A stretch of DNA of 56,546 nucleotides from Pseudomonadota bacterium (lineage in GTDB: Bacteria > Pseudomonadota > Gammaproteobacteria > Burkholderiales > Burkholderiaceae_C): positions 3,308 to 59,853 of the forward strand of contig JAKCDM010000006.1 of assembly GCA_021841865.1 (NCBI GenBank). Direction: 5' to 3'. This document shows, one piece after another, positions 1-56,546 of this stretch (the first letter of the stretch is position 1; every line of letters begins with the position of its first letter). The notes beneath the pieces were generated by a model that was not told where the DNA came from, made no database searches, and worked only from the letters and a program-made list of their open reading frames with translations. The position numbers and the translations under genes were made by a program.

Positions 1-516
1 CACGCTGCGCGCAATCGAAGCCGGCGACCACGTCGCCTTGCTGCTGCGCCAGCTTGAGGCTCTGGCGCACCGAGGTCTCGAAACGCATCAGCAGGCGTTG
101 CACCCGCTCGCGCAGGCGCGCGTGCTCGCCCACCAGCGCCTCGCCGGTGAGCACGCGGCACAGCCCCGGATTGCGCTCGGCGAAAGCCAGCAGGGCCTGC
201 GTCATGCGCGCCGCCTGCGCCAGCCCCGAGGGCTGCTGGGTCTCGATCTGCGCCACCAGTCCGAACAGGCTGGACTCGATGAAGTCGATCAGCGCCTCGA
301 ACATCTGCGCCTTGCTCGCGAAATGCCGGTACAGCGCGGCTTCCGACACCTGCAGGCGCGCCGCCAGCGCGGCGGTGGTCACGCGCTCGGCGCCTGCATC
401 CTCCAGCATGCCGGCCAGGCATTGCAGGATCTGCTCGCGCCTCCTGCCCGGCGCGGGGCGGCGGCGCGGCGGCGTGAGCATCCCGTCAGGGACCGTTGAA
501 TCGGCGGCTTCGGACA
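1..516 (-). CDS. slmA: Nucleoid occlusion factor SlmA (TetR family), 3' end outside window
   Basis: TetR-type DNA-binding protein. SlmA binds chromosomal sites and blocks FtsZ ring assembly over the nucleoid. The 172 codons present start at an ATG (cat at 514-516) and contain a classical TetR helix-turn-helix at about residues 45-70 (VTTAALAARLQVSEAALYRH, then FASKAQMFEALIDF). The following helix, with IESSLFGLVAQIETQQPSGL, matches the SlmA ligand-domain start. The C-terminus runs off the left edge. The order argB - HAD nucleotidase - slmA on one strand is typical of Burkholderiales and supports the name. A generic TetR regulator is the alternative, but the context makes SlmA likely. Confidence 0.88.
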
Positions 517-577
517 TGACGCGCCGATTCTCGCACGGCGACGCGCAACCCTCGCCGTATGACGCGTCAAGCGGAGG

Positions 578-1369
578 TCAACGCGACCCGGGGCCACGCA
601 CCAGGCGCGGCAGCTGCCACAGACTCGCGGTACGGGCACTGACGTAGCCGGGGCGCCCGTGGCGACTGCGCGGGCGCAGGCGAACCGCGGCAGCGGCGGC
701 CGCGGCGGCAGGCGACTGCCGGCGCACCGCGCGGTGCGCATAGCGCGTGAACCACACGCCGCGCACCCCGAGCGCGCGCGCGGTGCGCAGGTGCCCGATG
801 GTGTCCTCGACCAGCACGCACTGCGCCGGGCGCAGGCCCAGGCGGCGCAGCACGTGGCGCAGCATGCGCGCATCGGGCTTGGGACGCAGGCGACCGAACT
901 GGCACATGTCCTCGATCGCGATCACGCCGTCGAATTCACGCAGCATGCCGAAGGCCCCCAGCACCCGCAGCGCGTAGGCGCGAGGCGCGTTGGTCAGCAC
1001 GTACTTGCGCCCGGGAAGGCGACGCAACGCAGCGCGCTGGCTGGCGTCGGCACGCAGCAGGCGCGCGAGATCGGCGAAGCGGTGCGTCTCGGCCAGGAAA
1101 TGGTCCGCACGCACCCCATGCTCGTGCATCAGGCCCAGCAGCGTGGCACCGTAGCGCCGCCAGAAATGCTGGCGCAGGCCGTCGGCCTGCGCCGCGTCGA
1201 CGCCGAGGTGGCGCTCGATGTAGGCGCTCATCTCGGCGTTCATGCGCGGGAACACGCGCCAGGACGCGTCGTGCAGCGTGTCGTCCATGTCGAACAGCCA
1301 CACGGTGCGGCGAGGGGGCTCGACATGGCGCCCGCGGCGCGGGTCAGGCCGGCGCGTCGGCGGCTTCAC
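578..1369 (-). CDS. HAD-family pyrimidine 5'-nucleotidase
   Basis: HAD-superfamily phosphatase of the SDT1-like pyrimidine 5'-nucleotidase group, which dephosphorylates UMP/CMP-type nucleotides. Motif I FDMDDTL lies at about residues 26-32 with nucleophile Asp27 and acid Asp29. Motif II is in YVLTNAP, the motif III lysine is in RPKPDA, and motif IV is VLVEDT. I chose the GTG at 1367-1369, which overlaps the TGA of the upstream response regulator as GTGA, so translation is probably coupled. The next possible start falls inside motif I. The last 45 or so residues are a low-complexity Ala/Arg-rich tail beyond the HAD fold. About 263 residues. Confidence 0.85.
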   Translation of the reverse strand: MKPPTRRPDPRRGRHVEPPRRTVWLFDMDDTLHDASWRVFPRMNAEMSAYIERHLGVDAAQADGLRQHFWRRYGATLLGLMHEHGVRADHFLAETHRFADLARLLRADASQRAALRRLPGRKYVLTNAPRAYALRVLGAFGMLREFDGVIAIEDMCQFGRLRPKPDARMLRHVLRRLGLRPAQCVLVEDTIGHLRTARALGVRGVWFTRYAHRAVRRQSPAAAAAAAAVRLRPRSRHGRPGYVSARTASLWQLPRLVRGPGSR

Positions 1370-2130
1370 GACGCGTCGGGCCCGCTCAGGCACTCCAGCC
1401 GGTAGCCCTGGCCGTAGATCGACGCCACGCGCCAGCCGTACGCCGGTTCGAGCGCCAGCATGCGTCGCAGCTTGCTCACGTGCACGTCGATGGTGCGGGT
1501 GTCGAGGCCCTGCGGCATGCCCCACACGACGTTGGCCAGGTGGGCCCGGGTCAGCAGGCGCCCGAGATTGGAGAACAGGTACAGCGCGAGGTCGGCCTCG
1601 CGCGGGCTCAGGTCCACCGCGCGGCCGTCGAGCAGCACGCGGCGCGGCTCGAATTCAACGCGCAGGCGACCATGCTCGAGCGCCGGGCGCAGCGCCACCG
1701 CGGTGCCGCGCCGCAGGCAGGCCACGATGCGCGCCTGCAGCACCGCCGGGCTCGGCGGCTTGACCATGTAGTCGTCGGCGCCGGCCAGCAGCATCTGCGC
1801 CACGTCCTGCTCGGTGTCGCGCCCGCTGAGCATGATCACCGGCAGGCGCGCGGTGTGCTCGCGCTGGCGCAGGCGCTGCACGATGTCGAAACCCGACAGA
1901 TCGGGAACCATCCAGTCCAGCAGCGCCAGGTCGTAGCTGCCGCGCTCGAGCGCCAGCGCGCAGGGCTGGCCGCGGGTGAACCAGTCGACGGCGTATCCGC
2001 ACTGCTCCAGCCAGATGCTCAGCGCCCGGCCCAGCACCGCCTCGTCCTCGAGGTAGGCGATGCGCCAGGCGCGCGACCCGCCCGCCTGTGCGGACGCGCC
2101 CGCGCCTGGGTCGGCAGCCGGAGCGTTCAT
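1366..2130 (-). CDS. Orphan OmpR/PhoB-family response regulator
   Basis: Two-domain response regulator of 254 residues. The receiver has the acidic pocket Glu28-Asp29-Glu30, phospho-acceptor Asp72 (in LALLDWMVPD), Ser102 and Lys124 (MVKPPSP). The C-terminal winged helix (about 155-245) contains LSPREADLALYLFSNLGRLL and the recognition segment TIDVHVSKLRRML. No sensor kinase gene lies next to it in the window, so its partner is elsewhere. It sits 48 bases after argB and overlaps the HAD gene by four bases, interrupting the usual argB - nucleotidase - slmA string. Function unknown; the domain assignment is certain. Confidence 0.9.
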   Translation of the reverse strand: MNAPAADPGAGASAQAGGSRAWRIAYLEDEAVLGRALSIWLEQCGYAVDWFTRGQPCALALERGSYDLALLDWMVPDLSGFDIVQRLRQREHTARLPVIMLSGRDTEQDVAQMLLAGADDYMVKPPSPAVLQARIVACLRRGTAVALRPALEHGRLRVEFEPRRVLLDGRAVDLSPREADLALYLFSNLGRLLTRAHLANVVWGMPQGLDTRTIDVHVSKLRRMLALEPAYGWRVASIYGQGYRLECLSGPDAS

Positions 2131-2178
2131 GGGCTGAAGCAGCTTGCGGCGAGTCGTGCGCGCACGGCCCCGGCAGGC

Positions 2179-3084
2179 TCAGTGCGAGCGGATCATGGTG
2201 CCGAAGGCCTGCTCGGTCAGGATCTCCAGCAGCATGGCGTGGGGAATGCGCCCGTCGACGATGTGCACCGAGTTGACCCCGGAACGCGCCGCCTCCAGCG
2301 CCGACGAGATCTTCGGCAGCATGCCGCCGGAGATGCTGCCGTCGGCGAACATCTCGTCGATCTCGCGCGCGGTCAGGTCGGTGAGCAGTTCGCCGGCCTT
2401 GTTCAGCACACCCGGGGTGTTGGTCAGCAGCACCAGCTTCTCGGCCTTGAGCACCTCGGCCAGCTTGCCGGCGACGACGTCGGCGTTGATGTTGTAGTTC
2501 TCGTTGTCGGCGCCGAAGCCCAGCGGCGAGATCACCGGGATGAACTGGTCGTCCTGCAGCGCCTTCACCACCGACGGGTCGATGGCCTCGATCTCGCCCA
2601 CCTGGCCGACATCGTGCTCGAGCTCGGGATTCTCGCGGTCGCGCATGCGCAGCTTGCGCGCGCGGATCATGCCGCCGTCGCGCCCGGTCAGCCCGACCGC
2701 CTTGCCGCCGGCGAAGTTGATCAGGCCCACGATGTCCTGCTGGACCTGGCCGGCCAGCACCCACTCGACGACTTCCATGGTCTCGGCGTCGGTCACACGC
2801 ATGCCCTGGATGAAGGTGCCCTTCTTGCCGATCTTGGCCAGCGCCTCGTCGATCTGCGGGCCGCCGCCGTGCACCACCACCGGGTTCATGCCCACCAGCT
2901 TCAGCAGCACCACGTCCTCGGCGAAATCCTGCTGCAGTCCGGGATCGGTCATGGCGTTGCCGCCGTACTTGATGACCAGGGTCTTGCCGTGGAACTTGCG
3001 GATGTAGGGCAGTGCCTGGGCGAGGATCTCGGCCTTGTCGCGCGGGGAGATGTGGGCCAGGTCGGGTACGGCGGGTTCGGTCAT
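2179..3084 (-). CDS. argB: Acetylglutamate kinase
   Basis: Second step of arginine synthesis: N-acetyl-L-glutamate plus ATP to the 5-phosphate. The amino acid kinase fold is clear, with VIKYGGNAM near the N-terminus (phosphate binding), [11 protein letters not shown], the substrate region [17 protein letters not shown] and LLTNTPGVL. The start at 3084 gives 301 residues beginning MTEPAVPDL, the normal family size. A longer frame reaches 3174 but has no family sequence. A TAGAAT-like -10 element can be read on the minus strand at 3162-3167. First gene of the minus-strand string leading to slmA. Confidence 0.96.
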
Positions 3085-3259
3085 GGCGGCTACGAACGGC
3101 GGACGGGTGGGTGGGACGCGGCGCCCGGCGACCTCGACGGGCGCCGCGCGCGCTGCTGCGAATTCTAGGGACAACCCGCAGCCCGGGCATGTTTACACTG
3201 TGGCGCGCCCGCTACCTGTCGCGGTCGCGCGCCACCCGAGGCCCCTTGCGCCACGCGCC

Positions 3260-3907
3260 ATGATCCGACTCCCCCGCCCGCTGCGAACCGCAATGCTGCA
3301 CCCGCGACTGAGCGCGTCGACCCTGCTCGCCGCGGTGCTCGCCAGCGCGCTGCGCAGCCGCCTCGGGCCGGCGCGCGGCCTGTTGCTGGGATTCGATCTC
3401 GGCAGCGCCGCCTACCTGGGCTCGATCGCGTGGATGATGAGCCACAGCGCGCCGCAGGCGCTGGCGCGCCGGGCCGAGCGCCAGATGGGCGGTCGCTGGG
3501 CCGTGCTGTGGTTCTCTGTGCTGGTGTCGGGCGTGGTGCTGCTGGCACTGCGCCTGGAATTGCATTCAGGGCATGCCGGGCACGCCGGCGACCTGCCGCT
3601 GGCGGCCGCCAGCATCGTGCTGTCGTGGCTGTTCTTCAGCGTGGTGTTCACCCAGGCCTATGCCCACGCCGACCACCTGGAGCGTGCGGCCGGACGCCCG
3701 GCGCTGCGCTTTCCCGGCAACAACCAACCCGATTACTGGGACTACCTGTACTTCTCGGTCGTGCTGAGCATGACTTTCCAGACTTCGGACGTGAACATCG
3801 AAGGTCGCAACCTGCGGCATATCGTGCTGCTGCACAGCGTGGCGGCCTTCTTTTTCAACGTGTTCATCCTGGCCCTCACCGTCAACGTGGTCGCCGGAGC
3901 CCTGTAG
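3260..3907 (+). CDS. DUF1345 family membrane protein
   Basis: Integral membrane protein of 215 residues with about five hydrophobic segments. The conserved DUF1345 C-terminal half is present: a DYLYFSVVLSMTFQTSDVNI block followed by the last membrane helix (FFFNVFILALTVN). It aligns with putative inner-membrane proteins of unknown biochemical role. The ATG at 3260 was chosen because upstream codons in this frame show no family sequence. It is divergent from argB across a 175-base gap. A weak TACACT -10-like element lies at 3194-3199. Confidence 0.85.
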   Translation: MIRLPRPLRTAMLHPRLSASTLLAAVLASALRSRLGPARGLLLGFDLGSAAYLGSIAWMMSHSAPQALARRAERQMGGRWAVLWFSVLVSGVVLLALRLELHSGHAGHAGDLPLAAASIVLSWLFFSVVFTQAYAHADHLERAAGRPALRFPGNNQPDYWDYLYFSVVLSMTFQTSDVNIEGRNLRHIVLLHSVAAFFFNVFILALTVNVVAGAL

Positions 3908-3957
3908 GACACCCATCGGACATCCATCCCCGTGCGCGCAGCACGGGCATTGGCTTG

Positions 3958-4006
3958 CTGACGTACGTCAAGGACACGCCCGGGCGGCCTTCCTAAGCTT
4001 TGTCCC
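3958..4006 (+). promoter_or_regulatory. Candidate FNR/Anr-type class II promoter of the stress block
   Basis: CTGACGTACGTCAA at 3958-3971 is one mismatch from the FNR/Dnr-type pattern TTGAC-N4-GTCAA and contains the perfect 12-base palindrome TGACGTACGTCA (3959-3970). Its centre (3964.5) is 29.5 bases upstream of a -10-like TAAGCT (3994-3999). That puts the site at -41.5 from a start near 4006, exactly the class II activator position. The 5' leader would be 47 bases. Sequence and spacing are observed; regulation by an FNR-type protein is inferred. Confidence 0.55.
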
Positions 4007-4052
4007 GGGTGCCGGCCAGATCGCGCCGGCGCCGTGAGCGAGCCTGGGAATC

Positions 4053-4757
4053 ATGCCCGACCCTTCCACCCGAGATGCCCGGCCGACGCCGCTCGACGAG
4101 ACGCGGACGACGCGCTTCGCCGACCGCCGCGACGCCGGCCGCCGGCTGGCGCAGGCCTTGCGCGAGTTCGCCGGCACGCCCGACCTGCTGGTGCTCGGGC
4201 TGCCGCGCGGCGGCGTGCCGGTGGCCTTCGAGGTGGCGCGCGCGCTGGGCGCGCAGCTCGACGTGCTGGTGGTGCGCAAGCTCGGCGTCCCGGGCCAGCC
4301 GGAGCTGGCCATGGGAGCCATCGGCGCCGGCGGCGTGACCGTACTCAACCAGGATGTCATCGCCGCGGCGCGGGTCGACGACGCAGGCCTGCAGCAGGTG
4401 CGCCTGCACGAGCAAGGCGAACTCGAACGCCGCGAGCAGGCCTACCGCGGCGAACTGCCTGCGCCGAGCCTTCAGGGACGCACGGTGATCGTGGTCGACG
4501 ACGGCGTCGCCACCGGAGCGTCGATGCGCGCGGCGCTGGGCGTGCTGCGGCGGGCGCGGCCAGCGCGCATCGTCGTCGCCATCCCGGTGGCGCCGCCCGA
4601 TGCTGCGCGCGCGCTGGGCGTGGCGCCCGACGATCTGGTGACCGTCGTGCAGCCATGGAACTTCGGCGCCGTGGGACGCTTCTACGAGGATTTCGGGCAG
4701 ACCAGCGACCAAGAGGTGCGCGAGCTGCTCGCCCGGGCACGCCGCGGGCAGGACTGA
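4053..4757 (+). CDS. Phosphoribosyltransferase domain protein
   Basis: PRTase-fold protein of 234 residues. The PRPP-binding loop is VVDDGVATG (147-155), and an upstream LGLPRGGVPVAFEVARALG block is typical of the stand-alone phosphoribosyltransferases found in stress clusters of proteobacteria. The true substrate of this subfamily is unknown. It heads the block PRTase - CBS - Cfa - Hsp20 - Usp and lies 47 bases behind the FNR-like promoter. It is probably not a housekeeping purine or pyrimidine salvage enzyme, because it lacks a recognisable hood of those families. Confidence 0.87.
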   Translation: MPDPSTRDARPTPLDETRTTRFADRRDAGRRLAQALREFAGTPDLLVLGLPRGGVPVAFEVARALGAQLDVLVVRKLGVPGQPELAMGAIGAGGVTVLNQDVIAAARVDDAGLQQVRLHEQGELERREQAYRGELPAPSLQGRTVIVVDDGVATGASMRAALGVLRRARPARIVVAIPVAPPDAARALGVAPDDLVTVVQPWNFGAVGRFYEDFGQTSDQEVRELLARARRGQD

Positions 4758-4800
4758 GCGGTCCGCGCCCGACGTCCCATCCACCAACGCGGAGAAGGCG

Positions 4801-5265
4801 ATGAAAGTACAGGACATCTTCACCCGGGGCACCGTGCATATCCCGCAGGAGAGAAACCTGCAGGAAGCCGCGCAGCAGATGCACCAGCAGCACGTGGGCG
4901 CGCTGATCGTCACCGATGGCAGCGAGTCGAACCGGCTGCTCGGAATCGTCACCGATCGCGACATGGTGCTCAAGGCCGTCGCGATGGGCGCGTCGCCACG
5001 CGACACGCTGGTCGCGCAGGTCATGAGCACCGGCGTGGCCACCGTCTCCGAAAGCGACGAAGTGGTCGACGCGATGCAGACCATGTTCAGCCACGGAGTT
5101 CGCCGCCTGGCCGTGACCGACGCTGCCGACGCGGTGGTCGGAGTGGTATCGCTGGACGACGTCATCGAGTCGCTGGTGCGCGACTGGGTGCTGCTCGCCA
5201 GTGTCGTGCGCAGCGGCCAGCAGCGCGAGCGCTCGGGCAGCGTGCAGTCGCCGCTGCACCCCTGA
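4801..5265 (+). CDS. CBS-domain pair protein
   Basis: A 154-residue protein made almost entirely of two CBS domains. CBS1 is about residues 8-63 (IPQERNLQEAAQQM...LLGIVTDRDMVLKAV) and CBS2 about 75-130 (STGVATVSESDEVV...VVGVVSLDDVIESL). Such stand-alone pairs bind adenine nucleotides and sense energy or redox state; the partner here is unknown. An upstream GGAGAAGG box at 4791-4798 ends just before the ATG. It follows the phosphoribosyltransferase by 43 bases and is probably co-transcribed with it. Confidence 0.88.
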   Translation: MKVQDIFTRGTVHIPQERNLQEAAQQMHQQHVGALIVTDGSESNRLLGIVTDRDMVLKAVAMGASPRDTLVAQVMSTGVATVSESDEVVDAMQTMFSHGVRRLAVTDAADAVVGVVSLDDVIESLVRDWVLLASVVRSGQQRERSGSVQSPLHP

Positions 5266-5614
5266 GCAGGAGCAGGTGGTGGTCGAGACCGGCGGGACGA
5301 TTCGCGGCGAGCGGCAGATTCGGCCGCTCTGTCCTAAACTGGGTCACGCTCCCGCGCCGTCGACGCGTACTGCCACCACGACGTCCAGCCCCCGTGCCGC
5401 GGGAGCGCGCAATCGCCATCGACCGGGCCTGTCACGGCCCGGGCCTGAAGTACCGTCTCGGACGCGGCGTGCCGCCGGACGACCCGCACGCCGCCTCATG
5501 CCTGCGCAGGGCGCGCGCGCGCCTGCGCCGGGTCCGGGGGCGCCGCAGTGCGTGGCTCGTGCCGCGCGACCGGCGCCGGAGGTCGTCGGTCATGTGCCCG
5601 CACGGAGACCCAAG
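5266..5614. other. Intergenic region before cfa, no gene recognised
   Basis: About 350 bases without a convincing gene. A -10-like TCCTAAACT (5332-5340) resembles the TCCTAAGCT of the promoter upstream of 4053, but no FNR-like palindrome lies at the corresponding -41.5 position. Open frames here only extend cfa upstream without family sequence. Confidence 0.5.
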
Positions 5615-6961
5615 GTGACGCTTTCCGACCGACTCTTGCAACCTGCCGAACAGCGCCTGGCAGCGCTTCCCCTGCCCTGCGCCGTGCAACTTCCCGGCGG
5701 CCGTCGCCTGGGCCCCGCCGAGGCGACGCTGCGCCTGGTGGTGCGCGACATGCGCGCGCTCATGCACCTGGCGCAGGGAGCCATCGGGCGCCTGGCCGAG
5801 GATTACGTCGAGGGGCGCCTGGAAATCGAGGGCCGGCTGCGCGACCTGATGACGGCCGCGCCGGCGCTGCTGCAGGGCGACCCGACCTCGCTGGATGGAA
5901 ACTGGTTCGCGCGCACCATGCAGCAGGCGCGCCGCGCCGTCTGGGAACGCACCCACCACAGCCGCGCCCGCGACGCCGCGCAGATCCAGCAGCACTACGA
6001 CGTCAGCGACGACTTCTACGCGTTGTGGCTGGACCCTCGCCGCGTGTATTCATGCGCCTACTTCGCCGAGGACTCGATGAGCCTGGCCCAGGCGCAGGAG
6101 GCCAAGCTCGACCTGATCTGCCGCAAGCTGATGCTGCGACCGGGAGAGCGTTTCATCGACATCGGCGCCGGATGGGGCGGCCTGCTGCTGTGGGCCGCCG
6201 AGCACTACGGCGTGGACGCCACCGGCATCACGCTGTCGCGCAACCAGCACGCCTACGTCACCGACCTGATCGAGCGCAAGGGACTCAACGGGCGCGTGCG
6301 CATGCTGCTGCAGGACTACCGCGATGTCGACGAGTCGCAGCCCTTCGACAAGGTCGCGTCGGTCGGCATGGTCGAGCATGTCGGCAGGCCCAACCTGCCG
6401 CTGTACTTCTCGAAGATCCGCAGCCTGCTGCGCCCGGGGGGGCTGGTGCTCAACCACGGCATCACCGCCGGCGGCACCGACAACCCGCAGCTGGCCGGAG
6501 GCATGGGCGACTTCATCGAAAAATACATCTTTCCCGGCGGGCAGCTGGTGCACGTGGGCCTGATGATGGACACGCTGGCGCGAGGCGGCCTGGAACCGCT
6601 GGACGCCGAGTGCCTGCGACCGCATTACGCGCGCACGCTGTGGTGCTGGGTGGACGCGCTGGAAGCGCGCCTGGACGATGCGCGCCACGTGCTGGGCGAG
6701 CACGCAGACAAGGTGCTGCGTGCCTATCGCCTGTATCTCGCGGGGTCGGCGATGGGTTTCGAGCAGGGCTGGATTTCCCTGTTCCAGATCCTGGGCTCCA
6801 GGCCCAACGGCGTCGTCGAGTCACGAGGCGAGCGGACCGGCACGGTGCGTGCCGCGCAATGCTCCTACCCCTTCAGGCGCGCCTACATGTACCCGCCGGG
6901 CAGCGCGCCCGGCGGGCATTCGCCAGGCAGCGCGGCGCATCAAGACCCCGACGCTCCGTAG
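5615..6961 (+). CDS. cfa: Cyclopropane-fatty-acyl-phospholipid synthase
   Basis: Methylates double bonds of membrane phospholipid acyl chains with S-adenosylmethionine, a stationary-phase and acid or solvent stress response. The SAM-binding loop IDIGAGWGG is at 181-189, preceded by the HYDVSDDFYALWLD helix and the VYSCAYF motif with Cys147. VEHVGRPN supplies the Glu/His of the bicarbonate site. I chose the GTG at 5615, which has GGAG at 5604-5607, seven bases upstream, giving 448 residues. Most longer readings add non-family sequence. Sits within the stress block. Confidence 0.93.
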   Translation: MTLSDRLLQPAEQRLAALPLPCAVQLPGGRRLGPAEATLRLVVRDMRALMHLAQGAIGRLAEDYVEGRLEIEGRLRDLMTAAPALLQGDPTSLDGNWFARTMQQARRAVWERTHHSRARDAAQIQQHYDVSDDFYALWLDPRRVYSCAYFAEDSMSLAQAQEAKLDLICRKLMLRPGERFIDIGAGWGGLLLWAAEHYGVDATGITLSRNQHAYVTDLIERKGLNGRVRMLLQDYRDVDESQPFDKVASVGMVEHVGRPNLPLYFSKIRSLLRPGGLVLNHGITAGGTDNPQLAGGMGDFIEKYIFPGGQLVHVGLMMDTLARGGLEPLDAECLRPHYARTLWCWVDALEARLDDARHVLGEHADKVLRAYRLYLAGSAMGFEQGWISLFQILGSRPNGVVESRGERTGTVRAAQCSYPFRRAYMYPPGSAPGGHSPGSAAHQDPDAP

Positions 6962-7012
6962 GCGGGACGGAGCCTGGGGTTCGTGCATGATCGTCCCGCG
7001 AAGGAGAACAAC

Positions 7013-7459
7013 ATGGCTGTCGTGAAATGGGACCCCTGGCAGGAGATCGAGGACATGTTCGACCGCTACACCCGTGCCGTGGGCTGGCCGCGGCGCGGCG
7101 CGGTCACCGTCGAGGCCGGCGCCAAGGCCGACTGGTCGCCGCGCGTGGACATCGCCGAAAGCGACGGGGAGTTCACCATCAAGGCCGAAATCCCCGAGGT
7201 GAACAAGGACGACGTGAAGATCACCATCGACAACGGCGTGGTCACGCTGCAGGGCGAGCGCAAGCAGGAAAGCGAGCAAAAGGGCAAGACCTTCCACCGC
7301 GTCGAGCGCTACTACGGCAGTTTCAGCCGCAGTTTCTCGCTGCCCGACAACATCGACGACGCGGGCGCCCGGGCCACCTTCAAGGATGGCGTGCTGACCT
7401 TGCACATCCCGAAGCGGGAACGCGCTCAGCCCAAGGGCGTCGAGGTCAAGGTGGATTGA
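7013..7459 (+). CDS. Small heat shock protein, Hsp20 family
   Basis: ATP-independent holdase chaperone of 148 residues. The alpha-crystallin domain spans about 45-140, with VDIAESDGEFTIKAEIPEV, the GVVTLQGERKQE strand, and FHRVERYYGSFSRSFSLPD. The C-terminal anchoring region is represented by LHIPKRERAQPKG. The ATG at 7013 is preceded by AAGGAG (7001-7006) at ideal spacing; an earlier in-frame ATG at 6983 lacks this. It follows cfa by 51 bases and precedes a universal stress protein by 70, as part of the stress block. Confidence 0.94.
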   Translation: MAVVKWDPWQEIEDMFDRYTRAVGWPRRGAVTVEAGAKADWSPRVDIAESDGEFTIKAEIPEVNKDDVKITIDNGVVTLQGERKQESEQKGKTFHRVERYYGSFSRSFSLPDNIDDAGARATFKDGVLTLHIPKRERAQPKGVEVKVD

Positions 7460-7529
7460 AATGTGCGCATCCCCGCGGCCCGGCTGCGGGGAGTGGAATC
7501 CCTCAACAGGCGAACACGGGAGCGAACCC

Positions 7530-7994
7530 ATGTACCGCAACATCCTGGTCGCCGTCGACGGCAGCGACGCGGCCGACGACGCGCTTCGGCACGCGCTGCG
7601 CCTGGCCGCCGAGCAGCACGCGCGCCTGCACCTGGTGCACGTGATCGACATCGGCGCGCTGCCGGTGGCGCAGGACATCGACATCGGCGACGCGGACATG
7701 CCCACGCTGATGCGCCGGCAGGGCCAGGCGCTGCTCGACCGTGCGCTGCGCGAGGTGCAGCTGACCGACGTGCAAGCCAGTTCGCGCCTGCTCGAAGGCG
7801 AGGTATTCGGCAAGCGGGTGAGCGAACTGCTGGCCGACGAGGCGCGCGCCAGCGCCGCCGACCTGGTGGTCGTGGGCAGCCATGGCTGGCGCGGCTTCAC
7901 GCGCCTGTTCCTGGGCAGCGTGGCCGAAGGCGTGGCACGCCTGTGCCCGATGCCGGTGCTGATCGTGCATGCACAGGCACGCGCAACGGCCTGA
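7530..7994 (+). CDS. Universal stress protein, UspA family
   Basis: Single Usp domain, 154 residues, starting MYRNILVAVDGSDAADDA. The ATP-binding signature G-x2-G-x9-G-S is intact: GSHGWRGFTRLFLGS near residues 127-141. It is therefore an ATP-binding member. The start at 7530 follows a GGGAG box; the reading upstream to 7461 adds non-family residues. Usp proteins of this type are commonly induced under oxygen limitation, which agrees with the FNR-like promoter at the head of the block. Confidence 0.93.
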   Translation: MYRNILVAVDGSDAADDALRHALRLAAEQHARLHLVHVIDIGALPVAQDIDIGDADMPTLMRRQGQALLDRALREVQLTDVQASSRLLEGEVFGKRVSELLADEARASAADLVVVGSHGWRGFTRLFLGSVAEGVARLCPMPVLIVHAQARATA

Positions 7995-8030
7995 GGCCGC
8001 CCGCCGGGTCGAGGGTTCGCCAGCGCCGGT

Positions 8031-8246
8031 TCAGTGCTTGGCCACCCAGCGCTGCCCGTCCTTGCGGTAGCTTCGCTTGACCGCGGCCCACGCGACCTTG
8101 AACGCGAGCTTCTCGCGCTGTTCGCCGCCACGGCCGTCGTATTCGTCCATCGCGGAATTGAAGGCTTCGCGGAAGATGTCTTGCGCGTGGGCGGGCAGAT
8201 GGTCGCGCACGGCGGCGGGAAGTTCCAGGTTGCTGGCGTAAGGCAT
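8031..8246 (-). CDS. ChaB family protein
   Basis: Small protein of 71 residues starting MPYASNLELPAAVRDHLP. The conserved ChaB pattern is present (LPAHAQDIFREAFNSAMDEY, then KVAWAAVKRSYRK). ChaB was described as a regulator of the ChaA cation/proton exchanger, but no chaA lies here and the molecular role is not settled. It is convergent with the universal stress gene, and its upstream region is shared with the divergent cobalamin riboswitch. Confidence 0.88.
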   Translation of the reverse strand: MPYASNLELPAAVRDHLPAHAQDIFREAFNSAMDEYDGRGGEQREKLAFKVAWAAVKRSYRKDGQRWVAKH

Positions 8247-8414
8247 CGCTTTCTCCGACGAATGATGCAACATCGTGTAACCATGCTACGGGCCTGGGGC
8301 GCCCGGCACCAGGCAAGGCCATGGCTGCGTCGAGGGCAAGCCGACAAGAGCTGCTGCGCCAGGTCGAGGCGCCCGCACTTTCGGCGGAGCGCGACTTGCT
8401 CGCGGCTATGATGA

Positions 8415-8640
8415 ACAGGTTGGTGCTTGCACGAGCCGCCCGCGGCGCGTGCAGTCAAACGGGAAACAGGGAGGGCGCCTCGTTCCAGGTGCCCGGGCCT
8501 GTGCTGCCCCCGCAACGGTCAACGGCATGGCGCGTCGCCTGAAGGCGCGCGCCATCAGCCGGACGAACATGCCACTGGGCCCGTCAAGGGCCTGGGAAGG
8601 CCGTCCGGATCGCCGCCAGCCCGGATACCGGCCAACACGC
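8415..8640 (+). ncRNA. Cobalamin riboswitch
   Basis: Adenosylcobalamin-responsive leader. The conserved core is readable in order: the 5' P1/P2 region around GGTTGGTGC (8418-8428), TCAAACGGGAAACAGG, GTGCTGCCCCCGCAACGGT (about 8501-8519), CCACTGG and GGGAAGG, then the B12-box counterpart GCCGCCAGCCCGGATACCGG (8612-8631) and GCCAAC closing P1. It precedes a TonB receptor of the BtuB type, so B12 should shut off receptor synthesis. Boundaries are good to about 10 bases. Confidence 0.93.
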
Positions 8641-8798
8641 TGGGAACAGGCCTTCCGGGAGGGGACGGCATGTTCGGCGGTCCGCGTCCGCGGTCCGCCC
8701 TGGACCCGTCACGACCCGTTGTCGTGCCGGTGGTTTCCGGCGTTGTCTGAGTCCCGTGCGGGGTGTCACGGTTCGCTTCTCAGCCGCTGGAAACCAAC
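8641..8798 (+). promoter_or_regulatory. Riboswitch expression platform / btuB leader
   Basis: Leader between the aptamer and the receptor start. It contains GGCGGTCCGCG-TC-CGCGGTCCGCC (about 8673-8700), two arms that pair with one T-T mismatch, and a further GACCCG/GTCGTG-rich segment. No U-run follows, so control of translation or Rho-dependent termination is more likely than intrinsic termination. Inference from sequence only. Confidence 0.4.
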
Positions 8799-10697
8799 AT
8801 GTTCCGAACCAGAATGTCGCGTCTCGCCGCCCTCGTGGGCGGTGCCTGCTGTCTGCATGCCCGGGCGCAGGCCCAGGAGTCCGCAACCCAGGTCCTGCCA
8901 CCCGTCGTGGTGTCGGCATCGACCTTCGCCCAGCCTCTGTCGCAGGCGCTGCCCAGCACCAGCGTGATCACCCACGAACAGATCGTGCAGTCGGGCGCGC
9001 GCAACCTGACCACGCTGCTGCAGCGCGTGGCGGGCGTGCAACTGACTTTCAACGGCGGCCCCGGCCAGACCTCCACCACCTTCGTGCGCGGCTTCGGCAG
9101 CACCGACATGGGCGTGCTGGTGCTGCTCGACGGCGTTCCGCTTGGCGCGCAGGACGATTCCGGCAGCACCGGCTACCTGCAGAACCTGAGCACCGACCAG
9201 ATCCAGCGCATCGAGATCGTGCGCGGCAACGTGTCGGCGATCTACGGCTCGGGCGCCATCGGCGGCGTGATCCTGATCACCACGCGCGAAGGCAGCAGCA
9301 AGCCGCGCGCATCGGTGTCGGCGATGGCCGGCAGCCAGGACACGACGGCGCTGTCGGCCGACGCCAGCGGCCAAATCGGGCGCACGCGCGTGCAGGCCGG
9401 CTGGAGCCGCTATGTCACGCAGGGGATGCCGTCGCTGAGCCCGCCGCTGGCTGCGGCCTACGGCGCCGGCAGCGGCACCGACGGCTATCGCAACGACACG
9501 CGCAACGCGTCGATCGTGCAGCAGCTCGCCGCCGGACACAGCGTCGGGCTGAGGGCCTTTCGCAGCGACGGTGTCTACGACTACTCCAACGGCAGCGGCA
9601 GCGGCCAGACCCTGCAGCAGCTGGTGCAGCTGTTCAGCGACGACCGCATCGCGAAGCACTGGAGCTCGCGCCTGAGCCTTTCGCAGCAAAGCGTGGACAA
9701 CAGCAACTGGTCGTCGGGCAGCTACAGCGGAGCCGCGCGCACCCGGGTGCAGATGGTCCAGTGGCGCAACGTGGTGCGTCTCGACACGCACTGGACCCTC
9801 ACCGGCGGCGCCGACTGGCAGCACCAGTCCATCGAGACCGACGGCCCCGGCGCCTTCCCGAACGTCACGCGCAACGCCCGCGCGGTGTTCGCCGGAATCA
9901 ACGGGCTGTTCGGCGCCAACCAGCTGCAATTCAACCTGCGCCACGACAGCGTGGACGGGCTGAGCGGCCAGGACACCGGATACCTCGGCGCATCGCACGC
10001 GCTGGGCGGCGGCTTCAAGGTGCTGGCCAGCTACTCCACGGCGTTCAACGCGCCGCCGCTGGGCTACCTGTACTCGGACGTCCCGAACTACTACATCGAG
10101 GCCAACCCGGCGCTGCGCCCGGAGAAGGCGCATTCGAGCGAAGCCGGTCTGCAATGGCAACGCGGCGCCACGCTGCTGCGGGCGACGCTGTTCGATACCC
10201 GCATGACCGATGAATGGGTGTTCGGCAGCGATCCGGTCACCGGCATGTCGCAGTTCCAGAACATCGCCAGTTCGCGCACGCGCGGCGTGGAGCTGACCGG
10301 CAGCACGGCGTGGCAGGGCTGGCAGCTCGACGGCAACCTGACCCTGCAGCAGCCGGTCGACCTGAGCCAGCCCGGGCACCCCACCTTGCAGCGCCGCGCG
10401 CGCAGCATGGCCAACCTGCAGCTCAGCCACGACTGGCACGGCGTGCTGCTGGGCGCAAGCGTGCACTACAGCGGACCGCGCCCGGACCTGGACTACGCGA
10501 ACTACCCGGCCACGCCGGTGGTGCTGGGCTCCTACACCACGGTCGACCTCAGCGCCGGCGGACGCCTGGCCCCGCAGTGGCACTGGAACGTGCATGTGCG
10601 CAACCTGTTCGACAAGGCCTACCAGACCGCCTACGGCTACAACCGAGCGCCCTTCGGCGTGTTCGTCGGCCTGAGCTGGCACCCGCCGGGCTGGTGA
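8799..10697 (+). CDS. btuB: TonB-dependent vitamin B12 receptor (BtuB-like)
   Basis: Outer-membrane receptor of 632 residues for cobalamin or related corrinoids. A signal peptide occupies about residues 1-26 (MFRTRMSRLAALVGG, then ARAQAQ). A TonB-box-like PPVVVSAS follows, then the plug (about 40-150: ITHEQIVQSGARNLTTLLQR, IRG-type FVRGFGSTDMGVLVLLDGVP, IEIVRGNVSAIYGSGAIGG) and a long beta barrel ending in a terminal Trp. The start at ATG 8799 gives a clean signal peptide; an upstream in-frame GTG at 8763 is possible. The cobalamin riboswitch directly upstream is the main evidence for substrate. Confidence 0.88.
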   Translation: MFRTRMSRLAALVGGACCLHARAQAQESATQVLPPVVVSASTFAQPLSQALPSTSVITHEQIVQSGARNLTTLLQRVAGVQLTFNGGPGQTSTTFVRGFGSTDMGVLVLLDGVPLGAQDDSGSTGYLQNLSTDQIQRIEIVRGNVSAIYGSGAIGGVILITTREGSSKPRASVSAMAGSQDTTALSADASGQIGRTRVQAGWSRYVTQGMPSLSPPLAAAYGAGSGTDGYRNDTRNASIVQQLAAGHSVGLRAFRSDGVYDYSNGSGSGQTLQQLVQLFSDDRIAKHWSSRLSLSQQSVDNSNWSSGSYSGAARTRVQMVQWRNVVRLDTHWTLTGGADWQHQSIETDGPGAFPNVTRNARAVFAGINGLFGANQLQFNLRHDSVDGLSGQDTGYLGASHALGGGFKVLASYSTAFNAPPLGYLYSDVPNYYIEANPALRPEKAHSSEAGLQWQRGATLLRATLFDTRMTDEWVFGSDPVTGMSQFQNIASSRTRGVELTGSTAWQGWQLDGNLTLQQPVDLSQPGHPTLQRRARSMANLQLSHDWHGVLLGASVHYSGPRPDLDYANYPATPVVLGSYTTVDLSAGGRLAPQWHWNVHVRNLFDKAYQTAYGYNRAPFGVFVGLSWHPPGW

Positions 10698-10789
10698 CGG
10701 TCGCGCGCTGCCGTGCTCGACGACATATCGCGCCAGCAAGATGCGTTCTCGTACCATGCAGGGCTGTTCCCCGCATCTACAAAAGCACC

Positions 10790-12598
10790 GTGACAGCCGC
10801 GCCCATCCCCGAGCATTCCGCCGTTCCCGTATCGCCTTCGCTGGAGCCCCTCGTGCGCACCGGGCACATCGGCAGCGATCCGGGGGGCGTGAGCCGGCGC
10901 AGCCTGTACGTGCTGTTGCTGGCGACGCTGATCGGCCTGGCCGCGGTGCCCATCGCCGAGGTGCTGATGGCGCTGATCGGCCTGATCACCCACCTGTGCT
11001 TCCAGGGCCGATGGGTCTGGAGCCTGGGCAACCCGGGGGACAACCACCTGGGCGCGCTGGTCATCGCGGTGCCTGTGCTCGGCTCGGTGGTGGTCGGGCT
11101 GATGGCTCGCTACGGCTCGCCGGCGATTCGCGGCCACGGCATCCCGGAGGCGATGGAGCAGATCCTCACCAATCGCAGCCGAATCCCGGCTCGCGTGCTG
11201 TGGCTCAAGCCGCTGTCGGCGGCGATTTCCATCGGCACCGGCGGGCCGTTCGGCGCCGAGGGCCCGATCATCGCCACCGGCGGCGCGCTGGGCTCGCTGG
11301 TCGGGCAGTGGCTGCACATCACTCCCGACGAGCGCAAGACCCTGCTCGGCGCCGGCGCCGCTGCGGGCATGACCGCGGTGTTCGGCACGCCGGTCTCCGC
11401 GGTGCTGCTGGCGGTCGAGCTGCTGCTGTTCGAATTCCGCCCGGCGTCGCTGCTGCCGGTGGTCGGCGCCTGCGCGGCGGCGGCCGCCGGGCATATCGCG
11501 CTGCACGGCAACCAGCCGTTCTTCGCCATGCCGGCGCTGGCCTGGCCGCACCCCGCCGCGCTGGTCGGCAGCGCCCTGCTGGGCGCAGTCGTCGGCCTGG
11601 TCGCGGTCATCATCACGCGCGCGCTGTACGCGATCGAGGACGGCTTCGAACGCCTGCCGGTGCACTGGATGTGGTGGCCCGCGCTGGGCGCCATCGTCGT
11701 CGGCGTGGTCGGCTGGTGGCAGCCGCGCACGCTGGGCGTGGGCTACGCCAACATCACCGACGCGCTCGCCGGCACGCTGGCCACCCGCGCGCTGCTGGTG
11801 CTGGGCGCGGCCAAGCTGGTGTCATGGGCCATCGCGCTGGGCAGCGGCACCTCGGGCGGCACGCTGGCTCCGCTGATGACCATCGGCGCCTGCCTGGGCG
11901 CGGTGCTGGGGCACGCCGTGGCGGTCGCCATGCCCTGGCTCGGGCTCGACCCGCGGCTGGCCGCGCTGATCGGCATGGCGGCGATTTTCGCCGGAGCGTC
12001 GCGCGCGCTGTTCGCGTCGGTCGTGTTCGCGCTGGAGGCGACCTGGCAGACGCCGGCGCTGCTGGCGCTGATGATCGGTTGCGCCTGCGCCTACCTGGTC
12101 TCGGGGCTGCTGATGCGCGAGACCATCATGACCGAGAAGATCGCGCGCCGAGGCGTGCATGTTCCCAACGCCTACCAGGCGGACCCGTTCATGCAGGAGC
12201 GCGTGGCCGCGCATGCCAGCATGCAGCCGGTCAGCCTGCAGGCGCAACGACTCGCCGGCGACGCCATCGCCTGGCTGGACAGCGAGCCGCAGGCCTGCCA
12301 CCAGGGCTACCCGGTGGTCGATGCCCAGGGCTGCGTGCTCGGAGTGCTCACGCGCAGGGACCTGCAGCGCGCCAGCGCCGGCGACGCGACGCTGCAGCAG
12401 CTGCTGCAACGCGCGCCGGTGGTGGTGCGAGCCGACGACACGCTGCACGACGCGCTGAACCTGATGGTGCTGCACGACATCGGCCGCCTGCCCGTGGTGG
12501 GCGACGACGGCCGCACCCTGCGCGGCATGCTCACCCGCAGCGATGTGCTGGGCGCGTGGCGCCGGCGCACGCTGGACGCCACGCGCCGCGGCCACTGA
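10790..12598 (+). CDS. ClC-family chloride channel/transporter with C-terminal CBS pair
   Basis: ClC membrane protein of 602 residues with the family's helix pattern. The first anion-site motif reads GHGIPE (115-120), with His where the canonical GSGIP has Ser. The gating-glutamate motif is GAEGP (155-159, Glu157). The third motif reads GTSGGTLAPL instead of GGIFAP. A CBS pair fills about 465-595 (GYPVVDAQGCVLGVLTRRDL; IGRLPVVGDDGRTLRGMLTR) and probably binds nucleotide. The GTG at 10790 was chosen; upstream codons in frame are unrelated. Whether it is a channel or an H+/Cl- exchanger cannot be told. A second, more canonical ClC lies at 22697. Confidence 0.88.
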   Translation: MTAAPIPEHSAVPVSPSLEPLVRTGHIGSDPGGVSRRSLYVLLLATLIGLAAVPIAEVLMALIGLITHLCFQGRWVWSLGNPGDNHLGALVIAVPVLGSVVVGLMARYGSPAIRGHGIPEAMEQILTNRSRIPARVLWLKPLSAAISIGTGGPFGAEGPIIATGGALGSLVGQWLHITPDERKTLLGAGAAAGMTAVFGTPVSAVLLAVELLLFEFRPASLLPVVGACAAAAAGHIALHGNQPFFAMPALAWPHPAALVGSALLGAVVGLVAVIITRALYAIEDGFERLPVHWMWWPALGAIVVGVVGWWQPRTLGVGYANITDALAGTLATRALLVLGAAKLVSWAIALGSGTSGGTLAPLMTIGACLGAVLGHAVAVAMPWLGLDPRLAALIGMAAIFAGASRALFASVVFALEATWQTPALLALMIGCACAYLVSGLLMRETIMTEKIARRGVHVPNAYQADPFMQERVAAHASMQPVSLQAQRLAGDAIAWLDSEPQACHQGYPVVDAQGCVLGVLTRRDLQRASAGDATLQQLLQRAPVVVRADDTLHDALNLMVLHDIGRLPVVGDDGRTLRGMLTRSDVLGAWRRRTLDATRRGH

Positions 12599-12612
12599 CC
12601 CGCGCCCCGCGC

Positions 12613-13143
12613 TCAGCGCGCGGCCTGCCCGGGGCGCCAGGACTGGCCGCCGGCGGCGGCCTCGAGTTCGAGCAGCGCGCGCTTGCGCTCGAGCCCGCCG
12701 GCATAGCCGCGCAGCGCGCCGTCGCTACCCACCACGCGATGGCAGGCGACGACCACCAGCAGCGAATTCGCGCCGACTGCGCGCGCCACCGCGCGGGCGT
12801 GGCCCGCGCCCAGGCCGAGTTCCACGGCGAGGGCCGCGTAGCTGGTGCGCCTGCCGTAGCCGATGCCGGCCAGCGCCTGCCACACGCTGCGCTCGAAGGC
12901 GCTGCCCTCGGCATGCAGCGGCAGCTCGAAGACACGGCGCCGTGCGCCCAGGTATTCGTCGAGCTGGCGCGCGGCCTCGCGCAGCACAGCGGGCGCGGTG
13001 GCGTCGAGCTGTGGCGTGTCGAACGCGGCGGACGCGGCAGACTCGGCAAAAGCGACCTCGAAGCGCAGGCCCGACAAGGCCTCGCCGCGCGCGCGCAGCA
13101 GCACCGGCCCGAGCCGGCTGGGGCAACGCCACCACGTGCTCAT
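12613..13143 (-). CDS. ogt: Methylated-DNA--protein-cysteine methyltransferase (Ogt-type)
   Basis: Suicide repair protein that takes O6-alkyl groups from guanine onto a cysteine. 176 residues. The C-terminal domain has FERSVWQALAGIGYGRRTSY and the active-site motif VVACHRVVGS with acceptor Cys134. The residue before it is Ala instead of the usual Pro of PCHRV. GYAGGLERKRALLELE completes the DNA-binding region. Its ATG overlaps the stop of the upstream Ada/AlkA-like gene (ATGA at 13140-13143), so the two repair proteins are probably made in step. Confidence 0.92.
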   Translation of the reverse strand: MSTWWRCPSRLGPVLLRARGEALSGLRFEVAFAESAASAAFDTPQLDATAPAVLREAARQLDEYLGARRRVFELPLHAEGSAFERSVWQALAGIGYGRRTSYAALAVELGLGAGHARAVARAVGANSLLVVVACHRVVGSDGALRGYAGGLERKRALLELEAAAGGQSWRPGQAAR

Positions 13144-14558
13144 GGCTGTCCGCCCCGGGCCGCGCGGCGCGCCAGGTGCATCGCCGCGTAGGCGCGCCAC
13201 GGGCGCCAGCGCTCGGCCTGTTCGAGCAGGCCTGGATCGGCGCTGGCGAAGGCATCGGGCCAGCCCAGCGCCTGCATGGCCACTCGCTGCACCGTCGGCT
13301 CGTCCATGCCCGGCGCCGCGCGCAACGCGCCCAGCGTGGTCTCCAGCGCCGACCAGGGCTGCAACTCCAGGCGCGCGGCACAAAGTTCGCGCGCGCAGTG
13401 CAGCAGGGCTGCGGCATCGTCGGCGGGCACGCCGATGCGCTGCAGCTGCGGCTCGTCGCGCGCGGCCAGTTCCTCGGCCGATGGAAAGCAGCGGCTCAGC
13501 GCCACCGGGGCCGCCGCCATGGCCTCGGGCAACGGCGGCGCCGCGAAGGCGTCGACCATGCGGGCCAGCAGCGGCACGGCGCGCTCGCCGCGGCGCAGCA
13601 GCAGCGAGCGCGCGAGGGTCTCGAATCCGTCCGGGTGGCCCGGCACGCGAATCCCCGGTGCGCCGGCGGCGAGATCTCCCAGGCGCGCATCCACCGCCTG
13701 CGGGCTGGCACCGAGGTCGAACATGCGCCGCAGCCTGGCCAGCAGCTGGGGCATCGCCGCCGCCAGCGACGCGCTGGCGCGCACCCGCAGCGTGCAGCGC
13801 GCCGCATCGTTCCAGGCCAGCATCCATCCCTCGCAGACAGCGTCGCGTCCGCGCAGTCGCACGGTGCGTGCGTAGCGCCCGGCGTCGACATGCTCGATGC
13901 CGGGAACAGCCTGCGCCGCGGCCTGCTCCAGCCAGGCCTGCCAGGCCAGCGGCGGACGGTAGGCGAGCGCCAGCTCGAGGGTGTCGGGCCCGGCCGACGA
14001 GGCTCCGCGGCGGATCTGCTGCGCGCGCAAGCCCCAGCGCTGGCGCAGCAAGGCGTGGAAGCGGCGCTGGCTGCCGAAGCCGCAGGCCATCGCGATATGC
14101 GACACCGGCAGCGTGGTCTGGGTCAGGCACTGCTTGGCCAGCAGCAGGCGCTGGGTCTGCGCCAGCTCGAGCATGGACACGCCGAACTCGGCGCGAAACA
14201 GGCGCCGCAGATGGCGCGCGCTGACTCCCACTCGCGCGGCGAGCTGCTCAGTGCCGGCGTGGTCGAGAAAACCCTGTTCGATCAGCGCAGCGGCGGCCTG
14301 CGCCAGGCGACCCGCGATGTCGGGCAGGCCCCAGCCGGGCGCCAGCTCGGGGCGGCAGCGCAGGCAGGGCCGGAATCCCGCCTTCTCGGCCGCCGCGGCG
14401 CTGGGAAAGAAATGGCAGTTCTCGCGCCGCGGCGTGCGCACCGCGCAGACCGGGCGGCAATAGATGCCGGTGCTCGACACGCCGACGAAAAAGCGTCCGT
14501 CGAAGCGTCGGTCGCGCGCGCGCAGGGCGTCGAAGCATTGGTCGGCATCGAGTTGCAT
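13140..14558 (-). CDS. Ada-type regulator / AlkA-type 3-methyladenine DNA glycosylase fusion
   Basis: 472-residue three-part protein. An Ada-like zinc domain at 1-75 has Cys34, Cys38, Cys65 and Cys68; Cys34 corresponds to the methyl-phosphotriester acceptor. An AraC-type helix-turn-helix follows at about 95-180 (AARVGVSARHLRRLFRAEFG). The C-terminal half is AlkA N domain plus HhH-GPD glycosylase (about 200-460), ending with AERWRPWRAYAAMHL; the Asp near 441 aligns with AlkA's catalytic Asp238. It should sense methyl damage, activate transcription and excise 3-methylated bases. The Ogt domain of E. coli Ada is supplied by the coupled downstream gene. Confidence 0.9.
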   Translation of the reverse strand: MQLDADQCFDALRARDRRFDGRFFVGVSSTGIYCRPVCAVRTPRRENCHFFPSAAAAEKAGFRPCLRCRPELAPGWGLPDIAGRLAQAAAALIEQGFLDHAGTEQLAARVGVSARHLRRLFRAEFGVSMLELAQTQRLLLAKQCLTQTTLPVSHIAMACGFGSQRRFHALLRQRWGLRAQQIRRGASSAGPDTLELALAYRPPLAWQAWLEQAAAQAVPGIEHVDAGRYARTVRLRGRDAVCEGWMLAWNDAARCTLRVRASASLAAAMPQLLARLRRMFDLGASPQAVDARLGDLAAGAPGIRVPGHPDGFETLARSLLLRRGERAVPLLARMVDAFAAPPLPEAMAAAPVALSRCFPSAEELAARDEPQLQRIGVPADDAAALLHCARELCAARLELQPWSALETTLGALRAAPGMDEPTVQRVAMQALGWPDAFASADPGLLEQAERWRPWRAYAAMHLARRAARGGQP

Positions 14559-14648
14559 GCCTGAACTGTAGGCCCGGCACTCGCCGTGCGCGTGCCGGAT
14601 CCGGACCTTCGATCCGCGGCGGGGCCCGCCCGCCCCGCGGACGCCCGC

Positions 14649-15554
14649 TCAGCCCGAGTAGCCGCCGATGCGCCCTTCGCGGAAGTCCCGCACGGCCTCG
14701 AAGATTTCCTGCTGCGAGTTCATCACGAAGGGGCCGTACTGCACGATGGGCTCGCGCAACGGGCGCCCGGCGATGAGCAGCGCGCGGGTCTCGGGGCCGG
14801 CCTGCAGCACCACGCCGTCGGCTTGCGGGTCGTTGGCCAGGATGGCCATTCGCTGCGCCGGCACGGCCTGCTCGCCGATCCGCAGTTCGCCGCGATAGAC
14901 GTAGACGAAGGCGTTGTGCGCGGCGTCGAGCGCCTGCTCGAAGCGGACCCCCGCGGGCAGGTGCAGGTCGAGATACAGCGGCTCGGTGGTGTCGCGCGTG
15001 ACCGCGCCCGCCACGCCGCCGCTGTGCCCCGCCAGCACGCACACGTCGACTCCCGCGGCGGTGCGCAGGCGCGGAATGTCGGCTGCCTGCACGTCGCGGT
15101 ACCAGGGCTGGCGCATCTTGTCGCGCGCCGCCAGGTTCAGCCACAGCTGGAAGCCTTCCATGACCCCGCTTTCCTGCTGGGGAATCTCGGAGTGTACGAC
15201 TCCGCGGCCGGCCGTCATCCATTGCATTCCGCCGTTCTGCAGCAGGCCTTCGTGGCCCGCGCTGTCGCGATGCAGCATGCGCCCGGCGATCATGTAGGTG
15301 ATGGTCTCGAAACCACGGTGCGGGTGATCGGGGAATCCGGCGATGTAGTCGTCCGGGTTGTCGCTGCCGAACGCGTCGAGCATGAGGAAGGGGTCGAGGC
15401 GACGCTGCAGGTCCTGCGTCAGCACCCGGGTCAGGCGCACGCCGGCGCCGTCGGACGTGGCCTGGCCGCGCACCAGGCGCTCGACCTGGCGCGCTCGGCG
15501 CACGACCGGCTCGGCGCCGGCCTGGGGACGAAGGGACGCATCGGCGTGGGTCAT
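14649..15554 (-). CDS. Pirin family protein
   Basis: Cupin-fold pirin of 301 residues. The N-terminal cupin carries the metal site region FPDHPHRGFETITYMIAGRM and MQWMTAGRGVVHSEIPQ (His/His/His/Glu ligands). Bacterial pirins include quercetin 2,3-dioxygenases and redox-linked regulators; the substrate here is unknown. The start MTHADASLR at 15554 has an AGGAG box upstream; an in-frame ATG six codons earlier is less well placed. It is 70 bases downstream of azoR on the same strand, a common pirin-azoreductase pairing in proteobacteria. Confidence 0.9.
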   Translation of the reverse strand: MTHADASLRPQAGAEPVVRRARQVERLVRGQATSDGAGVRLTRVLTQDLQRRLDPFLMLDAFGSDNPDDYIAGFPDHPHRGFETITYMIAGRMLHRDSAGHEGLLQNGGMQWMTAGRGVVHSEIPQQESGVMEGFQLWLNLAARDKMRQPWYRDVQAADIPRLRTAAGVDVCVLAGHSGGVAGAVTRDTTEPLYLDLHLPAGVRFEQALDAAHNAFVYVYRGELRIGEQAVPAQRMAILANDPQADGVVLQAGPETRALLIAGRPLREPIVQYGPFVMNSQQEIFEAVRDFREGRIGGYSG

Positions 15555-15624
15555 GGCATGCAACTCCTGCAATGGGCCGGCGCGCCGCGCGCGCCGGCGT
15601 GGATCGGACGAGACCGGGCCGGCA

Positions 15625-16224
15625 TCAGCCGAGCGCGGCCTCGAGGTCGGCGCGCGCCTGCTCCATGGCCTGCTCGGCGGCCTGCGGCCCCATCGCGAAA
15701 CCCTCGGCGTAGATCGGGCGCACGTCGGTCATGCCCAGGAAGCCCAGCACGGTCTTCAGGTACGGCACCTGGGCGTCCGTGGGGGTGTCGCGGTAGCGAC
15801 CTCCGCGGGCCAGCGCCAGGTACACGGTCTTGCCGGTCAGCAGCCCCTGCGGGCCCTGCTCGGTGTAGCGGAAGGTCACGCCGGCGCGGGCGATGGCGTC
15901 GATCCAGTTCTTCAGCTGTGCCGGCACACCGAAGTTGTACATCGGGACTCCCAGCACCAGCACGTCGTGCGCGCGAACCTCGGCGATCAGCGCGTCGTCC
16001 AGCGCCACGCGTGCGGCCTGCTCCGGGTTGCGCTGCTCGGCGGGCGTGAACAGCGCGCCCAGCGCGGCTTCGTCGAGCATCGGGTGAGGGTTGCGCGCCA
16101 GGTCGCGCAACTTCACGCTGGCCTGCGGGTGGCGCTGCAGCAGTCGCTGCGTGACCAGATCGGCGACGCGGGTGGAGTTGGCGCCTTCGCGCCTGGCGCT
16201 TCCGTTGACTTGCAGGATGTTCAT
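15625..16224 (-). CDS. azoR: FMN-dependent NADH:quinone reductase / azoreductase
   Basis: Flavodoxin-like fold protein of 199 residues. The N-terminal [20 protein letters not shown] holds the FMN phosphate loop. [20 protein letters not shown] is the hallmark FMN-binding segment of AzoR, and [12 protein letters not shown] is the second flavin loop. It reduces quinones and azo compounds by two-electron steps. ATG at 16224 gives the normal AzoR length. It is divergent from a LysR regulator, which probably controls it together with pirin. Confidence 0.92.
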
Positions 16225-16338
16225 TGTGTTTTCCCGGATATTGTTCGTGGAATGCGGGTGCGGCATTGTGTTCGCCCCCGATGCATCACAATTTATTCGT
16301 TGCAGCAGGCTTTTATAAGTGCCCGTTCTGGATAACAA

Positions 16339-16356
16339 TGTTCCATCCATGGAACA
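16339..16356. promoter_or_regulatory. Candidate operator overlapping the LysR start codon
   Basis: TGTTCCAT-CC-ATGGAACA is a perfect 8-base inverted repeat with a 2-base spacer. Its right arm begins with the ATG of the LysR gene. The site lies in the azoR/LysR divergent region, so LysR could bind it to autoregulate and control azoR. The repeat is observed; the binding protein is inferred. Confidence 0.45.
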
Positions 16357-17293
16357 ATCCAGTCGACCCGGCGAGATCGAGCCCAACGACCTGCTGCTGT
16401 TCGCCCGCGTGGCCGAGCTGGGCAGCCTGAGTCGAGCGGCCGAACGCCTGGGCTGGCCCAAGTCGACCGTGTCGCGCCGCCTGAGCCTGCTCGAGCGGCG
16501 CCTCGGCGAGCGCCTGCTGCTGCGCACCACGCGACGCCAGACCCTGACCGATTTCGGGCGCGTGCTGCTCGAGCATGCACGCCTGGTGGCGGCCGAGGTG
16601 GACGCCGTCACCGCGCTGGGCGAACAGCGTCGCGCAGAGCCCTCCGGGCGACTGCGCGTGTCGATGCCCAGCGATTTCGCCAACCTGCTGCTGGCCGACA
16701 GCCTGGCCGCGTTCGTCGCGCTGCACCCGCGCATCGAGCTCGAGATCGACTTGTCGCCGCGGCGCGTGGACCTGCTGGCCGAAGGCTTCGACCTCGCGGT
16801 GCGCATGGGCGAACTGCCCGACGACGCCTATCTCGCCGCGCGCGCGGTGGCGCAGCTGTCCAACGGCCTGTACGCATCGCCCGACTATCTGGCCAGCCGC
16901 GGCGAGCCGCGACACCCGGACGAGCTCGCGGGCCACGCCGGCCTGCAGTTGCTGGCCCGCAACGGACAGGGCATGCCCTGGGTGCTGCGCCTGGGCGAGC
17001 AGATGTGGCAGGGCCTGCCCGGCGGCCAGCTGCGCGCGAACTCTCCCGAGCTGCTGCTGCGCATGGCGCGTGCCGGCAGCGGGATCGCTGCCTTGCCCGA
17101 CGCCTTCGCGCAGCCCAGCGTGCAGCGCGGGGCGCTGCGGCGCGTGCTCGCGCCGTGGACCTTGCCGTTGCAGACGGCGTGGGCGGTGTTTCCCGGGCGC
17201 AACCCGCTGCCGGCGCGCACACGTGCCTTCGTCGACATGCTGCGCACGGCCCTCGGACCGGTACACGCCAGGAGCGTGGGCGGCAGAGGGTGA
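16349..17293 (+). CDS. LysR-family regulator, divergent from azoR
   Basis: LTTR of 314 residues from ATG 16349. The winged helix at about 8-67 includes [20 protein letters not shown] and [20 protein letters not shown]. The effector domain from about 90 ([16 protein letters not shown]) runs to the C-terminus. It belongs to the broad group with a conserved VSRR recognition helix, which often regulates adjacent redox enzymes. A GTG start at 16319 is possible, but the ATG places the coding start on a perfect inverted repeat. It probably controls azoR and pirin on the other strand. Confidence 0.88.
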
Positions 17294-17399
17294 GCCCGCT
17301 GCACGTCGTCAGGGACGGTTCATTCCGGCGTCGATTCGTCGCCCATAGTGACCACTACGGACTCCTCACCACCGCGCACAGGCCGGCGCCCGACCCGAG

Positions 17400-17729
17400 T
17401 CAACCCAGCAGCCAGCGCCAGCCGAGGTAGACGACCATGCCGGCGCCGATCGCCGGCAGCAGGCTGCGCGCGCGCAGCGACACCGCCGCCGTGACCAGCA
17501 TGCCTGCCAGCCAGGGGTTGCGCCAGCTCAGATCCCAGTGCCTTCCGTCCGGCAGCAGCACCAGAGGCACGGTGATGGCGGTCAGCACGGCCACCGGCAC
17601 ATGGCTCAGCGCGCGGCGGACACGGGACGGGAATCGAACCCGCTCGCCGAGCGCGAACAGCGCGAAACGCACCCCGAAGGTGACCGCCGCCATGCCGCCG
17701 ATGGTCAACGCGAGCGACAGGCTGCTCAT
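17400..17729 (-). CDS. azlD: AzlD-type branched-chain amino acid exporter subunit
   Basis: Small hydrophobic protein of 109 residues with about four membrane segments. It matches the AzlD family: a VTFGVRFALFAL segment, then RRALSHVPVAVLTAITVPLV, and a C-terminal MVVYLGWRWLLG helix. AzlD pairs with AzlC to export branched-chain amino acids and analogues. Its ATG overlaps the azlC stop (ATGA at 17726-17729), so the subunits are translationally coupled. Confidence 0.87.
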   Translation of the reverse strand: MSSLSLALTIGGMAAVTFGVRFALFALGERVRFPSRVRRALSHVPVAVLTAITVPLVLLPDGRHWDLSWRNPWLAGMLVTAAVSLRARSLLPAIGAGMVVYLGWRWLLG

Positions 17730-18514
17730 CGGTGCTCCCCTTCGGCGCCCGACGATTCATCGACCAGCACGCCGGCGACCACGCCGCCGAGCGCTGCCAG
17801 CATCAATCCGAGCTTGTAAGGCAGGCCGCGCGCCAGCAGCGCGATGGCCGCGGAACACAGCGCCGCCGCCAGCGCCGGACGCCGGCGCAGCAGCGGCGCG
17901 ACCATCGCGGTGAAGGTGGCCACCATCGCGAACTCCAGCCCCCAGCGACCCAGCCAGGGCCATCCGTGCCCGGCCCATACGCCGAGCGCGGTCCACGCCA
18001 GCCAGTTCAGGTACATGGCCAGGCACGACCCCAGGAAATACCAGTGCGCCCCCGTCGTCGGCAGCCCCTGCCGGGCATGCGCTCCGTAGCGCCGGTGCAC
18101 GACGGCGAAGGTCTCGTCGGTGAGCCAGAAGGCCAGCAGCACGCGCCAGCGCAGCGGCAGCCGCGCGACCATCGGCAGCAGCGTGGCCGCGTACAGCACA
18201 TGCCGCAGGTTGACCACCAGCGTGGTGAGCACGATCACCGGCACGGCCGCCTGCGCGGCCAGCAGGGTCAGCGCGATGAACTGCGCCGAGCCGGCGAACA
18301 CCAGCGCCGACATGGCCAGCGCGCCGGACGCGGGCAGGCCGTCGGGCGCGGCCAGCGCGCCGAAGATCAGCCCGAAAGGAGCCGCTCCCAGAAGCAGCGG
18401 CAAGGTATCGAACATGCCGCGCAGCATTTCGCTGCCGCGCGGCGCGCCGGTGCCGGGGTCGGCCAGGCGCCGCCCCGGCGCCGCGGCCAACGAACAGGAA
18501 TTCGAATCACTCAT
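17726..18514 (-). CDS. azlC: AzlC-type branched-chain amino acid exporter subunit
   Basis: Membrane permease of 262 residues. AzlC family hallmarks are visible: LPLLLGAAPFGLIFGALA, AMSALVFAGSAQFIALTLLA, NLRHVLYAATLLPMVARLP and the FWLTDETFAVVHRRY loop. It forms the large subunit of the AzlCD exporter. ATG 18514 chosen; an in-frame GTG two codons upstream is equally close. Divergent from the P-type ATPase across 135 bases. Confidence 0.9.
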   Translation of the reverse strand: MSDSNSCSLAAAPGRRLADPGTGAPRGSEMLRGMFDTLPLLLGAAPFGLIFGALAAPDGLPASGALAMSALVFAGSAQFIALTLLAAQAAVPVIVLTTLVVNLRHVLYAATLLPMVARLPLRWRVLLAFWLTDETFAVVHRRYGAHARQGLPTTGAHWYFLGSCLAMYLNWLAWTALGVWAGHGWPWLGRWGLEFAMVATFTAMVAPLLRRRPALAAALCSAAIALLARGLPYKLGLMLAALGGVVAGVLVDESSGAEGEHR

Positions 18515-18649
18515 GCGCACGAAGCGTAAGCGAAAGGACCAAGGAGGGCCTGGTTTGCGTCAGCACAAACAGCGGCCGATTCACCCGCTGCTGGCGCTCC
18601 ATGCGCGATACGCTGGGCGGGTCGAGCGCGAAATGGAGCCCTGGCAGCC

Positions 18650-21151
18650 ATGACCGACACCGCCAACACCCGAGCCTTGCCGCCGGCACCCGACGCCGGC
18701 GCCGAAACCCCCGAGCAACTGCTGGCCCGCCTGCAGTGCGACCGCAACGGCCTGTCCACCGACGAGGCGAACCGTCGCCTGCAGCGAGTGGGCCCGAACG
18801 CGCTGCCGCAGGCCCGCCAGAGCCTGCTGGCCAGGCTGCTGCGTTACTTCTGGGGCCCGATCGCCTGGATGATCGAAGCCGCAGCGCTGTTGTCGGCCCT
18901 GGTGCGCCACTGGCCCGACTTCGGCATCATCGTCGCGCTGCTGCTGTTCAACGCCGCGGTGGGCTTCTGGCAGGAGTACAAGGCCTCGAGCGCGCTGGAT
19001 GCCCTCAGGAAGCAACTGGCGCTGCGCTGCCGCGCGCTGCGCGACGCCCGCTGGAGCGAGCTCGACCCGGCCGCGCTGGTGCCGGGGGACATCGTGCGCG
19101 TGCGCCTGGGCGACGTCGTTCCAGCCGACATGCGCCTGCTCGACGGCGACTTCCTGAGCGTCGACCAGTCGGCGCTGACCGGCGAATCCCTGCCGGTCGA
19201 GCGCCGTGCCGGCGACGCGATCTATTCCGGCTCGATCGTCAAGCAAGGCGAGATGGTCGGCGTGGTCTACGCCACCGGAACGGGCACGTACCTGGGGCGC
19301 ACCGCCGAGCTGGTCGGCAAGGCCGGCGCCGCGTCGCATTTCCAGAAGGCGGTGCTCGACATCGGCGACTACCTGGTCTACATCAGCCTGGGACTGGTGG
19401 CGCTGCTGGTGCTGGTCGAACTGCAGCGCGGACTGCCTTGGATCGAGCTGCTGCAGTTCGCGCTGATCCTGACGGTGGCGTCGATCCCGGTGGCGATGCC
19501 CGCCGTGCTGTCGGTGACCATGGCGCTGGGAGCTCTGGCCTTGTCGAAGGAAAAGGCCATCGTCGCGCGCCTGGAGTCCATCGAGGAAATGGCGGCGGTC
19601 GACATCCTGTGCTCGGACAAGACCGGCACGCTGACCCTCAACCGGCTCAGCCTGGGCGAGCCGCTGCTGCTGCACGGAATCGACCCGGCACGGCTGACCC
19701 TGCACGCCTTGCTGGCCAGCCAGGCCGACGACGGCGACGCCATCGACGACGCCATCCACGCCGGCGGCGTGTCGATCCCGGAGGGCTGGACACTGACCCA
19801 CTTCATGCCCTTCGACCCGGTCGGCAAGCGCAGCGAAGCAAGCTGGGACGACGGGCAGGGCACGCACTGGCGCTTCAGCAAGGGCGCGCCGCAGGTCATG
19901 CTGGCGCTTGCCGCTCCCGACGAGGCGACGCGAGCGAGCGCGCAGCAATGGATCGACGCGCAGGCCGCGCGCGGCCTGCGCACCCTGGGGGTGGCCAGCC
20001 GCCGCGGCGACGACGCGTGGCGCCTGGACGGCGTGCTGGCACTGTACGACCCGCCTCGCCCGGACTCGCTTCAGACCATCGCCGATGCGCGTGCCCACGG
20101 CATCAGCGTGAAGATGGTCACGGGAGACAACCTGGCCATCGCGCGGGAGATCGGCGGCCAGCTGGGCATCGGGCGCAACATCGTGGCCGCCGAACAGGTG
20201 TTCGGCGACTCGGGCGCGAACGGCGTCGCGCTGGCCGCGCGCGTGACCGCCGCCGACGGCTTCGCGCAGGTATTCCCCGAGCACAAGTTCGGCATCGTCA
20301 AGGCGCTGCAGGACGCCGGTCACCGCGTTGCGATGACCGGCGACGGTGTCAACGACGCGCCCGCGCTCAAGCAGGCCGACGTGGGCATCGCGGTATCCGG
20401 CGCCACCGACGCGGCGCGTGCCGCGGCCGCGCTGATCCTGACCGAGCCGGGACTTTCGACCATCATCAAGGCCGTGGAAGAGGCGCGGCGAATTTTCGAG
20501 CGCATGAACAGCTACGCGGTGTACCGGATCACCGAAACCATCCGCATCATGATCTTCGTCGTGCTGGCGATGCTGGTCTACAACTTCTACCCGATCACTG
20601 CGGTGATGATCATCCTGCTGGCATTCTTCAACGACGTGCCCATCATGACCATCGCCTACGACCGCACCGCGGTCGACACGGCACCGGTGCGCTGGCAGAT
20701 GCGCCGCGTGCTCACCGTGTCGACGGTGATGGGCCTGACCGGCACCGCGGGCAGCTTCCTGATGCTGTGGCTTGCGCTGGACTGGCTGCACCTGCCGCTG
20801 CCGAAAGTGCAGACCTACATCTTTCTCAAGATGGCGGTCGCCGGGCACCTCACGCTGTTCGTGTCGCGAACCCGGGGAGCCTACTGGCGCAAGCCCTACC
20901 CCGCGCCGGCGATGATCTGGTCGGCGCTGCTGACCAAGCTGGCCGCCACGCTGCTGTGCGCCTGGGGCCTGGGCCTCGTGACCCCGATCAGCTGGGCGGA
21001 GATCGCGCTGGTGTGGGGCTATTCGATCGCGTGGTCGCTGCTGACCGACGGCGCCAAGCGCGCGGTGTACCGTCACCTCGAGCATGCCTCGCCCAGGCAC
21101 CAGCATTTCCTGCGCCTGCTCAAGAAACGCACCGTCGGGCACGGCCGCTGA
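18650..21151 (+). CDS. Plasma-membrane proton-efflux P-type ATPase (P3A type)
   Basis: 833-residue P-type ATPase. Actuator motif TGES is at 177-180, ion-site helix IPVAMPAVL at about 279-287, phosphorylation motif DKTGTLT at 323-329, and hinge GDGVNDAPALK near 565-575. The PVAMPAVL sequence and the overall size, without heavy-metal-binding N-terminal domains, fit the H+-ATPase (type IIIA) branch. It should pump protons out at ATP cost, giving acid resistance or membrane energisation. The C-terminal autoinhibitory extension of fungal enzymes is absent. A divergent promoter region is shared with azlC. Confidence 0.92.
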   Translation: MTDTANTRALPPAPDAGAETPEQLLARLQCDRNGLSTDEANRRLQRVGPNALPQARQSLLARLLRYFWGPIAWMIEAAALLSALVRHWPDFGIIVALLLFNAAVGFWQEYKASSALDALRKQLALRCRALRDARWSELDPAALVPGDIVRVRLGDVVPADMRLLDGDFLSVDQSALTGESLPVERRAGDAIYSGSIVKQGEMVGVVYATGTGTYLGRTAELVGKAGAASHFQKAVLDIGDYLVYISLGLVALLVLVELQRGLPWIELLQFALILTVASIPVAMPAVLSVTMALGALALSKEKAIVARLESIEEMAAVDILCSDKTGTLTLNRLSLGEPLLLHGIDPARLTLHALLASQADDGDAIDDAIHAGGVSIPEGWTLTHFMPFDPVGKRSEASWDDGQGTHWRFSKGAPQVMLALAAPDEATRASAQQWIDAQAARGLRTLGVASRRGDDAWRLDGVLALYDPPRPDSLQTIADARAHGISVKMVTGDNLAIAREIGGQLGIGRNIVAAEQVFGDSGANGVALAARVTAADGFAQVFPEHKFGIVKALQDAGHRVAMTGDGVNDAPALKQADVGIAVSGATDAARAAAALILTEPGLSTIIKAVEEARRIFERMNSYAVYRITETIRIMIFVVLAMLVYNFYPITAVMIILLAFFNDVPIMTIAYDRTAVDTAPVRWQMRRVLTVSTVMGLTGTAGSFLMLWLALDWLHLPLPKVQTYIFLKMAVAGHLTLFVSRTRGAYWRKPYPAPAMIWSALLTKLAATLLCAWGLGLVTPISWAEIALVWGYSIAWSLLTDGAKRAVYRHLEHASPRHQHFLRLLKKRTVGHGR

Positions 21152-21306
21152 CCCGGCCGCCGGGGCGGCGGTCCCATTCCGCTTCGAAAGCTTTCAGCAT
21201 GTTACGTGGGAATGCGGTGAAAATAGGCAGTTTGCGAACCCTGGGGCCACGAGCCCGCGGCAACGGCCGTGGCCGGCTTGACGCGCCCTCGCATTCCCGC
21301 ACCCCC

Positions 21307-22542
21307 ATGGCGATGACCCAGACCTCCTCGACGAACCCGTCCTCCTCGAAGCCCAGGCGCGAGCCGATGAGCGCGCAGGAGCGTCGCTCCAGCATGACCC
21401 TGGCGTCGATCTACGGCCTGCGCATGCTCGGGCTGTTCCTGATCCTGCCGGTGTTCGCGATCTACGCCCACGGACTGCCCGGCGGCGGCAATCGCTTCCT
21501 GGTCGGCCTCGCGCTGGGCATCTACGGCCTGACCCAGGCCGCGCTGCAGATTCCCTTCGGTCTTGCCAGCGACCGCTTCGGCCGCAAGCCGGTGATGATG
21601 CTGGGCATGCTGATCTTCGCGGTCGGCTCGTTCATGGCCGGCGTGGCGCACGGCATCGACGGCATCATCGTCGGGCGCGCGGTCCAGGGCGCCGGCGCGA
21701 TCTCGGCGGCGATCTCGGCGATGATCGCCGACTCGACCCGCGACCACAATCGCACCAAGGCCATGGCGATGGTCGGCATGACCATCGGAATGAGCTTCCT
21801 GGTCTCGCTGATCGCCGGCCCGGTGCTCTACCACTGGATCGGTGTGCCCGGCATGTTCGTGCTCACCGGCGTGCTGGCGCTGGTGGCCATCGCGGTGATC
21901 AAGTGGGTGGTGCCCGATGCGCCGATGAGCGCGCCGGCCGAGGAACTCGGCACCGGGGCTTCACGCGAGTCGGTGCTGACGCCGGCGTTGCTGCGACTGC
22001 ACTTCAGCATTTTCGTGGTCAACTTCGCGCAGGTGGCGATGTTCGTGGTCGTTCCGGTGGCACTGGTGCATCACGCCGGGATCCCGCTGAAGCACCACTG
22101 GATGGTCTACCTGCCGGTGACCATGGGCTCCTTCGTGCTGGCGATTCCCGGCATCGTCTGGGCCGAAAGCCGCGGCCACATGCGCGCGGTGCTGCGCGGC
22201 GGAGTCGCGCTGATGGGACTGAGCATGCTCGCGCTGGCCTTCGGCTATCGCAGCACCGTGCCGCTGATCGCCGAACTGTTCCTGTTCTTCGTCGCCTTCA
22301 ACCTGATGGAGGCGCTGCTGCCGTCGCTGGTGTCGCGCGTGGCGCCGGCCGCGCGCAAGGGGCTGGCGATGGGTGTCTACAACACCGCGCAGTCGCTGGG
22401 GCTGTTCGCCGGCGGCGCCGTCGGCGGCCTGCTGGCCAGGATGTGGTCGGCCGAAGGCGTGTTCCTCGCCTGCGCCGCGCTGTGCGCGGTGTGGCTGGTG
22501 GTGGCCTGGTTTGTGCAGCAGCCCCCGCGGCGCGGCCATTGA
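21307..22542 (+). CDS. MFS transporter, YajR-like
   Basis: Major facilitator of 411 residues with twelve predicted membrane helices. Motif A is intact (GLASDRFGRKP), and the N-terminal LRMLGLFLILPVFAIYAHGL and GIYGLTQAALQIPFG blocks resemble E. coli YajR closely. YajR carries a C-terminal ferredoxin-like YAM domain; this protein stops directly after helix twelve (WFVQQPPRRGH), so that domain is missing. Substrate unknown. Start at ATG 21307; MSAQERR at 21367 is an alternative. Confidence 0.88.
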   Translation: MAMTQTSSTNPSSSKPRREPMSAQERRSSMTLASIYGLRMLGLFLILPVFAIYAHGLPGGGNRFLVGLALGIYGLTQAALQIPFGLASDRFGRKPVMMLGMLIFAVGSFMAGVAHGIDGIIVGRAVQGAGAISAAISAMIADSTRDHNRTKAMAMVGMTIGMSFLVSLIAGPVLYHWIGVPGMFVLTGVLALVAIAVIKWVVPDAPMSAPAEELGTGASRESVLTPALLRLHFSIFVVNFAQVAMFVVVPVALVHHAGIPLKHHWMVYLPVTMGSFVLAIPGIVWAESRGHMRAVLRGGVALMGLSMLALAFGYRSTVPLIAELFLFFVAFNLMEALLPSLVSRVAPAARKGLAMGVYNTAQSLGLFAGGAVGGLLARMWSAEGVFLACAALCAVWLVVAWFVQQPPRRGH

Positions 22543-22549
22543 GCCCGGC

Positions 22550-22565
22550 GCCCGGCCGGGCCCGG
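22550..22565 (+). terminator. Palindrome after the MFS gene
   Basis: GCCCGGCCGGGC (22550-22561) is a perfect palindrome overlapping CCGGGCCCGG, eight bases after the stop codon. It could form a G+C-rich hairpin. No U-run follows, so termination efficiency is uncertain. Confidence 0.35.
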
Positions 22566-22696
22566 CCCGGCTACCATGGAGCCGGCGCAGCTGGCCCCCG
22601 GGTATTGCGCTGCCGCGCGAATCCGCTGCTCCGTCGGGCGCGGCCGGCAGCGGCCTGCTGCCCCGACTGGTTTTCATCCCATGGGATCGACGTTTC

Positions 22697-24085
22697 GTGT
22701 CTGAACCGAATTCCGAGCCATCATCGTCGCCGGCTGGCGCCGGCTCCAGCCGGCGTCGCCCGGGCACGCCGCGCGACCTGCTGCGCACCGCGCGCTCGCG
22801 AGGTCGCCGGCTGTTCCTGCAATTCGGCCTGCCGTGGGGCGGCGCGCTGCTGGTCGGGCTGGTCGCCGTGCTGTACGCCCAATGGAGCGAGGATGCGTAC
22901 GAGCTGTTCCTGCACTGGATCTCAGGGCGCAGCTGGCTGGCCTTCCTGATCACGCCATCGATCACGGTGCTGTGCGTGTTCCTGACCCGCCGCTGGTTCT
23001 CGGGCAGCGAGGGCAGCGGCATCCCGCAGGTCATCGCGGCGCTGCACGCGCCGCCCGACGACACGCTGATGAAGCGCCTGTTCGGGCTGCGGGTCATCGT
23101 CGGCAAGCTGGGCATTTCGCTGCTCGGATTTCTCGGCGGCATGACCATCGGGCGCGAAGGCCCGACGGTGCACCTGGGCGCGGCCATCATGGCCGAGACC
23201 CGGCGCCTGTATCCGCACCAGGGCAAGCGACTGGAGCGCTCGCTGCTGCTTGCCGGCGCCGCAGCCGGGCTGTCGGGCGCGTTCAACACCCCGCTGGCCG
23301 GGGTGATCTTCGCCATCGAGGAACTCGCGCGCGACTTCGAGAGCCGAACCAACGGGGTGATGATCACCGCCGTCGTGTTCTCCGGCCTGACCTCGCTGGC
23401 GCTGGCGGGCAACTACCTGTACTTCGGCCAGATCAACGTTCCGCAGAACTTCGGCATCGGCTTCTTCCTGCCGGTGGTCGTGATCGCGCTGCTGTGCGGA
23501 CTGGCCGGCGCGGCGTTCAACCTGGCGCTGTTGCGCCCCGATGCCTGGATGCCCCGGCCGCTGCGCGAATGGCGCAGCGCCAAGCCCCTGCTGTACGCGC
23601 TGGTCATCGGACTGCTCATCGCCGCGCTGGGCGTGGCCACCCACGGCCAGACCTGGGGCAGCGGCTACGACCAGGCACGCCACCTGCTGGACGGCAGCGC
23701 GTCGGTGAGCCCGCTGTACGCGCTGACCAAGTGGGCGGCGATGGTCATCAGCTACATGGCCGGCATCCCCGGCGGCCTGTTCTCGCCGTCGCTGTCGATC
23801 GGCGCCGGACTGGCGCAGTGGGTGCATGCGCTGTTCGCGTCGGCGCCGATGCCGGCGCTGATCGCGCTGTGCATGGCAGGCTACCTGGCCGCGGTGACGC
23901 AGTCGCCGCTGACCTCCTTTGTCATTGTCATGGAAATGACCAACGGCACCGGTATGGTGATCCCGATGATGGCGGTCGCGCTGGTCGCCACGCGCATCTC
24001 CAACCTGTTCACGCCGCCGCTGTACGAGGCGCTGGCGGAGAAGAACTACTTCGGAAAGACCGCACAGGAGCACAAGGCGGCCTGA
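22697..24085 (+). CDS. ClC-family chloride channel/transporter
   Basis: ClC protein of 462 residues with all canonical ion-path motifs: GSGIP (106-110), GREGP with gating Glu154 (152-156), and IPGGLFSPSLSIGAG later. No CBS domains. The motifs match the CLC-ec1 exchanger class, though channel or exchanger activity cannot be read from sequence. GTG at 22697 (VSEPNSEPSS) is the only start near the expected position. Residues 1-35 are a disordered Ser/Pro/Arg-rich tail. A paralogue with divergent motifs and CBS domains lies at 10790. Confidence 0.9.
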   Translation: MSEPNSEPSSSPAGAGSSRRRPGTPRDLLRTARSRGRRLFLQFGLPWGGALLVGLVAVLYAQWSEDAYELFLHWISGRSWLAFLITPSITVLCVFLTRRWFSGSEGSGIPQVIAALHAPPDDTLMKRLFGLRVIVGKLGISLLGFLGGMTIGREGPTVHLGAAIMAETRRLYPHQGKRLERSLLLAGAAAGLSGAFNTPLAGVIFAIEELARDFESRTNGVMITAVVFSGLTSLALAGNYLYFGQINVPQNFGIGFFLPVVVIALLCGLAGAAFNLALLRPDAWMPRPLREWRSAKPLLYALVIGLLIAALGVATHGQTWGSGYDQARHLLDGSASVSPLYALTKWAAMVISYMAGIPGGLFSPSLSIGAGLAQWVHALFASAPMPALIALCMAGYLAAVTQSPLTSFVIVMEMTNGTGMVIPMMAVALVATRISNLFTPPLYEALAEKNYFGKTAQEHKAA

Positions 24086-24152
24086 ACCTGGCCGCGCGGT
24101 GCTTGCGGTTTTCGGCGATGATGGATGAGTCCGGGGCCTGGAGGAATCGGCG

Positions 24153-25013
24153 ATGAAGCGTTTGGACGGCGTGGAGATCGGGGCGCTGATCGTGCTGATG
24201 GCCGCCATCGTGCTGGCGCTGCTGCACTGGGAAAGCGTGCAGCGCATGCTGGGCTACGTGCTGCACGATCACCAGCATTCGCCGGTGGCGACGACCGCCT
24301 CCGTCGCCCCCGGAGTGAGCGCGCCGATTGCGTCGGCGCCTGCTTCGGCACCGACGCAATTGCAGTTGCCCGCCGCATCCCGGCCGCTGCCGTCGCTTGC
24401 GCAAAGCGATCGGGAGTTCGGCTCCGCGGTGTCGTCGCTGGTGGGGCGCAAGGCCTTCGCCGAATGGTGGGTGCCCGACCACCTGATCCTGCACCTGGTG
24501 TCGACCATCGACAACCTGGCGCGAGCGCAGGCTCCCGTCGCGGCGTGGCCGGTGCGCCCGGCGCCGGGCCGCCTGCAGGTGCGCGCCGACGGCAAGGCCT
24601 GGGTGATCGACCCGGCCAACGACGCACGCTACGCGCCGTACATGGCCGCGGTGCGCATGATCGACCCGGCCCGCGTGGTGTCCGTCTACCTCGACTTCTA
24701 TCCGTTGTTCCAGCAGGCATGGCGCGAACTCGGCTATCCGAAGGGACAGTTCAACGACCGCCTGCTGCAGGTGATCGACAATCTGCTGGCCGCTCCCGAG
24801 CCGGACAGCCCGCCGCGCCTGGTGCAACCCCACGTGCTGTTCCGCTATGCCGACCCCGGACTGGAATCGGCGTCCGCGGGACAGAAGATCCTCATGCGCA
24901 TCGGCCCGGCCGACGAGCGTGAGGTCAAGGCCAAGCTGCGCGCGCTGCGCGCCGAGCTGCTGCGGCACATGCGGGCGGCGGCCTCGGCCTCGACCCCGAT
25001 GCAACAACCTTGA
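24153..25013 (+). CDS. DUF3014 membrane-anchored protein
   Basis: 286 residues with one N-terminal transmembrane helix (about 9-25, IGALIVLMAAIVLALLHW), a Pro/Ala/Ser-rich linker to about 75, then a soluble periplasmic domain matching DUF3014 (GRKAFAEWWVPDHLILHLV, RYAPYMAAVRMIDPARVV, VYLDFYPLFQQAWRELGYP). Function is unknown. The ATG follows GGAGG (24142-24146) at good spacing. The next gene encodes another exported protein, 27 bases downstream. Confidence 0.85.
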   Translation: MKRLDGVEIGALIVLMAAIVLALLHWESVQRMLGYVLHDHQHSPVATTASVAPGVSAPIASAPASAPTQLQLPAASRPLPSLAQSDREFGSAVSSLVGRKAFAEWWVPDHLILHLVSTIDNLARAQAPVAAWPVRPAPGRLQVRADGKAWVIDPANDARYAPYMAAVRMIDPARVVSVYLDFYPLFQQAWRELGYPKGQFNDRLLQVIDNLLAAPEPDSPPRLVQPHVLFRYADPGLESASAGQKILMRIGPADEREVKAKLRALRAELLRHMRAAASASTPMQQP

Positions 25014-25040
25014 ATCGACCGCTTTCCCGAGACACCACCC

Positions 25041-25613
25041 ATGCCCGCCTCCCCTTCCCTGCGCCTGCTCGGCACCGTTGCGCTCGCGCTGGCCCCGCTC
25101 CTGAGCCTGCCCGCGGCGCGCGCCGCGACGACCCCATCCCCGGCGGCCAGCGGCGCGCAGCCCTCGCCGGCGCTGCGCGTGGCCTTCGTCGATACCGCTC
25201 GCATCCTGCGCGACTCGGCCATGGCCAAGGCCGCATCGCAAAAGCTCGAACAGCGCTTCGAACCCCGCAGGCGCAAGCTGGCCGCGCTCAGCCAGCGCAT
25301 CGACGCGCTGCGCACCAGGCTGCAGGACAACTCGGTGGTGATGTCCGATGACCAGCGCATGCAGGCACAGCAGCAGCTGGCCGACCTGAGCCGTCAGTTC
25401 CGCGACGACCAGCAGGCCTTCGCCGAGGACCTGAATTCGCAGCGCAACGCCGATGTCAGCCGCATCCTGGACAAGGCCAACGCGGTGGTCGACCAGGTGG
25501 CTCGCCGCATGGGCTGCGACATCGTGTTCCAGAACGCGGTCTACGTGAATCCGCACATCGACATCACCAACGCGGTGATCCACGCCCTCGACGCGGAAAA
25601 GCCCTCGCGCTGA
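25041..25613 (+). CDS. OmpH/Skp-like periplasmic chaperone
   Basis: 190 residues. A signal peptide (about 1-28, ending ARAATT) is followed by a Pro/Ser linker and the Skp opening RVAFVDTARILRDSAMAKAA. A long charged coiled coil (about 65-135: QKLEQRFEPRRRKLAALSQR, RDDQQAFAEDLNSQRNADVS) follows, and the fold closes with CDIVFQNAVYVNPHIDITNA. Skp holds outer-membrane proteins in the periplasm. The usual bamA/lpxD neighbours are absent, so this may be a second, specialised copy. Confidence 0.82.
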   Translation: MPASPSLRLLGTVALALAPLLSLPAARAATTPSPAASGAQPSPALRVAFVDTARILRDSAMAKAASQKLEQRFEPRRRKLAALSQRIDALRTRLQDNSVVMSDDQRMQAQQQLADLSRQFRDDQQAFAEDLNSQRNADVSRILDKANAVVDQVARRMGCDIVFQNAVYVNPHIDITNAVIHALDAEKPSR

Positions 25614-25623
25614 GCGCACCCCG

Positions 25624-25639
25624 GGGCCGGGCCCGGCCC
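25624..25639. terminator. Palindrome between convergent genes
   Basis: GGGCCGGG-CCCGGCCC is a perfect 16-base palindrome in the 42-base gap between the convergent Skp-like and hibernation-factor genes. It could serve both as a stem-loop. No flanking U-run, so this is a terminator-like element only. Confidence 0.4.
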
Positions 25640-25655
25640 TGCCGCGCGCATCGCG

Positions 25656-26009
25656 TCAGGCCTCGGGATGGTGGGTCTTGACGTCGCCGCGCTCGATGCG
25701 CGCGAGATCCTCCACGCGGCGCTCCATCGCGTCGAAGGCGTCGCGCACGGCGACGAATGCGTCCTCGTGCTGCTGGTTCGCCGCCGGCTCGCGGTTGACC
25801 ACCAGTTCATGCCCCGGAGCCGTGACGTCGACTCGCACTTGAAAGTGGTGCCCCTGACGCTGATGCAGCCTGTGGGGCTCGACCGTGACCCGACAGCTCA
25901 TGAGATGGGGATGCAGGTGCTGCAGGTGCTCGATGCGCTGCTCGATGCGCTCGCGCAGCGCGGCGCTGGGCTCCATGCCCCTGAAAACGATCCTGGGTTC
26001 GGCTTGCAT
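25656..26009 (-). CDS. HPF/RaiA-family ribosome hibernation factor
   Basis: 117 residues, single S30AE-type domain: RIVFRGMEPSAALRERIEQR, CRVTVEPHRLHQRQGHHFQV, RVDVTAPGHELVVNRE, and AFVAVRDAFDAMERRVEDL. These short forms bind the decoding centre and silence ribosomes in stationary phase. The MQAEPRI start at 26009 has an AAGGAG box ten bases upstream. It lacks the C-terminal dimerisation domain of long HPF, so it is a short-HPF/YfiA-like protein. Confidence 0.87.
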   Translation of the reverse strand: MQAEPRIVFRGMEPSAALRERIEQRIEHLQHLHPHLMSCRVTVEPHRLHQRQGHHFQVRVDVTAPGHELVVNREPAANQQHEDAFVAVRDAFDAMERRVEDLARIERGDVKTHHPEA

Positions 26010-26095
26010 GCCCACGCTCCTTCTGCTCGTGACTCGGAGCTTCAGTGTCGCGCGGGTGGGCGCGGCATGCCTTGATGCAACGCAGCCAGCACGCT

Positions 26096-26944
26096 TCAAG
26101 GCCGGGCGTGGCAAGAGGCCTGCCATTGCGCGAAGATCGCGGCCAGCGCGTGCACTCCGTCGCTCAAGGCAGCGGGGCCGGGCTGCAGGATCAGCGGCGA
26201 CTTGATTTCGTGCAGCTGACCGTCGCGGACCGCCGGGATGTCCTGCCAGCCCGGGCGTGCGGCGACCCGCGCCGGCTGGAACTTCTTGCCGCACCATGAG
26301 CCGACGATGATCTCGGGAGCTCGGCGCGGCACCTCGCCGGAATCATGGATGATTCGCTGCGCCCCCAGCGCCCCTTCGGCGAGCTCGGCGAACACATCGT
26401 CGCCGCCGGCCAGCGCGATGAGTTCGCTGACCCAGCGGATGCCGCAGATCATCGGCTGATCCCATTCCTCGAAGTACACCCGCGGGCGCCTGGGCCAGGC
26501 CGCGGCCTGGCGCCGCAAGCGCTCGAATCCGGCCTGCCATTGCGCCACGAGGCGCTGCGCGCGCCGCGGCGCGCCGACCATGGCGCCCAGGCGCAGCACG
26601 TAGCCGAGGATCTCCGCGACGCTGCGCTGGTTGCTGATCCACACCTCGATGCCACGGCCGATCAGCTCGCGAGCGATGTCGGCCTGCAGGTCCGAGAAGC
26701 CGAGCACGAGGTCGGGACGCAGCGCGACGATGCGCTCGATGTTGGCGCTCGTGAACGCGCTGACCCGGGGCTTTTCGCGACGCGCCTGCGGCGGACGCAC
26801 GGTGAAGCCCGAGATGCCGACGATGCGCCGCTGCTCGCCCAGCAGATAGAGGGTCTCGGTCGACTCCTCGGTCAGGCAGACGATTCGCTCGGGCAGGCGA
26901 GGCGCCGGCTCGCAGGCTTGGCGGGGGCTCGGGACAGGGTTCAC
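26096..26944 (-). CDS. Cobalamin-binding (BtuF-like) periplasmic-binding-fold protein
   Basis: 282 residues of the helical-backbone metal/B12-binding fold: RIVCLTEESTETLYLLGEQR, VGISGFTVRPPQARREKPRV, NIERIVALRPDLVLGFSDLQ, and VYFEEWDQPMICGIRWVSEL. The last two blocks are typical of proteins annotated as cobalamin-binding in Burkholderiales. No convincing signal peptide follows the GTG at 26944, and upstream codons do not supply one, so export is uncertain or the start is wrong. It is divergent from pabBC. No BtuCD permease lies nearby. B12 as ligand is inferred. Confidence 0.75.
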   Translation of the reverse strand: MNPVPSPRQACEPAPRLPERIVCLTEESTETLYLLGEQRRIVGISGFTVRPPQARREKPRVSAFTSANIERIVALRPDLVLGFSDLQADIARELIGRGIEVWISNQRSVAEILGYVLRLGAMVGAPRRAQRLVAQWQAGFERLRRQAAAWPRRPRVYFEEWDQPMICGIRWVSELIALAGGDDVFAELAEGALGAQRIIHDSGEVPRRAPEIIVGSWCGKKFQPARVAARPGWQDIPAVRDGQLHEIKSPLILQPGPAALSDGVHALAAIFAQWQASCHARP

Positions 26945-27062
26945 GGTGGGGGTTCCGGGGACGACGGGCGCGGTCCGCGGCGGACCATGATAAACACTCG
27001 CTGACGCGCACCGACCACCCAGGCCGCGTCTGGCATGTGAATTGCTACCGACGGATCTCGAG

Positions 27063-28979
27063 ATGACAGATTGCTGCTTTGTCCTGTTCGATCCCGTCGA
27101 CGCTCCGGCGCGCCTGCTGCAGGCGCCGTGCGAGCACTGGCTGGCCGACGACGACGAGCGGGCCCGGCACATGCCGCGCTGGCTCGAGGAGCAACTGCGC
27201 GCGGGCCGCGAGGTCGCGCTGTTCGCCGGCTTCGGCGCGGCCGCCGCGCTGGCCGACCTGGAGGTGCGCCAGCACCCCGGCTCGCCGCGCCTGGAAGCGC
27301 TGAGCTTCGACGAGGCACGCCCACTGCCCGACGACGCGGCCGTCGACGCGTGGCTGCGCGAACGCGTGCGCGAAAGCGGCCCCGAGGCCCCGGCGGGCCT
27401 TGCCGCATGGCGCGCGCAGTCGAGCCGCGGCGAATACGAGCAGGCGCTGCAATCCATCCTGCAACGCATCGCGGCCGGCGAGACCTACCAGGTCAACCAT
27501 ACCTTCACGCTGAGCGCGCGCGCCTTCGGACACCCGATCGCGCTGTACCTTGCGCTGCGGCGCGCGCAGCCCACCGCCTACCGGGCGCTTGCCCGGCTGC
27601 GCGGGCGCTGGGTGCTGAGCCTGTCGCCCGAGCGCTTTTTTCGCCTCGACCGCCAAGGGTGGATCGAGGTACGCCCGATGAAGGGCACGGCGCCGCGCCA
27701 TGACGATGCGCGCAGCGACGCCGAATCGGCCGCCTGGCTTCGCAACGACCCCAAGAACCGCGCCGAGAACCTGATGATCCTCGACCTGCTGCGCAACGAC
27801 CTCGGGCGCCTGGCGCGCCCCGGCAGCGTGCAGGTTCCGCGGCGCTTCGTGACCGAGCCTTATGCCACGGTCTGGCAGATGACCTCCACGGTGCGCGCGC
27901 GCCTGCGCGACGACGTCGACTGGGCGCAGTTGTGGCATGCGCTGTTTCCCTGCGGCTCGGTGGTCGGCGCACCCAAGCACCGCACCATGCGCATCATCCG
28001 GGAACTCGAGCCGCGGGCGCGCGGGCTCTACACCGGAGCCATCGGCTGGCTGCGGCCGGCTCCCGGCGGCGACGCCCCGGGAACTCCATGCGCGACACTG
28101 GGCGACTTCTCGGTGGCCATCCGCACGCTGGAGATCGACGCCGCGAAGCGCGGGCTGACGCGCGCCGCGCGCCTGGGGGTAGGCGGTGGCGTGGTCGCCG
28201 ACTCGACCCCTCGCGGGGAGTGGGACGAATGCTGGCTCAAGGCACGCTTCGCCACCAGCCTGGACCCCGGTTTCGGGCTGATCGAGACCTTCGCCGCGCA
28301 CTTCCCGACCCAGCGCGCGCGAATCGACGCGCATCTGCGCCGACTCGGCCGCTCCGCGCGCCATTTCGGCTTCGCCTTCGATCGCCACGCGCTGCTGCGC
28401 GCGCTGGCCGACGCGCACGCGGCGTGGCCGGGCGAGGCCGCCGGCGCGGGCGCCTGGCACCGGCGCACGCGCATCGAATTGCGCCACGACGGCAGCTTCG
28501 ACCTTCGTTGCGTGCCGCTGCCGGCGACGCCTGCGCGGGTCGACGTACTGCTGGCCGACGACGTGGTGCCCGACCCGGTGCTCGACTCCAACGACCCGCT
28601 GCTGCGTCACAAGACCACCCACCGCGAGCGCTACGACCGTGCCTTGCAGGCCTGCGAGCGCCTGGGCGCCTTCGATGCCCTGTTCTTCAACCAGCGCGGC
28701 GAGCTGTGCGAAGGCGCGCGCAGCAATGTGTTCGTGCGCCTGGACGGCCGCTGGTGGACCCCGCCTCTGCGCTGCGGGCTGCTGCCCGGCGTGGCGCGCG
28801 CGGCCCTGCTCGCCGACCCCGCGCTGGGCGCCGGCGAACGGGTGCTGCGACGCCAGGACCTGCTGCGGGCCCAGGCGCTGATGCTGAGCAACGGCGTGCG
28901 CGCGACGCTGGCCGCGACGCTGCGCGCCGCGCACGCAGGCGCAACGGGTCAGAACGGCGCCGGGCGCCCGATTCCGTAG
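27063..28979 (+). CDS. pabB: Aminodeoxychorismate synthase component I fused to aminodeoxychorismate lyase
   Basis: 638-residue two-enzyme fusion for the p-aminobenzoate branch of folate synthesis. The PabB part (about 1-390) has GETYQVNHTF, SLSPERFFRL, EVRPMKGTAPRH, NLMILDLLRNDLGR, PCGSVVGAPKHRTM and GLYTGAIGWL. The PabC part (about 400-625) is a PLP fold-type IV lyase opening FGLIETFAAH, with the PLP lysine in LRHKTTHRERYD and GELCEGARSNVF. ATG 27063 chosen; an in-frame TTG seven codons earlier is possible. Such fusions are common in betaproteobacteria. The 3' end overlaps the convergent GGDEF-EAL gene by 31 bases. Confidence 0.93.
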   Translation: MTDCCFVLFDPVDAPARLLQAPCEHWLADDDERARHMPRWLEEQLRAGREVALFAGFGAAAALADLEVRQHPGSPRLEALSFDEARPLPDDAAVDAWLRERVRESGPEAPAGLAAWRAQSSRGEYEQALQSILQRIAAGETYQVNHTFTLSARAFGHPIALYLALRRAQPTAYRALARLRGRWVLSLSPERFFRLDRQGWIEVRPMKGTAPRHDDARSDAESAAWLRNDPKNRAENLMILDLLRNDLGRLARPGSVQVPRRFVTEPYATVWQMTSTVRARLRDDVDWAQLWHALFPCGSVVGAPKHRTMRIIRELEPRARGLYTGAIGWLRPAPGGDAPGTPCATLGDFSVAIRTLEIDAAKRGLTRAARLGVGGGVVADSTPRGEWDECWLKARFATSLDPGFGLIETFAAHFPTQRARIDAHLRRLGRSARHFGFAFDRHALLRALADAHAAWPGEAAGAGAWHRRTRIELRHDGSFDLRCVPLPATPARVDVLLADDVVPDPVLDSNDPLLRHKTTHRERYDRALQACERLGAFDALFFNQRGELCEGARSNVFVRLDGRWWTPPLRCGLLPGVARAALLADPALGAGERVLRRQDLLRAQALMLSNGVRATLAATLRAAHAGATGQNGAGRPIP

Positions 28980-30427
28980 CCCTGCACGTAGTCGACGCCG
29001 ATCGCCCCCAGGCTGCGGCGCGCATCGTCGTGCTCGACAAACTCGGCCACGGTGCGAATGCCCATCACCTGCCCGATGTGGTGGATCGCCTCGACCATCG
29101 CGAAGGCCACCGGGTCGTGCAGCATGTCCTTGACGAAGGACCCGTCGATCTTGAGGAAATCCACCGGCAGGCGCTTCAGGTAGGCGAACGAGGACATGCC
29201 GGTGCCGAAGTCGTCCAGCGCGAAACGAAAGCCCTGCTCGCGCAGCAGCTCGATGCAGCGCAGCGCCTTGTGGAACTGCGACATCACCGCAGTCTCGGTG
29301 ATCTCGAAGCACACCCTCGAGGCCTGCACGCCAAGTCGCTCGCGCTCGCCCAGCACGAACTCGGCGAAGCGCTCGTCGCACAGGCTGGCCGCCGACAGAT
29401 TGATGCAGCACAGCGCCGGCGCATGCGGCGCAGCGCGCGCCAGGCGCTCGAACGCTGCACCGACCACCCAGCGGTCGATCGGGGTCATCATGCCGAAGCG
29501 CTCGGCCGCCGGCAGGAACTGCGCGGGAGAAAGGATTCGTCCCTGGTCGTCGAGCATTCGCAGCAGCAATTCCACATGCCTGGAATCGTCGCTGCCCGGC
29601 TGCGCCGGCGCGATGGGCTGCGCATACAGGCAAAGACGCCCCTGGTCGAGCGCCTCCTGGATGCGCGCCACCCACTGCAGCAGGCCGTCGCGCAATGCCA
29701 GTTCGGCGTCGCCGGGACGATGCAGCTGCGTGCGGTTGCGCCCATGCTCCTTGGCCAGCCCGCAGGCCGCCTCCGCGGCGTCCAGCGCGGCCGACGCCGC
29801 GCGCCAACCCGCGCCCAGCTCGACCACTCCGATGCTGGCGGCCATCGCGAAAGCGCGTGAACCGTGAACGAAGCGGCTCGACGCCAGTTCGACGCGAAGC
29901 TGGTCCGCGACGCGAAGCGCCTCGCCGGCCGGACACTCGGCAAGCAGCACGGCGAACTCATCGGCACCCAGGCGGGCCACCAGGTCTGCCTCCCGCAGGG
30001 ACTGCTGCAACAGCGCGGCGACGCGGCGCAACATGGCATCGCCCGCGTCGTGCCCGCAGGTCTGGTTGATCACGCGAAACTGATCGATGTCGGCGAACAG
30101 CAAGGCATGCGCCGGGCGCCCGAGGCAGCGCGTGAGGCGTTGCTCGAATTCGGCGCGATTGAGCAGCCCGGTGAGCGCATCGTGGCTTTGCTGCCAGCCC
30201 AGGCGCGCGGCCGTCTCGTGCGCGGTGCGCAGGTTGCGCACGATGCCGAGCGCGCCGCACGCCAGCACCAGCCACTCGCCGGCCTCGAGCCCCGGCCAGC
30301 TTGCGGCAAGACCCAGTCGCGGCATCCGCAGCGCTGCCAGCGCCGCCGCAACGCACAGCGCCCAGGGCCAGCTGTCGCGCAGCAAGCTGGCCGCCGCGGC
30401 CCGACGGGCATGTACGCGTTGCTCCAA
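28949..30427 (-). CDS. Membrane GGDEF-EAL protein (c-di-GMP turnover)
   Basis: 492 residues from a TTG at 30425-30427, preceded by GGAGG at six bases; the earlier GTG at 30508 lies inside a riboswitch. Two membrane helices (about 22-44 and 50-66) precede the catalytic domains. The GGDEF domain keeps FADIDQF, GHDAGD and the I-site RxxD (145-148), but the signature is GADEF (154-158). The EAL domain has ELL (286-288) plus INLS, FEITET, ALDDFGTG, LKIDG, AEFVEH and VQGYGIGRP, so phosphodiesterase residues look complete. It may both make and degrade c-di-GMP, or be mainly a phosphodiesterase. Confidence 0.9.
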   Translation of the reverse strand: MEQRVHARRAAAASLLRDSWPWALCVAAALAALRMPRLGLAASWPGLEAGEWLVLACGALGIVRNLRTAHETAARLGWQQSHDALTGLLNRAEFEQRLTRCLGRPAHALLFADIDQFRVINQTCGHDAGDAMLRRVAALLQQSLREADLVARLGADEFAVLLAECPAGEALRVADQLRVELASSRFVHGSRAFAMAASIGVVELGAGWRAASAALDAAEAACGLAKEHGRNRTQLHRPGDAELALRDGLLQWVARIQEALDQGRLCLYAQPIAPAQPGSDDSRHVELLLRMLDDQGRILSPAQFLPAAERFGMMTPIDRWVVGAAFERLARAAPHAPALCCINLSAASLCDERFAEFVLGERERLGVQASRVCFEITETAVMSQFHKALRCIELLREQGFRFALDDFGTGMSSFAYLKRLPVDFLKIDGSFVKDMLHDPVAFAMVEAIHHIGQVMGIRTVAEFVEHDDARRSLGAIGVDYVQGYGIGRPAPF

Positions 30428-30472
30428 GGATCGCCTCCGGTGAGTTCCGAGGGCGACCTTCCGACGGCATGG

Positions 30473-30489
30473 GCAGCCCGGAGGGCTGC
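30473..30489 (-). promoter_or_regulatory. Stem-loop between c-di-GMP aptamer and ribosome site
   Basis: GCAGCCC-TCC-GGGCTGC on the minus strand is a perfect 7-base stem with a 3-base loop, between the aptamer and the GGAGG of the GGDEF-EAL gene. It is a candidate part of the expression platform. No U-run follows, so translational control is more likely than intrinsic termination. Confidence 0.45.
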
Positions 30490-30509
30490 GCGCACCCGCC
30501 TGCCGCACA

Positions 30510-30595
30510 CGCCGGCAGCCCCGCTACCCTGGCGCCGCGCGCTGTAGGCCGGAAGCTTTGCGTCCCCGTCTTTCGACGGGTTTGCCCTCGAGTGT
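30510..30595 (-). ncRNA. Cyclic di-GMP-I (GEMM-I) riboswitch
   Basis: On the minus strand the sequence reads GGGCAAACC, then hairpin CCCGTC-GAAA-GACGGG with the GNRA tetraloop, then GACGCAAAGC, then CCGGCCTA, a variable stem, and GGGTAGCGGGGCTGCCGG. These are, in order, the conserved elements of the GEMM-I aptamer as in Vibrio Vc2. It lies 82 bases upstream of the TTG start of a GGDEF-EAL gene, so c-di-GMP would control an enzyme of its own turnover. The match rests on reading the consensus; boundaries are approximate. Confidence 0.88.
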
Positions 30596-30608
30596 GAAAC
30601 CGCTCACA
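30593..30608. promoter_or_regulatory. CRP-like inverted repeat
   Basis: TGTGA-AACCGC-TCACA is a perfect TGTGA-N6-TCACA dyad at the 5' edge of the c-di-GMP aptamer. It could bind a CRP/Vfr/Clp-type regulator near the transcription start. Part of it coincides with the 5' CAC of the aptamer consensus, so it may be partly coincidental. Confidence 0.3.
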
Positions 30609-30801
30609 GCCCCGTTCCCCAGGGGCGTGCACCAAGCGCCGGGTGCCGCGCACGCGCAAGGGCCGTGACAACCGGCTTGCTTATGGGCACGACGAACTCG
30701 GCGCGATCGGCAGCATACATGCCGCCTCGCGCCAGATCAATGCATGCGCCAGCCGAAGCGCGCCGCGAAATGCCGCGCAGATGCTGCGCAGATGCTGCTC
30801 T
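30609..30801. other. Intergenic region, promoter area of the GGDEF-EAL gene
   Basis: No gene recognised. This DNA must hold the minus-strand promoter of the riboswitch-led GGDEF-EAL gene, but I could not pick a convincing -35/-10 pair. A short GATGCTGCGCA/GATGCTGC direct repeat occurs near 30780-30798. Confidence 0.4.
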
Positions 30802-30929
30802 CAAGGAATCGCAGGGCCGCCCCAAGATTCCTTGACCCCCGCGGGGGGAGGCCGGGCAACGCCCGGCCCTGGGGGCAGTCTCACCGAATCGCAGGGCCGC
30901 CCCAAGATTCCTTGACCCCCGTGGGGGTG
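30802..30929. repeat. Tandem-like intergenic repeat, two 41-base copies with hairpins
   Basis: Two copies of a unit starting GAATCGCAGGGCCGCCCCAA and ending CCCCCGNGGGGG lie at 30806-30846 and 30886-30926, differing at one base. The first copy is bounded by a perfect inverted repeat CAAGGAATC/GATTCCTTG (30802-30810, 30826-30834). Each copy ends in a CCCCCGNGGGGG hairpin, and the spacer has GCCGGGC-AAC-GCCCGGC. The array ends at the pqqE stop codon, so it may act as the operon's transcription end. It looks like a dispersed intergenic repeat family, which one window cannot prove. Confidence 0.7.
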
Positions 30930-30930
30930 A

Positions 30931-32100
30931 TCAGAACGGCCGACCCAGGCGGCGCGACTCCTGCGGGTTGCGAAACACCAGCGGCTGCTCCACGGCGCCG
31001 CCGGCCTGGGCCTTGAGCACCGCTTGCTGGACCCGCGCGTGCTGCGGCGACTTGTCGCACACGGGGTCGGCGGCCTCGGCGTCGCCGGCCAGCATGTAGG
31101 CCTGGCAGCGGCAGCCGCCGAGGTCCTGGTGCTTTTCGTCGCAGGAACGGCAGGGTTCCTTCATCCACGCCGTGCCACGGTAGCGCGCGAAGGCCGGCGA
31201 CTCGTACCAGGCATGCTGCAGCGAGGCCTGCCGCACGTCGGGAAACTCCAGCCCGGGCAGCATGCGCGCGGTGTGGCAGGGAAGCGCCAGGCCGTCGGGG
31301 GTGACCGTGAGGAACACGTTGCCCCAGCCGTTCATGCACTTCTTCGGGCGCGTCTCGTAATAGTCCGGCACCACGTAGAAGATGCGCATCGAGTCGCCCA
31401 GGCGCTCGCGCCACTGGCGCGTGCACTCCTCGGCGCGCTCGAGCTGCTCGCGCGATGGCAGCAGGTGGTCGCGATTCACGTGCGCCCACGAGTAGTACTG
31501 CGAGTTCGCCAGCTCCAGGTACTCGGCGCCGAGCTCGGCGGCCATGCCGATGATGCGGTCGATGTGGTCGATGTTCATGCGGTGCACGACCACGTTCATG
31601 ACCATCGGCCAGCCATTGGCCTTGATCATGCGCGCCACGCGCTGCTTGAGCTCGAAGGTCCGGGTGTGGGAGAGAAAATCGTTGAGCTCCGCGGTCGAGT
31701 CCTGGAAGGACAGCTGCACATGGTCCAGCCCGGCCGCGCGCAGCGCCGCCGCACGCTGCTCGGTGAGCCCCACTCCGGAAGTCAGCAGGTTGGTGTAGAA
31801 GCCCAGGCGGTGGGCCTCGGCCACCAGCAGCTCGAGATCGTCGCGCATCAGCGGCTCGCCACCGGAGAAGCCGCACTGCACGGCTCCCAGCTCGCGCGCC
31901 TCGCGCAATACCCGCAGCCAGTCCTCGGTGCCCAGTTCCTCGCCAGCCTGCTCGTAGTCCACCGGGTTGAAGCAGAACACGCAATGCAGCGGGCAGCGGT
32001 AGGTGAGCTCGGCCAGCAGCCACAGCGGCGGTCCCGGCCGCGGCGACGCATCGTCGGGCCCGTCGGTCGCATGCATCGCCGATTCGCCGCCGGGGATCAC
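30931..32100 (-). CDS. pqqE: PQQ biosynthesis radical SAM enzyme PqqE
   Basis: Radical SAM enzyme that forms the Glu-Tyr carbon-carbon bond in PqqA, the first committed PQQ step. 389 residues from a GTG at 32100. The radical SAM cluster motif Cx3Cx2C is at Cys36, Cys40 and Cys43 (ELTYRCPLHCVFC), followed by the SGGEPL motif. The SPASM region with auxiliary clusters has CMNGWG, LPCHTARML, CRSCDEKHQDLGGCRCQAYM and DPVCDKSPQH. GGAG five bases before the GTG, and the GTGA overlap with pqqD (32097-32100), support this start. Confidence 0.96.
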   Translation of the reverse strand: MIPGGESAMHATDGPDDASPRPGPPLWLLAELTYRCPLHCVFCFNPVDYEQAGEELGTEDWLRVLREARELGAVQCGFSGGEPLMRDDLELLVAEAHRLGFYTNLLTSGVGLTEQRAAALRAAGLDHVQLSFQDSTAELNDFLSHTRTFELKQRVARMIKANGWPMVMNVVVHRMNIDHIDRIIGMAAELGAEYLELANSQYYSWAHVNRDHLLPSREQLERAEECTRQWRERLGDSMRIFYVVPDYYETRPKKCMNGWGNVFLTVTPDGLALPCHTARMLPGLEFPDVRQASLQHAWYESPAFARYRGTAWMKEPCRSCDEKHQDLGGCRCQAYMLAGDAEAADPVCDKSPQHARVQQAVLKAQAGGAVEQPLVFRNPQESRRLGRPF

Positions 32101-32381
32101 ACCCACTCCAGCCAGCTCTGGCGAGTGGCGATCTGCAGGAAATCGCGCACGTCGCCGCCGAGATCGTCGACCCCGAAGGTGTGTTCGAGCTCGTCGATGA
32201 TCTGCTGCACCGACCGGACCCCGTCGCAACGCTTCATGATCTCGCCCGCGCTCTGGTTGAGCTTGACCATGCCTTCCGGGTACAGCAGCACCCAGGACTG
32301 CTGGGCCTGCTCCCATTGCAGGCGGAAGCGGGGCTGCACCCGCGGCAGTCGGCTGTCTTCGGGTTCGGCGTGCGCGTTCAT
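32097..32381 (-). CDS. pqqD: PQQ biosynthesis peptide chaperone PqqD
   Basis: 94-residue RiPP recognition element that binds PqqA and presents it to PqqE. Family features are [40 protein letters not shown] and the C-terminal winged-helix strand region ([20 protein letters not shown]). It overlaps pqqC upstream (ATGA at 32378-32381) and pqqE downstream by four bases, so C-D-E are translationally coupled. It is a stand-alone protein, not the PqqCD fusion of Methylobacterium. Confidence 0.96.
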
Positions 32382-33091
32382 GGGTTGACTCCGTATTTCA
32401 AGGCCATGGCGTCGTTCATCTGCCACAGCACGTCGAGCTTGAATTGCAGGATCTGCAAGGCACGCTGCTGCAGCTCCCGGGTGTTGAAATACTCCAGGGT
32501 CACGGCCAGGCCCTGCTCGACGTCGCGCCGGGCCTGCGTGGTGCGGTTGCGGAAATACTGCAGGCCCTCGCTGTCGATCCACGGGTAGTGCTGCGGCCAG
32601 TTCGCGAGGCGTTCCTTGTGGATCTTCGGCGCGAAGAGTTCGGTCAGCGACGCGCAAACCGATTCCTGCCACGGACGCTGGCGGCAGAAGTTCACGTAGG
32701 CGTCGACTGCGAAACGCGTGCCGGGAAGCACGTGGCGCAGGTCCTCGATCTCGTCGCGCTGCAGCCCCACGGCCAGGCCCAGGCGCACCCAGGCCTCGAT
32801 GCCGCCGGCGTCGTCGCCGTGCCCGTCGTGGTCGAGAATGCGCTGGATCCACTGCCGGCGCACCTCGCGGTCGGGGCAGTTGGACAGCACCGCGGCGTCC
32901 TTGATCGGGATCGAGATCTGGTAGTAGTAGCGATTGGCCACCCATCCGCGGATCTGCTCGGGCGTTGCGCGACCCCCGTTGAGCATGACGTTGAACGGGT
33001 GATGGATGTGATACGCGGCGCCGCGCTCGCGCAGCCGGGCCTCGAATTCCTCGCGCCCCCAGGGGGCCTGGGGTGCCGTATCTTGGGACAA
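32378..33091 (-). CDS. pqqC: Pyrroloquinoline-quinone synthase PqqC
   Basis: Cofactor-free oxidase that closes the rings of PQQ in the last step. The 237 residues include [56 protein letters not shown], and LELFAPKIH-type [20 protein letters not shown], all typical of PqqC. No ATG or GTG lies near the expected N-terminus. The TTG at 33091 is preceded by CAGGAGATCGAC, a good ribosome site, and gives the normal length. It lies 22 bases after pqqB. Confidence 0.94.
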
Positions 33092-33113
33092 GTCGATCTC
33101 CTGCGAAGCGCCG

Positions 33114-34031
33114 TCACAGCGCGATGTCGAGCCCGTCGTGGCAGACCTCGATGCCATGCGCGGCGAGCTCGGCGCGCTCGGCGCTGTCCTCGCGCAGGAT
33201 CGGGTTGGTGTTGTTGATGTGGATGAGCAGCTTGCGCGTCGTCGCCGGCAGGCGGTCGAGCTGCTCGATCATGCCGCCGGGGCCCGATTGCGGCAGGTGC
33301 CCCAGCGCGCGGGCGCTCTTGCCGGTCACTCCCACGCTTTGCATTTCGTCGTCGGTCCAGAAGGTGCCGTCGACCAGCACGCAGTCGACCTGGTGCATGG
33401 CTTCGCGCACATGGTCCTCGATGGCCCCCAGGCCGGGGGCGTAGAACAGGCTGCGCCCGCTGTGCGGGTCGCGCAGCACCACGCCGATGTTGTCGCCCGG
33501 CACGGGAGCGTGGCGATGCGGGGAATACGGCGGCGCCTTGCTGCTCAGCGCCAGCGCGCGCACGCGCAGCCCGCCGGCCGCCGCGATCTCGACCTCGCTG
33601 CCGTCGACCGCCAGTTCCTGCCACTGCACGCCGCAGAAATGCTCGAGCACGCGCAGGATCGGGTTGCCGGTGCTGAGGTCCTCGCGCACCGGCGCGGTGC
33701 CCCAGACCTGCAGCGGACGCCGGCTTTCGCGCAGCATGTACAGGCCGGTGGTGTGGTCGACCTGCGCGTCCATCAGCAGCACCGCGCCGATCCCGGTGTC
33801 GCGCAGCGCGCGTGCCGGCTGCAGCGCGTCGAAGCCCTGGATCTGCTGCAACACGTCGGGCGAGGCATTGAACAGCAGCCAGTCGCCGTCTGCGGCGCGC
33901 GCCGCGATCGACGACTGCGTGCGCCTGCGTGCGCGGATGCTGCCCTTGCGCACCCCATCACAGTTGGCGCAGTTGCAGTTCCACTGCGGGAAACCGCCGC
34001 CGGCGGCCGAACCCAGGATGCGGATGTGCAT
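33114..34031 (-). CDS. pqqB: PQQ biosynthesis protein PqqB
   Basis: 305-residue metallo-beta-lactamase-fold protein, reported to act as a tyrosine hydroxylase on the PQQ precursor. It opens [20 protein letters not shown] with the CNCANCDG cysteines, followed by [31 protein letters not shown] and [19 protein letters not shown]. The start at 34031 matches the family N-terminus exactly. It is separated from pqqA by about 200 bases that contain two strong stem-loops. Confidence 0.96.
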
Positions 34032-34158
34032 GTTCGAGAGTCGCTTGGAGCAGCCTGCCGCGGGGACCGCATGCACGGCGGTCGCGCCTGTCGCGCGCAA
34101 GCCCGGCGCACACCGGCGCCGCGGCATGCCGCAGCAGACCATTCGGGAATTCGGGAAC

Positions 34159-34212
34159 GACCGGGCGCGGCAGCGCCCGGTCAAGGCCGGTCGGCATGCT
34201 GCCGGCCCGGCC
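34159..34212 (-). promoter_or_regulatory. Two stem-loops between pqqA and pqqB
   Basis: A perfect 10-base stem GACCGGGCGC/GCGCCCGGTC with a 4-base loop lies at 34159-34182. GGCCGG/CCGGCC bounds a second, larger loop at 34185-34212. Both follow the pqqA stop on the transcribed strand. No U-run follows. They probably cause partial termination or protect the short pqqA message, raising PqqA over PqqB-E. Confidence 0.6.
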
Positions 34213-34229
34213 AGGTACTCGCGCCGATA

Positions 34230-34304
34230 TCAGCGGTTGGCGATATACATCGTGATTTCAAAACCGAAACGCATTTCGGTGAAAGCCGGCGTGGTCCATT
34301 TCAT
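34230..34304 (-). CDS. pqqA: PQQ precursor peptide PqqA
   Basis: 24-residue precursor peptide from which PQQ is cut. It begins [15 protein letters not shown], and the two residues joined to make PQQ are Glu16 and Tyr20 in the EITMY motif, at the standard positions. The ATG at 34302-34304 follows AGGAGA at seven bases. It is the first gene of the pqqABCDE operon and is easily missed because of its length. Confidence 0.97.
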
Positions 34305-34383
34305 CGGATGTCTCCTGAGCAATAGAGTTGAGTGCAACGAACAGGGCGCGATTTGCGTCCCCGATATATCCTAAGCAAATCCC

Positions 34384-35331
34384 ATGCCGTCTGCCAGCCA
34401 CTCGCATACCCGAATTCACCTGCAAGCGCTGCAGGTCGGCCAGGGCCATCGCGTCGCGCTGGCCACCGCGGGCGACCCGCGACTGCCCGCGGTGCTGATC
34501 GTGCACGGAGGCCCGGGCGGCGGCTCGCGTCTGCGCGAGCCGCTGCTGTTCGACACGCGGCGCAATCACCTGGTGTGGGTGGACCAGCGCGGCTGCGCGC
34601 GCTCGCGCCCGCGCGGCTCGACCCGGCGCAACAACACCGGACTGCTGGTGCGCGACCTCGAGCGGGTACGCGAGCACCTCGGGCTGAGCAGCTGGAGCGT
34701 GTACGGCGGCTCGTGGGGAGCTGCGCTGGCGCTGGCCTACGCCGCCGCGCATCCGACACGAGTTCGCGCACTGCTGCTGCGCGGCAGCTACCTCACGTCG
34801 CGACGCGACACCGCGCGCTTCATGCTGGTCGGGCGCCGGCGCGCGCCACGCGCCTGGCATGCCCTGCTGCGCGCGGCCGGCGCCACCAGGGCGGACAAAG
34901 TGTTGCAGTGTTGCGCAACAGTGTCGCGCGATGGAACAGTCGCGCAAAGGCGCAGATTCGGGTTGATCTGGAGTCGATTCGAAAACGCGATGCTGTTCGG
35001 CGACACTCGACGGCAAAAGAGAATGTCGTCCCGCCGGGTTCGGGATCTACAAAACCACAACCGGATTCAGTGGCATTATCTGAGCCATGCCTGCTGGCTC
35101 GGTCGCCAGCATTTGCGGCGTTGCGTGCAGGCCCTGCGCGATGCGCCGTGGCCGGCGCTGGCCGTGCACGGCAGAAAGGACTCGATGTGCCCGCCCGGCA
35201 ACCTGCGTGTGCTGCGGCAATGGCTGCCGCGCCTGCGCACGCGCCTGGTCGCTTGCGGGCACCTGGAGACCGAGCCGGCGATGCTGCGCGCGCTGCGCGC
35301 CGGGCTCGCCGAACTGAGCGACGAGGCCTGA
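34384..35331 (+). CDS. Proline iminopeptidase-like alpha/beta hydrolase (S33)
   Basis: 315-residue peptidase-type hydrolase. The oxyanion loop HGGPGGG is at 41-47, DQRGCARS follows, and the nucleophile elbow GGSWG has Ser110. The cap keeps family marks IWSRFENAM and WHYLSHACW; the rest of the triad is Asp266 (HGRKD) and His293 (CGH). All three catalytic residues are present. It is divergent from pqqA across 79 bases. Bases 34896-35090 are visibly less G+C-rich than the rest, yet keep frame and family motifs. PIP enzymes remove N-terminal proline; a role in PqqA processing is only speculation. Confidence 0.85.
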   Translation: MPSASHSHTRIHLQALQVGQGHRVALATAGDPRLPAVLIVHGGPGGGSRLREPLLFDTRRNHLVWVDQRGCARSRPRGSTRRNNTGLLVRDLERVREHLGLSSWSVYGGSWGAALALAYAAAHPTRVRALLLRGSYLTSRRDTARFMLVGRRRAPRAWHALLRAAGATRADKVLQCCATVSRDGTVAQRRRFGLIWSRFENAMLFGDTRRQKRMSSRRVRDLQNHNRIQWHYLSHACWLGRQHLRRCVQALRDAPWPALAVHGRKDSMCPPGNLRVLRQWLPRLRTRLVACGHLETEPAMLRALRAGLAELSDEA

Positions 35332-35345
35332 CGCGCGCAGCGACG

Positions 35346-36566
35346 TCAGGCCATCGCCTGGTCGAGGAACTCCAGCCAGTGCTGCACCGGAGTGGCGGTG
35401 CCTGCCTGCAGGTGCGAGATGCAGCCGATATTGGCCGACAGCACGCGCTCGGGCTGCAGTTGCCGCAGCCTCTCCAGCTTGTTGTCGCGCAGCTGGTGCG
35501 ACAGTTCGGGCTGCAGCACCGAATAGGTGCCGGCCGAACCGCAGCACAGGTGGCTTTGCTCGGGCAGCGCGAGCTCGAAGCCGAGCTCGCGCATCAGCGC
35601 CTCCACGCGCCCGCCCAGGCGCTGCCCGTGCTGCAGCGTGCATGGCGGGTGCCAGGCCAGTCGCTCGGCCGGGCGCTTGCGCAGGCGCTGTCGCAGCGCA
35701 TCGGACTGGTCGGCGAGGAACTCGACCGGGTCGCGGGCCAGCTCGGCCACGCGCCGGGCCTTGTCGGCGTAGGCGGGGTCGCCCGCCAGTTCGCGCCCGT
35801 AGTCCTTGACCATGACGCCGCAACCGGACGCGTTGACCACGATGGCCTCGACCTCGCCGCGCTCCACGTGCGGCCACCAGGCGTCGATGTTTCGCCGCAT
35901 GTCGCGCTGCGCACCGGCATGGTCCCCGGAGTGCTGGCGCAGGGCCCCGCAGCAGCCGCCGCCGGGCACCAGCGCCTGCACGCCGATGGCGTCGAGCACG
36001 CGCGCCGTGGCCGCATCGATGTTCGGGGCCATCGCCGGCTGCGCGCAGCCCACCGGCAGGATCACCTTGCGCGCGTGCTGGCGCGACGGCCACACGCCCG
36101 GGTCTTGCGGCTCGCCGAGCTTGTCGCGCAAACCCTCGGGCACCAGCGCGCGCAGCGCACGCCCGGCGCGCATCGCGGGCCCGAACAGCGGCGACGTGAC
36201 GCCCTCGCGCAGCAGCGCGCGCTTGACGCGCTCGCCGGCCGGACGCGGCACGCGCTCGTCGACCACGCGCCGCCCGATGTCGAGCAGGCGGCCGTAGGTC
36301 ACGCCAGACGGGCAGGTGGTCTCGCAGGAGCGGCAGGTCAGGCAGCGGTCCAGGTGCAGCTGCGTGCTGCGCGTGGGCTCGGCGCCCTCGAGCACCTGCT
36401 TGATCTGGTAGATGCGCCCGCGCGGGCCGTCGAGCTCGTCGCCCAGCAGCTGGTACGTGGGGCAGGTCGCGGTGCAGAAGCCGCAGTGCACGCAGGCGCG
36501 CAGGATGGCCTCGGCCTCGCGCCCCTCGGGGGTGTCGGCGAACTCGGGAGAAAGACGGGTTTGCAT
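35346..36566 (-). CDS. glcF: Glycolate oxidase iron-sulfur subunit
   Basis: 406 residues. Two 4Fe-4S ferredoxin motifs lie at the N-terminus: Cys25, Cys28, Cys31, Cys35 and Cys75, Cys78, Cys81, Cys85. Two CCG-type domains follow (GGGCCGA and HLCCGSAGTY), typical of GlcF/heterodisulfide-reductase-like subunits. It passes electrons from the flavin subunits to the quinone pool. Last gene of lctP-glcD-glcE-glcF, 18 bases after glcE. Confidence 0.95.
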   Translation of the reverse strand: MQTRLSPEFADTPEGREAEAILRACVHCGFCTATCPTYQLLGDELDGPRGRIYQIKQVLEGAEPTRSTQLHLDRCLTCRSCETTCPSGVTYGRLLDIGRRVVDERVPRPAGERVKRALLREGVTSPLFGPAMRAGRALRALVPEGLRDKLGEPQDPGVWPSRQHARKVILPVGCAQPAMAPNIDAATARVLDAIGVQALVPGGGCCGALRQHSGDHAGAQRDMRRNIDAWWPHVERGEVEAIVVNASGCGVMVKDYGRELAGDPAYADKARRVAELARDPVEFLADQSDALRQRLRKRPAERLAWHPPCTLQHGQRLGGRVEALMRELGFELALPEQSHLCCGSAGTYSVLQPELSHQLRDNKLERLRQLQPERVLSANIGCISHLQAGTATPVQHWLEFLDQAMA

Positions 36567-36584
36567 GATGGGGCGGCTGGCGGG

Positions 36585-37703
36585 TCAGGCGGCGCCGAAG
36601 CAATCGGGGAACACGCCATGGGGGTCGAAGGCGAGCTTGACCTGGCGCTGGATACGCTCCAGCGGGGCCTGCGGCGGCGTGAACACCGGCACGCCGGGGT
36701 CGCCGCCGCGAAAGCGCGTGGCGTGGCCGCCGACGCGCGCCGCGGCGTCGCGCACCGCGGAGGCATCGGCGTCGCTGCGCAGCCAGCGCAGCGAACCGCC
36801 CCACTCCACCAGCGTCTGCCCGGGCAGGTCCAGCACCGGCGCGGTCTGCGGCACGGCGATGCGCCACAGGGTCTGCGCCGGCGCAGGCTGCCAGGTCGGA
36901 GCGAACCAGTCCAGGGTCTGATCGCGCAAGGACTCCCACAGCGCATCGGCCTGCGCGTCGTCGACGCGCTCGCCGCCCAGGCGCGAGCAGGCGGCGTCGA
37001 CCGCGGCGCGCGCGCCGCGCAGGCGCAGGTACAGGCGCGCGCGCCCGTCGGCGTCGACCCACCAGGCGCTGGCCGAGATCGGCAGCGGCTGGCCGCCCCA
37101 GCGATTGAGCTGCTCGGTGGCCTGCTGCTGCGGCATCTCGAAGGCCAGCGTGGCCTGCGCGCGCGGCAGCGGAAGCACCTTCAGCGAGACCTCGAGGATC
37201 ACTCCCAGCGAGCCCATCGAGCCGGCCAGCAGGCGCGAGACGTCGTAGCCGGCGACGTTCTTCATGACCTGGCCGCCGAAGTGCAGCACCTCGCCGCGGC
37301 CGTTGAGCAGGCTGGCGCCGAGCACGTAGTCGCGCACCGCGCCGGCGCCCAGGCGCCCGGGCCCCGACAGCCCGGCGGCCACCATGCCGCCCACCGTCGC
37401 GCCGGCGCCGCCGTCGCGCACGAAGCGCGGCGGATCGCAAGGCAGGCACTGGCCCTGCCGCGCCAGCATCGCCTCCAGCTCGACCAGCGCAGTGCCGGCA
37501 CGCGCGGTCACGTACAGCTCGCTGGGTTCGTAGGCCAGTACTCCGGCATGCGCGCGCATGTCGAGCACGCGCGCCTCGTGCCCGGGTCGGGGATCGAGCC
37601 ATTGCTTGCTCGCGCCGCCACGCGGCCGCAGGCGCGTGCCGTCGGCGGCGGCCTGCTGCACCTGCTCGCGCAGCGCGCGCACGGTATCGGGTAGGGATTC
37701 CAT
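36585..37703 (-). CDS. glcE: Glycolate oxidase subunit GlcE
   Basis: 372-residue FAD-binding protein of the GlcD/GlcE family, shorter than GlcD. FAD-domain features are RLRPRGGASKQWLD, VTARAGTALVELEAMLARQG, VGGMVAAGLSGPGRLGAGAV, and KNVAGYDVSRLLAGSMGSLG. With GlcD and GlcF it forms glycolate dehydrogenase. Start ATG 37703 (MESLPDTVR). 67 bases separate it from glcD. Confidence 0.94.
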   Translation of the reverse strand: MESLPDTVRALREQVQQAAADGTRLRPRGGASKQWLDPRPGHEARVLDMRAHAGVLAYEPSELYVTARAGTALVELEAMLARQGQCLPCDPPRFVRDGGAGATVGGMVAAGLSGPGRLGAGAVRDYVLGASLLNGRGEVLHFGGQVMKNVAGYDVSRLLAGSMGSLGVILEVSLKVLPLPRAQATLAFEMPQQQATEQLNRWGGQPLPISASAWWVDADGRARLYLRLRGARAAVDAACSRLGGERVDDAQADALWESLRDQTLDWFAPTWQPAPAQTLWRIAVPQTAPVLDLPGQTLVEWGGSLRWLRSDADASAVRDAAARVGGHATRFRGGDPGVPVFTPPQAPLERIQRQVKLAFDPHGVFPDCFGAA

Positions 37704-37770
37704 CGGGGCGGAGGTCGGTCGGGGTCGGTCGAAGCGCGGCGCCGCTCGCGGCGCCGCGACAGGGTCGGGA

Positions 37771-39291
37771 TCAGAAACGCGGCAGCTCGGCGAACGGCAG
37801 CTGGCCGCCGCGCACATGCATCTTGCCGTACTCGGCGCAACGCGCGTGGCTGGGAATGTTCTTGCCCGGGTTGAGCTTCTCGCCGGGGTCGAAGGCGCGG
37901 CGCAGCGCGAAGAACTGCTCGAGTTCCTCGGGCGAGAACTGCACGCACATGGAGTTGATCTTCTCGACGCCGACGCCGTGCTCGCCGGTGATCGAGCCGC
38001 CCATCTCGACGCAGGTCTCGAGGATCTTCGCGCCGAACTCCTCGGCGCGCTGCATCTGGTCGGCCTGGTTGGCGTCGAACAGGATCAGCGGGTGCAGGTT
38101 GCCGTCGCCGGCGTGGAACACGTTGACGCAGCGCAGGTCGAACTCGCGCTCCATGTCCTGGATGGCCAGCAGCATGTCGGCGATGCGCTTGCGCGGAATC
38201 GTGCCGTCCATGCAGTAGTAGTCGGGGGAAATGCGCCCGGACGCAGGGAACGCGTTCTTGCGCCCGCTCCAGAAGCGAAGCCGCTCGGCCTCGTCGCGGC
38301 TGACGGCGATCGCGGTGGCGCCGCAGCCCTGCAGCACCGCGGTCATGTGCTCGATCTCCTCGGCCACTTCCTCGGGAGTGCCGTCGGATTCGCACAGCAG
38401 GATGGCCGCCGCGTCGCAGTCGTAGCCGGCGTGCACGAAGGCCTCGGCTGCGATGGTCATCGGCTTGTCCATCATTTCCAGCCCCGCCGGGATGATGCCC
38501 GCGGCGATCAGCCCGGCCACCGCGTCGCCGGCCTTGCGCAGGTCGTCGAAGCTGGCCATGATGCAGCGCGCAAGCTGCGGGCGCGGGATCAGGCGCACCA
38601 CCACCTCGGTGACCACCATCAGCATGCCCTCGCTGCCGATCACCGCCGCCAGCAGGTCGGGGCCGGCGCTGTCGCCGGCCAGGTTGCCCACGGTGATGGG
38701 CTCGCCGTCGACCGTGAAACCGCGCACCTGCAGCACGTTGTGCACGGTCAGCCCGTACTTCAGGCAATGCACGCCACCCGAGTTCTCGGCCACGTTGCCG
38801 CCGATGGAGCAGGCGATCTGGCTCGACGGATCCGGCGCGTAGTACAGGCCATGGCGTGCCGCGGCCTCCGAGATCGCGAGGTTGCGAACCCCGCTCTGCA
38901 CCACCGCCGTGCGCGCCAGCGGGTCGATGGACACGATGCGGTTCAGGCGCGCCAGCGACAGCGTCACGCCGCCGGCCAGCGGCAGCGCGCCACCCGACAG
39001 CCCGGTGCCGGCGCCGCGCGGAACCACCGGCAGTCCCAGCCGGTGGCAGGCGCGCAGCACCGCGGCGACCTGCGCCTCGGTCTCGGGCAGGCACACCGCC
39101 AGCGGGCGCTGGCGGTAGGCGGCGAGGCCGTCGCACTCGTAGGGAGTGGTCTCGTCGTCGCGAACCAGCAGCGCATGCGACGGCAGCATGCCGGCCAGCG
39201 CCGCCACCAGCGCCGCCTGCGCGGCGGCGGGGGACACGGATGAGGACGCGGCCGTGGACGGCGCGTGGACTTGGGCTGTGCTGGAAGACAT
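37771..39291 (-). CDS. glcD: Glycolate oxidase catalytic subunit GlcD
   Basis: 506-residue FAD-linked oxidase that oxidises glycolate to glyoxylate. The FAD-binding PCMH domain has VVPRGAGTGLSGGALPLAGG, PDPSSQIACSIGGNVAENSG and KYGLTVHNVLQVRGFTVDGE. The C-terminal oxidase domain has VFHAGDGNLHPLILFD and GGSITGEHGVGVEK, whose histidines contact substrate and flavin. ATG 39291 chosen; a GTG one codon upstream is possible. It lies 25 bases after the permease gene. Confidence 0.96.
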   Translation of the reverse strand: MSSSTAQVHAPSTAASSSVSPAAAQAALVAALAGMLPSHALLVRDDETTPYECDGLAAYRQRPLAVCLPETEAQVAAVLRACHRLGLPVVPRGAGTGLSGGALPLAGGVTLSLARLNRIVSIDPLARTAVVQSGVRNLAISEAAARHGLYYAPDPSSQIACSIGGNVAENSGGVHCLKYGLTVHNVLQVRGFTVDGEPITVGNLAGDSAGPDLLAAVIGSEGMLMVVTEVVVRLIPRPQLARCIMASFDDLRKAGDAVAGLIAAGIIPAGLEMMDKPMTIAAEAFVHAGYDCDAAAILLCESDGTPEEVAEEIEHMTAVLQGCGATAIAVSRDEAERLRFWSGRKNAFPASGRISPDYYCMDGTIPRKRIADMLLAIQDMEREFDLRCVNVFHAGDGNLHPLILFDANQADQMQRAEEFGAKILETCVEMGGSITGEHGVGVEKINSMCVQFSPEELEQFFALRRAFDPGEKLNPGKNIPSHARCAEYGKMHVRGGQLPFAELPRF

Positions 39292-39316
39292 CACGGGAAC
39301 TCCGGGTCGAACGGGA

Positions 39317-40966
39317 TCAATGCGGCGGCAGGCTCGGAATCATCCACGACAACACATGCTGCTGCAACACCACCAGCACGCCCAGCAGCAGGGTCAGCAG
39401 CACGCTGTGCCAGAAGGTGCGCGCGAACACCACGCCTTCCTGCCCCTTGAGCTCGGTCGTCGACACCCCGGTGGCGATGTTCTGGGGCGAGATCATCTTG
39501 CCCATCACGCCGCCGGAGGAGTTGGTGGCCGCCATCAGCACCGGGTCGAGGTGCAGCTGGCGCGCGGCCACGACCTGCAGGTTGCCGAACAGCGCGTTGC
39601 CCGACGTGTCGCTGCCCGACAGGAACACGGCGACCCAGCCGAGGAAGGCCGACACCAGCGCGAACAGCGAACCGGCGGCGGCGACGCCGCGGCCCAGCGT
39701 GTAGCTCATCCCCGAGTAGTTCAGCAGGTAGGCCAGGCCGACGATCATCATGACCGTCACGATGGCCACCCAGGCCTGCTTCCAGGTGCGCGCCACGCAG
39801 GCGAGGAAATCGCCGACCCCGGTGCGCGTGAGCAGCGCGGTGATGATCGCCGCCAGCAGGATCGCGGTGCCGGTGCCGAAGGGCTGGAAGTCCCAGATCG
39901 CGGCATAGGGCTTGCCGTACAGGCTGATGAACACCTGGTCGTGCAGCCCCGGCCACTGGATTTTCATTTCGCCGATCGAGAACAGCTTCAGGTTGATCCA
40001 CACGATGACGATCACCGACACGACCAGCCACGGCATCCAGCCGCCGTAGCCCACGCGCTGCGCGCCGCGGCGGGCGCCACCGGCACCGCCCGAGATGGCG
40101 AAGGCGGGGTCGGGCTCGGGCTTCCACACCTTGAGGAAGCCGACGGTGATGATCAGCGACGCCAGCGAGGCCAGCACGTCGGTGAGCTGGTAGCTGATGA
40201 AGTTGGAGGTGACGAACTGGGTGACTGCGAAACTCCCTCCGGACACCACCAGCGCCGGCCACAGCTTGGCCAGCGAGCGCAGGCCGCCGTACATGGCGAT
40301 GACGTAGAACGGCAGCGCGAAGGCGAAGAACGGCAACTGGCGCCCGACCATCGCGCCCAGCGTGCCGGCGTGCAGGTCGGTGACCGCGCCGAGCACGGTG
40401 ATGGGCACGCCGAGGGCTCCGAAGGCCACCGGCGCGGTGTTGAAGATCAGCGTGTAGGTCAGCGCCTCGACGGCCGGGAATCCCAGCGCGATGAGCAGCG
40501 CGCTGGTGATGGCCACCGGGGTGCCGAAACCGGAGATTCCCTCGAGCAGGCAGCCGAAGGAGAACGACACCACCAGCAGCACCAGGCGGCGATCGTCGGG
40601 AAGGTGGTCGAGCATCCACTGGCGGAACATCTCGAAACGCCCCGATTTCACCGCCACGTTGTACAGCAGCAGCGCATTGAACACGATCCACATCACCGGC
40701 ACCAGCGCCAGGGCCATGCCGGCGGCCACCGAGTTGAACGCCAGCCCGGCCGGCATGCCCCACAGCCCGATGGCGATCGCCAGGCCGACCGCCAGGCCGG
40801 CCAGCGCGGCCTGCCAGGCAGGGCGGCGCAGCACTCCGAGCATGAGCAGCGCGATCGCGATGGGCAGCGCGGCGAACAGGAACGACAACAACAGCGAATG
40901 GCCGACGGGGGTCAGCGGCTGGACGAACGCGATCCCGGCCGGGATCGCTGGCGACGGACTCATCAT
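39317..40966 (-). CDS. glcA: LctP/GlcA-family lactate/glycolate permease
   Basis: Integral membrane protein of 549 residues with about twelve or more helices, in the L-lactate permease family. Family blocks include SFSFGCLLEGISGFGTPVAI, FNTAPVAFGALGVPITVLGA, YLLNYSGMSYTLG, VFLSGSDTSGNALFGNLQ and GGVMGKMISPQNIATG. E. coli LldP and GlcA carry both lactate and glycolate by proton symport. First gene of the operon with glcDEF, so glycolate is the likely main substrate. ATG 40966 or 40963. Confidence 0.92.
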   Translation of the reverse strand: MMSPSPAIPAGIAFVQPLTPVGHSLLLSFLFAALPIAIALLMLGVLRRPAWQAALAGLAVGLAIAIGLWGMPAGLAFNSVAAGMALALVPVMWIVFNALLLYNVAVKSGRFEMFRQWMLDHLPDDRRLVLLVVSFSFGCLLEGISGFGTPVAITSALLIALGFPAVEALTYTLIFNTAPVAFGALGVPITVLGAVTDLHAGTLGAMVGRQLPFFAFALPFYVIAMYGGLRSLAKLWPALVVSGGSFAVTQFVTSNFISYQLTDVLASLASLIITVGFLKVWKPEPDPAFAISGGAGGARRGAQRVGYGGWMPWLVVSVIVIVWINLKLFSIGEMKIQWPGLHDQVFISLYGKPYAAIWDFQPFGTGTAILLAAIITALLTRTGVGDFLACVARTWKQAWVAIVTVMMIVGLAYLLNYSGMSYTLGRGVAAAGSLFALVSAFLGWVAVFLSGSDTSGNALFGNLQVVAARQLHLDPVLMAATNSSGGVMGKMISPQNIATGVSTTELKGQEGVVFARTFWHSVLLTLLLGVLVVLQQHVLSWMIPSLPPH

Positions 40967-41043
40967 GTCTGCGGAGCGGAAAAGCAAGAAGGGTGGGGGC
41001 TGCGGCGGGCTCGTGGGCCTGGCTCCCGGGGCCTGCGCCTGCC

Positions 41044-41114
41044 TTGACGCAGCGCAAGACGCCAATGTAACCAAAGCCCCGGGGCCTCGCCGGGAGTGCA
41101 TTGTTGCAGCGCAA
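41044..41114. promoter_or_regulatory. Paired TTGnnGCAGCGCAA sites upstream of the glycolate permease
   Basis: TTGACGCAGCGCAA (41044-41057) and TTGTTGCAGCGCAA (41101-41114) are direct copies of one dyad-like motif, 57 bases apart, in the 216-base gap between the LysR gene and the permease. Each contains a T-N11-A LTTR pattern. They are the obvious candidates for binding sites of the adjacent LysR regulator. The copies are observed; the ligand protein is inferred. Confidence 0.5.
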
Positions 41115-41182
41115 CCAAGATATTGTGCCGCAGGCGCCAGCGCCCGCAACGGTTTCACGCGTCGCTCACTGCGCCGGCCGCT

Positions 41183-42091
41183 TCAGCGCACGTCGTTCCA
41201 CCACTGCGGGCCGAACTTGCCCTGGAGCCAGTCGACGAACTGTCGAACCTTCGCCGGCACCAGGTTGGGCGACGGGTACACGGCGTGGATTTCCTGCGCC
41301 GGCAGCGACCACTGCGGCAGCAGCGCCACCAGCCGGCCCTTGCGCACATCGGCGCTGGCCACGTACCACGGCAGGATGGCCACGCCCATGCCCTCGCGCG
41401 CGGCCGCCGACAGCGTGGAGAGGTTGTTCGAGCGCAGCCTGCCGCGCACGGCGACGGTCGCCGCCTGGTGCTCGGGGCCGGCGAAATGCCAGCGCGCATC
41501 GCCCTGTACCGAGCTGTACACCAGGGCCTCGTGCCTCGCCAGCTCGTCGGGATGCTGCACGCCGCCGTGACGCTCCAGGTACTCGGGCGAGGCCACCGCG
41601 GCCCACGGATTGATTCCGAGGTAGCGCGCGCCCAGCGACGAGTCGGCCAGGCGGCCCATGCGGATGGCGACGTCGACCCCCTGCTCGACGAGGTCGACGT
41701 AGCGGTCGTCGACCGACAGGTCGACCTGCAGCTGCGGGTTGATCTGCATGAACTGCATGAGCAGAGGCGCCAGCACCCGGCGCCCGAATCCCACCGAGGT
41801 GCTCACGCGCAAGCCCCCCTGCACCTGCGACTGCAGCAGCGCGGCGACGCTGCGCGCCTCCTCCGCGTGGTGCGCGATGAGCTTGCACTTCTCGTAGTAC
41901 AGCAGGCCGATCTCGGTCGGCGACACGCCGTGCGTGGAGCGGTGCAGCAGGCGCGCGCCCAGGCGACGCTCCATCTGCGCGATCTGCTTGGTCGCCGCCG
42001 GCTGCCCGATGCCCAGCTCGGCGGCGGCGCGGCTGAACGAGCCGAGGTCGACCACGCGTATGAACAGCCGGACGTCCTGCATGCGTTCCAT
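41183..42091 (-). CDS. LysR-family regulator of glycolate genes
   Basis: 302-residue LTTR from ATG 42091. The HTH is at about 5-60 (DVRLFIRVVDLGSFSRAAAE, then LGIGQPAATKQIAQMERRLG), followed by an effector domain from about 90 (GGLRVSTSVGFGRRVLAPLL). It lies between the gcl operon (divergent) and the glycolate permease-glcDEF operon (same strand, downstream), an ideal position to control both arms. Effector unknown; glyoxylate or glycolate are obvious candidates. Confidence 0.88.
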   Translation of the reverse strand: MERMQDVRLFIRVVDLGSFSRAAAELGIGQPAATKQIAQMERRLGARLLHRSTHGVSPTEIGLLYYEKCKLIAHHAEEARSVAALLQSQVQGGLRVSTSVGFGRRVLAPLLMQFMQINPQLQVDLSVDDRYVDLVEQGVDVAIRMGRLADSSLGARYLGINPWAAVASPEYLERHGGVQHPDELARHEALVYSSVQGDARWHFAGPEHQAATVAVRGRLRSNNLSTLSAAAREGMGVAILPWYVASADVRKGRLVALLPQWSLPAQEIHAVYPSPNLVPAKVRQFVDWLQGKFGPQWWNDVR

Positions 42092-42126
42092 CGGCGTGAG
42101 TAGGCCACAGGCTCGCCGGCCTGTCC

Positions 42127-42141
42127 ATTCCTTCCGGGAAT
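42127..42141. promoter_or_regulatory. Candidate LysR box between LysR gene and gcl
   Basis: ATTCC-TTCCG-GGAAT is a perfect 5-base inverted repeat with the LTTR pattern T-N11-A, in the divergent region between the LysR gene (start 42091) and gcl (start 42259). An adjacent GCATATGC palindrome is at 42145-42152. Candidate operator only. Confidence 0.4.
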
Positions 42142-42225
42142 AAAGCATATGCCCCGACGAAGACTTCCGCGCCCCGGCGCGAGCCACAAGAATGACTCGC
42201 AAGCCGCACACCATGCCGGTGCCGC

Positions 42226-42245
42226 GCATCGCATCGCATCGCATC
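42226..42245 (+). repeat. Four tandem GCATC pentamers before gcl
   Basis: GCATC occurs four times in tandem directly before the gcl ribosome site AGGAG (42247-42251). Slippage would change leader length without altering the reading frame or the distance from AGGAG to ATG. Confidence 0.75.
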
Positions 42246-42258
42246 CAGGAGACAAGAC

Positions 42259-44055
42259 ATGGCAAGAATGAAGGCCGCCGAGGCCGCCGTACTGGTGATG
42301 GAGAGGGAGGGCGTGAGCCAGGCCTTCGGGGTTCCGGGCGCGGCCATCAACCCGCTGTACGCGGCGCTGCGCGCGCGCCAGTCGATCGCCCATGTGCTGG
42401 CACGCCACGTCGAGGCCGCGTCGCACATGGCCGAGGGCTACACGCGGGCGCGCGCCGGAAACATCGGCGTGTGCATCGGCACCTCGGGGCCGGCCGGCAC
42501 CGACATGATCACCGGGCTGTACTCGGCAGGTGCCGACAGCATCCCGATTCTGTGCATCACCGGACAGGCGCCGCGCGCACGCCTGTACAAGGAGGATTTC
42601 CAGGCGGTGGACATCGAGTCCATCGCCAAGCCGGTGACCAAGTGGGCGGTCACGGTTCGCGAGCCGGCGCAGGTTCCACGGGTATTCCAGCAGGCATTCC
42701 ACCTGATGCGCTCCGGGCGTCCGGGCCCGGTGCTCATCGACCTGCCCTTCGACGTGCAGATGGCCGAGATCGAGTTCGACATCGAGACCTACGAGCCGCT
42801 TCCGGTGTACAAGCCGGCGGCGTCCAGGCGCCAGGTCGACAAGGCGCTGGACATGCTGATGCAGGCCGACAAGCCGGTGATCGTCGCCGGCGGCGGCATC
42901 ATCAACGCCGACGCGTCGGATCTGCTGGTCGAGTTCGCCGAACTCACCGGCGTACCGGTGATCCCCACGCTGATGGGCTGGGGCACGATCGCCGACGACC
43001 ACCCGCTGATGGCCGGCATGTGCGGACTGCAGACCAGCCATCGCTACGGCAACGCGACCATGCTGGCCAGCGATTTCGTGCTCGGAATCGGCAACCGCTG
43101 GGCCAACCGCCATACCGGCTCGGTGGACGTCTACACGCGCGGCCGGCGCTTCGTGCACGTGGACATCGAGCCCACGCAGATCGGCCGGGTGTTCATGCCC
43201 GACTACGGCATCGTCAGCGACGCGCGCGCGGCGCTGGAGCTGTTCGTGCAGGCAGCGCGCGAGCGCAAGGCCGCGGGCACCTTGAGGGACTTCGGCGCCT
43301 GGGCCGCGCGCTGCGCCGAGCGCAAGCGCCTGATGCTGCGCAAGTCGGACCACGACGACAAGCCGATCAAGCCCATGCGCGTGTACCAGGAGATGAACCA
43401 GGCCTTCGGGCGCGACACCATCTACGTGTCGACCATCGGGCTGTCGCAGATCGCCGGCGCCCAGTTCCTGCATGTGTACGGTCCGCGCCAGTGGATCAAC
43501 TGCGGGCAGGCCGGGCCGCTGGGCTGGACCATCCCGGCCGCGCTGGGCGTGGTCGCGGCCGATCCGACCCGCGACGTGGTCGCGCTGTCGGGCGACTACG
43601 ATTTCCAGTTCCTGATCGAGGAGCTCGCGGTGGGAGCGCAGTTCCGCCTGCCCTACGTGCATGTGCTGGTCAACAACAGCTACCTGGGGCTGATCCGGCA
43701 GGCGCAGCGCAACTTCGACATGGACTACTGCGTGCAGCTGGGCTTCGACAACCAGAACATGCCGGCCGACGACGCCGGGCTGCGCGGCTACGGAGTCGAC
43801 CACGTCGCCGTGGTGCAGGGCCTGGGCTGCAAGGCGCTGCGCGTGACCGACCCGCAGGCCATCGGCCCGGCGCTGCGCCAGGCGCGGCAGATGGCGCGCG
43901 AGCACAGTGTGCCGGTGGTGGTGGAGGTCATCCTGGAACGCGTGACCAACATCGCGATGGGCACCGAGATCGACAACGTGATGGAGTTCGAATCCATCGA
44001 CTGCCGTCACCCCGAAGGGCAACCCGGCCTGGCACAGGCCGGGTTGCTGGAATGA
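42259..44055 (+). CDS. gcl: Glyoxylate carboligase (tartronate-semialdehyde synthase)
   Basis: Thiamine diphosphate enzyme of 598 residues that joins two glyoxylates to tartronate semialdehyde and CO2. Residue 51 is valine in [16 protein letters not shown], where nearly all ThDP enzymes have glutamate. This Val51 is the diagnostic feature of Gcl. The ThDP/Mg site is [18 protein letters not shown] and then [15 protein letters not shown]. First gene of gcl-hyi-glxR-glycerate kinase; ATG follows AGGAG by seven bases. Confidence 0.97.
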
Positions 44056-44075
44056 CACGACAAGGAGAGCCTGCA

Positions 44076-44864
44076 ATGCCGCGATTCGCCGCCAACCTCA
44101 GCATGCTGTTCACCGAGGTTGCCTTCCTCGAGCGCTTCGAGCGCGCCGCCGCCGCCGGCTTCCAGGCGGTGGAATTCCTGTTCCCGTACGCCTGGCCGGC
44201 CGCGCAGATCCGCGAGCTGCTCGACCGCCACGGCCTGCAGCTGGTGCTGCACAACCTGCCGGCCGGCGACTGGGACGCCGGCGAGCGCGGCATCGCCTGC
44301 CTGCCCGATCGCGTGCAGGAATTCCGCACCGGAGTCGCCACCGCGCTGCAATACGCCGAAGTGCTCGGCGTGGGCCAGCTCAATTGCCTGGCCGGCAAGG
44401 CCCCGGCCGGGGCCGACCCCGCGCTGCTGCGCGCCACGCTGGTCGACAACCTGCGCTTCGCCGCAGCCGAACTCGGCAAGGCGGGCCTGAAACTGCTGGT
44501 CGAGCCCATCAACACCTTCGACATTCCCGGCTTTTTCGTCAACCGCACGCAGCAGGCGCTGGACATCCTCGACGAGGTCGGCGCGGCCAACGCCTTCGTG
44601 CAATACGACATCTACCACGCCCAGCGCATGGAAGGCGAGCTGGCCTCGACGCTGCAAAAGCACCTGGCGCGCATCGCCCACGTGCAACTGGCCGACAACC
44701 CCGGGCGCAACGAACCCGGCACCGGGGAGATCTGCTACCCCTTCCTGTTCGAACACCTGGATCGCATCGGCTACCAGGGCTGGATCGGCTGCGAGTACAA
44801 GCCGGCCGCCGGCACCGAGGCCGGCCTGGGCTGGCTGAACACCCAGACCGCCGCGCGCGCCTGA
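44076..44864 (+). CDS. hyi: Hydroxypyruvate isomerase
   Basis: 262-residue TIM-barrel protein of the AP-endonuclease 2-like sugar isomerase family. It interconverts hydroxypyruvate and tartronate semialdehyde. Features are NLSMLFTEVAFLERF, the metal-site Glu in LLVEPINTFDIPGFF, YDIYHAQRMEGELASTLQ, HVQLADNPGRNEPGTGEI and GWIGCEYKPAAGTEAGL. ATG 44076 follows AAGGAG. It lies 20 bases after gcl and 28 before glxR. Confidence 0.95.
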   Translation: MPRFAANLSMLFTEVAFLERFERAAAAGFQAVEFLFPYAWPAAQIRELLDRHGLQLVLHNLPAGDWDAGERGIACLPDRVQEFRTGVATALQYAEVLGVGQLNCLAGKAPAGADPALLRATLVDNLRFAAAELGKAGLKLLVEPINTFDIPGFFVNRTQQALDILDEVGAANAFVQYDIYHAQRMEGELASTLQKHLARIAHVQLADNPGRNEPGTGEICYPFLFEHLDRIGYQGWIGCEYKPAAGTEAGLGWLNTQTAARA

Positions 44865-44892
44865 CAAGAACCATCCACGGAGACCTTTCCCA

Positions 44893-45816
44893 ATGAGCAC
44901 TGCCAGCACCTCCCCGCAAAAACTCGGTTTCATCGGCCTGGGAATCATGGGCGCGCCGATGGCCGGCCACCTGATCGCCGCCGGGCACCAGGTGTTCGTG
45001 CACACGCTGCACAAGTACCCCGAGGCCATCGCCGCGAGCTCCGCGGTGCGCTGCGACAGCGCCGCCGACGTGGCGCGCCGGGCCGACATCGTGTTCGTCA
45101 TGGTGCCCGACACGCCTGACGTGGAAGCCGTGCTGTTCACCGCCGGCGGCGTGGCCGAGGGCCTGAGCGCGGGCAAGGTGGTGGTCGACATGAGCTCGAT
45201 CTCCCCCATCGCCACCAAGAGCTTCGCCGCGCGCATCAACCAGCTCGGCTGCGAGTACCTGGACGCGCCGGTGTCGGGCGGCGAGGTCGGCGCGAAGAAC
45301 GCCACGCTGTCGATCATGGTCGGCGGCGCGCAGGCGACCTTCGACCGCGTCAAGCCCCTGTTCGACCTGATGGGCAAGAACATCACGCTGGTCGGCGGCA
45401 ACGGCGACGGCCAGACCGCGAAGGTGGCCAACCAGATCATCGTCGCGCTGAACATCGAGGCCGTCTCGGAGGCGCTGCTGTTCGCCGCGCGCGCCGGCGC
45501 CGACCCGGCGCGGGTGCGCGCGGCGCTGATGGGCGGCTTCGCGTCGTCGAAGATCCTCGAAGTGCACGGCGAGCGAATGATCAAGCGCAGCTTCGACCCG
45601 GGCTTTCGCATCGAACTGCACCAGAAGGACCTGAACCTGGCGCTGTCCAGCGCGCGCGCGCTGGGCGTGTCGCTGCCCAACACCGCCACCGCGCAGGAGC
45701 TGTTCAACGCCTGCGCCGCGCATGGCGGCAAGGCGTGGGATCATTCGGCCATGGTGCGCGCGCTGGAAAAGCTGGCCAACTTCGAGATCGGCCAGACTCC
45801 GCCCGCGAAGGCTTGA
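44893..45816 (+). CDS. glxR: Tartronate semialdehyde reductase
   Basis: 307-residue beta-hydroxyacid dehydrogenase that reduces tartronate semialdehyde to D-glycerate. The Rossmann start GFIGLGIMGAPMAGHLIAAG is at about 12-31, the substrate-binding motif DAPVSGGEVGAKNATLSIMV follows, and the catalytic Lys lies in GQTAKVANQIIVALN. Context between hyi and glycerate kinase separates it from 3-hydroxyisobutyrate dehydrogenase paralogues. Confidence 0.95.
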   Translation: MSTASTSPQKLGFIGLGIMGAPMAGHLIAAGHQVFVHTLHKYPEAIAASSAVRCDSAADVARRADIVFVMVPDTPDVEAVLFTAGGVAEGLSAGKVVVDMSSISPIATKSFAARINQLGCEYLDAPVSGGEVGAKNATLSIMVGGAQATFDRVKPLFDLMGKNITLVGGNGDGQTAKVANQIIVALNIEAVSEALLFAARAGADPARVRAALMGGFASSKILEVHGERMIKRSFDPGFRIELHQKDLNLALSSARALGVSLPNTATAQELFNACAAHGGKAWDHSAMVRALEKLANFEIGQTPPAKA

Positions 45817-45851
45817 GCCTTGCGCCGCACGTTCACGACCGAAGACAACCG

Positions 45852-47198
45852 ATGACCGCTGATCGCTCGCCGCACGCCGGCGATGACCCCGCCGCGCTGC
45901 TGCGCCGCATGTTCGACGCCGCCGTGGCCAGCGCGCAGCCCGCGCTGTGCCTGCCGCCGCACCTGCCGGCGCCGCCGCGCGGGCGCCTGCTGGTCATCGG
46001 CGCAGGCAAGGCCTCGGCGGCGATGGCGCAGGCGGTGGAGCAGCACTGGCCCGGCGAGCTGCAAGGCCTGGTGGTCACGCGCTACGGCTACGCCGCGCCC
46101 TGCCGGCGCATCGAGATCGTCGAGGCCGCGCACCCGGTGCCCGACGAGGCCGGGGAACGAGCGGCGCAGCGCATGCTCGACATGGTGCGCGGACTCGGGC
46201 CCGACGACCTCGTGCTGTGCCTGATCTCCGGCGGCGGCTCGGCGCTGCTGCCGCTGCCGCTGCCCGGGCTGAGCCTGGCCGACAAGCAGGCGGTGAACCG
46301 CGAGCTGCTGCGCTGCGGCGCCAGCATCGACGAGATCAACTGCGTGCGCCGCCACCTGTCGGCGATCAAGGGCGGGCGCCTGGCCGCCGCCTGCCATCCG
46401 GCGCGCGTGCTGACCCTGGCGATTTCCGACGTGCCCGGCGACGGGCCCGGGGACATCGCGTCGGGCCCCACGGTGGGCGACCCGACGACCTGTTCGGACG
46501 CACTGGACATCGTGCGGCGCTACGGCGTGCAGTTGCCGCCAGCGGCGCTGGAACTGCTGCAAAGCGGGCGCGGCGAATCGGTCAAGCCCGACGATTCGCG
46601 ACTGGCCCACGCCGAATTCCGACTCGTGGCCACGCCGCGCATGGCGCTGCAGGCCGCGGCGAAAGTCGCGCGCGACGCCGGCTACGCGGTGCACCTGCTG
46701 GGAGACTCGCTCGAAGGCGAGGCGCGCGACGTGGGCAAGCTGATGGCAGGCATGGCGCAATACGTGGCGCGCCACGGCGAGCCCTTCGCGGCGCCGTGCG
46801 TGCTGCTGTCGGGAGGCGAGACCACGGTGACCGTGCGCGGCCACGGGCGCGGCGGGCGCAACGTCGAGTTCCTGCTGTCCCTGGGGCTGGCCTTGCGCGG
46901 CGAGCCCGGGGTGTGGGCGCTGGCCGGCGACACCGACGGCGTCGACGGCGCCGAGGACATCGCCGGCGCGCTGCTGACGCCCGACACCCTCGAGCGCGCG
47001 CGCGCCGCCGGCATCCGCGCCGCCGACCGCCTGGACGACAACGATGGCCATGGCTTTTTCGGCGCCCTCGGCGACTCGGTGGTCACCGGACCGACGATGA
47101 CCAACGTGAACGACTTCCGCGCCGTGCTGGTCCAGGCACGCCACAGGCGCCCGCCCCCCGCGACGGAGGGGGCCCCACCCGCCGGCACGCCACAGTAA
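45852..47198 (+). CDS. gckA: Glycerate 2-kinase, GckA/TtuD type
   Basis: 448-residue MOFRL/DUF4147 family kinase that converts D-glycerate to 2-phosphoglycerate. Features are LLVIGAGKASAAMAQAVEQH, LCLISGGGSALLPLPLPGLS, RRHLSAIKGGRLAAA, SDVPGDGPGDIASGPTVGDP and C-terminal LLSGGETTVTVRGHGRGGRN plus AGDTDGVDG. It completes the glycerate pathway from glyoxylate. ATG 45852 chosen. About 25 C-terminal residues are Pro-rich beyond the fold. Unlike many Burkholderiales clusters, no pyruvate kinase follows. Confidence 0.93.
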   Translation: MTADRSPHAGDDPAALLRRMFDAAVASAQPALCLPPHLPAPPRGRLLVIGAGKASAAMAQAVEQHWPGELQGLVVTRYGYAAPCRRIEIVEAAHPVPDEAGERAAQRMLDMVRGLGPDDLVLCLISGGGSALLPLPLPGLSLADKQAVNRELLRCGASIDEINCVRRHLSAIKGGRLAAACHPARVLTLAISDVPGDGPGDIASGPTVGDPTTCSDALDIVRRYGVQLPPAALELLQSGRGESVKPDDSRLAHAEFRLVATPRMALQAAAKVARDAGYAVHLLGDSLEGEARDVGKLMAGMAQYVARHGEPFAAPCVLLSGGETTVTVRGHGRGGRNVEFLLSLGLALRGEPGVWALAGDTDGVDGAEDIAGALLTPDTLERARAAGIRAADRLDDNDGHGFFGALGDSVVTGPTMTNVNDFRAVLVQARHRRPPPATEGAPPAGTPQ

Positions 47199-47208
47199 GA
47201 TCGTTCGC

Positions 47209-47715
47209 ATGGACGCCGAACGACTTCGTGCCCTGCAGGCACCGATCAAGCAGCGCTACCGGGAGCAGCCCGACAGCGCGCGCATCACCTTGCATGCCGA
47301 AGGCCGCATCGGCGAAGGCGTGAGCTGCAGCGTCGACACCGCGCGCGCCATGGTGCAGGCGGGCCTGCACCCCGGAACCGGCGGCGACGGCCTGGCCGTG
47401 TGCTCGGGCGACATGCTGCTGCAGGCCCTGGTGGCCTGCGCCGGCGTCACGCTGGCGGCGGTGGCCACGGCGCTGGGAATCGAGCTGCGCGATGCGCGCG
47501 TGCATGCCGAAGGCGACGTGGACTTCCGCGGCACGCTGGGCGTGGACAAGCAGGCCCCGGTCGGCGTCGAGGCGATCCGGCTGCGCTTCGACCTCGACAC
47601 CGACGCCGACGACGAGCAGGTGGCCACGCTGCTGCGCCTGACCGAGCGCTACTGCGTGGTCTGGCAGACCCTGGCCGGAACGCCGAAACTGAGCAGCAGC
47701 ACGCGACGCATCTGA
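47209..47715 (+). CDS. OsmC family protein
   Basis: 168-residue OsmC/Ohr-fold protein. The two redox cysteines expected of the family are Cys77 (in LLQALVACAGVTLAAVA) and Cys149 (in TERYCVVWQTL). Such proteins reduce organic hydroperoxides, but this branch is less characterised than Ohr. It starts ten bases after the glycerate kinase and could be the last gene of that operon, although the metabolic link is unclear. Confidence 0.88.
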   Translation: MDAERLRALQAPIKQRYREQPDSARITLHAEGRIGEGVSCSVDTARAMVQAGLHPGTGGDGLAVCSGDMLLQALVACAGVTLAAVATALGIELRDARVHAEGDVDFRGTLGVDKQAPVGVEAIRLRFDLDTDADDEQVATLLRLTERYCVVWQTLAGTPKLSSSTRRI

Positions 47716-47805
47716 GCGTGGCGTCGCACGCCGCTGGCGTGGACGTCTGCAGGGCGGCGCACCCGGCTGCACAATGGAAGGCTTCGCCACGCGCCGTTCG
47801 CCGCC

Positions 47806-48726
47806 ATGGATTCCCGCCTTCCCATCGACTCCCGCGCCACCGCGCTGATGACCCTGCTGTGCCTGATCTGGGGGCTGCAGCAGGTGGCGCTCAAGGCTTT
47901 CGGTGGAGATATCTCGCCACTGCTGCAGATCGGCCTGCGTTCGGGCGTCGCTGCGCTGCTGGTGGCTCTGCTCATGCTGTGGCGACGCCAGGCCTTCGTC
48001 TGGGGACAGTGGCGCGTCGGGCTGCTGGCGGGCGCGCTGTTCGCGGTCGAATACCTGCTGGTGGGACAGGCACTGCGCTACACCAGCGCCGCGCACACCG
48101 TGGTGTTTCTCTACACGGCGCCGATCTTCGCCGCGCTCGGGCTGCACCTGCGCCTGCCGGCCGAGCGCCTGTCGCGCATGCAGTGGACGGGCGTGGCGAT
48201 GGCCTTCGGTGGAGTCGCGGTGGCTTTTCTCGCACCCGACGCGGGCTCCGGCGCGAACCCGGCGAGCCTGGCCGGCGACGCGATGGCCCTGGCCGGCGGC
48301 GCCTGCTGGGGCGCCACCACGGTGACCATCCGCCTGAGCGCGCTTTCCACCACCCCGCCGACCATGACCCTGCTGTGGCAGTTGCTCAGCGCGTTCGCGC
48401 TGCTGGTGCCGGCATCGTGGCTGCTCGGCGAGGCGTCGATCCGGCCGACCACGCAGGCCTGGCTTGCGCTGGGCTTCCAGGCCGTGATCGTTTCCTTCGC
48501 CAGTTTCCTGACCTGGTTCTGGCTGCTGCGCACCTACCTGGCGTCGCGCCTGGGCATTTTCTCGTTCATGACCCCGGTATTCGGCGTGCTGTTCGGCGCG
48601 CTGCTGCTGCACGAGCCGCTGAGCCCGCGTTTCCTGGCGGGGACGGCGCTGATGTTCGCCGGCATCCTGGTGGTCAGCCTGCACCGCATGCTGGCGAGCC
48701 TGGGCGGGCGGGTGCTGCGTGCCTGA
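47806..48726 (+). CDS. EamA/DMT-superfamily transporter
   Basis: 306-residue drug/metabolite transporter with ten predicted helices in two EamA repeats. Marks are LMTLLCLIWGLQQVALKAFG, LLVGQALRYTSAAHTVVFLY, GACWGATTVTIRLSA, LRTYLASRLGIFSFMTPVFG and LLHEPLSPRFLAGTALMFAG. Probably exports an amino acid or metabolite; substrate not predictable. It lies 90 bases after the OsmC gene. Confidence 0.88.
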   Translation: MDSRLPIDSRATALMTLLCLIWGLQQVALKAFGGDISPLLQIGLRSGVAALLVALLMLWRRQAFVWGQWRVGLLAGALFAVEYLLVGQALRYTSAAHTVVFLYTAPIFAALGLHLRLPAERLSRMQWTGVAMAFGGVAVAFLAPDAGSGANPASLAGDAMALAGGACWGATTVTIRLSALSTTPPTMTLLWQLLSAFALLVPASWLLGEASIRPTTQAWLALGFQAVIVSFASFLTWFWLLRTYLASRLGIFSFMTPVFGVLFGALLLHEPLSPRFLAGTALMFAGILVVSLHRMLASLGGRVLRA

Positions 48727-48814
48727 GCCGTGCCGGCGCGACGCGTCGGGCAGGCTTGACCCAGGTCAACTCGCCGGGCGCTGCGCGGGCGTCTCATGGG
48801 CCTGGAGGCTCATG

Positions 48815-49060
48815 ATGACCGAATCACCCCTGCGGCGGTTTCCGCTGCACCCGGCGCACCCCGAACGCATCTGCTGGGGCTGCCACCGCTACTGCCCGGC
48901 CGACGCGATGCGCTGCGGTAACGGCTCCGAGCGCACCCAGCACCCGGCCGAACTGCTGGGCGACGACTGGATGGACTTCGGCCTCGACGCCCGGGCCGAC
49001 ACCGCGCTCACAGATCCAGCACCAGCAGGCCTGCCGTCGGCCGCGACACGCACGGCGTGA
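48815..49060 (+). CDS. DUF3079 four-cysteine small protein
   Basis: 81 residues. The N-terminal half matches DUF3079: FPLHPAHPERICWGCHRYC and RCGNGSERTQHPAELLGDDW. Four cysteines (20, 23, 27, 34) suggest a zinc site. Function unknown. The ATG at 48815 has GGAGG six bases upstream. The last 53 bases overlap the 3' end of the convergent reductase gene, and that part of the protein (after about residue 60) has no family sequence. Confidence 0.8.
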   Translation: MTESPLRRFPLHPAHPERICWGCHRYCPADAMRCGNGSERTQHPAELLGDDWMDFGLDARADTALTDPAPAGLPSAATRTA

Positions 49061-49967
49061 AGTGGGTGCGCTGCTCGTCGGCGCCGAGAATGCAGTCCTG
49101 GTGCTCGACCTCGCCCTGCAGGTAGCCGGTCTTGCAGGTGGCGCACAGCCCGGCCTCGCACGACGTGGCGATGTCGATGCCGGCCTCGCGCAGAACCTCG
49201 ATGATGCCGCGTCCCGGCGGCACCTGCAGGCGCCGGCCGCTGCTGGCGATCTGCAGCGTGAAGCCCTCGCCCGGGGCCGCGTCGGCGAGCGGCTTGTCGG
49301 GTGCCTTGAAATGCTCGAAATGCACGCTGTCGGCCGCCCAGTCGGAGCTGGCGTCGGCGCAGGCCTTCATGAACCCGGCCGGCCCGCAGTAATACAGGTG
49401 GGTGCCGTCGCCGCGCTCGCGCGCCAGCAGCGCGGCGATGTCGAGCCCGCGCGACGGATCGCCGCCGTCCAGGTGCAGGTGCACCCGCGCGGGATCGAGC
49501 TCGCCGCGCAACTCGTCGGCGAAGGCCACGCAATCGGCGTCGCGCGCGCAGTAGTGCAACTCGTAGTCGGCACCCTGCGCGTGCAGGCGATGCGCCATCG
49601 ACTTCAGCGGAGTCAGGCCGATGCCGCCGGCCAGCAGCAGCGATCGGCGAGCCCCGGGCTGCAGCGCGAACAGGTTGCGCGGCTCGCTCACCCGTACCCG
49701 CTGGCCGACTCGCCAGCTCTGGTGCAGCGTGCTCGATCCCCCGCGCCCCGAGTCGTCGCGCAGCACGCCGATGACGTAGCGGTGACGCTCATGCGGCGGG
49801 TTGCTCAGCGAGTACTGGCGCAGCAGGCCGTCGGCCACCTGCACGTCGATATGCGCTCCAGGCTCGAAACCCGGCAGCGCCTCGCCCAGCGGGTGCACCA
49901 GCTCGTAGGAGTGGATGTTGCGCGCCTCCAGGCGGATCTGGCGCACCAGCAGTTCGAGCTCAGGCAT
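49008..49967 (-). CDS. Rieske oxygenase reductase, PDR/VanB type
   Basis: 319-residue FMN/2Fe-2S reductase. The FMN domain has RQYSLSNPPHERHRYVIGVL, the NAD domain has LLAGGIGLTPLKSMAHRLHA and HLYYCGPAGFM, and the C-terminal plant-type ferredoxin has Cys270, Cys275, Cys278 and Cys306 (SCEAGLCATCKTGYLQGEVE). It carries electrons from NADH to the partner oxygenase. It overlaps the oxygenase gene upstream by eight bases, so the two form one operon. Confidence 0.93.
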   Translation of the reverse strand: MPELELLVRQIRLEARNIHSYELVHPLGEALPGFEPGAHIDVQVADGLLRQYSLSNPPHERHRYVIGVLRDDSGRGGSSTLHQSWRVGQRVRVSEPRNLFALQPGARRSLLLAGGIGLTPLKSMAHRLHAQGADYELHYCARDADCVAFADELRGELDPARVHLHLDGGDPSRGLDIAALLARERGDGTHLYYCGPAGFMKACADASSDWAADSVHFEHFKAPDKPLADAAPGEGFTLQIASSGRRLQVPPGRGIIEVLREAGIDIATSCEAGLCATCKTGYLQGEVEHQDCILGADEQRTHFTPCVSRPTAGLLVLDL

Positions 49968-51519
49968 CGCCGCGCACCTCACGTTCGAGCTCGTCCATTC
50001 GCCGGCGCACGAACTCGGTGCGCTCGTCGCCGTGGAGGTGCTCGCTTTCGACCAGGATGTTGACCACGCCGCGCGAGATCTTTCGCCGCCGCGCGATCTC
50101 CTCGTCGGTGCTGGCGGCGCGGGGCAGGTCGAACACATTGCCCGAGCAGAAGCTGTTGGGCGCGCCGCCGATGTCGCGCAGCCACTGCGCGAAGTTCTGC
50201 GGGCTGGCAGCCGGGTTGGCGCCGCGCACCGCGTCGCGCAGCATCTTGCGGAACAGGTACAGGCCGGCGTCGAGCTTGGTCGGATTCTCCAGCTTGTGCA
50301 CGGCGATCGGGCGCTGGCTGATGATGGCCTCGTAGTCGCCCGGCGCGTACTGCGCCTGCTTGTAGCTCGCCCGCTCGCGATGGTTGGCGGGAATCGGCGG
50401 CATGTCGTCGATGGTGTAGTCGCCGAAGCGCTCCGGGCGGCGCAGCGCCACCTGGCCCTCGAGGAAGTCGATGGACTCGTAGCCCACCCACTCCTTCCTG
50501 CCCACGCCACGGGTGTCGATGCCGGGGCCCATGACCCGCCAGCCGATCATCTTGCTGTTCTCGTTGTCCACCGGAACCGTCCAGCGGATGATGTGAAAGC
50601 GGCTGAACAGCTTGCGCTCCTTGCCGTCCTCGGAGGTGTAGGCATGCAGGCTCAGGTTGGGCAGCACCTGGTGCTGCACGCGCACGAACATGTGCCCGTC
50701 GTCCGCGCGGCGGGCGCCCGCGCAGGCCAGGCTGCGTCCCTGCTGCACCGGGATGAACTGCATGTCCGGGGCGACTTCCATCGACGCCGCGCCGACCTCG
50801 TCGAAGGTGGTGCCCTGGAAGTTGCCGCCCACGACGTTCTTCGCCGCGTGCAGCGCGGCGGTGTGGAAGTTGTCGGCCGCGTTGTCCTGCACCTGCAGCC
50901 AGTTGCAATGCTGGAAGTTGCTGAACGGCACCAGCTCGTCGCCAGGCATCACCGTGAAATTGCCTTCCCACTCCGGGAACGGCGGCTCTTCCTCGGGCGG
51001 GCCCATGTAGGCGAACACCAGGCCGTTGCGCTCGAAGGCCTTGTAGGCGCCTTGACGAATCGAGCAGGCGTACTTCTCGGCCTCTGCCTCCTCGCCCTTC
51101 GGGAACGGCACGTGCAGACAGGTGCCGTCGACGTCGAACACCATGCCGTGGTAGCAGCACTGGATGCCGCGCTCCTGGATGGCGCCGTACTCCAGCGACG
51201 CGCCGCGGTGCACGCAATGCGCGTGCAGCAGGCCCACGCGCCCGCTGCCGTCGCGAAAGGCCACCAGTTCCTCGCCCAGGATTTTCAGGAAACGCGGCGT
51301 GTCGGTGAGCTCCATGGACATGCACACCGGGTGCCAGAAGCGGCGCATGTACTCGCCCAGCGGCGTGCCGGGGTCGGTCTCGGTGATCTCCGGGTCGTGT
51401 CCGGGGGTCTTGTTGGTGTAGTAACCGCCGAAGGGAATCAGCTTCTTCGGCACGGCGGGCGCGTTGCCCGGCGTCGCCGCCTGTTGTGCCTTCTCGTTGG
51501 GTTCCAACACACTGCTCAT
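49960..51519 (-). CDS. Rieske non-heme iron oxygenase, alpha subunit
   Basis: 519-residue oxygenase. Rieske ligands are Cys102, His104, Cys121 and His124 (HCVHRGASLEYG, QCCYHGMVFD). The mononuclear iron motif is DNAADNFHTAALH with His219 and His224; Asp216 would bridge electron transfer. Length and the PDR-type partner place it in the phthalate/phenoxybenzoate/vanillate demethylase-like group that attacks substituted aromatics, but the substrate cannot be named. No ring-cleavage gene lies nearby. AGGAG precedes ATG 51519. Divergent from an FCD-GntR regulator. Confidence 0.92.
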   Translation of the reverse strand: MSSVLEPNEKAQQAATPGNAPAVPKKLIPFGGYYTNKTPGHDPEITETDPGTPLGEYMRRFWHPVCMSMELTDTPRFLKILGEELVAFRDGSGRVGLLHAHCVHRGASLEYGAIQERGIQCCYHGMVFDVDGTCLHVPFPKGEEAEAEKYACSIRQGAYKAFERNGLVFAYMGPPEEEPPFPEWEGNFTVMPGDELVPFSNFQHCNWLQVQDNAADNFHTAALHAAKNVVGGNFQGTTFDEVGAASMEVAPDMQFIPVQQGRSLACAGARRADDGHMFVRVQHQVLPNLSLHAYTSEDGKERKLFSRFHIIRWTVPVDNENSKMIGWRVMGPGIDTRGVGRKEWVGYESIDFLEGQVALRRPERFGDYTIDDMPPIPANHRERASYKQAQYAPGDYEAIISQRPIAVHKLENPTKLDAGLYLFRKMLRDAVRGANPAASPQNFAQWLRDIGGAPNSFCSGNVFDLPRAASTDEEIARRRKISRGVVNILVESEHLHGDERTEFVRRRMDELEREVRGDA

Positions 51520-51613
51520 GACTGGCGACTCCTGGTGGGGGTGGGCCGCACGCCATGCGGCCCGGATGCGCGGAGCCGGATCCGGCGCTTGCGCTTCGGA
51601 TTCCGACGACTGT

Positions 51614-51631
51614 ATTCTGTATCCAAAGAAT
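51614..51631. promoter_or_regulatory. Candidate GntR (FCD) operator
   Basis: ATTCTGTATCCAAAGAAT has perfect 5-base arms (ATTCT/AGAAT) and a TGTATNCAA-like centre as seen in many FCD-type GntR operators. It lies in the divergent, locally A+T-rich region between the Rieske oxygenase and the GntR gene. A second GAATATTC palindrome overlaps its right edge. Candidate only. Confidence 0.5.
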
Positions 51632-51763
51632 ATTCGAGCTTTGAGATATTCGCCCATGCGGGTAAACCCCTACCCGCAAGCCGGCACAATGTGGGCCGTG
51701 ACAGCGCGTTGACCGATGGCGCGCGCCTCGTAGCCTTTGCCCTGCCACCGCCCCCGCCGAGCC

Positions 51764-52438
51764 ATGAGCCTTGCACTCACCCGCATCCAGTCCCGCACCG
51801 ACTACGTCGACGAGGTGTACCGCGTGCTGCTCGACGCGATCAGCGACGGCACGCTGGCACCTGGCACCCGCCTGACCCAGGAGGAGATCGCCGAACAGTT
51901 GTCGGTGTCGCGATCGCCGGTGCTGCAGGCCTTGCGGCTGCTGAAAAAGGACGGGCTGGTGCGCGATGCCCCCGGGCGCGGCGTGCTGGTCGCGCCGCTC
52001 GAGCTGGAGTCGATCGGCCATGTCTACGAGGTGCGCGGCGCGCTGGAAGCCCTGGCGGCGCGCCTGGCGGCGCGGCGCAACGCGCGCATCGACCCGGCGC
52101 TGATCGCCGCCGGCAGGCAGGCCTCGCGCGGCAGCGACGTCAAGGCCATGCTGGAGGCCGACATGGCTTTCCACAACGCGCTGTACGAGGCTTCCGGCAA
52201 CCCGCTGATCGGGCAGAGCGCGCACACCCACTGGGTGCACCTGCGCCGCGTCATGGGCGCGGTGCTGCAGGCCTCGGGCCTGCGCGACGCCATCTGGGAC
52301 GAACACCAGGCGATCGCCGACGCCATCGCCGCCGGCAACGCCGAACACGCCGGCACACTGGTCGAGCGCCACACCGAGCGCGCCCGCGCCAACCTGATGG
52401 CGCGCCTGGGCGAGGTGCTCGCCGAGCACGCGAGCTGA
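51764..52438 (+). CDS. GntR-family regulator with FCD domain
   Basis: 224 residues. The winged helix is at about 12-75 (DEVYRVLLDAISDGTLAPGT, LTQEEIAEQLSVSRSPVLQA, LRLLKKDGLVRDAPGRGVLV). The all-helical FCD ligand domain is at about 85-215, with metal-site pattern residues in MLEADMAFHNALYEASGNPL and HTHWVHLRR. Start MSLALTRIQ at 51764. It probably represses the divergent Rieske oxygenase operon until an aromatic acid is present. Confidence 0.92.
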   Translation: MSLALTRIQSRTDYVDEVYRVLLDAISDGTLAPGTRLTQEEIAEQLSVSRSPVLQALRLLKKDGLVRDAPGRGVLVAPLELESIGHVYEVRGALEALAARLAARRNARIDPALIAAGRQASRGSDVKAMLEADMAFHNALYEASGNPLIGQSAHTHWVHLRRVMGAVLQASGLRDAIWDEHQAIADAIAAGNAEHAGTLVERHTERARANLMARLGEVLAEHAS

Positions 52439-52482
52439 GAAGGTGTGAACACATCCCCCACGCTGCGCAGTGGGGTCATGGT

Positions 52483-52522
52483 TCCCGCGCGACCACGCGG
52501 GAAATTCGCAAGCCCTAGGCTG
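52483..52522 (+). promoter_or_regulatory. Inverted repeat and -10-like element of first small membrane gene
   Basis: TTCCCGCG-CGACCA-CGCGGGAA (52483-52504) is a perfect 8-base inverted repeat with a 6-base spacer, followed by CCTAGGCTGT, whose TAGGCT (52517-52522) resembles a -10 box. The strings CACGCGGGAAAT and CCTAGGCTGT recur upstream of the paralogous gene at 55532, with 9 more bases between them. Probable shared regulation. Confidence 0.45.
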
Positions 52523-52659
52523 TGCTGGATGGTGGCGCGCTGGCGCTGAGCCCTTGGAGCCTGCCCGCGCGCAGTCCGGCGCCATTCGCATCGAAGCCGT
52601 GGCCAAGAGCTCGCCGGCAAGCTGTACGACCGATTTGTGCCGGATCCGTAGACCTCGCG

Positions 52660-53034
52660 ATGACAGACACGACCTTGGCGCTGGCGCTGTTCGCCGTCAG
52701 CTGCGCACTGGGGCTGCTGTGCCTGCTGCTGGTGGCGTGGGTCAGCTGCACGACGGTGCGGCGCCTGCGCGCGAACCCGCGAACCGCGGAACGTCTCGGC
52801 GTCGAGTGGACCCATGGCTGGGCCGCGCTGAACGTGGCCATGGCCCTTGCGTGGCCGAGGCGCCTGATGCTTCGCCTGGACCATGATGCACAAGCCGCGC
52901 TGCACGCGCCCCGCGACCTGCTCCAGGCGCACACGACGCGCCTGGACCGCCTGCTGGCGCGCGCCTGCTACGCGGCGCAGCTGTTCACGTGCCTGAGCTT
53001 CGTGCTGTGGCTGTGCAGCTGGTGGGGCTCCTGA
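52660..53034 (+). CDS. Uncharacterised 124-residue membrane protein, paralogue 1
   Basis: I do not recognise this family. It has an N-terminal helix (about 5-28, LALALFAVSCALGLLCLLLV), a basic cytoplasmic-looking middle (VRRLRANPRTAERLGVEW, then AWPRRLMLRLD) and a C-terminal helix (about 103-121, following RLDRLLARACYAAQLFTCLS). It is the same length as the protein at 55532 and aligns with it throughout: VRRLR, RLG, GW, PRR and LARACY are shared. ATG 52660 chosen to fit that alignment. Confidence 0.72.
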   Translation: MTDTTLALALFAVSCALGLLCLLLVAWVSCTTVRRLRANPRTAERLGVEWTHGWAALNVAMALAWPRRLMLRLDHDAQAALHAPRDLLQAHTTRLDRLLARACYAAQLFTCLSFVLWLCSWWGS

Positions 53035-53102
53035 GCCCCCAGGGCCGCGCTGCGCCCAGCCCGTTCCACCTCGCGGCGCCGGATTCGGCCGGCGCCGTGG
53101 GG

Positions 53103-53351
53103 TCAGGGCCGCGGAGCCAGCGGGCGCACGCTGCGAAAGAACAGGCCGACCTGCGCCGCCTCCACCAGCAGGCTGGCGGGCTCGTCGGCCGTCTGCGTGG
53201 CCAGTCGCAGGTAGCGCTCGCGAATCCAGTGGCCCAGCGGCGTTCCCGCGTCGAGCATGTCCTTCCAGCGGGAGTCCTGCAGGTTGCCCATCAGGCGCCA
53301 GATCATCTCCTGGAACACGACCTGCTTTTCGGCGGACAAGGTGGGGGGCAT
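53103..53351 (-). CDS. Hypothetical small protein
   Basis: 82 residues, no recognised family. It is helical and soluble-looking, starting MPPTLSAEKQVVFQEMIWRL, with GNLQDSRWKDMLDAGTPLGH, WIRERYLRLATQ and LVEAAQVGLFFRSV. Amino acid composition is not that of a high-G+C shadow frame, which favours a real gene. No clear ribosome site precedes the ATG. It lies between the first small membrane gene (convergent) and the class II aldolase. Confidence 0.5.
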   Translation of the reverse strand: MPPTLSAEKQVVFQEMIWRLMGNLQDSRWKDMLDAGTPLGHWIRERYLRLATQTADEPASLLVEAAQVGLFFRSVRPLAPRP

Positions 53352-53498
53352 GGGGCGCTACGGGATCGGCTACTGCAGCAGTCTAGACCCCGCGCCGGGG
53401 CCCCGTGTTGCCGGATGTTGCCATGCAGCATCACCACCCCGCGATGCCGCCGGTCCCAGCCATGGGCGGCCCGGCCCGCCACGCCCTCGCCCGGGAAT

Positions 53499-54341
53499 TC
53501 AATCGAACATGTCGGGCTGGGTGGCCTTGAGTTGTTCCCAGATGGGCTGGAAGTGCAGCCAGCCGATGTAGTCGCTGCCCACGTGCTCGCGGCTGTAGCG
53601 CGCGCGCTCCGCCGGCACCAGGCGCGGGGTGTGGCCGCTGGCGTCGACCATCAGCTCCTGCTGGCAGCAGCGTTCCAGCGCGATGAACCAGAAGGCAGCC
53701 GACTCGATGCTGTGGCGGCTGGCCGTGAGCAGCCCGTGGTTCTGGTGGATCGCCGCCTTCACGCCCTTGAAGGCATGCGCCACCTTGTGCCCGGCCTTGA
53801 CCTCCACCGCCACCTGCCCGGCCTCGTCGCCGATGACCACGTGGTCCTCGTAGAACGCGCAGGCGTCCTGGGTGATCGGGCGCAGCGGGCGGCCCAGCGA
53901 CGCGAACGCGGTGCCGTACACGGTGTGCGCATGGCACATGGCGACGATGTCGGGGTGCATCTCGTGCACCGCGGCGTGCAGCACGAAGCCGGCACGGTTG
54001 ATGGCGTGCCGCCCCTCGACCACCTTGCCCTCGTGATCGGCCAGGATCAGGTTGGACATGCGCACCTGCGAGAAGTGCACGGCCATCGGGTTGGTCCAGT
54101 ACAGCTGCGGATGCTCGGGGTCGCGAATGGTCAGGTGCCCGGCGAAGCCATAGTCGAAGCCCTGCAGCGCGAAGGCACGACAGGCGGCGACCAGGCGCTG
54201 CTTGAGGTGCTCGCGATGCGCGGCGTGGTTGTCGAAGCTGGGGATCTCCGGAAAGATCAGCCCTTCCTGCTCGGGTTGGTAGATCGACGTGCGCCCCTTG
54301 AGGTCGACGCCCTGGGGGGACGCTTGCAGCACTGCGGCCAT
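53499..54341 (-). CDS. Class II aldolase/adducin family protein
   Basis: 280 residues with the class II aldolase fold. The zinc site is in MCHAHTVYGTAFASLG and AIHQNHGLLTASRHSIESAA. FDYGFAGHLTIRDPEHPQLY and ADHEGKVVEG match the N-terminal active-site region. Family members act on fuculose phosphate, ribulose phosphate or dicarboxylic/aromatic hydroxy acids, or are decarboxylase-like; the substrate cannot be told. The start at 54341 is the in-frame ATG with the best ribosome site (AAGGAACCGAG). Earlier ATGs at 54377, 54419 and 54440 would lie across the probable operators. Divergent from a LysR gene. Confidence 0.87.
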   Translation of the reverse strand: MAAVLQASPQGVDLKGRTSIYQPEQEGLIFPEIPSFDNHAAHREHLKQRLVAACRAFALQGFDYGFAGHLTIRDPEHPQLYWTNPMAVHFSQVRMSNLILADHEGKVVEGRHAINRAGFVLHAAVHEMHPDIVAMCHAHTVYGTAFASLGRPLRPITQDACAFYEDHVVIGDEAGQVAVEVKAGHKVAHAFKGVKAAIHQNHGLLTASRHSIESAAFWFIALERCCQQELMVDASGHTPRLVPAERARYSREHVGSDYIGWLHFQPIWEQLKATQPDMFD

Positions 54342-54397
54342 CTCGGTTCCTTGATACGAGGTGCGAATGGCCTGCATGGTCGCGCCGCCGCCGTGCG

Positions 54398-54439
54398 TTG
54401 ACAAACGATGCTTGTTCATGAAAGCATGAATGCAATTCA
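54398..54439. promoter_or_regulatory. Divergent operator region, aldolase/LysR
   Basis: Contains TTGACA (54398-54403, consensus -35 facing the LysR gene), the inverted repeat ATGCTT-N8-AAGCAT (54408-54427), and TGAAT-GCA-ATTCA (54427-54439), which has the LTTR pattern T-N11-A. Likely binding region of the divergent LysR protein. No good -10 was found at 17 bases from TTGACA. Confidence 0.45.
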
Positions 54440-54469
54440 TCCATCCCGCATATCCGTCAGGCCGCCGAC

Positions 54470-55369
54470 ATGAGGCGCATGCCCAATTTCGTGCTGCTGC
54501 GGGCTTTCGAGGCGGCTGCGCGCCTGGAGAGCTTCGCGCTGGCGGCGCAGGAACTGCATCGCACGCCGTCGGCGATCAGCCACCAGATCCGCGAGCTCGA
54601 GGAGTACTTCGGGCGCGCGCTGTTCCTGCGCGCCAATCGCCGTGTCGAGCCCACGCCCGAGGCGCGACGCCTGCTCGACAGCCTCAGCCGCGTGTTCGAC
54701 GTGGTCGAGGCCGCCTGCCAGGAAGTGGCGCTGGTACCCGAGGCGCAGGTGCTGGCGGTGCACTGCGCGCCCAGCCTGGCCACGCAGTGGCTGGGGCCGC
54801 GCCTGGCCGATTTCGCGCGCGCGCATGCCGACGTGGTCATTCGCCTGTCCACCGGCGCGCAGCCGCTGGACCTGGCGCGGGTGCGCGAAGTCGACGTCGC
54901 CATCTCCTACGGCCACGCGCTCGAACGTGCCGAGCTGCAGACCTGGGCGCTCGGCCCCGAGCGCATCGCGCCGCTATGCGCCCCCGCGCTGCTCGGGCGC
55001 GGGCTGTCACCGGCCGACGCGGTGCAGGGCCTGCCGCTGATCGAGTCCCAGCTCAGCCCGCTGACCTGGAGCGAGTGGTTCGCCGCCTGCGCGCTGCGCC
55101 CGCGCGCCGGAACGCGCGCGTCCTTCGACCGCGCGGCGCTGGCCATTTCCGCGGCGGTGGACGGCATGGGCGTGGTGCTGGAAAGCACCCGCCTGGCCGA
55201 GCGCGAATTGCGCCGCGGCGACCTGGTCGAGCTCGCCGCCGCCGAGCTGCCCGTGTTCGAGCGCCCGCTGCACTTCCTGTCCTGCCGCCGCGGCGAGGCC
55301 GCGCAGCCGCGCATCGCCGCGTTTCGCGACTGGCTGCTGGCGCAGGCCGCGGCCCGCGACCCGCGCTGA
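54470..55369 (+). CDS. LysR-family regulator, divergent from class II aldolase
   Basis: 299 residues resembling the GcvA-like LTTR group. The HTH at about 5-65 reads LLRAFEAAARLESFALAAQE, LHRTPSAISHQIRELEEYFG, RALFLRANRRVEPTPEARRL. The effector domain begins about 92 (LAVHCAPSLATQWLGPRLAD). It probably controls the aldolase gene on the other strand through the inverted repeats between them. ATG 54470, or the ATG at 54479. Confidence 0.9.
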   Translation: MRRMPNFVLLRAFEAAARLESFALAAQELHRTPSAISHQIRELEEYFGRALFLRANRRVEPTPEARRLLDSLSRVFDVVEAACQEVALVPEAQVLAVHCAPSLATQWLGPRLADFARAHADVVIRLSTGAQPLDLARVREVDVAISYGHALERAELQTWALGPERIAPLCAPALLGRGLSPADAVQGLPLIESQLSPLTWSEWFAACALRPRAGTRASFDRAALAISAAVDGMGVVLESTRLAERELRRGDLVELAAAELPVFERPLHFLSCRRGEAAQPRIAAFRDWLLAQAAARDPR

Positions 55370-55417
55370 ACGCGCACGGCAGGGGCTTGCCCGCGACGCG
55401 CGATGGGGCTTGGCGCA

Positions 55418-55452
55418 CGCGGGAAATGCGCCGCGCCCGCGACGCCTAGGCT
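55418..55452 (+). promoter_or_regulatory. Shared upstream element of second small membrane gene
   Basis: CGCGGGAAAT (55418-55427) and CCTAGGCTGT (55445-55454, containing TAGGCT at 55447-55452) match the elements upstream of the paralogue at 52660. Here 17 bases separate GGGAAAT from CCTAGG, against 8 in the first copy. Suggests duplicated and partly diverged control DNA. Confidence 0.4.
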
Positions 55453-55531
55453 GTCAGCGTGGCGATCGAGCTGTGGGAACGCTCGCCACACGCGTCTACG
55501 ACAGAATGTCCGAGCGACCACCTGCCAAGCC

Positions 55532-55906
55532 ATGACCTGCGGAACTTTTTGCGTCGTGCTGGGTTCGATCTGTCTGGCAAGCGGCGCGGCGTGGGGCGCA
55601 TTCATGCTGGCATTCGGCGTGTTCACGGTGCGCCGCCTGCGCAGGCATCCCGACGCGGGTAGCCGGCTTGGCATCGCGCTCTATCCCGGTTGGGACATCA
55701 TGTGCGTGGCCGCGGCGCTTTCCCTGCCCAGACGGATGGTGCGCCGCCGGGACAACGGGCCACTGGCCGCCTTTCGTGCCCACTCGGAAACCATGTACAG
55801 ACACACATCGGCGCTCGATCAGTATCTCGCGCGGGCCTGCTACTGGTCGCACATGCTGTTTTGCGCGTTGATTCTCGTCGCCTGCGTGGTGTACGTGTGG
55901 CCGTGA
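55532..55906 (+). CDS. Uncharacterised 124-residue membrane protein, paralogue 2
   Basis: Unrecognised family, same length as the protein at 52660. N-terminal helix at about 6-30 (VVLGSICLASGAAWGAFMLA), basic middle (VRRLRRHPDAGSRLGI, then LSLPRRMVRRRD) and C-terminal helix at about 104-122 after QYLARACYWSHMLFCALILV. Both proteins share V-R-R-L-R, R-L-G, a following G-W, P-R-R and L-A-R-A-C-Y in the same order and spacing. The pair flanks the aldolase/LysR module. Confidence 0.75.
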   Translation: MTCGTFCVVLGSICLASGAAWGAFMLAFGVFTVRRLRRHPDAGSRLGIALYPGWDIMCVAAALSLPRRMVRRRDNGPLAAFRAHSETMYRHTSALDQYLARACYWSHMLFCALILVACVVYVWP

Positions 55907-55926
55907 CAGGCGGGCATCGGCTGCAT

Positions 55927-56546
55927 TCAGAGAATCGACAGATGCCCCGTCTCGACCTCGGCGCCCTTGCGCTTGCCGTGCAGCTTGATGGTCAGGCGCA
56001 GGTCGTTCATCGAATCGGCGTTGCGCAGCGCGTCCTCGTAGCCGATGCGCTCGGCCTCGAACAGGTCGAACAGCGCCTGGTCGAAGGTCTGCATGCCCAG
56101 CTCGCGGGACTTTTTCATCACGTCCTTGATGTCGCCCACCTCGCCATTGAGGACCTTCTCCGCGATCAGCGGCGAGTTGATCATCACTTCCACCGCGGCC
56201 ACGCGGCCCTTGCCCTGCTCCAGGCGGATCAGGCGCTGCGAGACGATGGCCTTGAGGTTCAGCGACAGGTCCATCAGCAACTGCGCGCGGCGCTCCTCGG
56301 GGAAGAAATTGATGATGCGGTCGATGGCCTGGTTGGCGTTGTTGGCGTGCAGCGTGGCCAGCGCCAGGTGGCCGGTCTCGGCGAAGGCCACCGCCTGGTC
56401 CATGGTCTCGCGATCGCGGATCTCGCCCATCAGGATCACGTCGGGAGCCTGGCGCAACGTGTCCTTCAGCGCGTCGTCCCAGCCGATGGAGTCGATGCCC
56501 ACCTCGCGCTGGTTGACGATGCAGTTCTTGTGCGGGTGCAGGAACT
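55927..56546 (-). CDS. pilU: Type IV pilus retraction ATPase PilU, 5' end outside window
   Basis: C-terminal 206 or so residues of a PilT/PilU AAA+ motor. Visible are HKNCIVNQREVGIDSIGW, the Walker B/Asp box APDVILMGEIRDRETMDQAV, the His box GHLALATLHANNANQAIDRI, and INFFPEERRAQLLMDLSLNL. The C-terminal extension past the PilT core (ELGMQTFDQALFDLFEAERI, then HGKRKGAEVETGHLSIL) is PilU-like. The N-terminus lies beyond the right edge. It drives pilus retraction and twitching with PilT. Confidence 0.9.
   Translation of the reverse strand, partial: FLHPHKNCIVNQREVGIDSIGWDDALKDTLRQAPDVILMGEIRDRETMDQAVAFAETGHLALATLHANNANQAIDRIINFFPEERRAQLLMDLSLNLKAIVSQRLIRLEQGKGRVAAVEVMINSPLIAEKVLNGEVGDIKDVMKKSRELGMQTFDQALFDLFEAERIGYEDALRNADSMNDLRLTIKLHGKRKGAEVETGHLSIL

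Follow-up and report, generated by a model that had tools for sequence, protein, structure and literature searches.

A c-di-GMP-I riboswitch candidate in the leader of an RbdA-like phosphodiesterase gene in a probable Thiomonas species: a possible translational OFF switch

Background

GEMM RNAs are known to precede some genes for cyclases and phosphodiesterases (PMC12564702) and the pairing of such an RNA with an enzyme of c-di-GMP turnover is therefore already known, being described as occurring 'rarely' (PMC6366702). In C. difficile, class I c-di-GMP riboswitches are reported to act as OFF switches without exception (PMC6200980). Vc2 of Vibrio cholerae, also a c-di-GMP-I riboswitch, has been described as acting at the level of translation, with P1 playing a key part in the switch (PMC9262584), its mechanism having been called unknown in a 2016 report (PMC4744006). 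Vc2 controls VC1722/tfoY, which is not a c-di-GMP turnover enzyme, unlike the gene that follows the switch considered here.

Among the phosphodiesterases, two described proteins are of direct relevance to the present study. RbdA (PA0861) of P. aeruginosa is a GTP-enhanced phosphodiesterase, and its GGDEF-EAL construct without PAS is reported to have phosphodiesterase activity and no cyclase activity (PMC7825114). PdeL of E. coli is an autoregulated trigger phosphodiesterase whose expression is reported to be lowered by c-di-GMP, constituting a positive feedback (PMC5052742). The same logic underlies the OFF switch proposed below, with the difference that PdeL is a transcription factor acting on its own promoter, whereas here the mRNA leader would be the sensor.

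The locus described here lies in a stretch of 56,546 nucleotides (hereafter the window) from a genome that groups with Thiomonas by kinship. The features discussed are collected in Table 1.

Table 1. Features of the riboswitch candidate, the enzyme gene and the neighbouring genes in the window
Feature	Coordinates	Strand	Basis or remark
Chorismate-binding and aminotransferase class IV gene, PabB/PabC-like fusion, convergent	27042..28979	+	
GGDEF-EAL gene, 492 aa, RbdA/PA0861-like phosphodiesterase	28949..30427	-	TTG start 30427-30425
EAL domain, residues 255-489	28961..29665	-	Pfam EAL, E 3.3e-63
GGDEF domain, residues 81-232	29732..30187	-	E 2.9e-33
Degenerate GGDEF signature GADEF	29968-29954	-	
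Start-region hairpin, AAGGTCGCC (30460-30452) with GGCGATCCTT (30435-30426), one bulged base	30426..30460	-	sequence; modelled fold
Shine-Dalgarno GGAGG	30434..30438	-	sequence; invariant in four orthologs
Candidate switching strand GCCCTCGG	30447..30454	-	complementary to aptamer 30591-30584
7-bp hairpin GCAGCCC-TCC-GGGCTGC	30473..30489	-	sequence
Outer P1 3' arm GTGTG	30506..30510	-	sequence
c-di-GMP-I (GEMM-I) riboswitch aptamer	30511..30596	-	RF01051
C equated with Vc2 C92	30515	-	putative correspondence
A equated with Vc2 A47	30559	-	spacing; putative correspondence
Ligand-contact G, equated with G20 of Vc2	30586	-	spacing; putative correspondence
Outer P1 5' arm CACAC, pairs with GTGTG 30510-30506	30592..30596	-	sequence
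Radical SAM/SPASM gene, PqqE type, upstream	30931..32316	-	name is an interpretation

Results and discussion

Identity of the aptamer

The Rfam c-di-GMP-I model RF01051 matched the minus strand at 30596-30511 over its full length (model positions 1-87 of 87) with 76.4 bits (E 2.8e-13), above the gathering score of 35 bits. The covariance model thus bears out the c-di-GMP-I riboswitch proposed on this strand by a first-pass annotation of the sequence; the GEMM-I core motifs listed there are all present, and the limits of 30510-30595 given there were in the right place and off by one. The window aptamer shares with the RF01051 family the full-length match, the ligand-contact bases, the GAAA tetraloop and the P2/P3 architecture, and is distinguished by its position before a c-di-GMP phosphodiesterase gene. 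The outer P1 comprises 5 bp in the window and is weaker in the orthologs.

At the putative counterparts of the Vc2 ligand contacts G20, A47 and C92, the window and three orthologs have G, A and C, respectively, if the Rfam positions correspond to the Vc2 numbering as assumed here. A G at position 20 of GEMM-I RNAs fits c-di-GMP, while an A marks the cGAMP-sensing variant. By this rule a cGAMP riboswitch was dropped, because 30586 is G and not A. The G-to-A spacing equals the 27 reported for both Vc2 and Vc1 (PMC4744006). All positions of the aptamer core, like the bases at the ligand contacts, are retained across the four orthologs, the window included, while the flanks diverge, and from its sequence the window aptamer is predicted to bind c-di-GMP.

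The enzyme and its start

The gene directly downstream encodes both a GGDEF and an EAL domain by profile search, in agreement with the first-pass annotation. The nearest solved relative of the protein is RbdA (PDB 5xgb, E 7.3e-135, aligned residues 58-492); the two have the GGDEF-EAL core in common, and the EAL site, already considered intact in the first reading, is complete in the alignment (ELL, N, E, DD, K, E, Q as in RbdA). Unlike RbdA, the window protein has an N-terminal segment of only about 60 residues, the signature GADEF and no PAS domain that the domain search could find, and so departs from the PAS-GGDEF-EAL layout; a PAS domain was found in the FB-6 ortholog (L031). The signature is GGDEF in the three orthologs, and GADEF deviates from an intact GG(D/E)EF; it had escaped the first-pass annotation. 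An I-site-like RxxD motif (READ) lies upstream of it. The description of the protein as a membrane protein is only plausible, the best 19-residue Kyte-Doolittle means being 1.54 and 1.31.

With a complete EAL site and a degenerate GADEF, the window protein should be a net phosphodiesterase, as judged from the alignment; the activity reported for the PAS-less RbdA construct (PMC7825114) agrees with this. A bifunctional cyclase/phosphodiesterase, although not disproved, was set aside as the first choice because of the GADEF signature and the missing PAS.

The TTG start, located 83 nt past the aptamer end, is plausible as previously annotated, with GGAGG 6 nt upstream and with GTG at the matching place in the three orthologs, 76-82 nt past the aptamer. 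An in-frame GTG is also present at 30508.

Conservation and genomic context

Among 28 Thiomonas genomes examined, representing 28 species, the aptamer precedes the gene in all four in which the gene is present, presence being counted at an identity of at least 64%. In 100 related genomes, 4 of the 62 aptamers above the cut-off stand directly before GGDEF-EAL genes. Aptamer and enzyme are each ordinary; it is the pairing of the aptamer with a phosphodiesterase that is uncommon. The literature searched yielded no Thiomonas c-di-GMP riboswitch.

The PqqE-type gene lies 334 nt before the aptamer, and the 3' ends of the PabB/PabC-like gene and the enzyme gene overlap. The convergent arrangement with a PabB-like gene recurs in L033, and only there among the seven loci searched. 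A conserved operon with pqq genes was rejected, the PqqE and PqqB queries being unmatched in the seven loci (L031-L035, L041, L085).

A proposed OFF switch and its alternatives

For the leader of this RbdA-like phosphodiesterase gene we favour, at roughly even chances, an autoregulatory, translational OFF switch leading to positive feedback, a sign for which the OFF behaviour reported for the C. difficile class I riboswitches (PMC6200980) also speaks. In the ligand-free state, the switching strand GCCCTCGG (30454-30447), which lies directly ahead of the Shine-Dalgarno, would capture the aptamer 5' strand 30591-30584, so that the inhibitory start-region hairpin could not form. Once ligand is bound, the aptamer would retain its 5' strand, leaving GCCC free, and the hairpin over the Shine-Dalgarno and the start codon would form. 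In this way c-di-GMP would reduce production of the phosphodiesterase that degrades it, and such positive feedback could stabilise a high-signal state.

The complementarity between GCCCTCGG and the aptamer amounts to 8 bp in the window, including one G-U (8, 9, 6 and 9 bp in the four orthologs), and the GCCCTC of the switching strand is invariant in all four. The start-region hairpin shares GCC with the switching strand and overlies part of the Shine-Dalgarno as well as bases 1 and 2 of the start codon. When the modelled transcript first extends beyond the strand, the switching pairing has a probability of 0.81-1.00 in all four orthologs. At each of the six modelled lengths that contain the start, the window start codon is less open in the aptamer fold than in the switching fold, and the same is true of L031. 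The exposure of the start and the Shine-Dalgarno is reversed in L009, being higher in the aptamer fold, and L033 is mixed. In longer transcripts the switching helix falls to 0.00 from +84 in the window and is mostly lost in L009 and L033; the OFF model therefore needs a kinetic, co-transcriptional decision.

Shuffled linkers captured the strand equally in 12, 3, 12 and 0 of 200 cases (window, L009, L033 and L031, respectively), and the duplex energies of the four orthologs were matched by 116, 1, 191 and 2 of 1000. Covariation in the switching helix is thin, with one compensated pair (C-G to U-A) and one broken (A-A, in L033). Forcing the aptamer hardly changed the mean Shine-Dalgarno exposure in any of the four, and the minimum-energy fold of the whole leader (216 nt) is not unusually stable relative to shuffles (z -0.66), the folding of GC-rich sequence being unreliable. 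A reading of the switch sign from leader folding was given up on account of this z value, the flat Shine-Dalgarno exposure and the disagreement of the forced states between orthologs. Seven Thiomonas leaders carrying the other type of aptamer were also compared; complements of at least 7 bp occur in three and in none of the other four, so that a rule of GEMM-I 5'-strand capture by downstream strands was rejected and nothing general is claimed.

The same parts could also be assembled into an ON switch, by which c-di-GMP raises the phosphodiesterase in a homeostatic negative feedback, as the first-pass annotation supposed; we hold this to be a possible, though less probable, arrangement. Homeostasis usually follows this logic, with the end product inducing an enzyme that degrades it, an ON-type GEMM RNA is known in pilM, a cGAMP member (PMC9262584), and a Vc1 reporter is reported to fall when c-di-GMP is lowered (PMC4744006). 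The folds modelled for L009 and partly L033 agree with it, while those of the window and L031 lean the opposite way, favouring start exposure in the ligand-free state, and an ON switch would leave the invariant GCCCTC strand without an evident role.

Control at translation initiation, which is common to the OFF proposal and the first-pass annotation, is suggested by the proximity of the aptamer to the start and by the terminator search, which found no intrinsic terminator-like site in 30400-31000. The 7-bp hairpin that the first pass used as an argument for such control is exact in the window and is not conserved, lying where the ortholog alignment is variable and interrupted by gaps. An action on transcription or RNA stability instead, for example by Rho-dependent termination, would suit a GC-rich leader with hairpins that lack a T-run; it appears quite improbable given the terminator result, the short distance of 76-83 nt between aptamer and start in all four orthologs and a Shine-Dalgarno flank that is among the best-conserved parts of the linker. 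That the aptamer binds its ligand with its effect lost, or lies outside the transcript of the gene, is very improbable: the folding gave no robust ligand effect and a scan of 30400-31000 for one promoter type found no sigma-70-like promoter, but the core and the ligand contacts have persisted in all four orthologs while their flanks diverged.

Conclusion

A wider evolutionary scenario, which we regard as doubtful, is that in the Thiomonas lineage the phosphodiesterase gained the riboswitch and then lost PAS in three of the four species, together with the cyclase signature in the present genome, such that an RNA sensor replaced a protein sensor and a c-di-GMP-repressed phosphodiesterase would make c-di-GMP bistable through its own mRNA. 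The source genome has many other c-di-GMP enzymes (31 EAL and 43 GGDEF stretches), and its sole RF01051 match in the covariance-model search, the c-di-GMP-I aptamer described here, stands before this gene. The cell thus appears to wire c-di-GMP back onto its own breakdown, and a loop from c-di-GMP to a phosphodiesterase through one RNA offers a compact case in which to ask if circuits of this kind damp the signal or lock it.

Aptamer and enzyme gene

The window carries a genuine c-di-GMP-I riboswitch (RF01051), matched by cmscan with Rfam 15 over the full model at 76.4 bits (E 2.8e-13) against a gathering score of 35. The covariance model thus upholds the class proposed by the first-pass annotation, whose GEMM-I motifs are present in the sequence and whose aptamer coordinates were one base off. 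At the positions that, by spacing and by Vc2 numbering carried over to Rfam, we match to G20, A47 and C92 of the Vibrio Vc2 RNA, the window and three Thiomonas orthologs (loci L009, L033 and L031, the last from Thiomonas sp. FB-6) all have G, A and C. The three Vc2 bases are named as ligand contacts in an excerpt of PMC4744006. A whole-genome search returned the window's own match as the single c-di-GMP-I match in an assembly of 212 contigs with an estimated completeness of 92% and contamination of 5.52%.

Features of the window with their coordinates
Feature	Position	Strand
c-di-GMP-I aptamer	30596-30511	-
GGDEF-EAL enzyme gene (492 aa)	28949-30427	-
TTG, best start	30427-30425	-
In-frame GTG, alternative start	30508	-
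7-bp hairpin	30489-30473	-
GCCCTC	30454-30449	-
Switching strand (contains GCCCTC)	30454-30447	-
Aptamer 5' bases complementary to switching strand	30591-30584	-
Start-region hairpin (modelled)	30460-30452 with 30435-30426	-
Cobalamin riboswitch (RF00174)	8407-8650	+
644-aa ORF	8763-10697	
49-nt element, two copies	30799-30847 and 30879-30927	

The TTG lies 83 nt 3' of the aptamer and is preceded, 6 nt away, by GGAGG, and the orthologs have GTG starts 76, 76 and 82 nt past theirs; the alternative GTG would open a longer reading frame beginning two bases past the aptamer end. Pfam domains GGDEF (E 2.9e-33) and EAL (E 3.3e-63) were detected in the protein, and no further Pfam family at E 0.001. 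Its top solved-structure match is PA0861 (5xgb; E 7.3e-135, residues 58-492 aligned), with which it shares the E of ELL, N of INLS, E of FEITE, DD, K of KIDGS, E of AEFVE and Q of QG. These residues, which are catalytic in EAL enzymes, agree with the intact EAL site noted earlier. PA0861 is RbdA, and an excerpt of PMC7825114 describes an RbdA construct without PAS as active in phosphodiesterase and devoid of cyclase activity, and a construct with PAS as showing both activities in the hands of others. The window protein resembles RbdA in its EAL catalytic residues and differs in having no detectable PAS and the signature GADEF, which is GGDEF in the three orthologs; its RxxD motif (READ) is kept. 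Because of the missing PAS and the degenerate signature, it is predicted to be, and is likely, a net phosphodiesterase.

Conservation and rarity of the pairing

A c-di-GMP-I riboswitch is conserved before the RbdA-like phosphodiesterase gene in four Thiomonas species. Among 28 species-level genomes of the genus (the window's, probably a Thiomonas, included), 24 contain some protein match at 1e-50, and only four reach at least 64% identity (100, 70, 66 and 64%), the next best being 45% (genome G017). The aptamer stands directly 5' of the gene in all four (G000, the window's genome, G026, G004 and G010). One or more c-di-GMP-I matches occur in 12 of the 28; most of the genus therefore either has no such gene or places the aptamer at other loci. 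No c-di-GMP-I match was found in the flanks of ten remoter orthologs that belong to other genera (L034-L043, at an identity of 47-50%; L044-L049 lay outside the scan). PAS domains occur in all four Pfam-scanned riboswitch-free orthologs (L034, L035, L041, L042) and in L044; among the four riboswitch-bearing proteins PAS was found only in that of FB-6, the region being a gap or remnant in L032 and L033.

The survey covered 100 genomes (the window's, 27 of the genus, 32 others of the family and 40 of the order) and yielded 62 c-di-GMP-I matches at or above the gathering score. For each of the 62, downstream DNA was taken, at most about 4.5 kb and shorter at contig ends (about 1.5 kb for the window and its three orthologs, about 2.5 kb for most others), and searched with GGDEF/EAL profiles built from 14 orthologs, HD-GYP enzymes being outside the count. 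GGDEF and EAL domains lie directly 3' of the aptamer in 4 of the 62, all Thiomonas orthologs; in a fifth case (L061) a GGDEF frame follows about 0.8 kb downstream, with another reading frame between. Among 10 other downstream proteins assigned with Pfam are chemotaxis receptors, a subtilase, a protein of family DUF1631, a PilZ response regulator and, at one locus, an ankyrin-repeat class III nucleotide cyclase. According to an excerpt of PMC12564702, the discovery of GEMM RNAs was made in front of some genes for cyclases and phosphodiesterases, so this kind of pairing is already known; the target of the window's riboswitch is uncommon. The window's genome has 31 EAL and 43 GGDEF matches, partial ones included.

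Candidate expression platform and sign of the proposed feedback

Neither a terminator-like nor a sigma-70-like promoter site was found in 30400-31000. Since terminator-like sites are missing and the aptamer is near the start, control is likely exerted at translation initiation. The 7-bp hairpin proposed by the first-pass annotation as part of the platform exists and falls in a gapped, variable stretch of the ortholog alignment. GCCCTC, invariant in the four orthologs and 10-11 nt 5' of the Shine-Dalgarno sequence, appears the better switching candidate. Its strand is complementary to the aptamer 5' strand over 8 bp in the window; the figure is 9 bp for both L009 and L031, and 6 bp for L033. 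In modelled transcripts ending just past this strand, pairing probability is 0.81 for the window and 1.00 for each ortholog. Once the window's transcript includes the start codon it falls to 0.00, the start-region hairpin, over Shine-Dalgarno sequence and start codon, replacing the switching helix; as the transcript lengthens, modelled pairing also drops in L009 and L033, and in L031 it varies. As helix and hairpin share bases, the two competing pairings, aptamer 5' strand with GCCCTC strand or start-region hairpin, may form a switch.

Observed capture of the aptamer strand is 0.90 (window), 0.98 (L009), 0.54 (L033) and 1.00 (L031), equalled by 12, 3, 12 and 0, respectively, of 200 dinucleotide shuffles per linker, a moderate control with non-independent orthologs. 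When helix and aptamer were forced in turn, the alternative fold left the start codon more exposed at all six lengths in the window and L031, and less exposed at five of six in L009 and in L033; in L033 that fold had the Shine-Dalgarno sequence more exposed at the two shortest start-including lengths. Start exposure thus disagrees between orthologs and does not establish the negative feedback proposed earlier, in which ligand turns the gene on; we regard this sign as possible but rather doubtful. We lean to the view that ligand would turn the gene off, giving positive feedback, at about even odds. An OFF switch would resemble the PdeL circuit, also one of positive feedback (excerpt of PMC5052742), and the C. 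difficile class I riboswitches, for which OFF behaviour is reported (excerpt of PMC6200980). In the window's longer transcripts the aptamer fold lies 10-14 kcal/mol above the free ensemble, in an energy model without tertiary contacts and ligand; any switch would therefore be kinetic.

Other elements and related loci

The Cobalamin riboswitch (57.3 bits) precedes an ORF whose sequence resembles that of a TonB-dependent (BtuB-type) receptor, an ordinary arrangement. Between a PqqE-like gene and the aptamer, the 49-nt element occurs twice, 80 nt apart; within it lies an inverted repeat (TCAAGGAATC...GATTCCTTGA). Its 21-nt core has nine genome occurrences at up to two mismatches against none for the reversed control, three cases being pairs about 80 nt apart, and the element resembles a small dispersed repeat.

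A second type of c-di-GMP-I aptamer is present in six further Thiomonas genomes (L122, L123, L124, L125, L127, L129, L051), its 5' flank ending in TTTGGC or CTTGGC. It precedes a large protein of low similarity whose N-terminus is lipoprotein-like (LAGCGGGG); of two such proteins searched with Pfam, one matched a beta-helix family weakly and neither gave anything further. By simple indexing, L141 (G083) and L057 (G092) have A at the G20 position. An A there marks cGAMP-sensing GEMM-I variants, which suggests that these aptamers sense cGAMP; downstream of L141 lies a class III adenylate/guanylate cyclase that carries ankyrin repeats. Several matches in the order, such as L121 and L144, stand before similar proteins, of which the one scanned, that of L121, is DUF1631 (E 8.6e-184). 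The aptamer placement may tie this domain family of unknown function to c-di-GMP.
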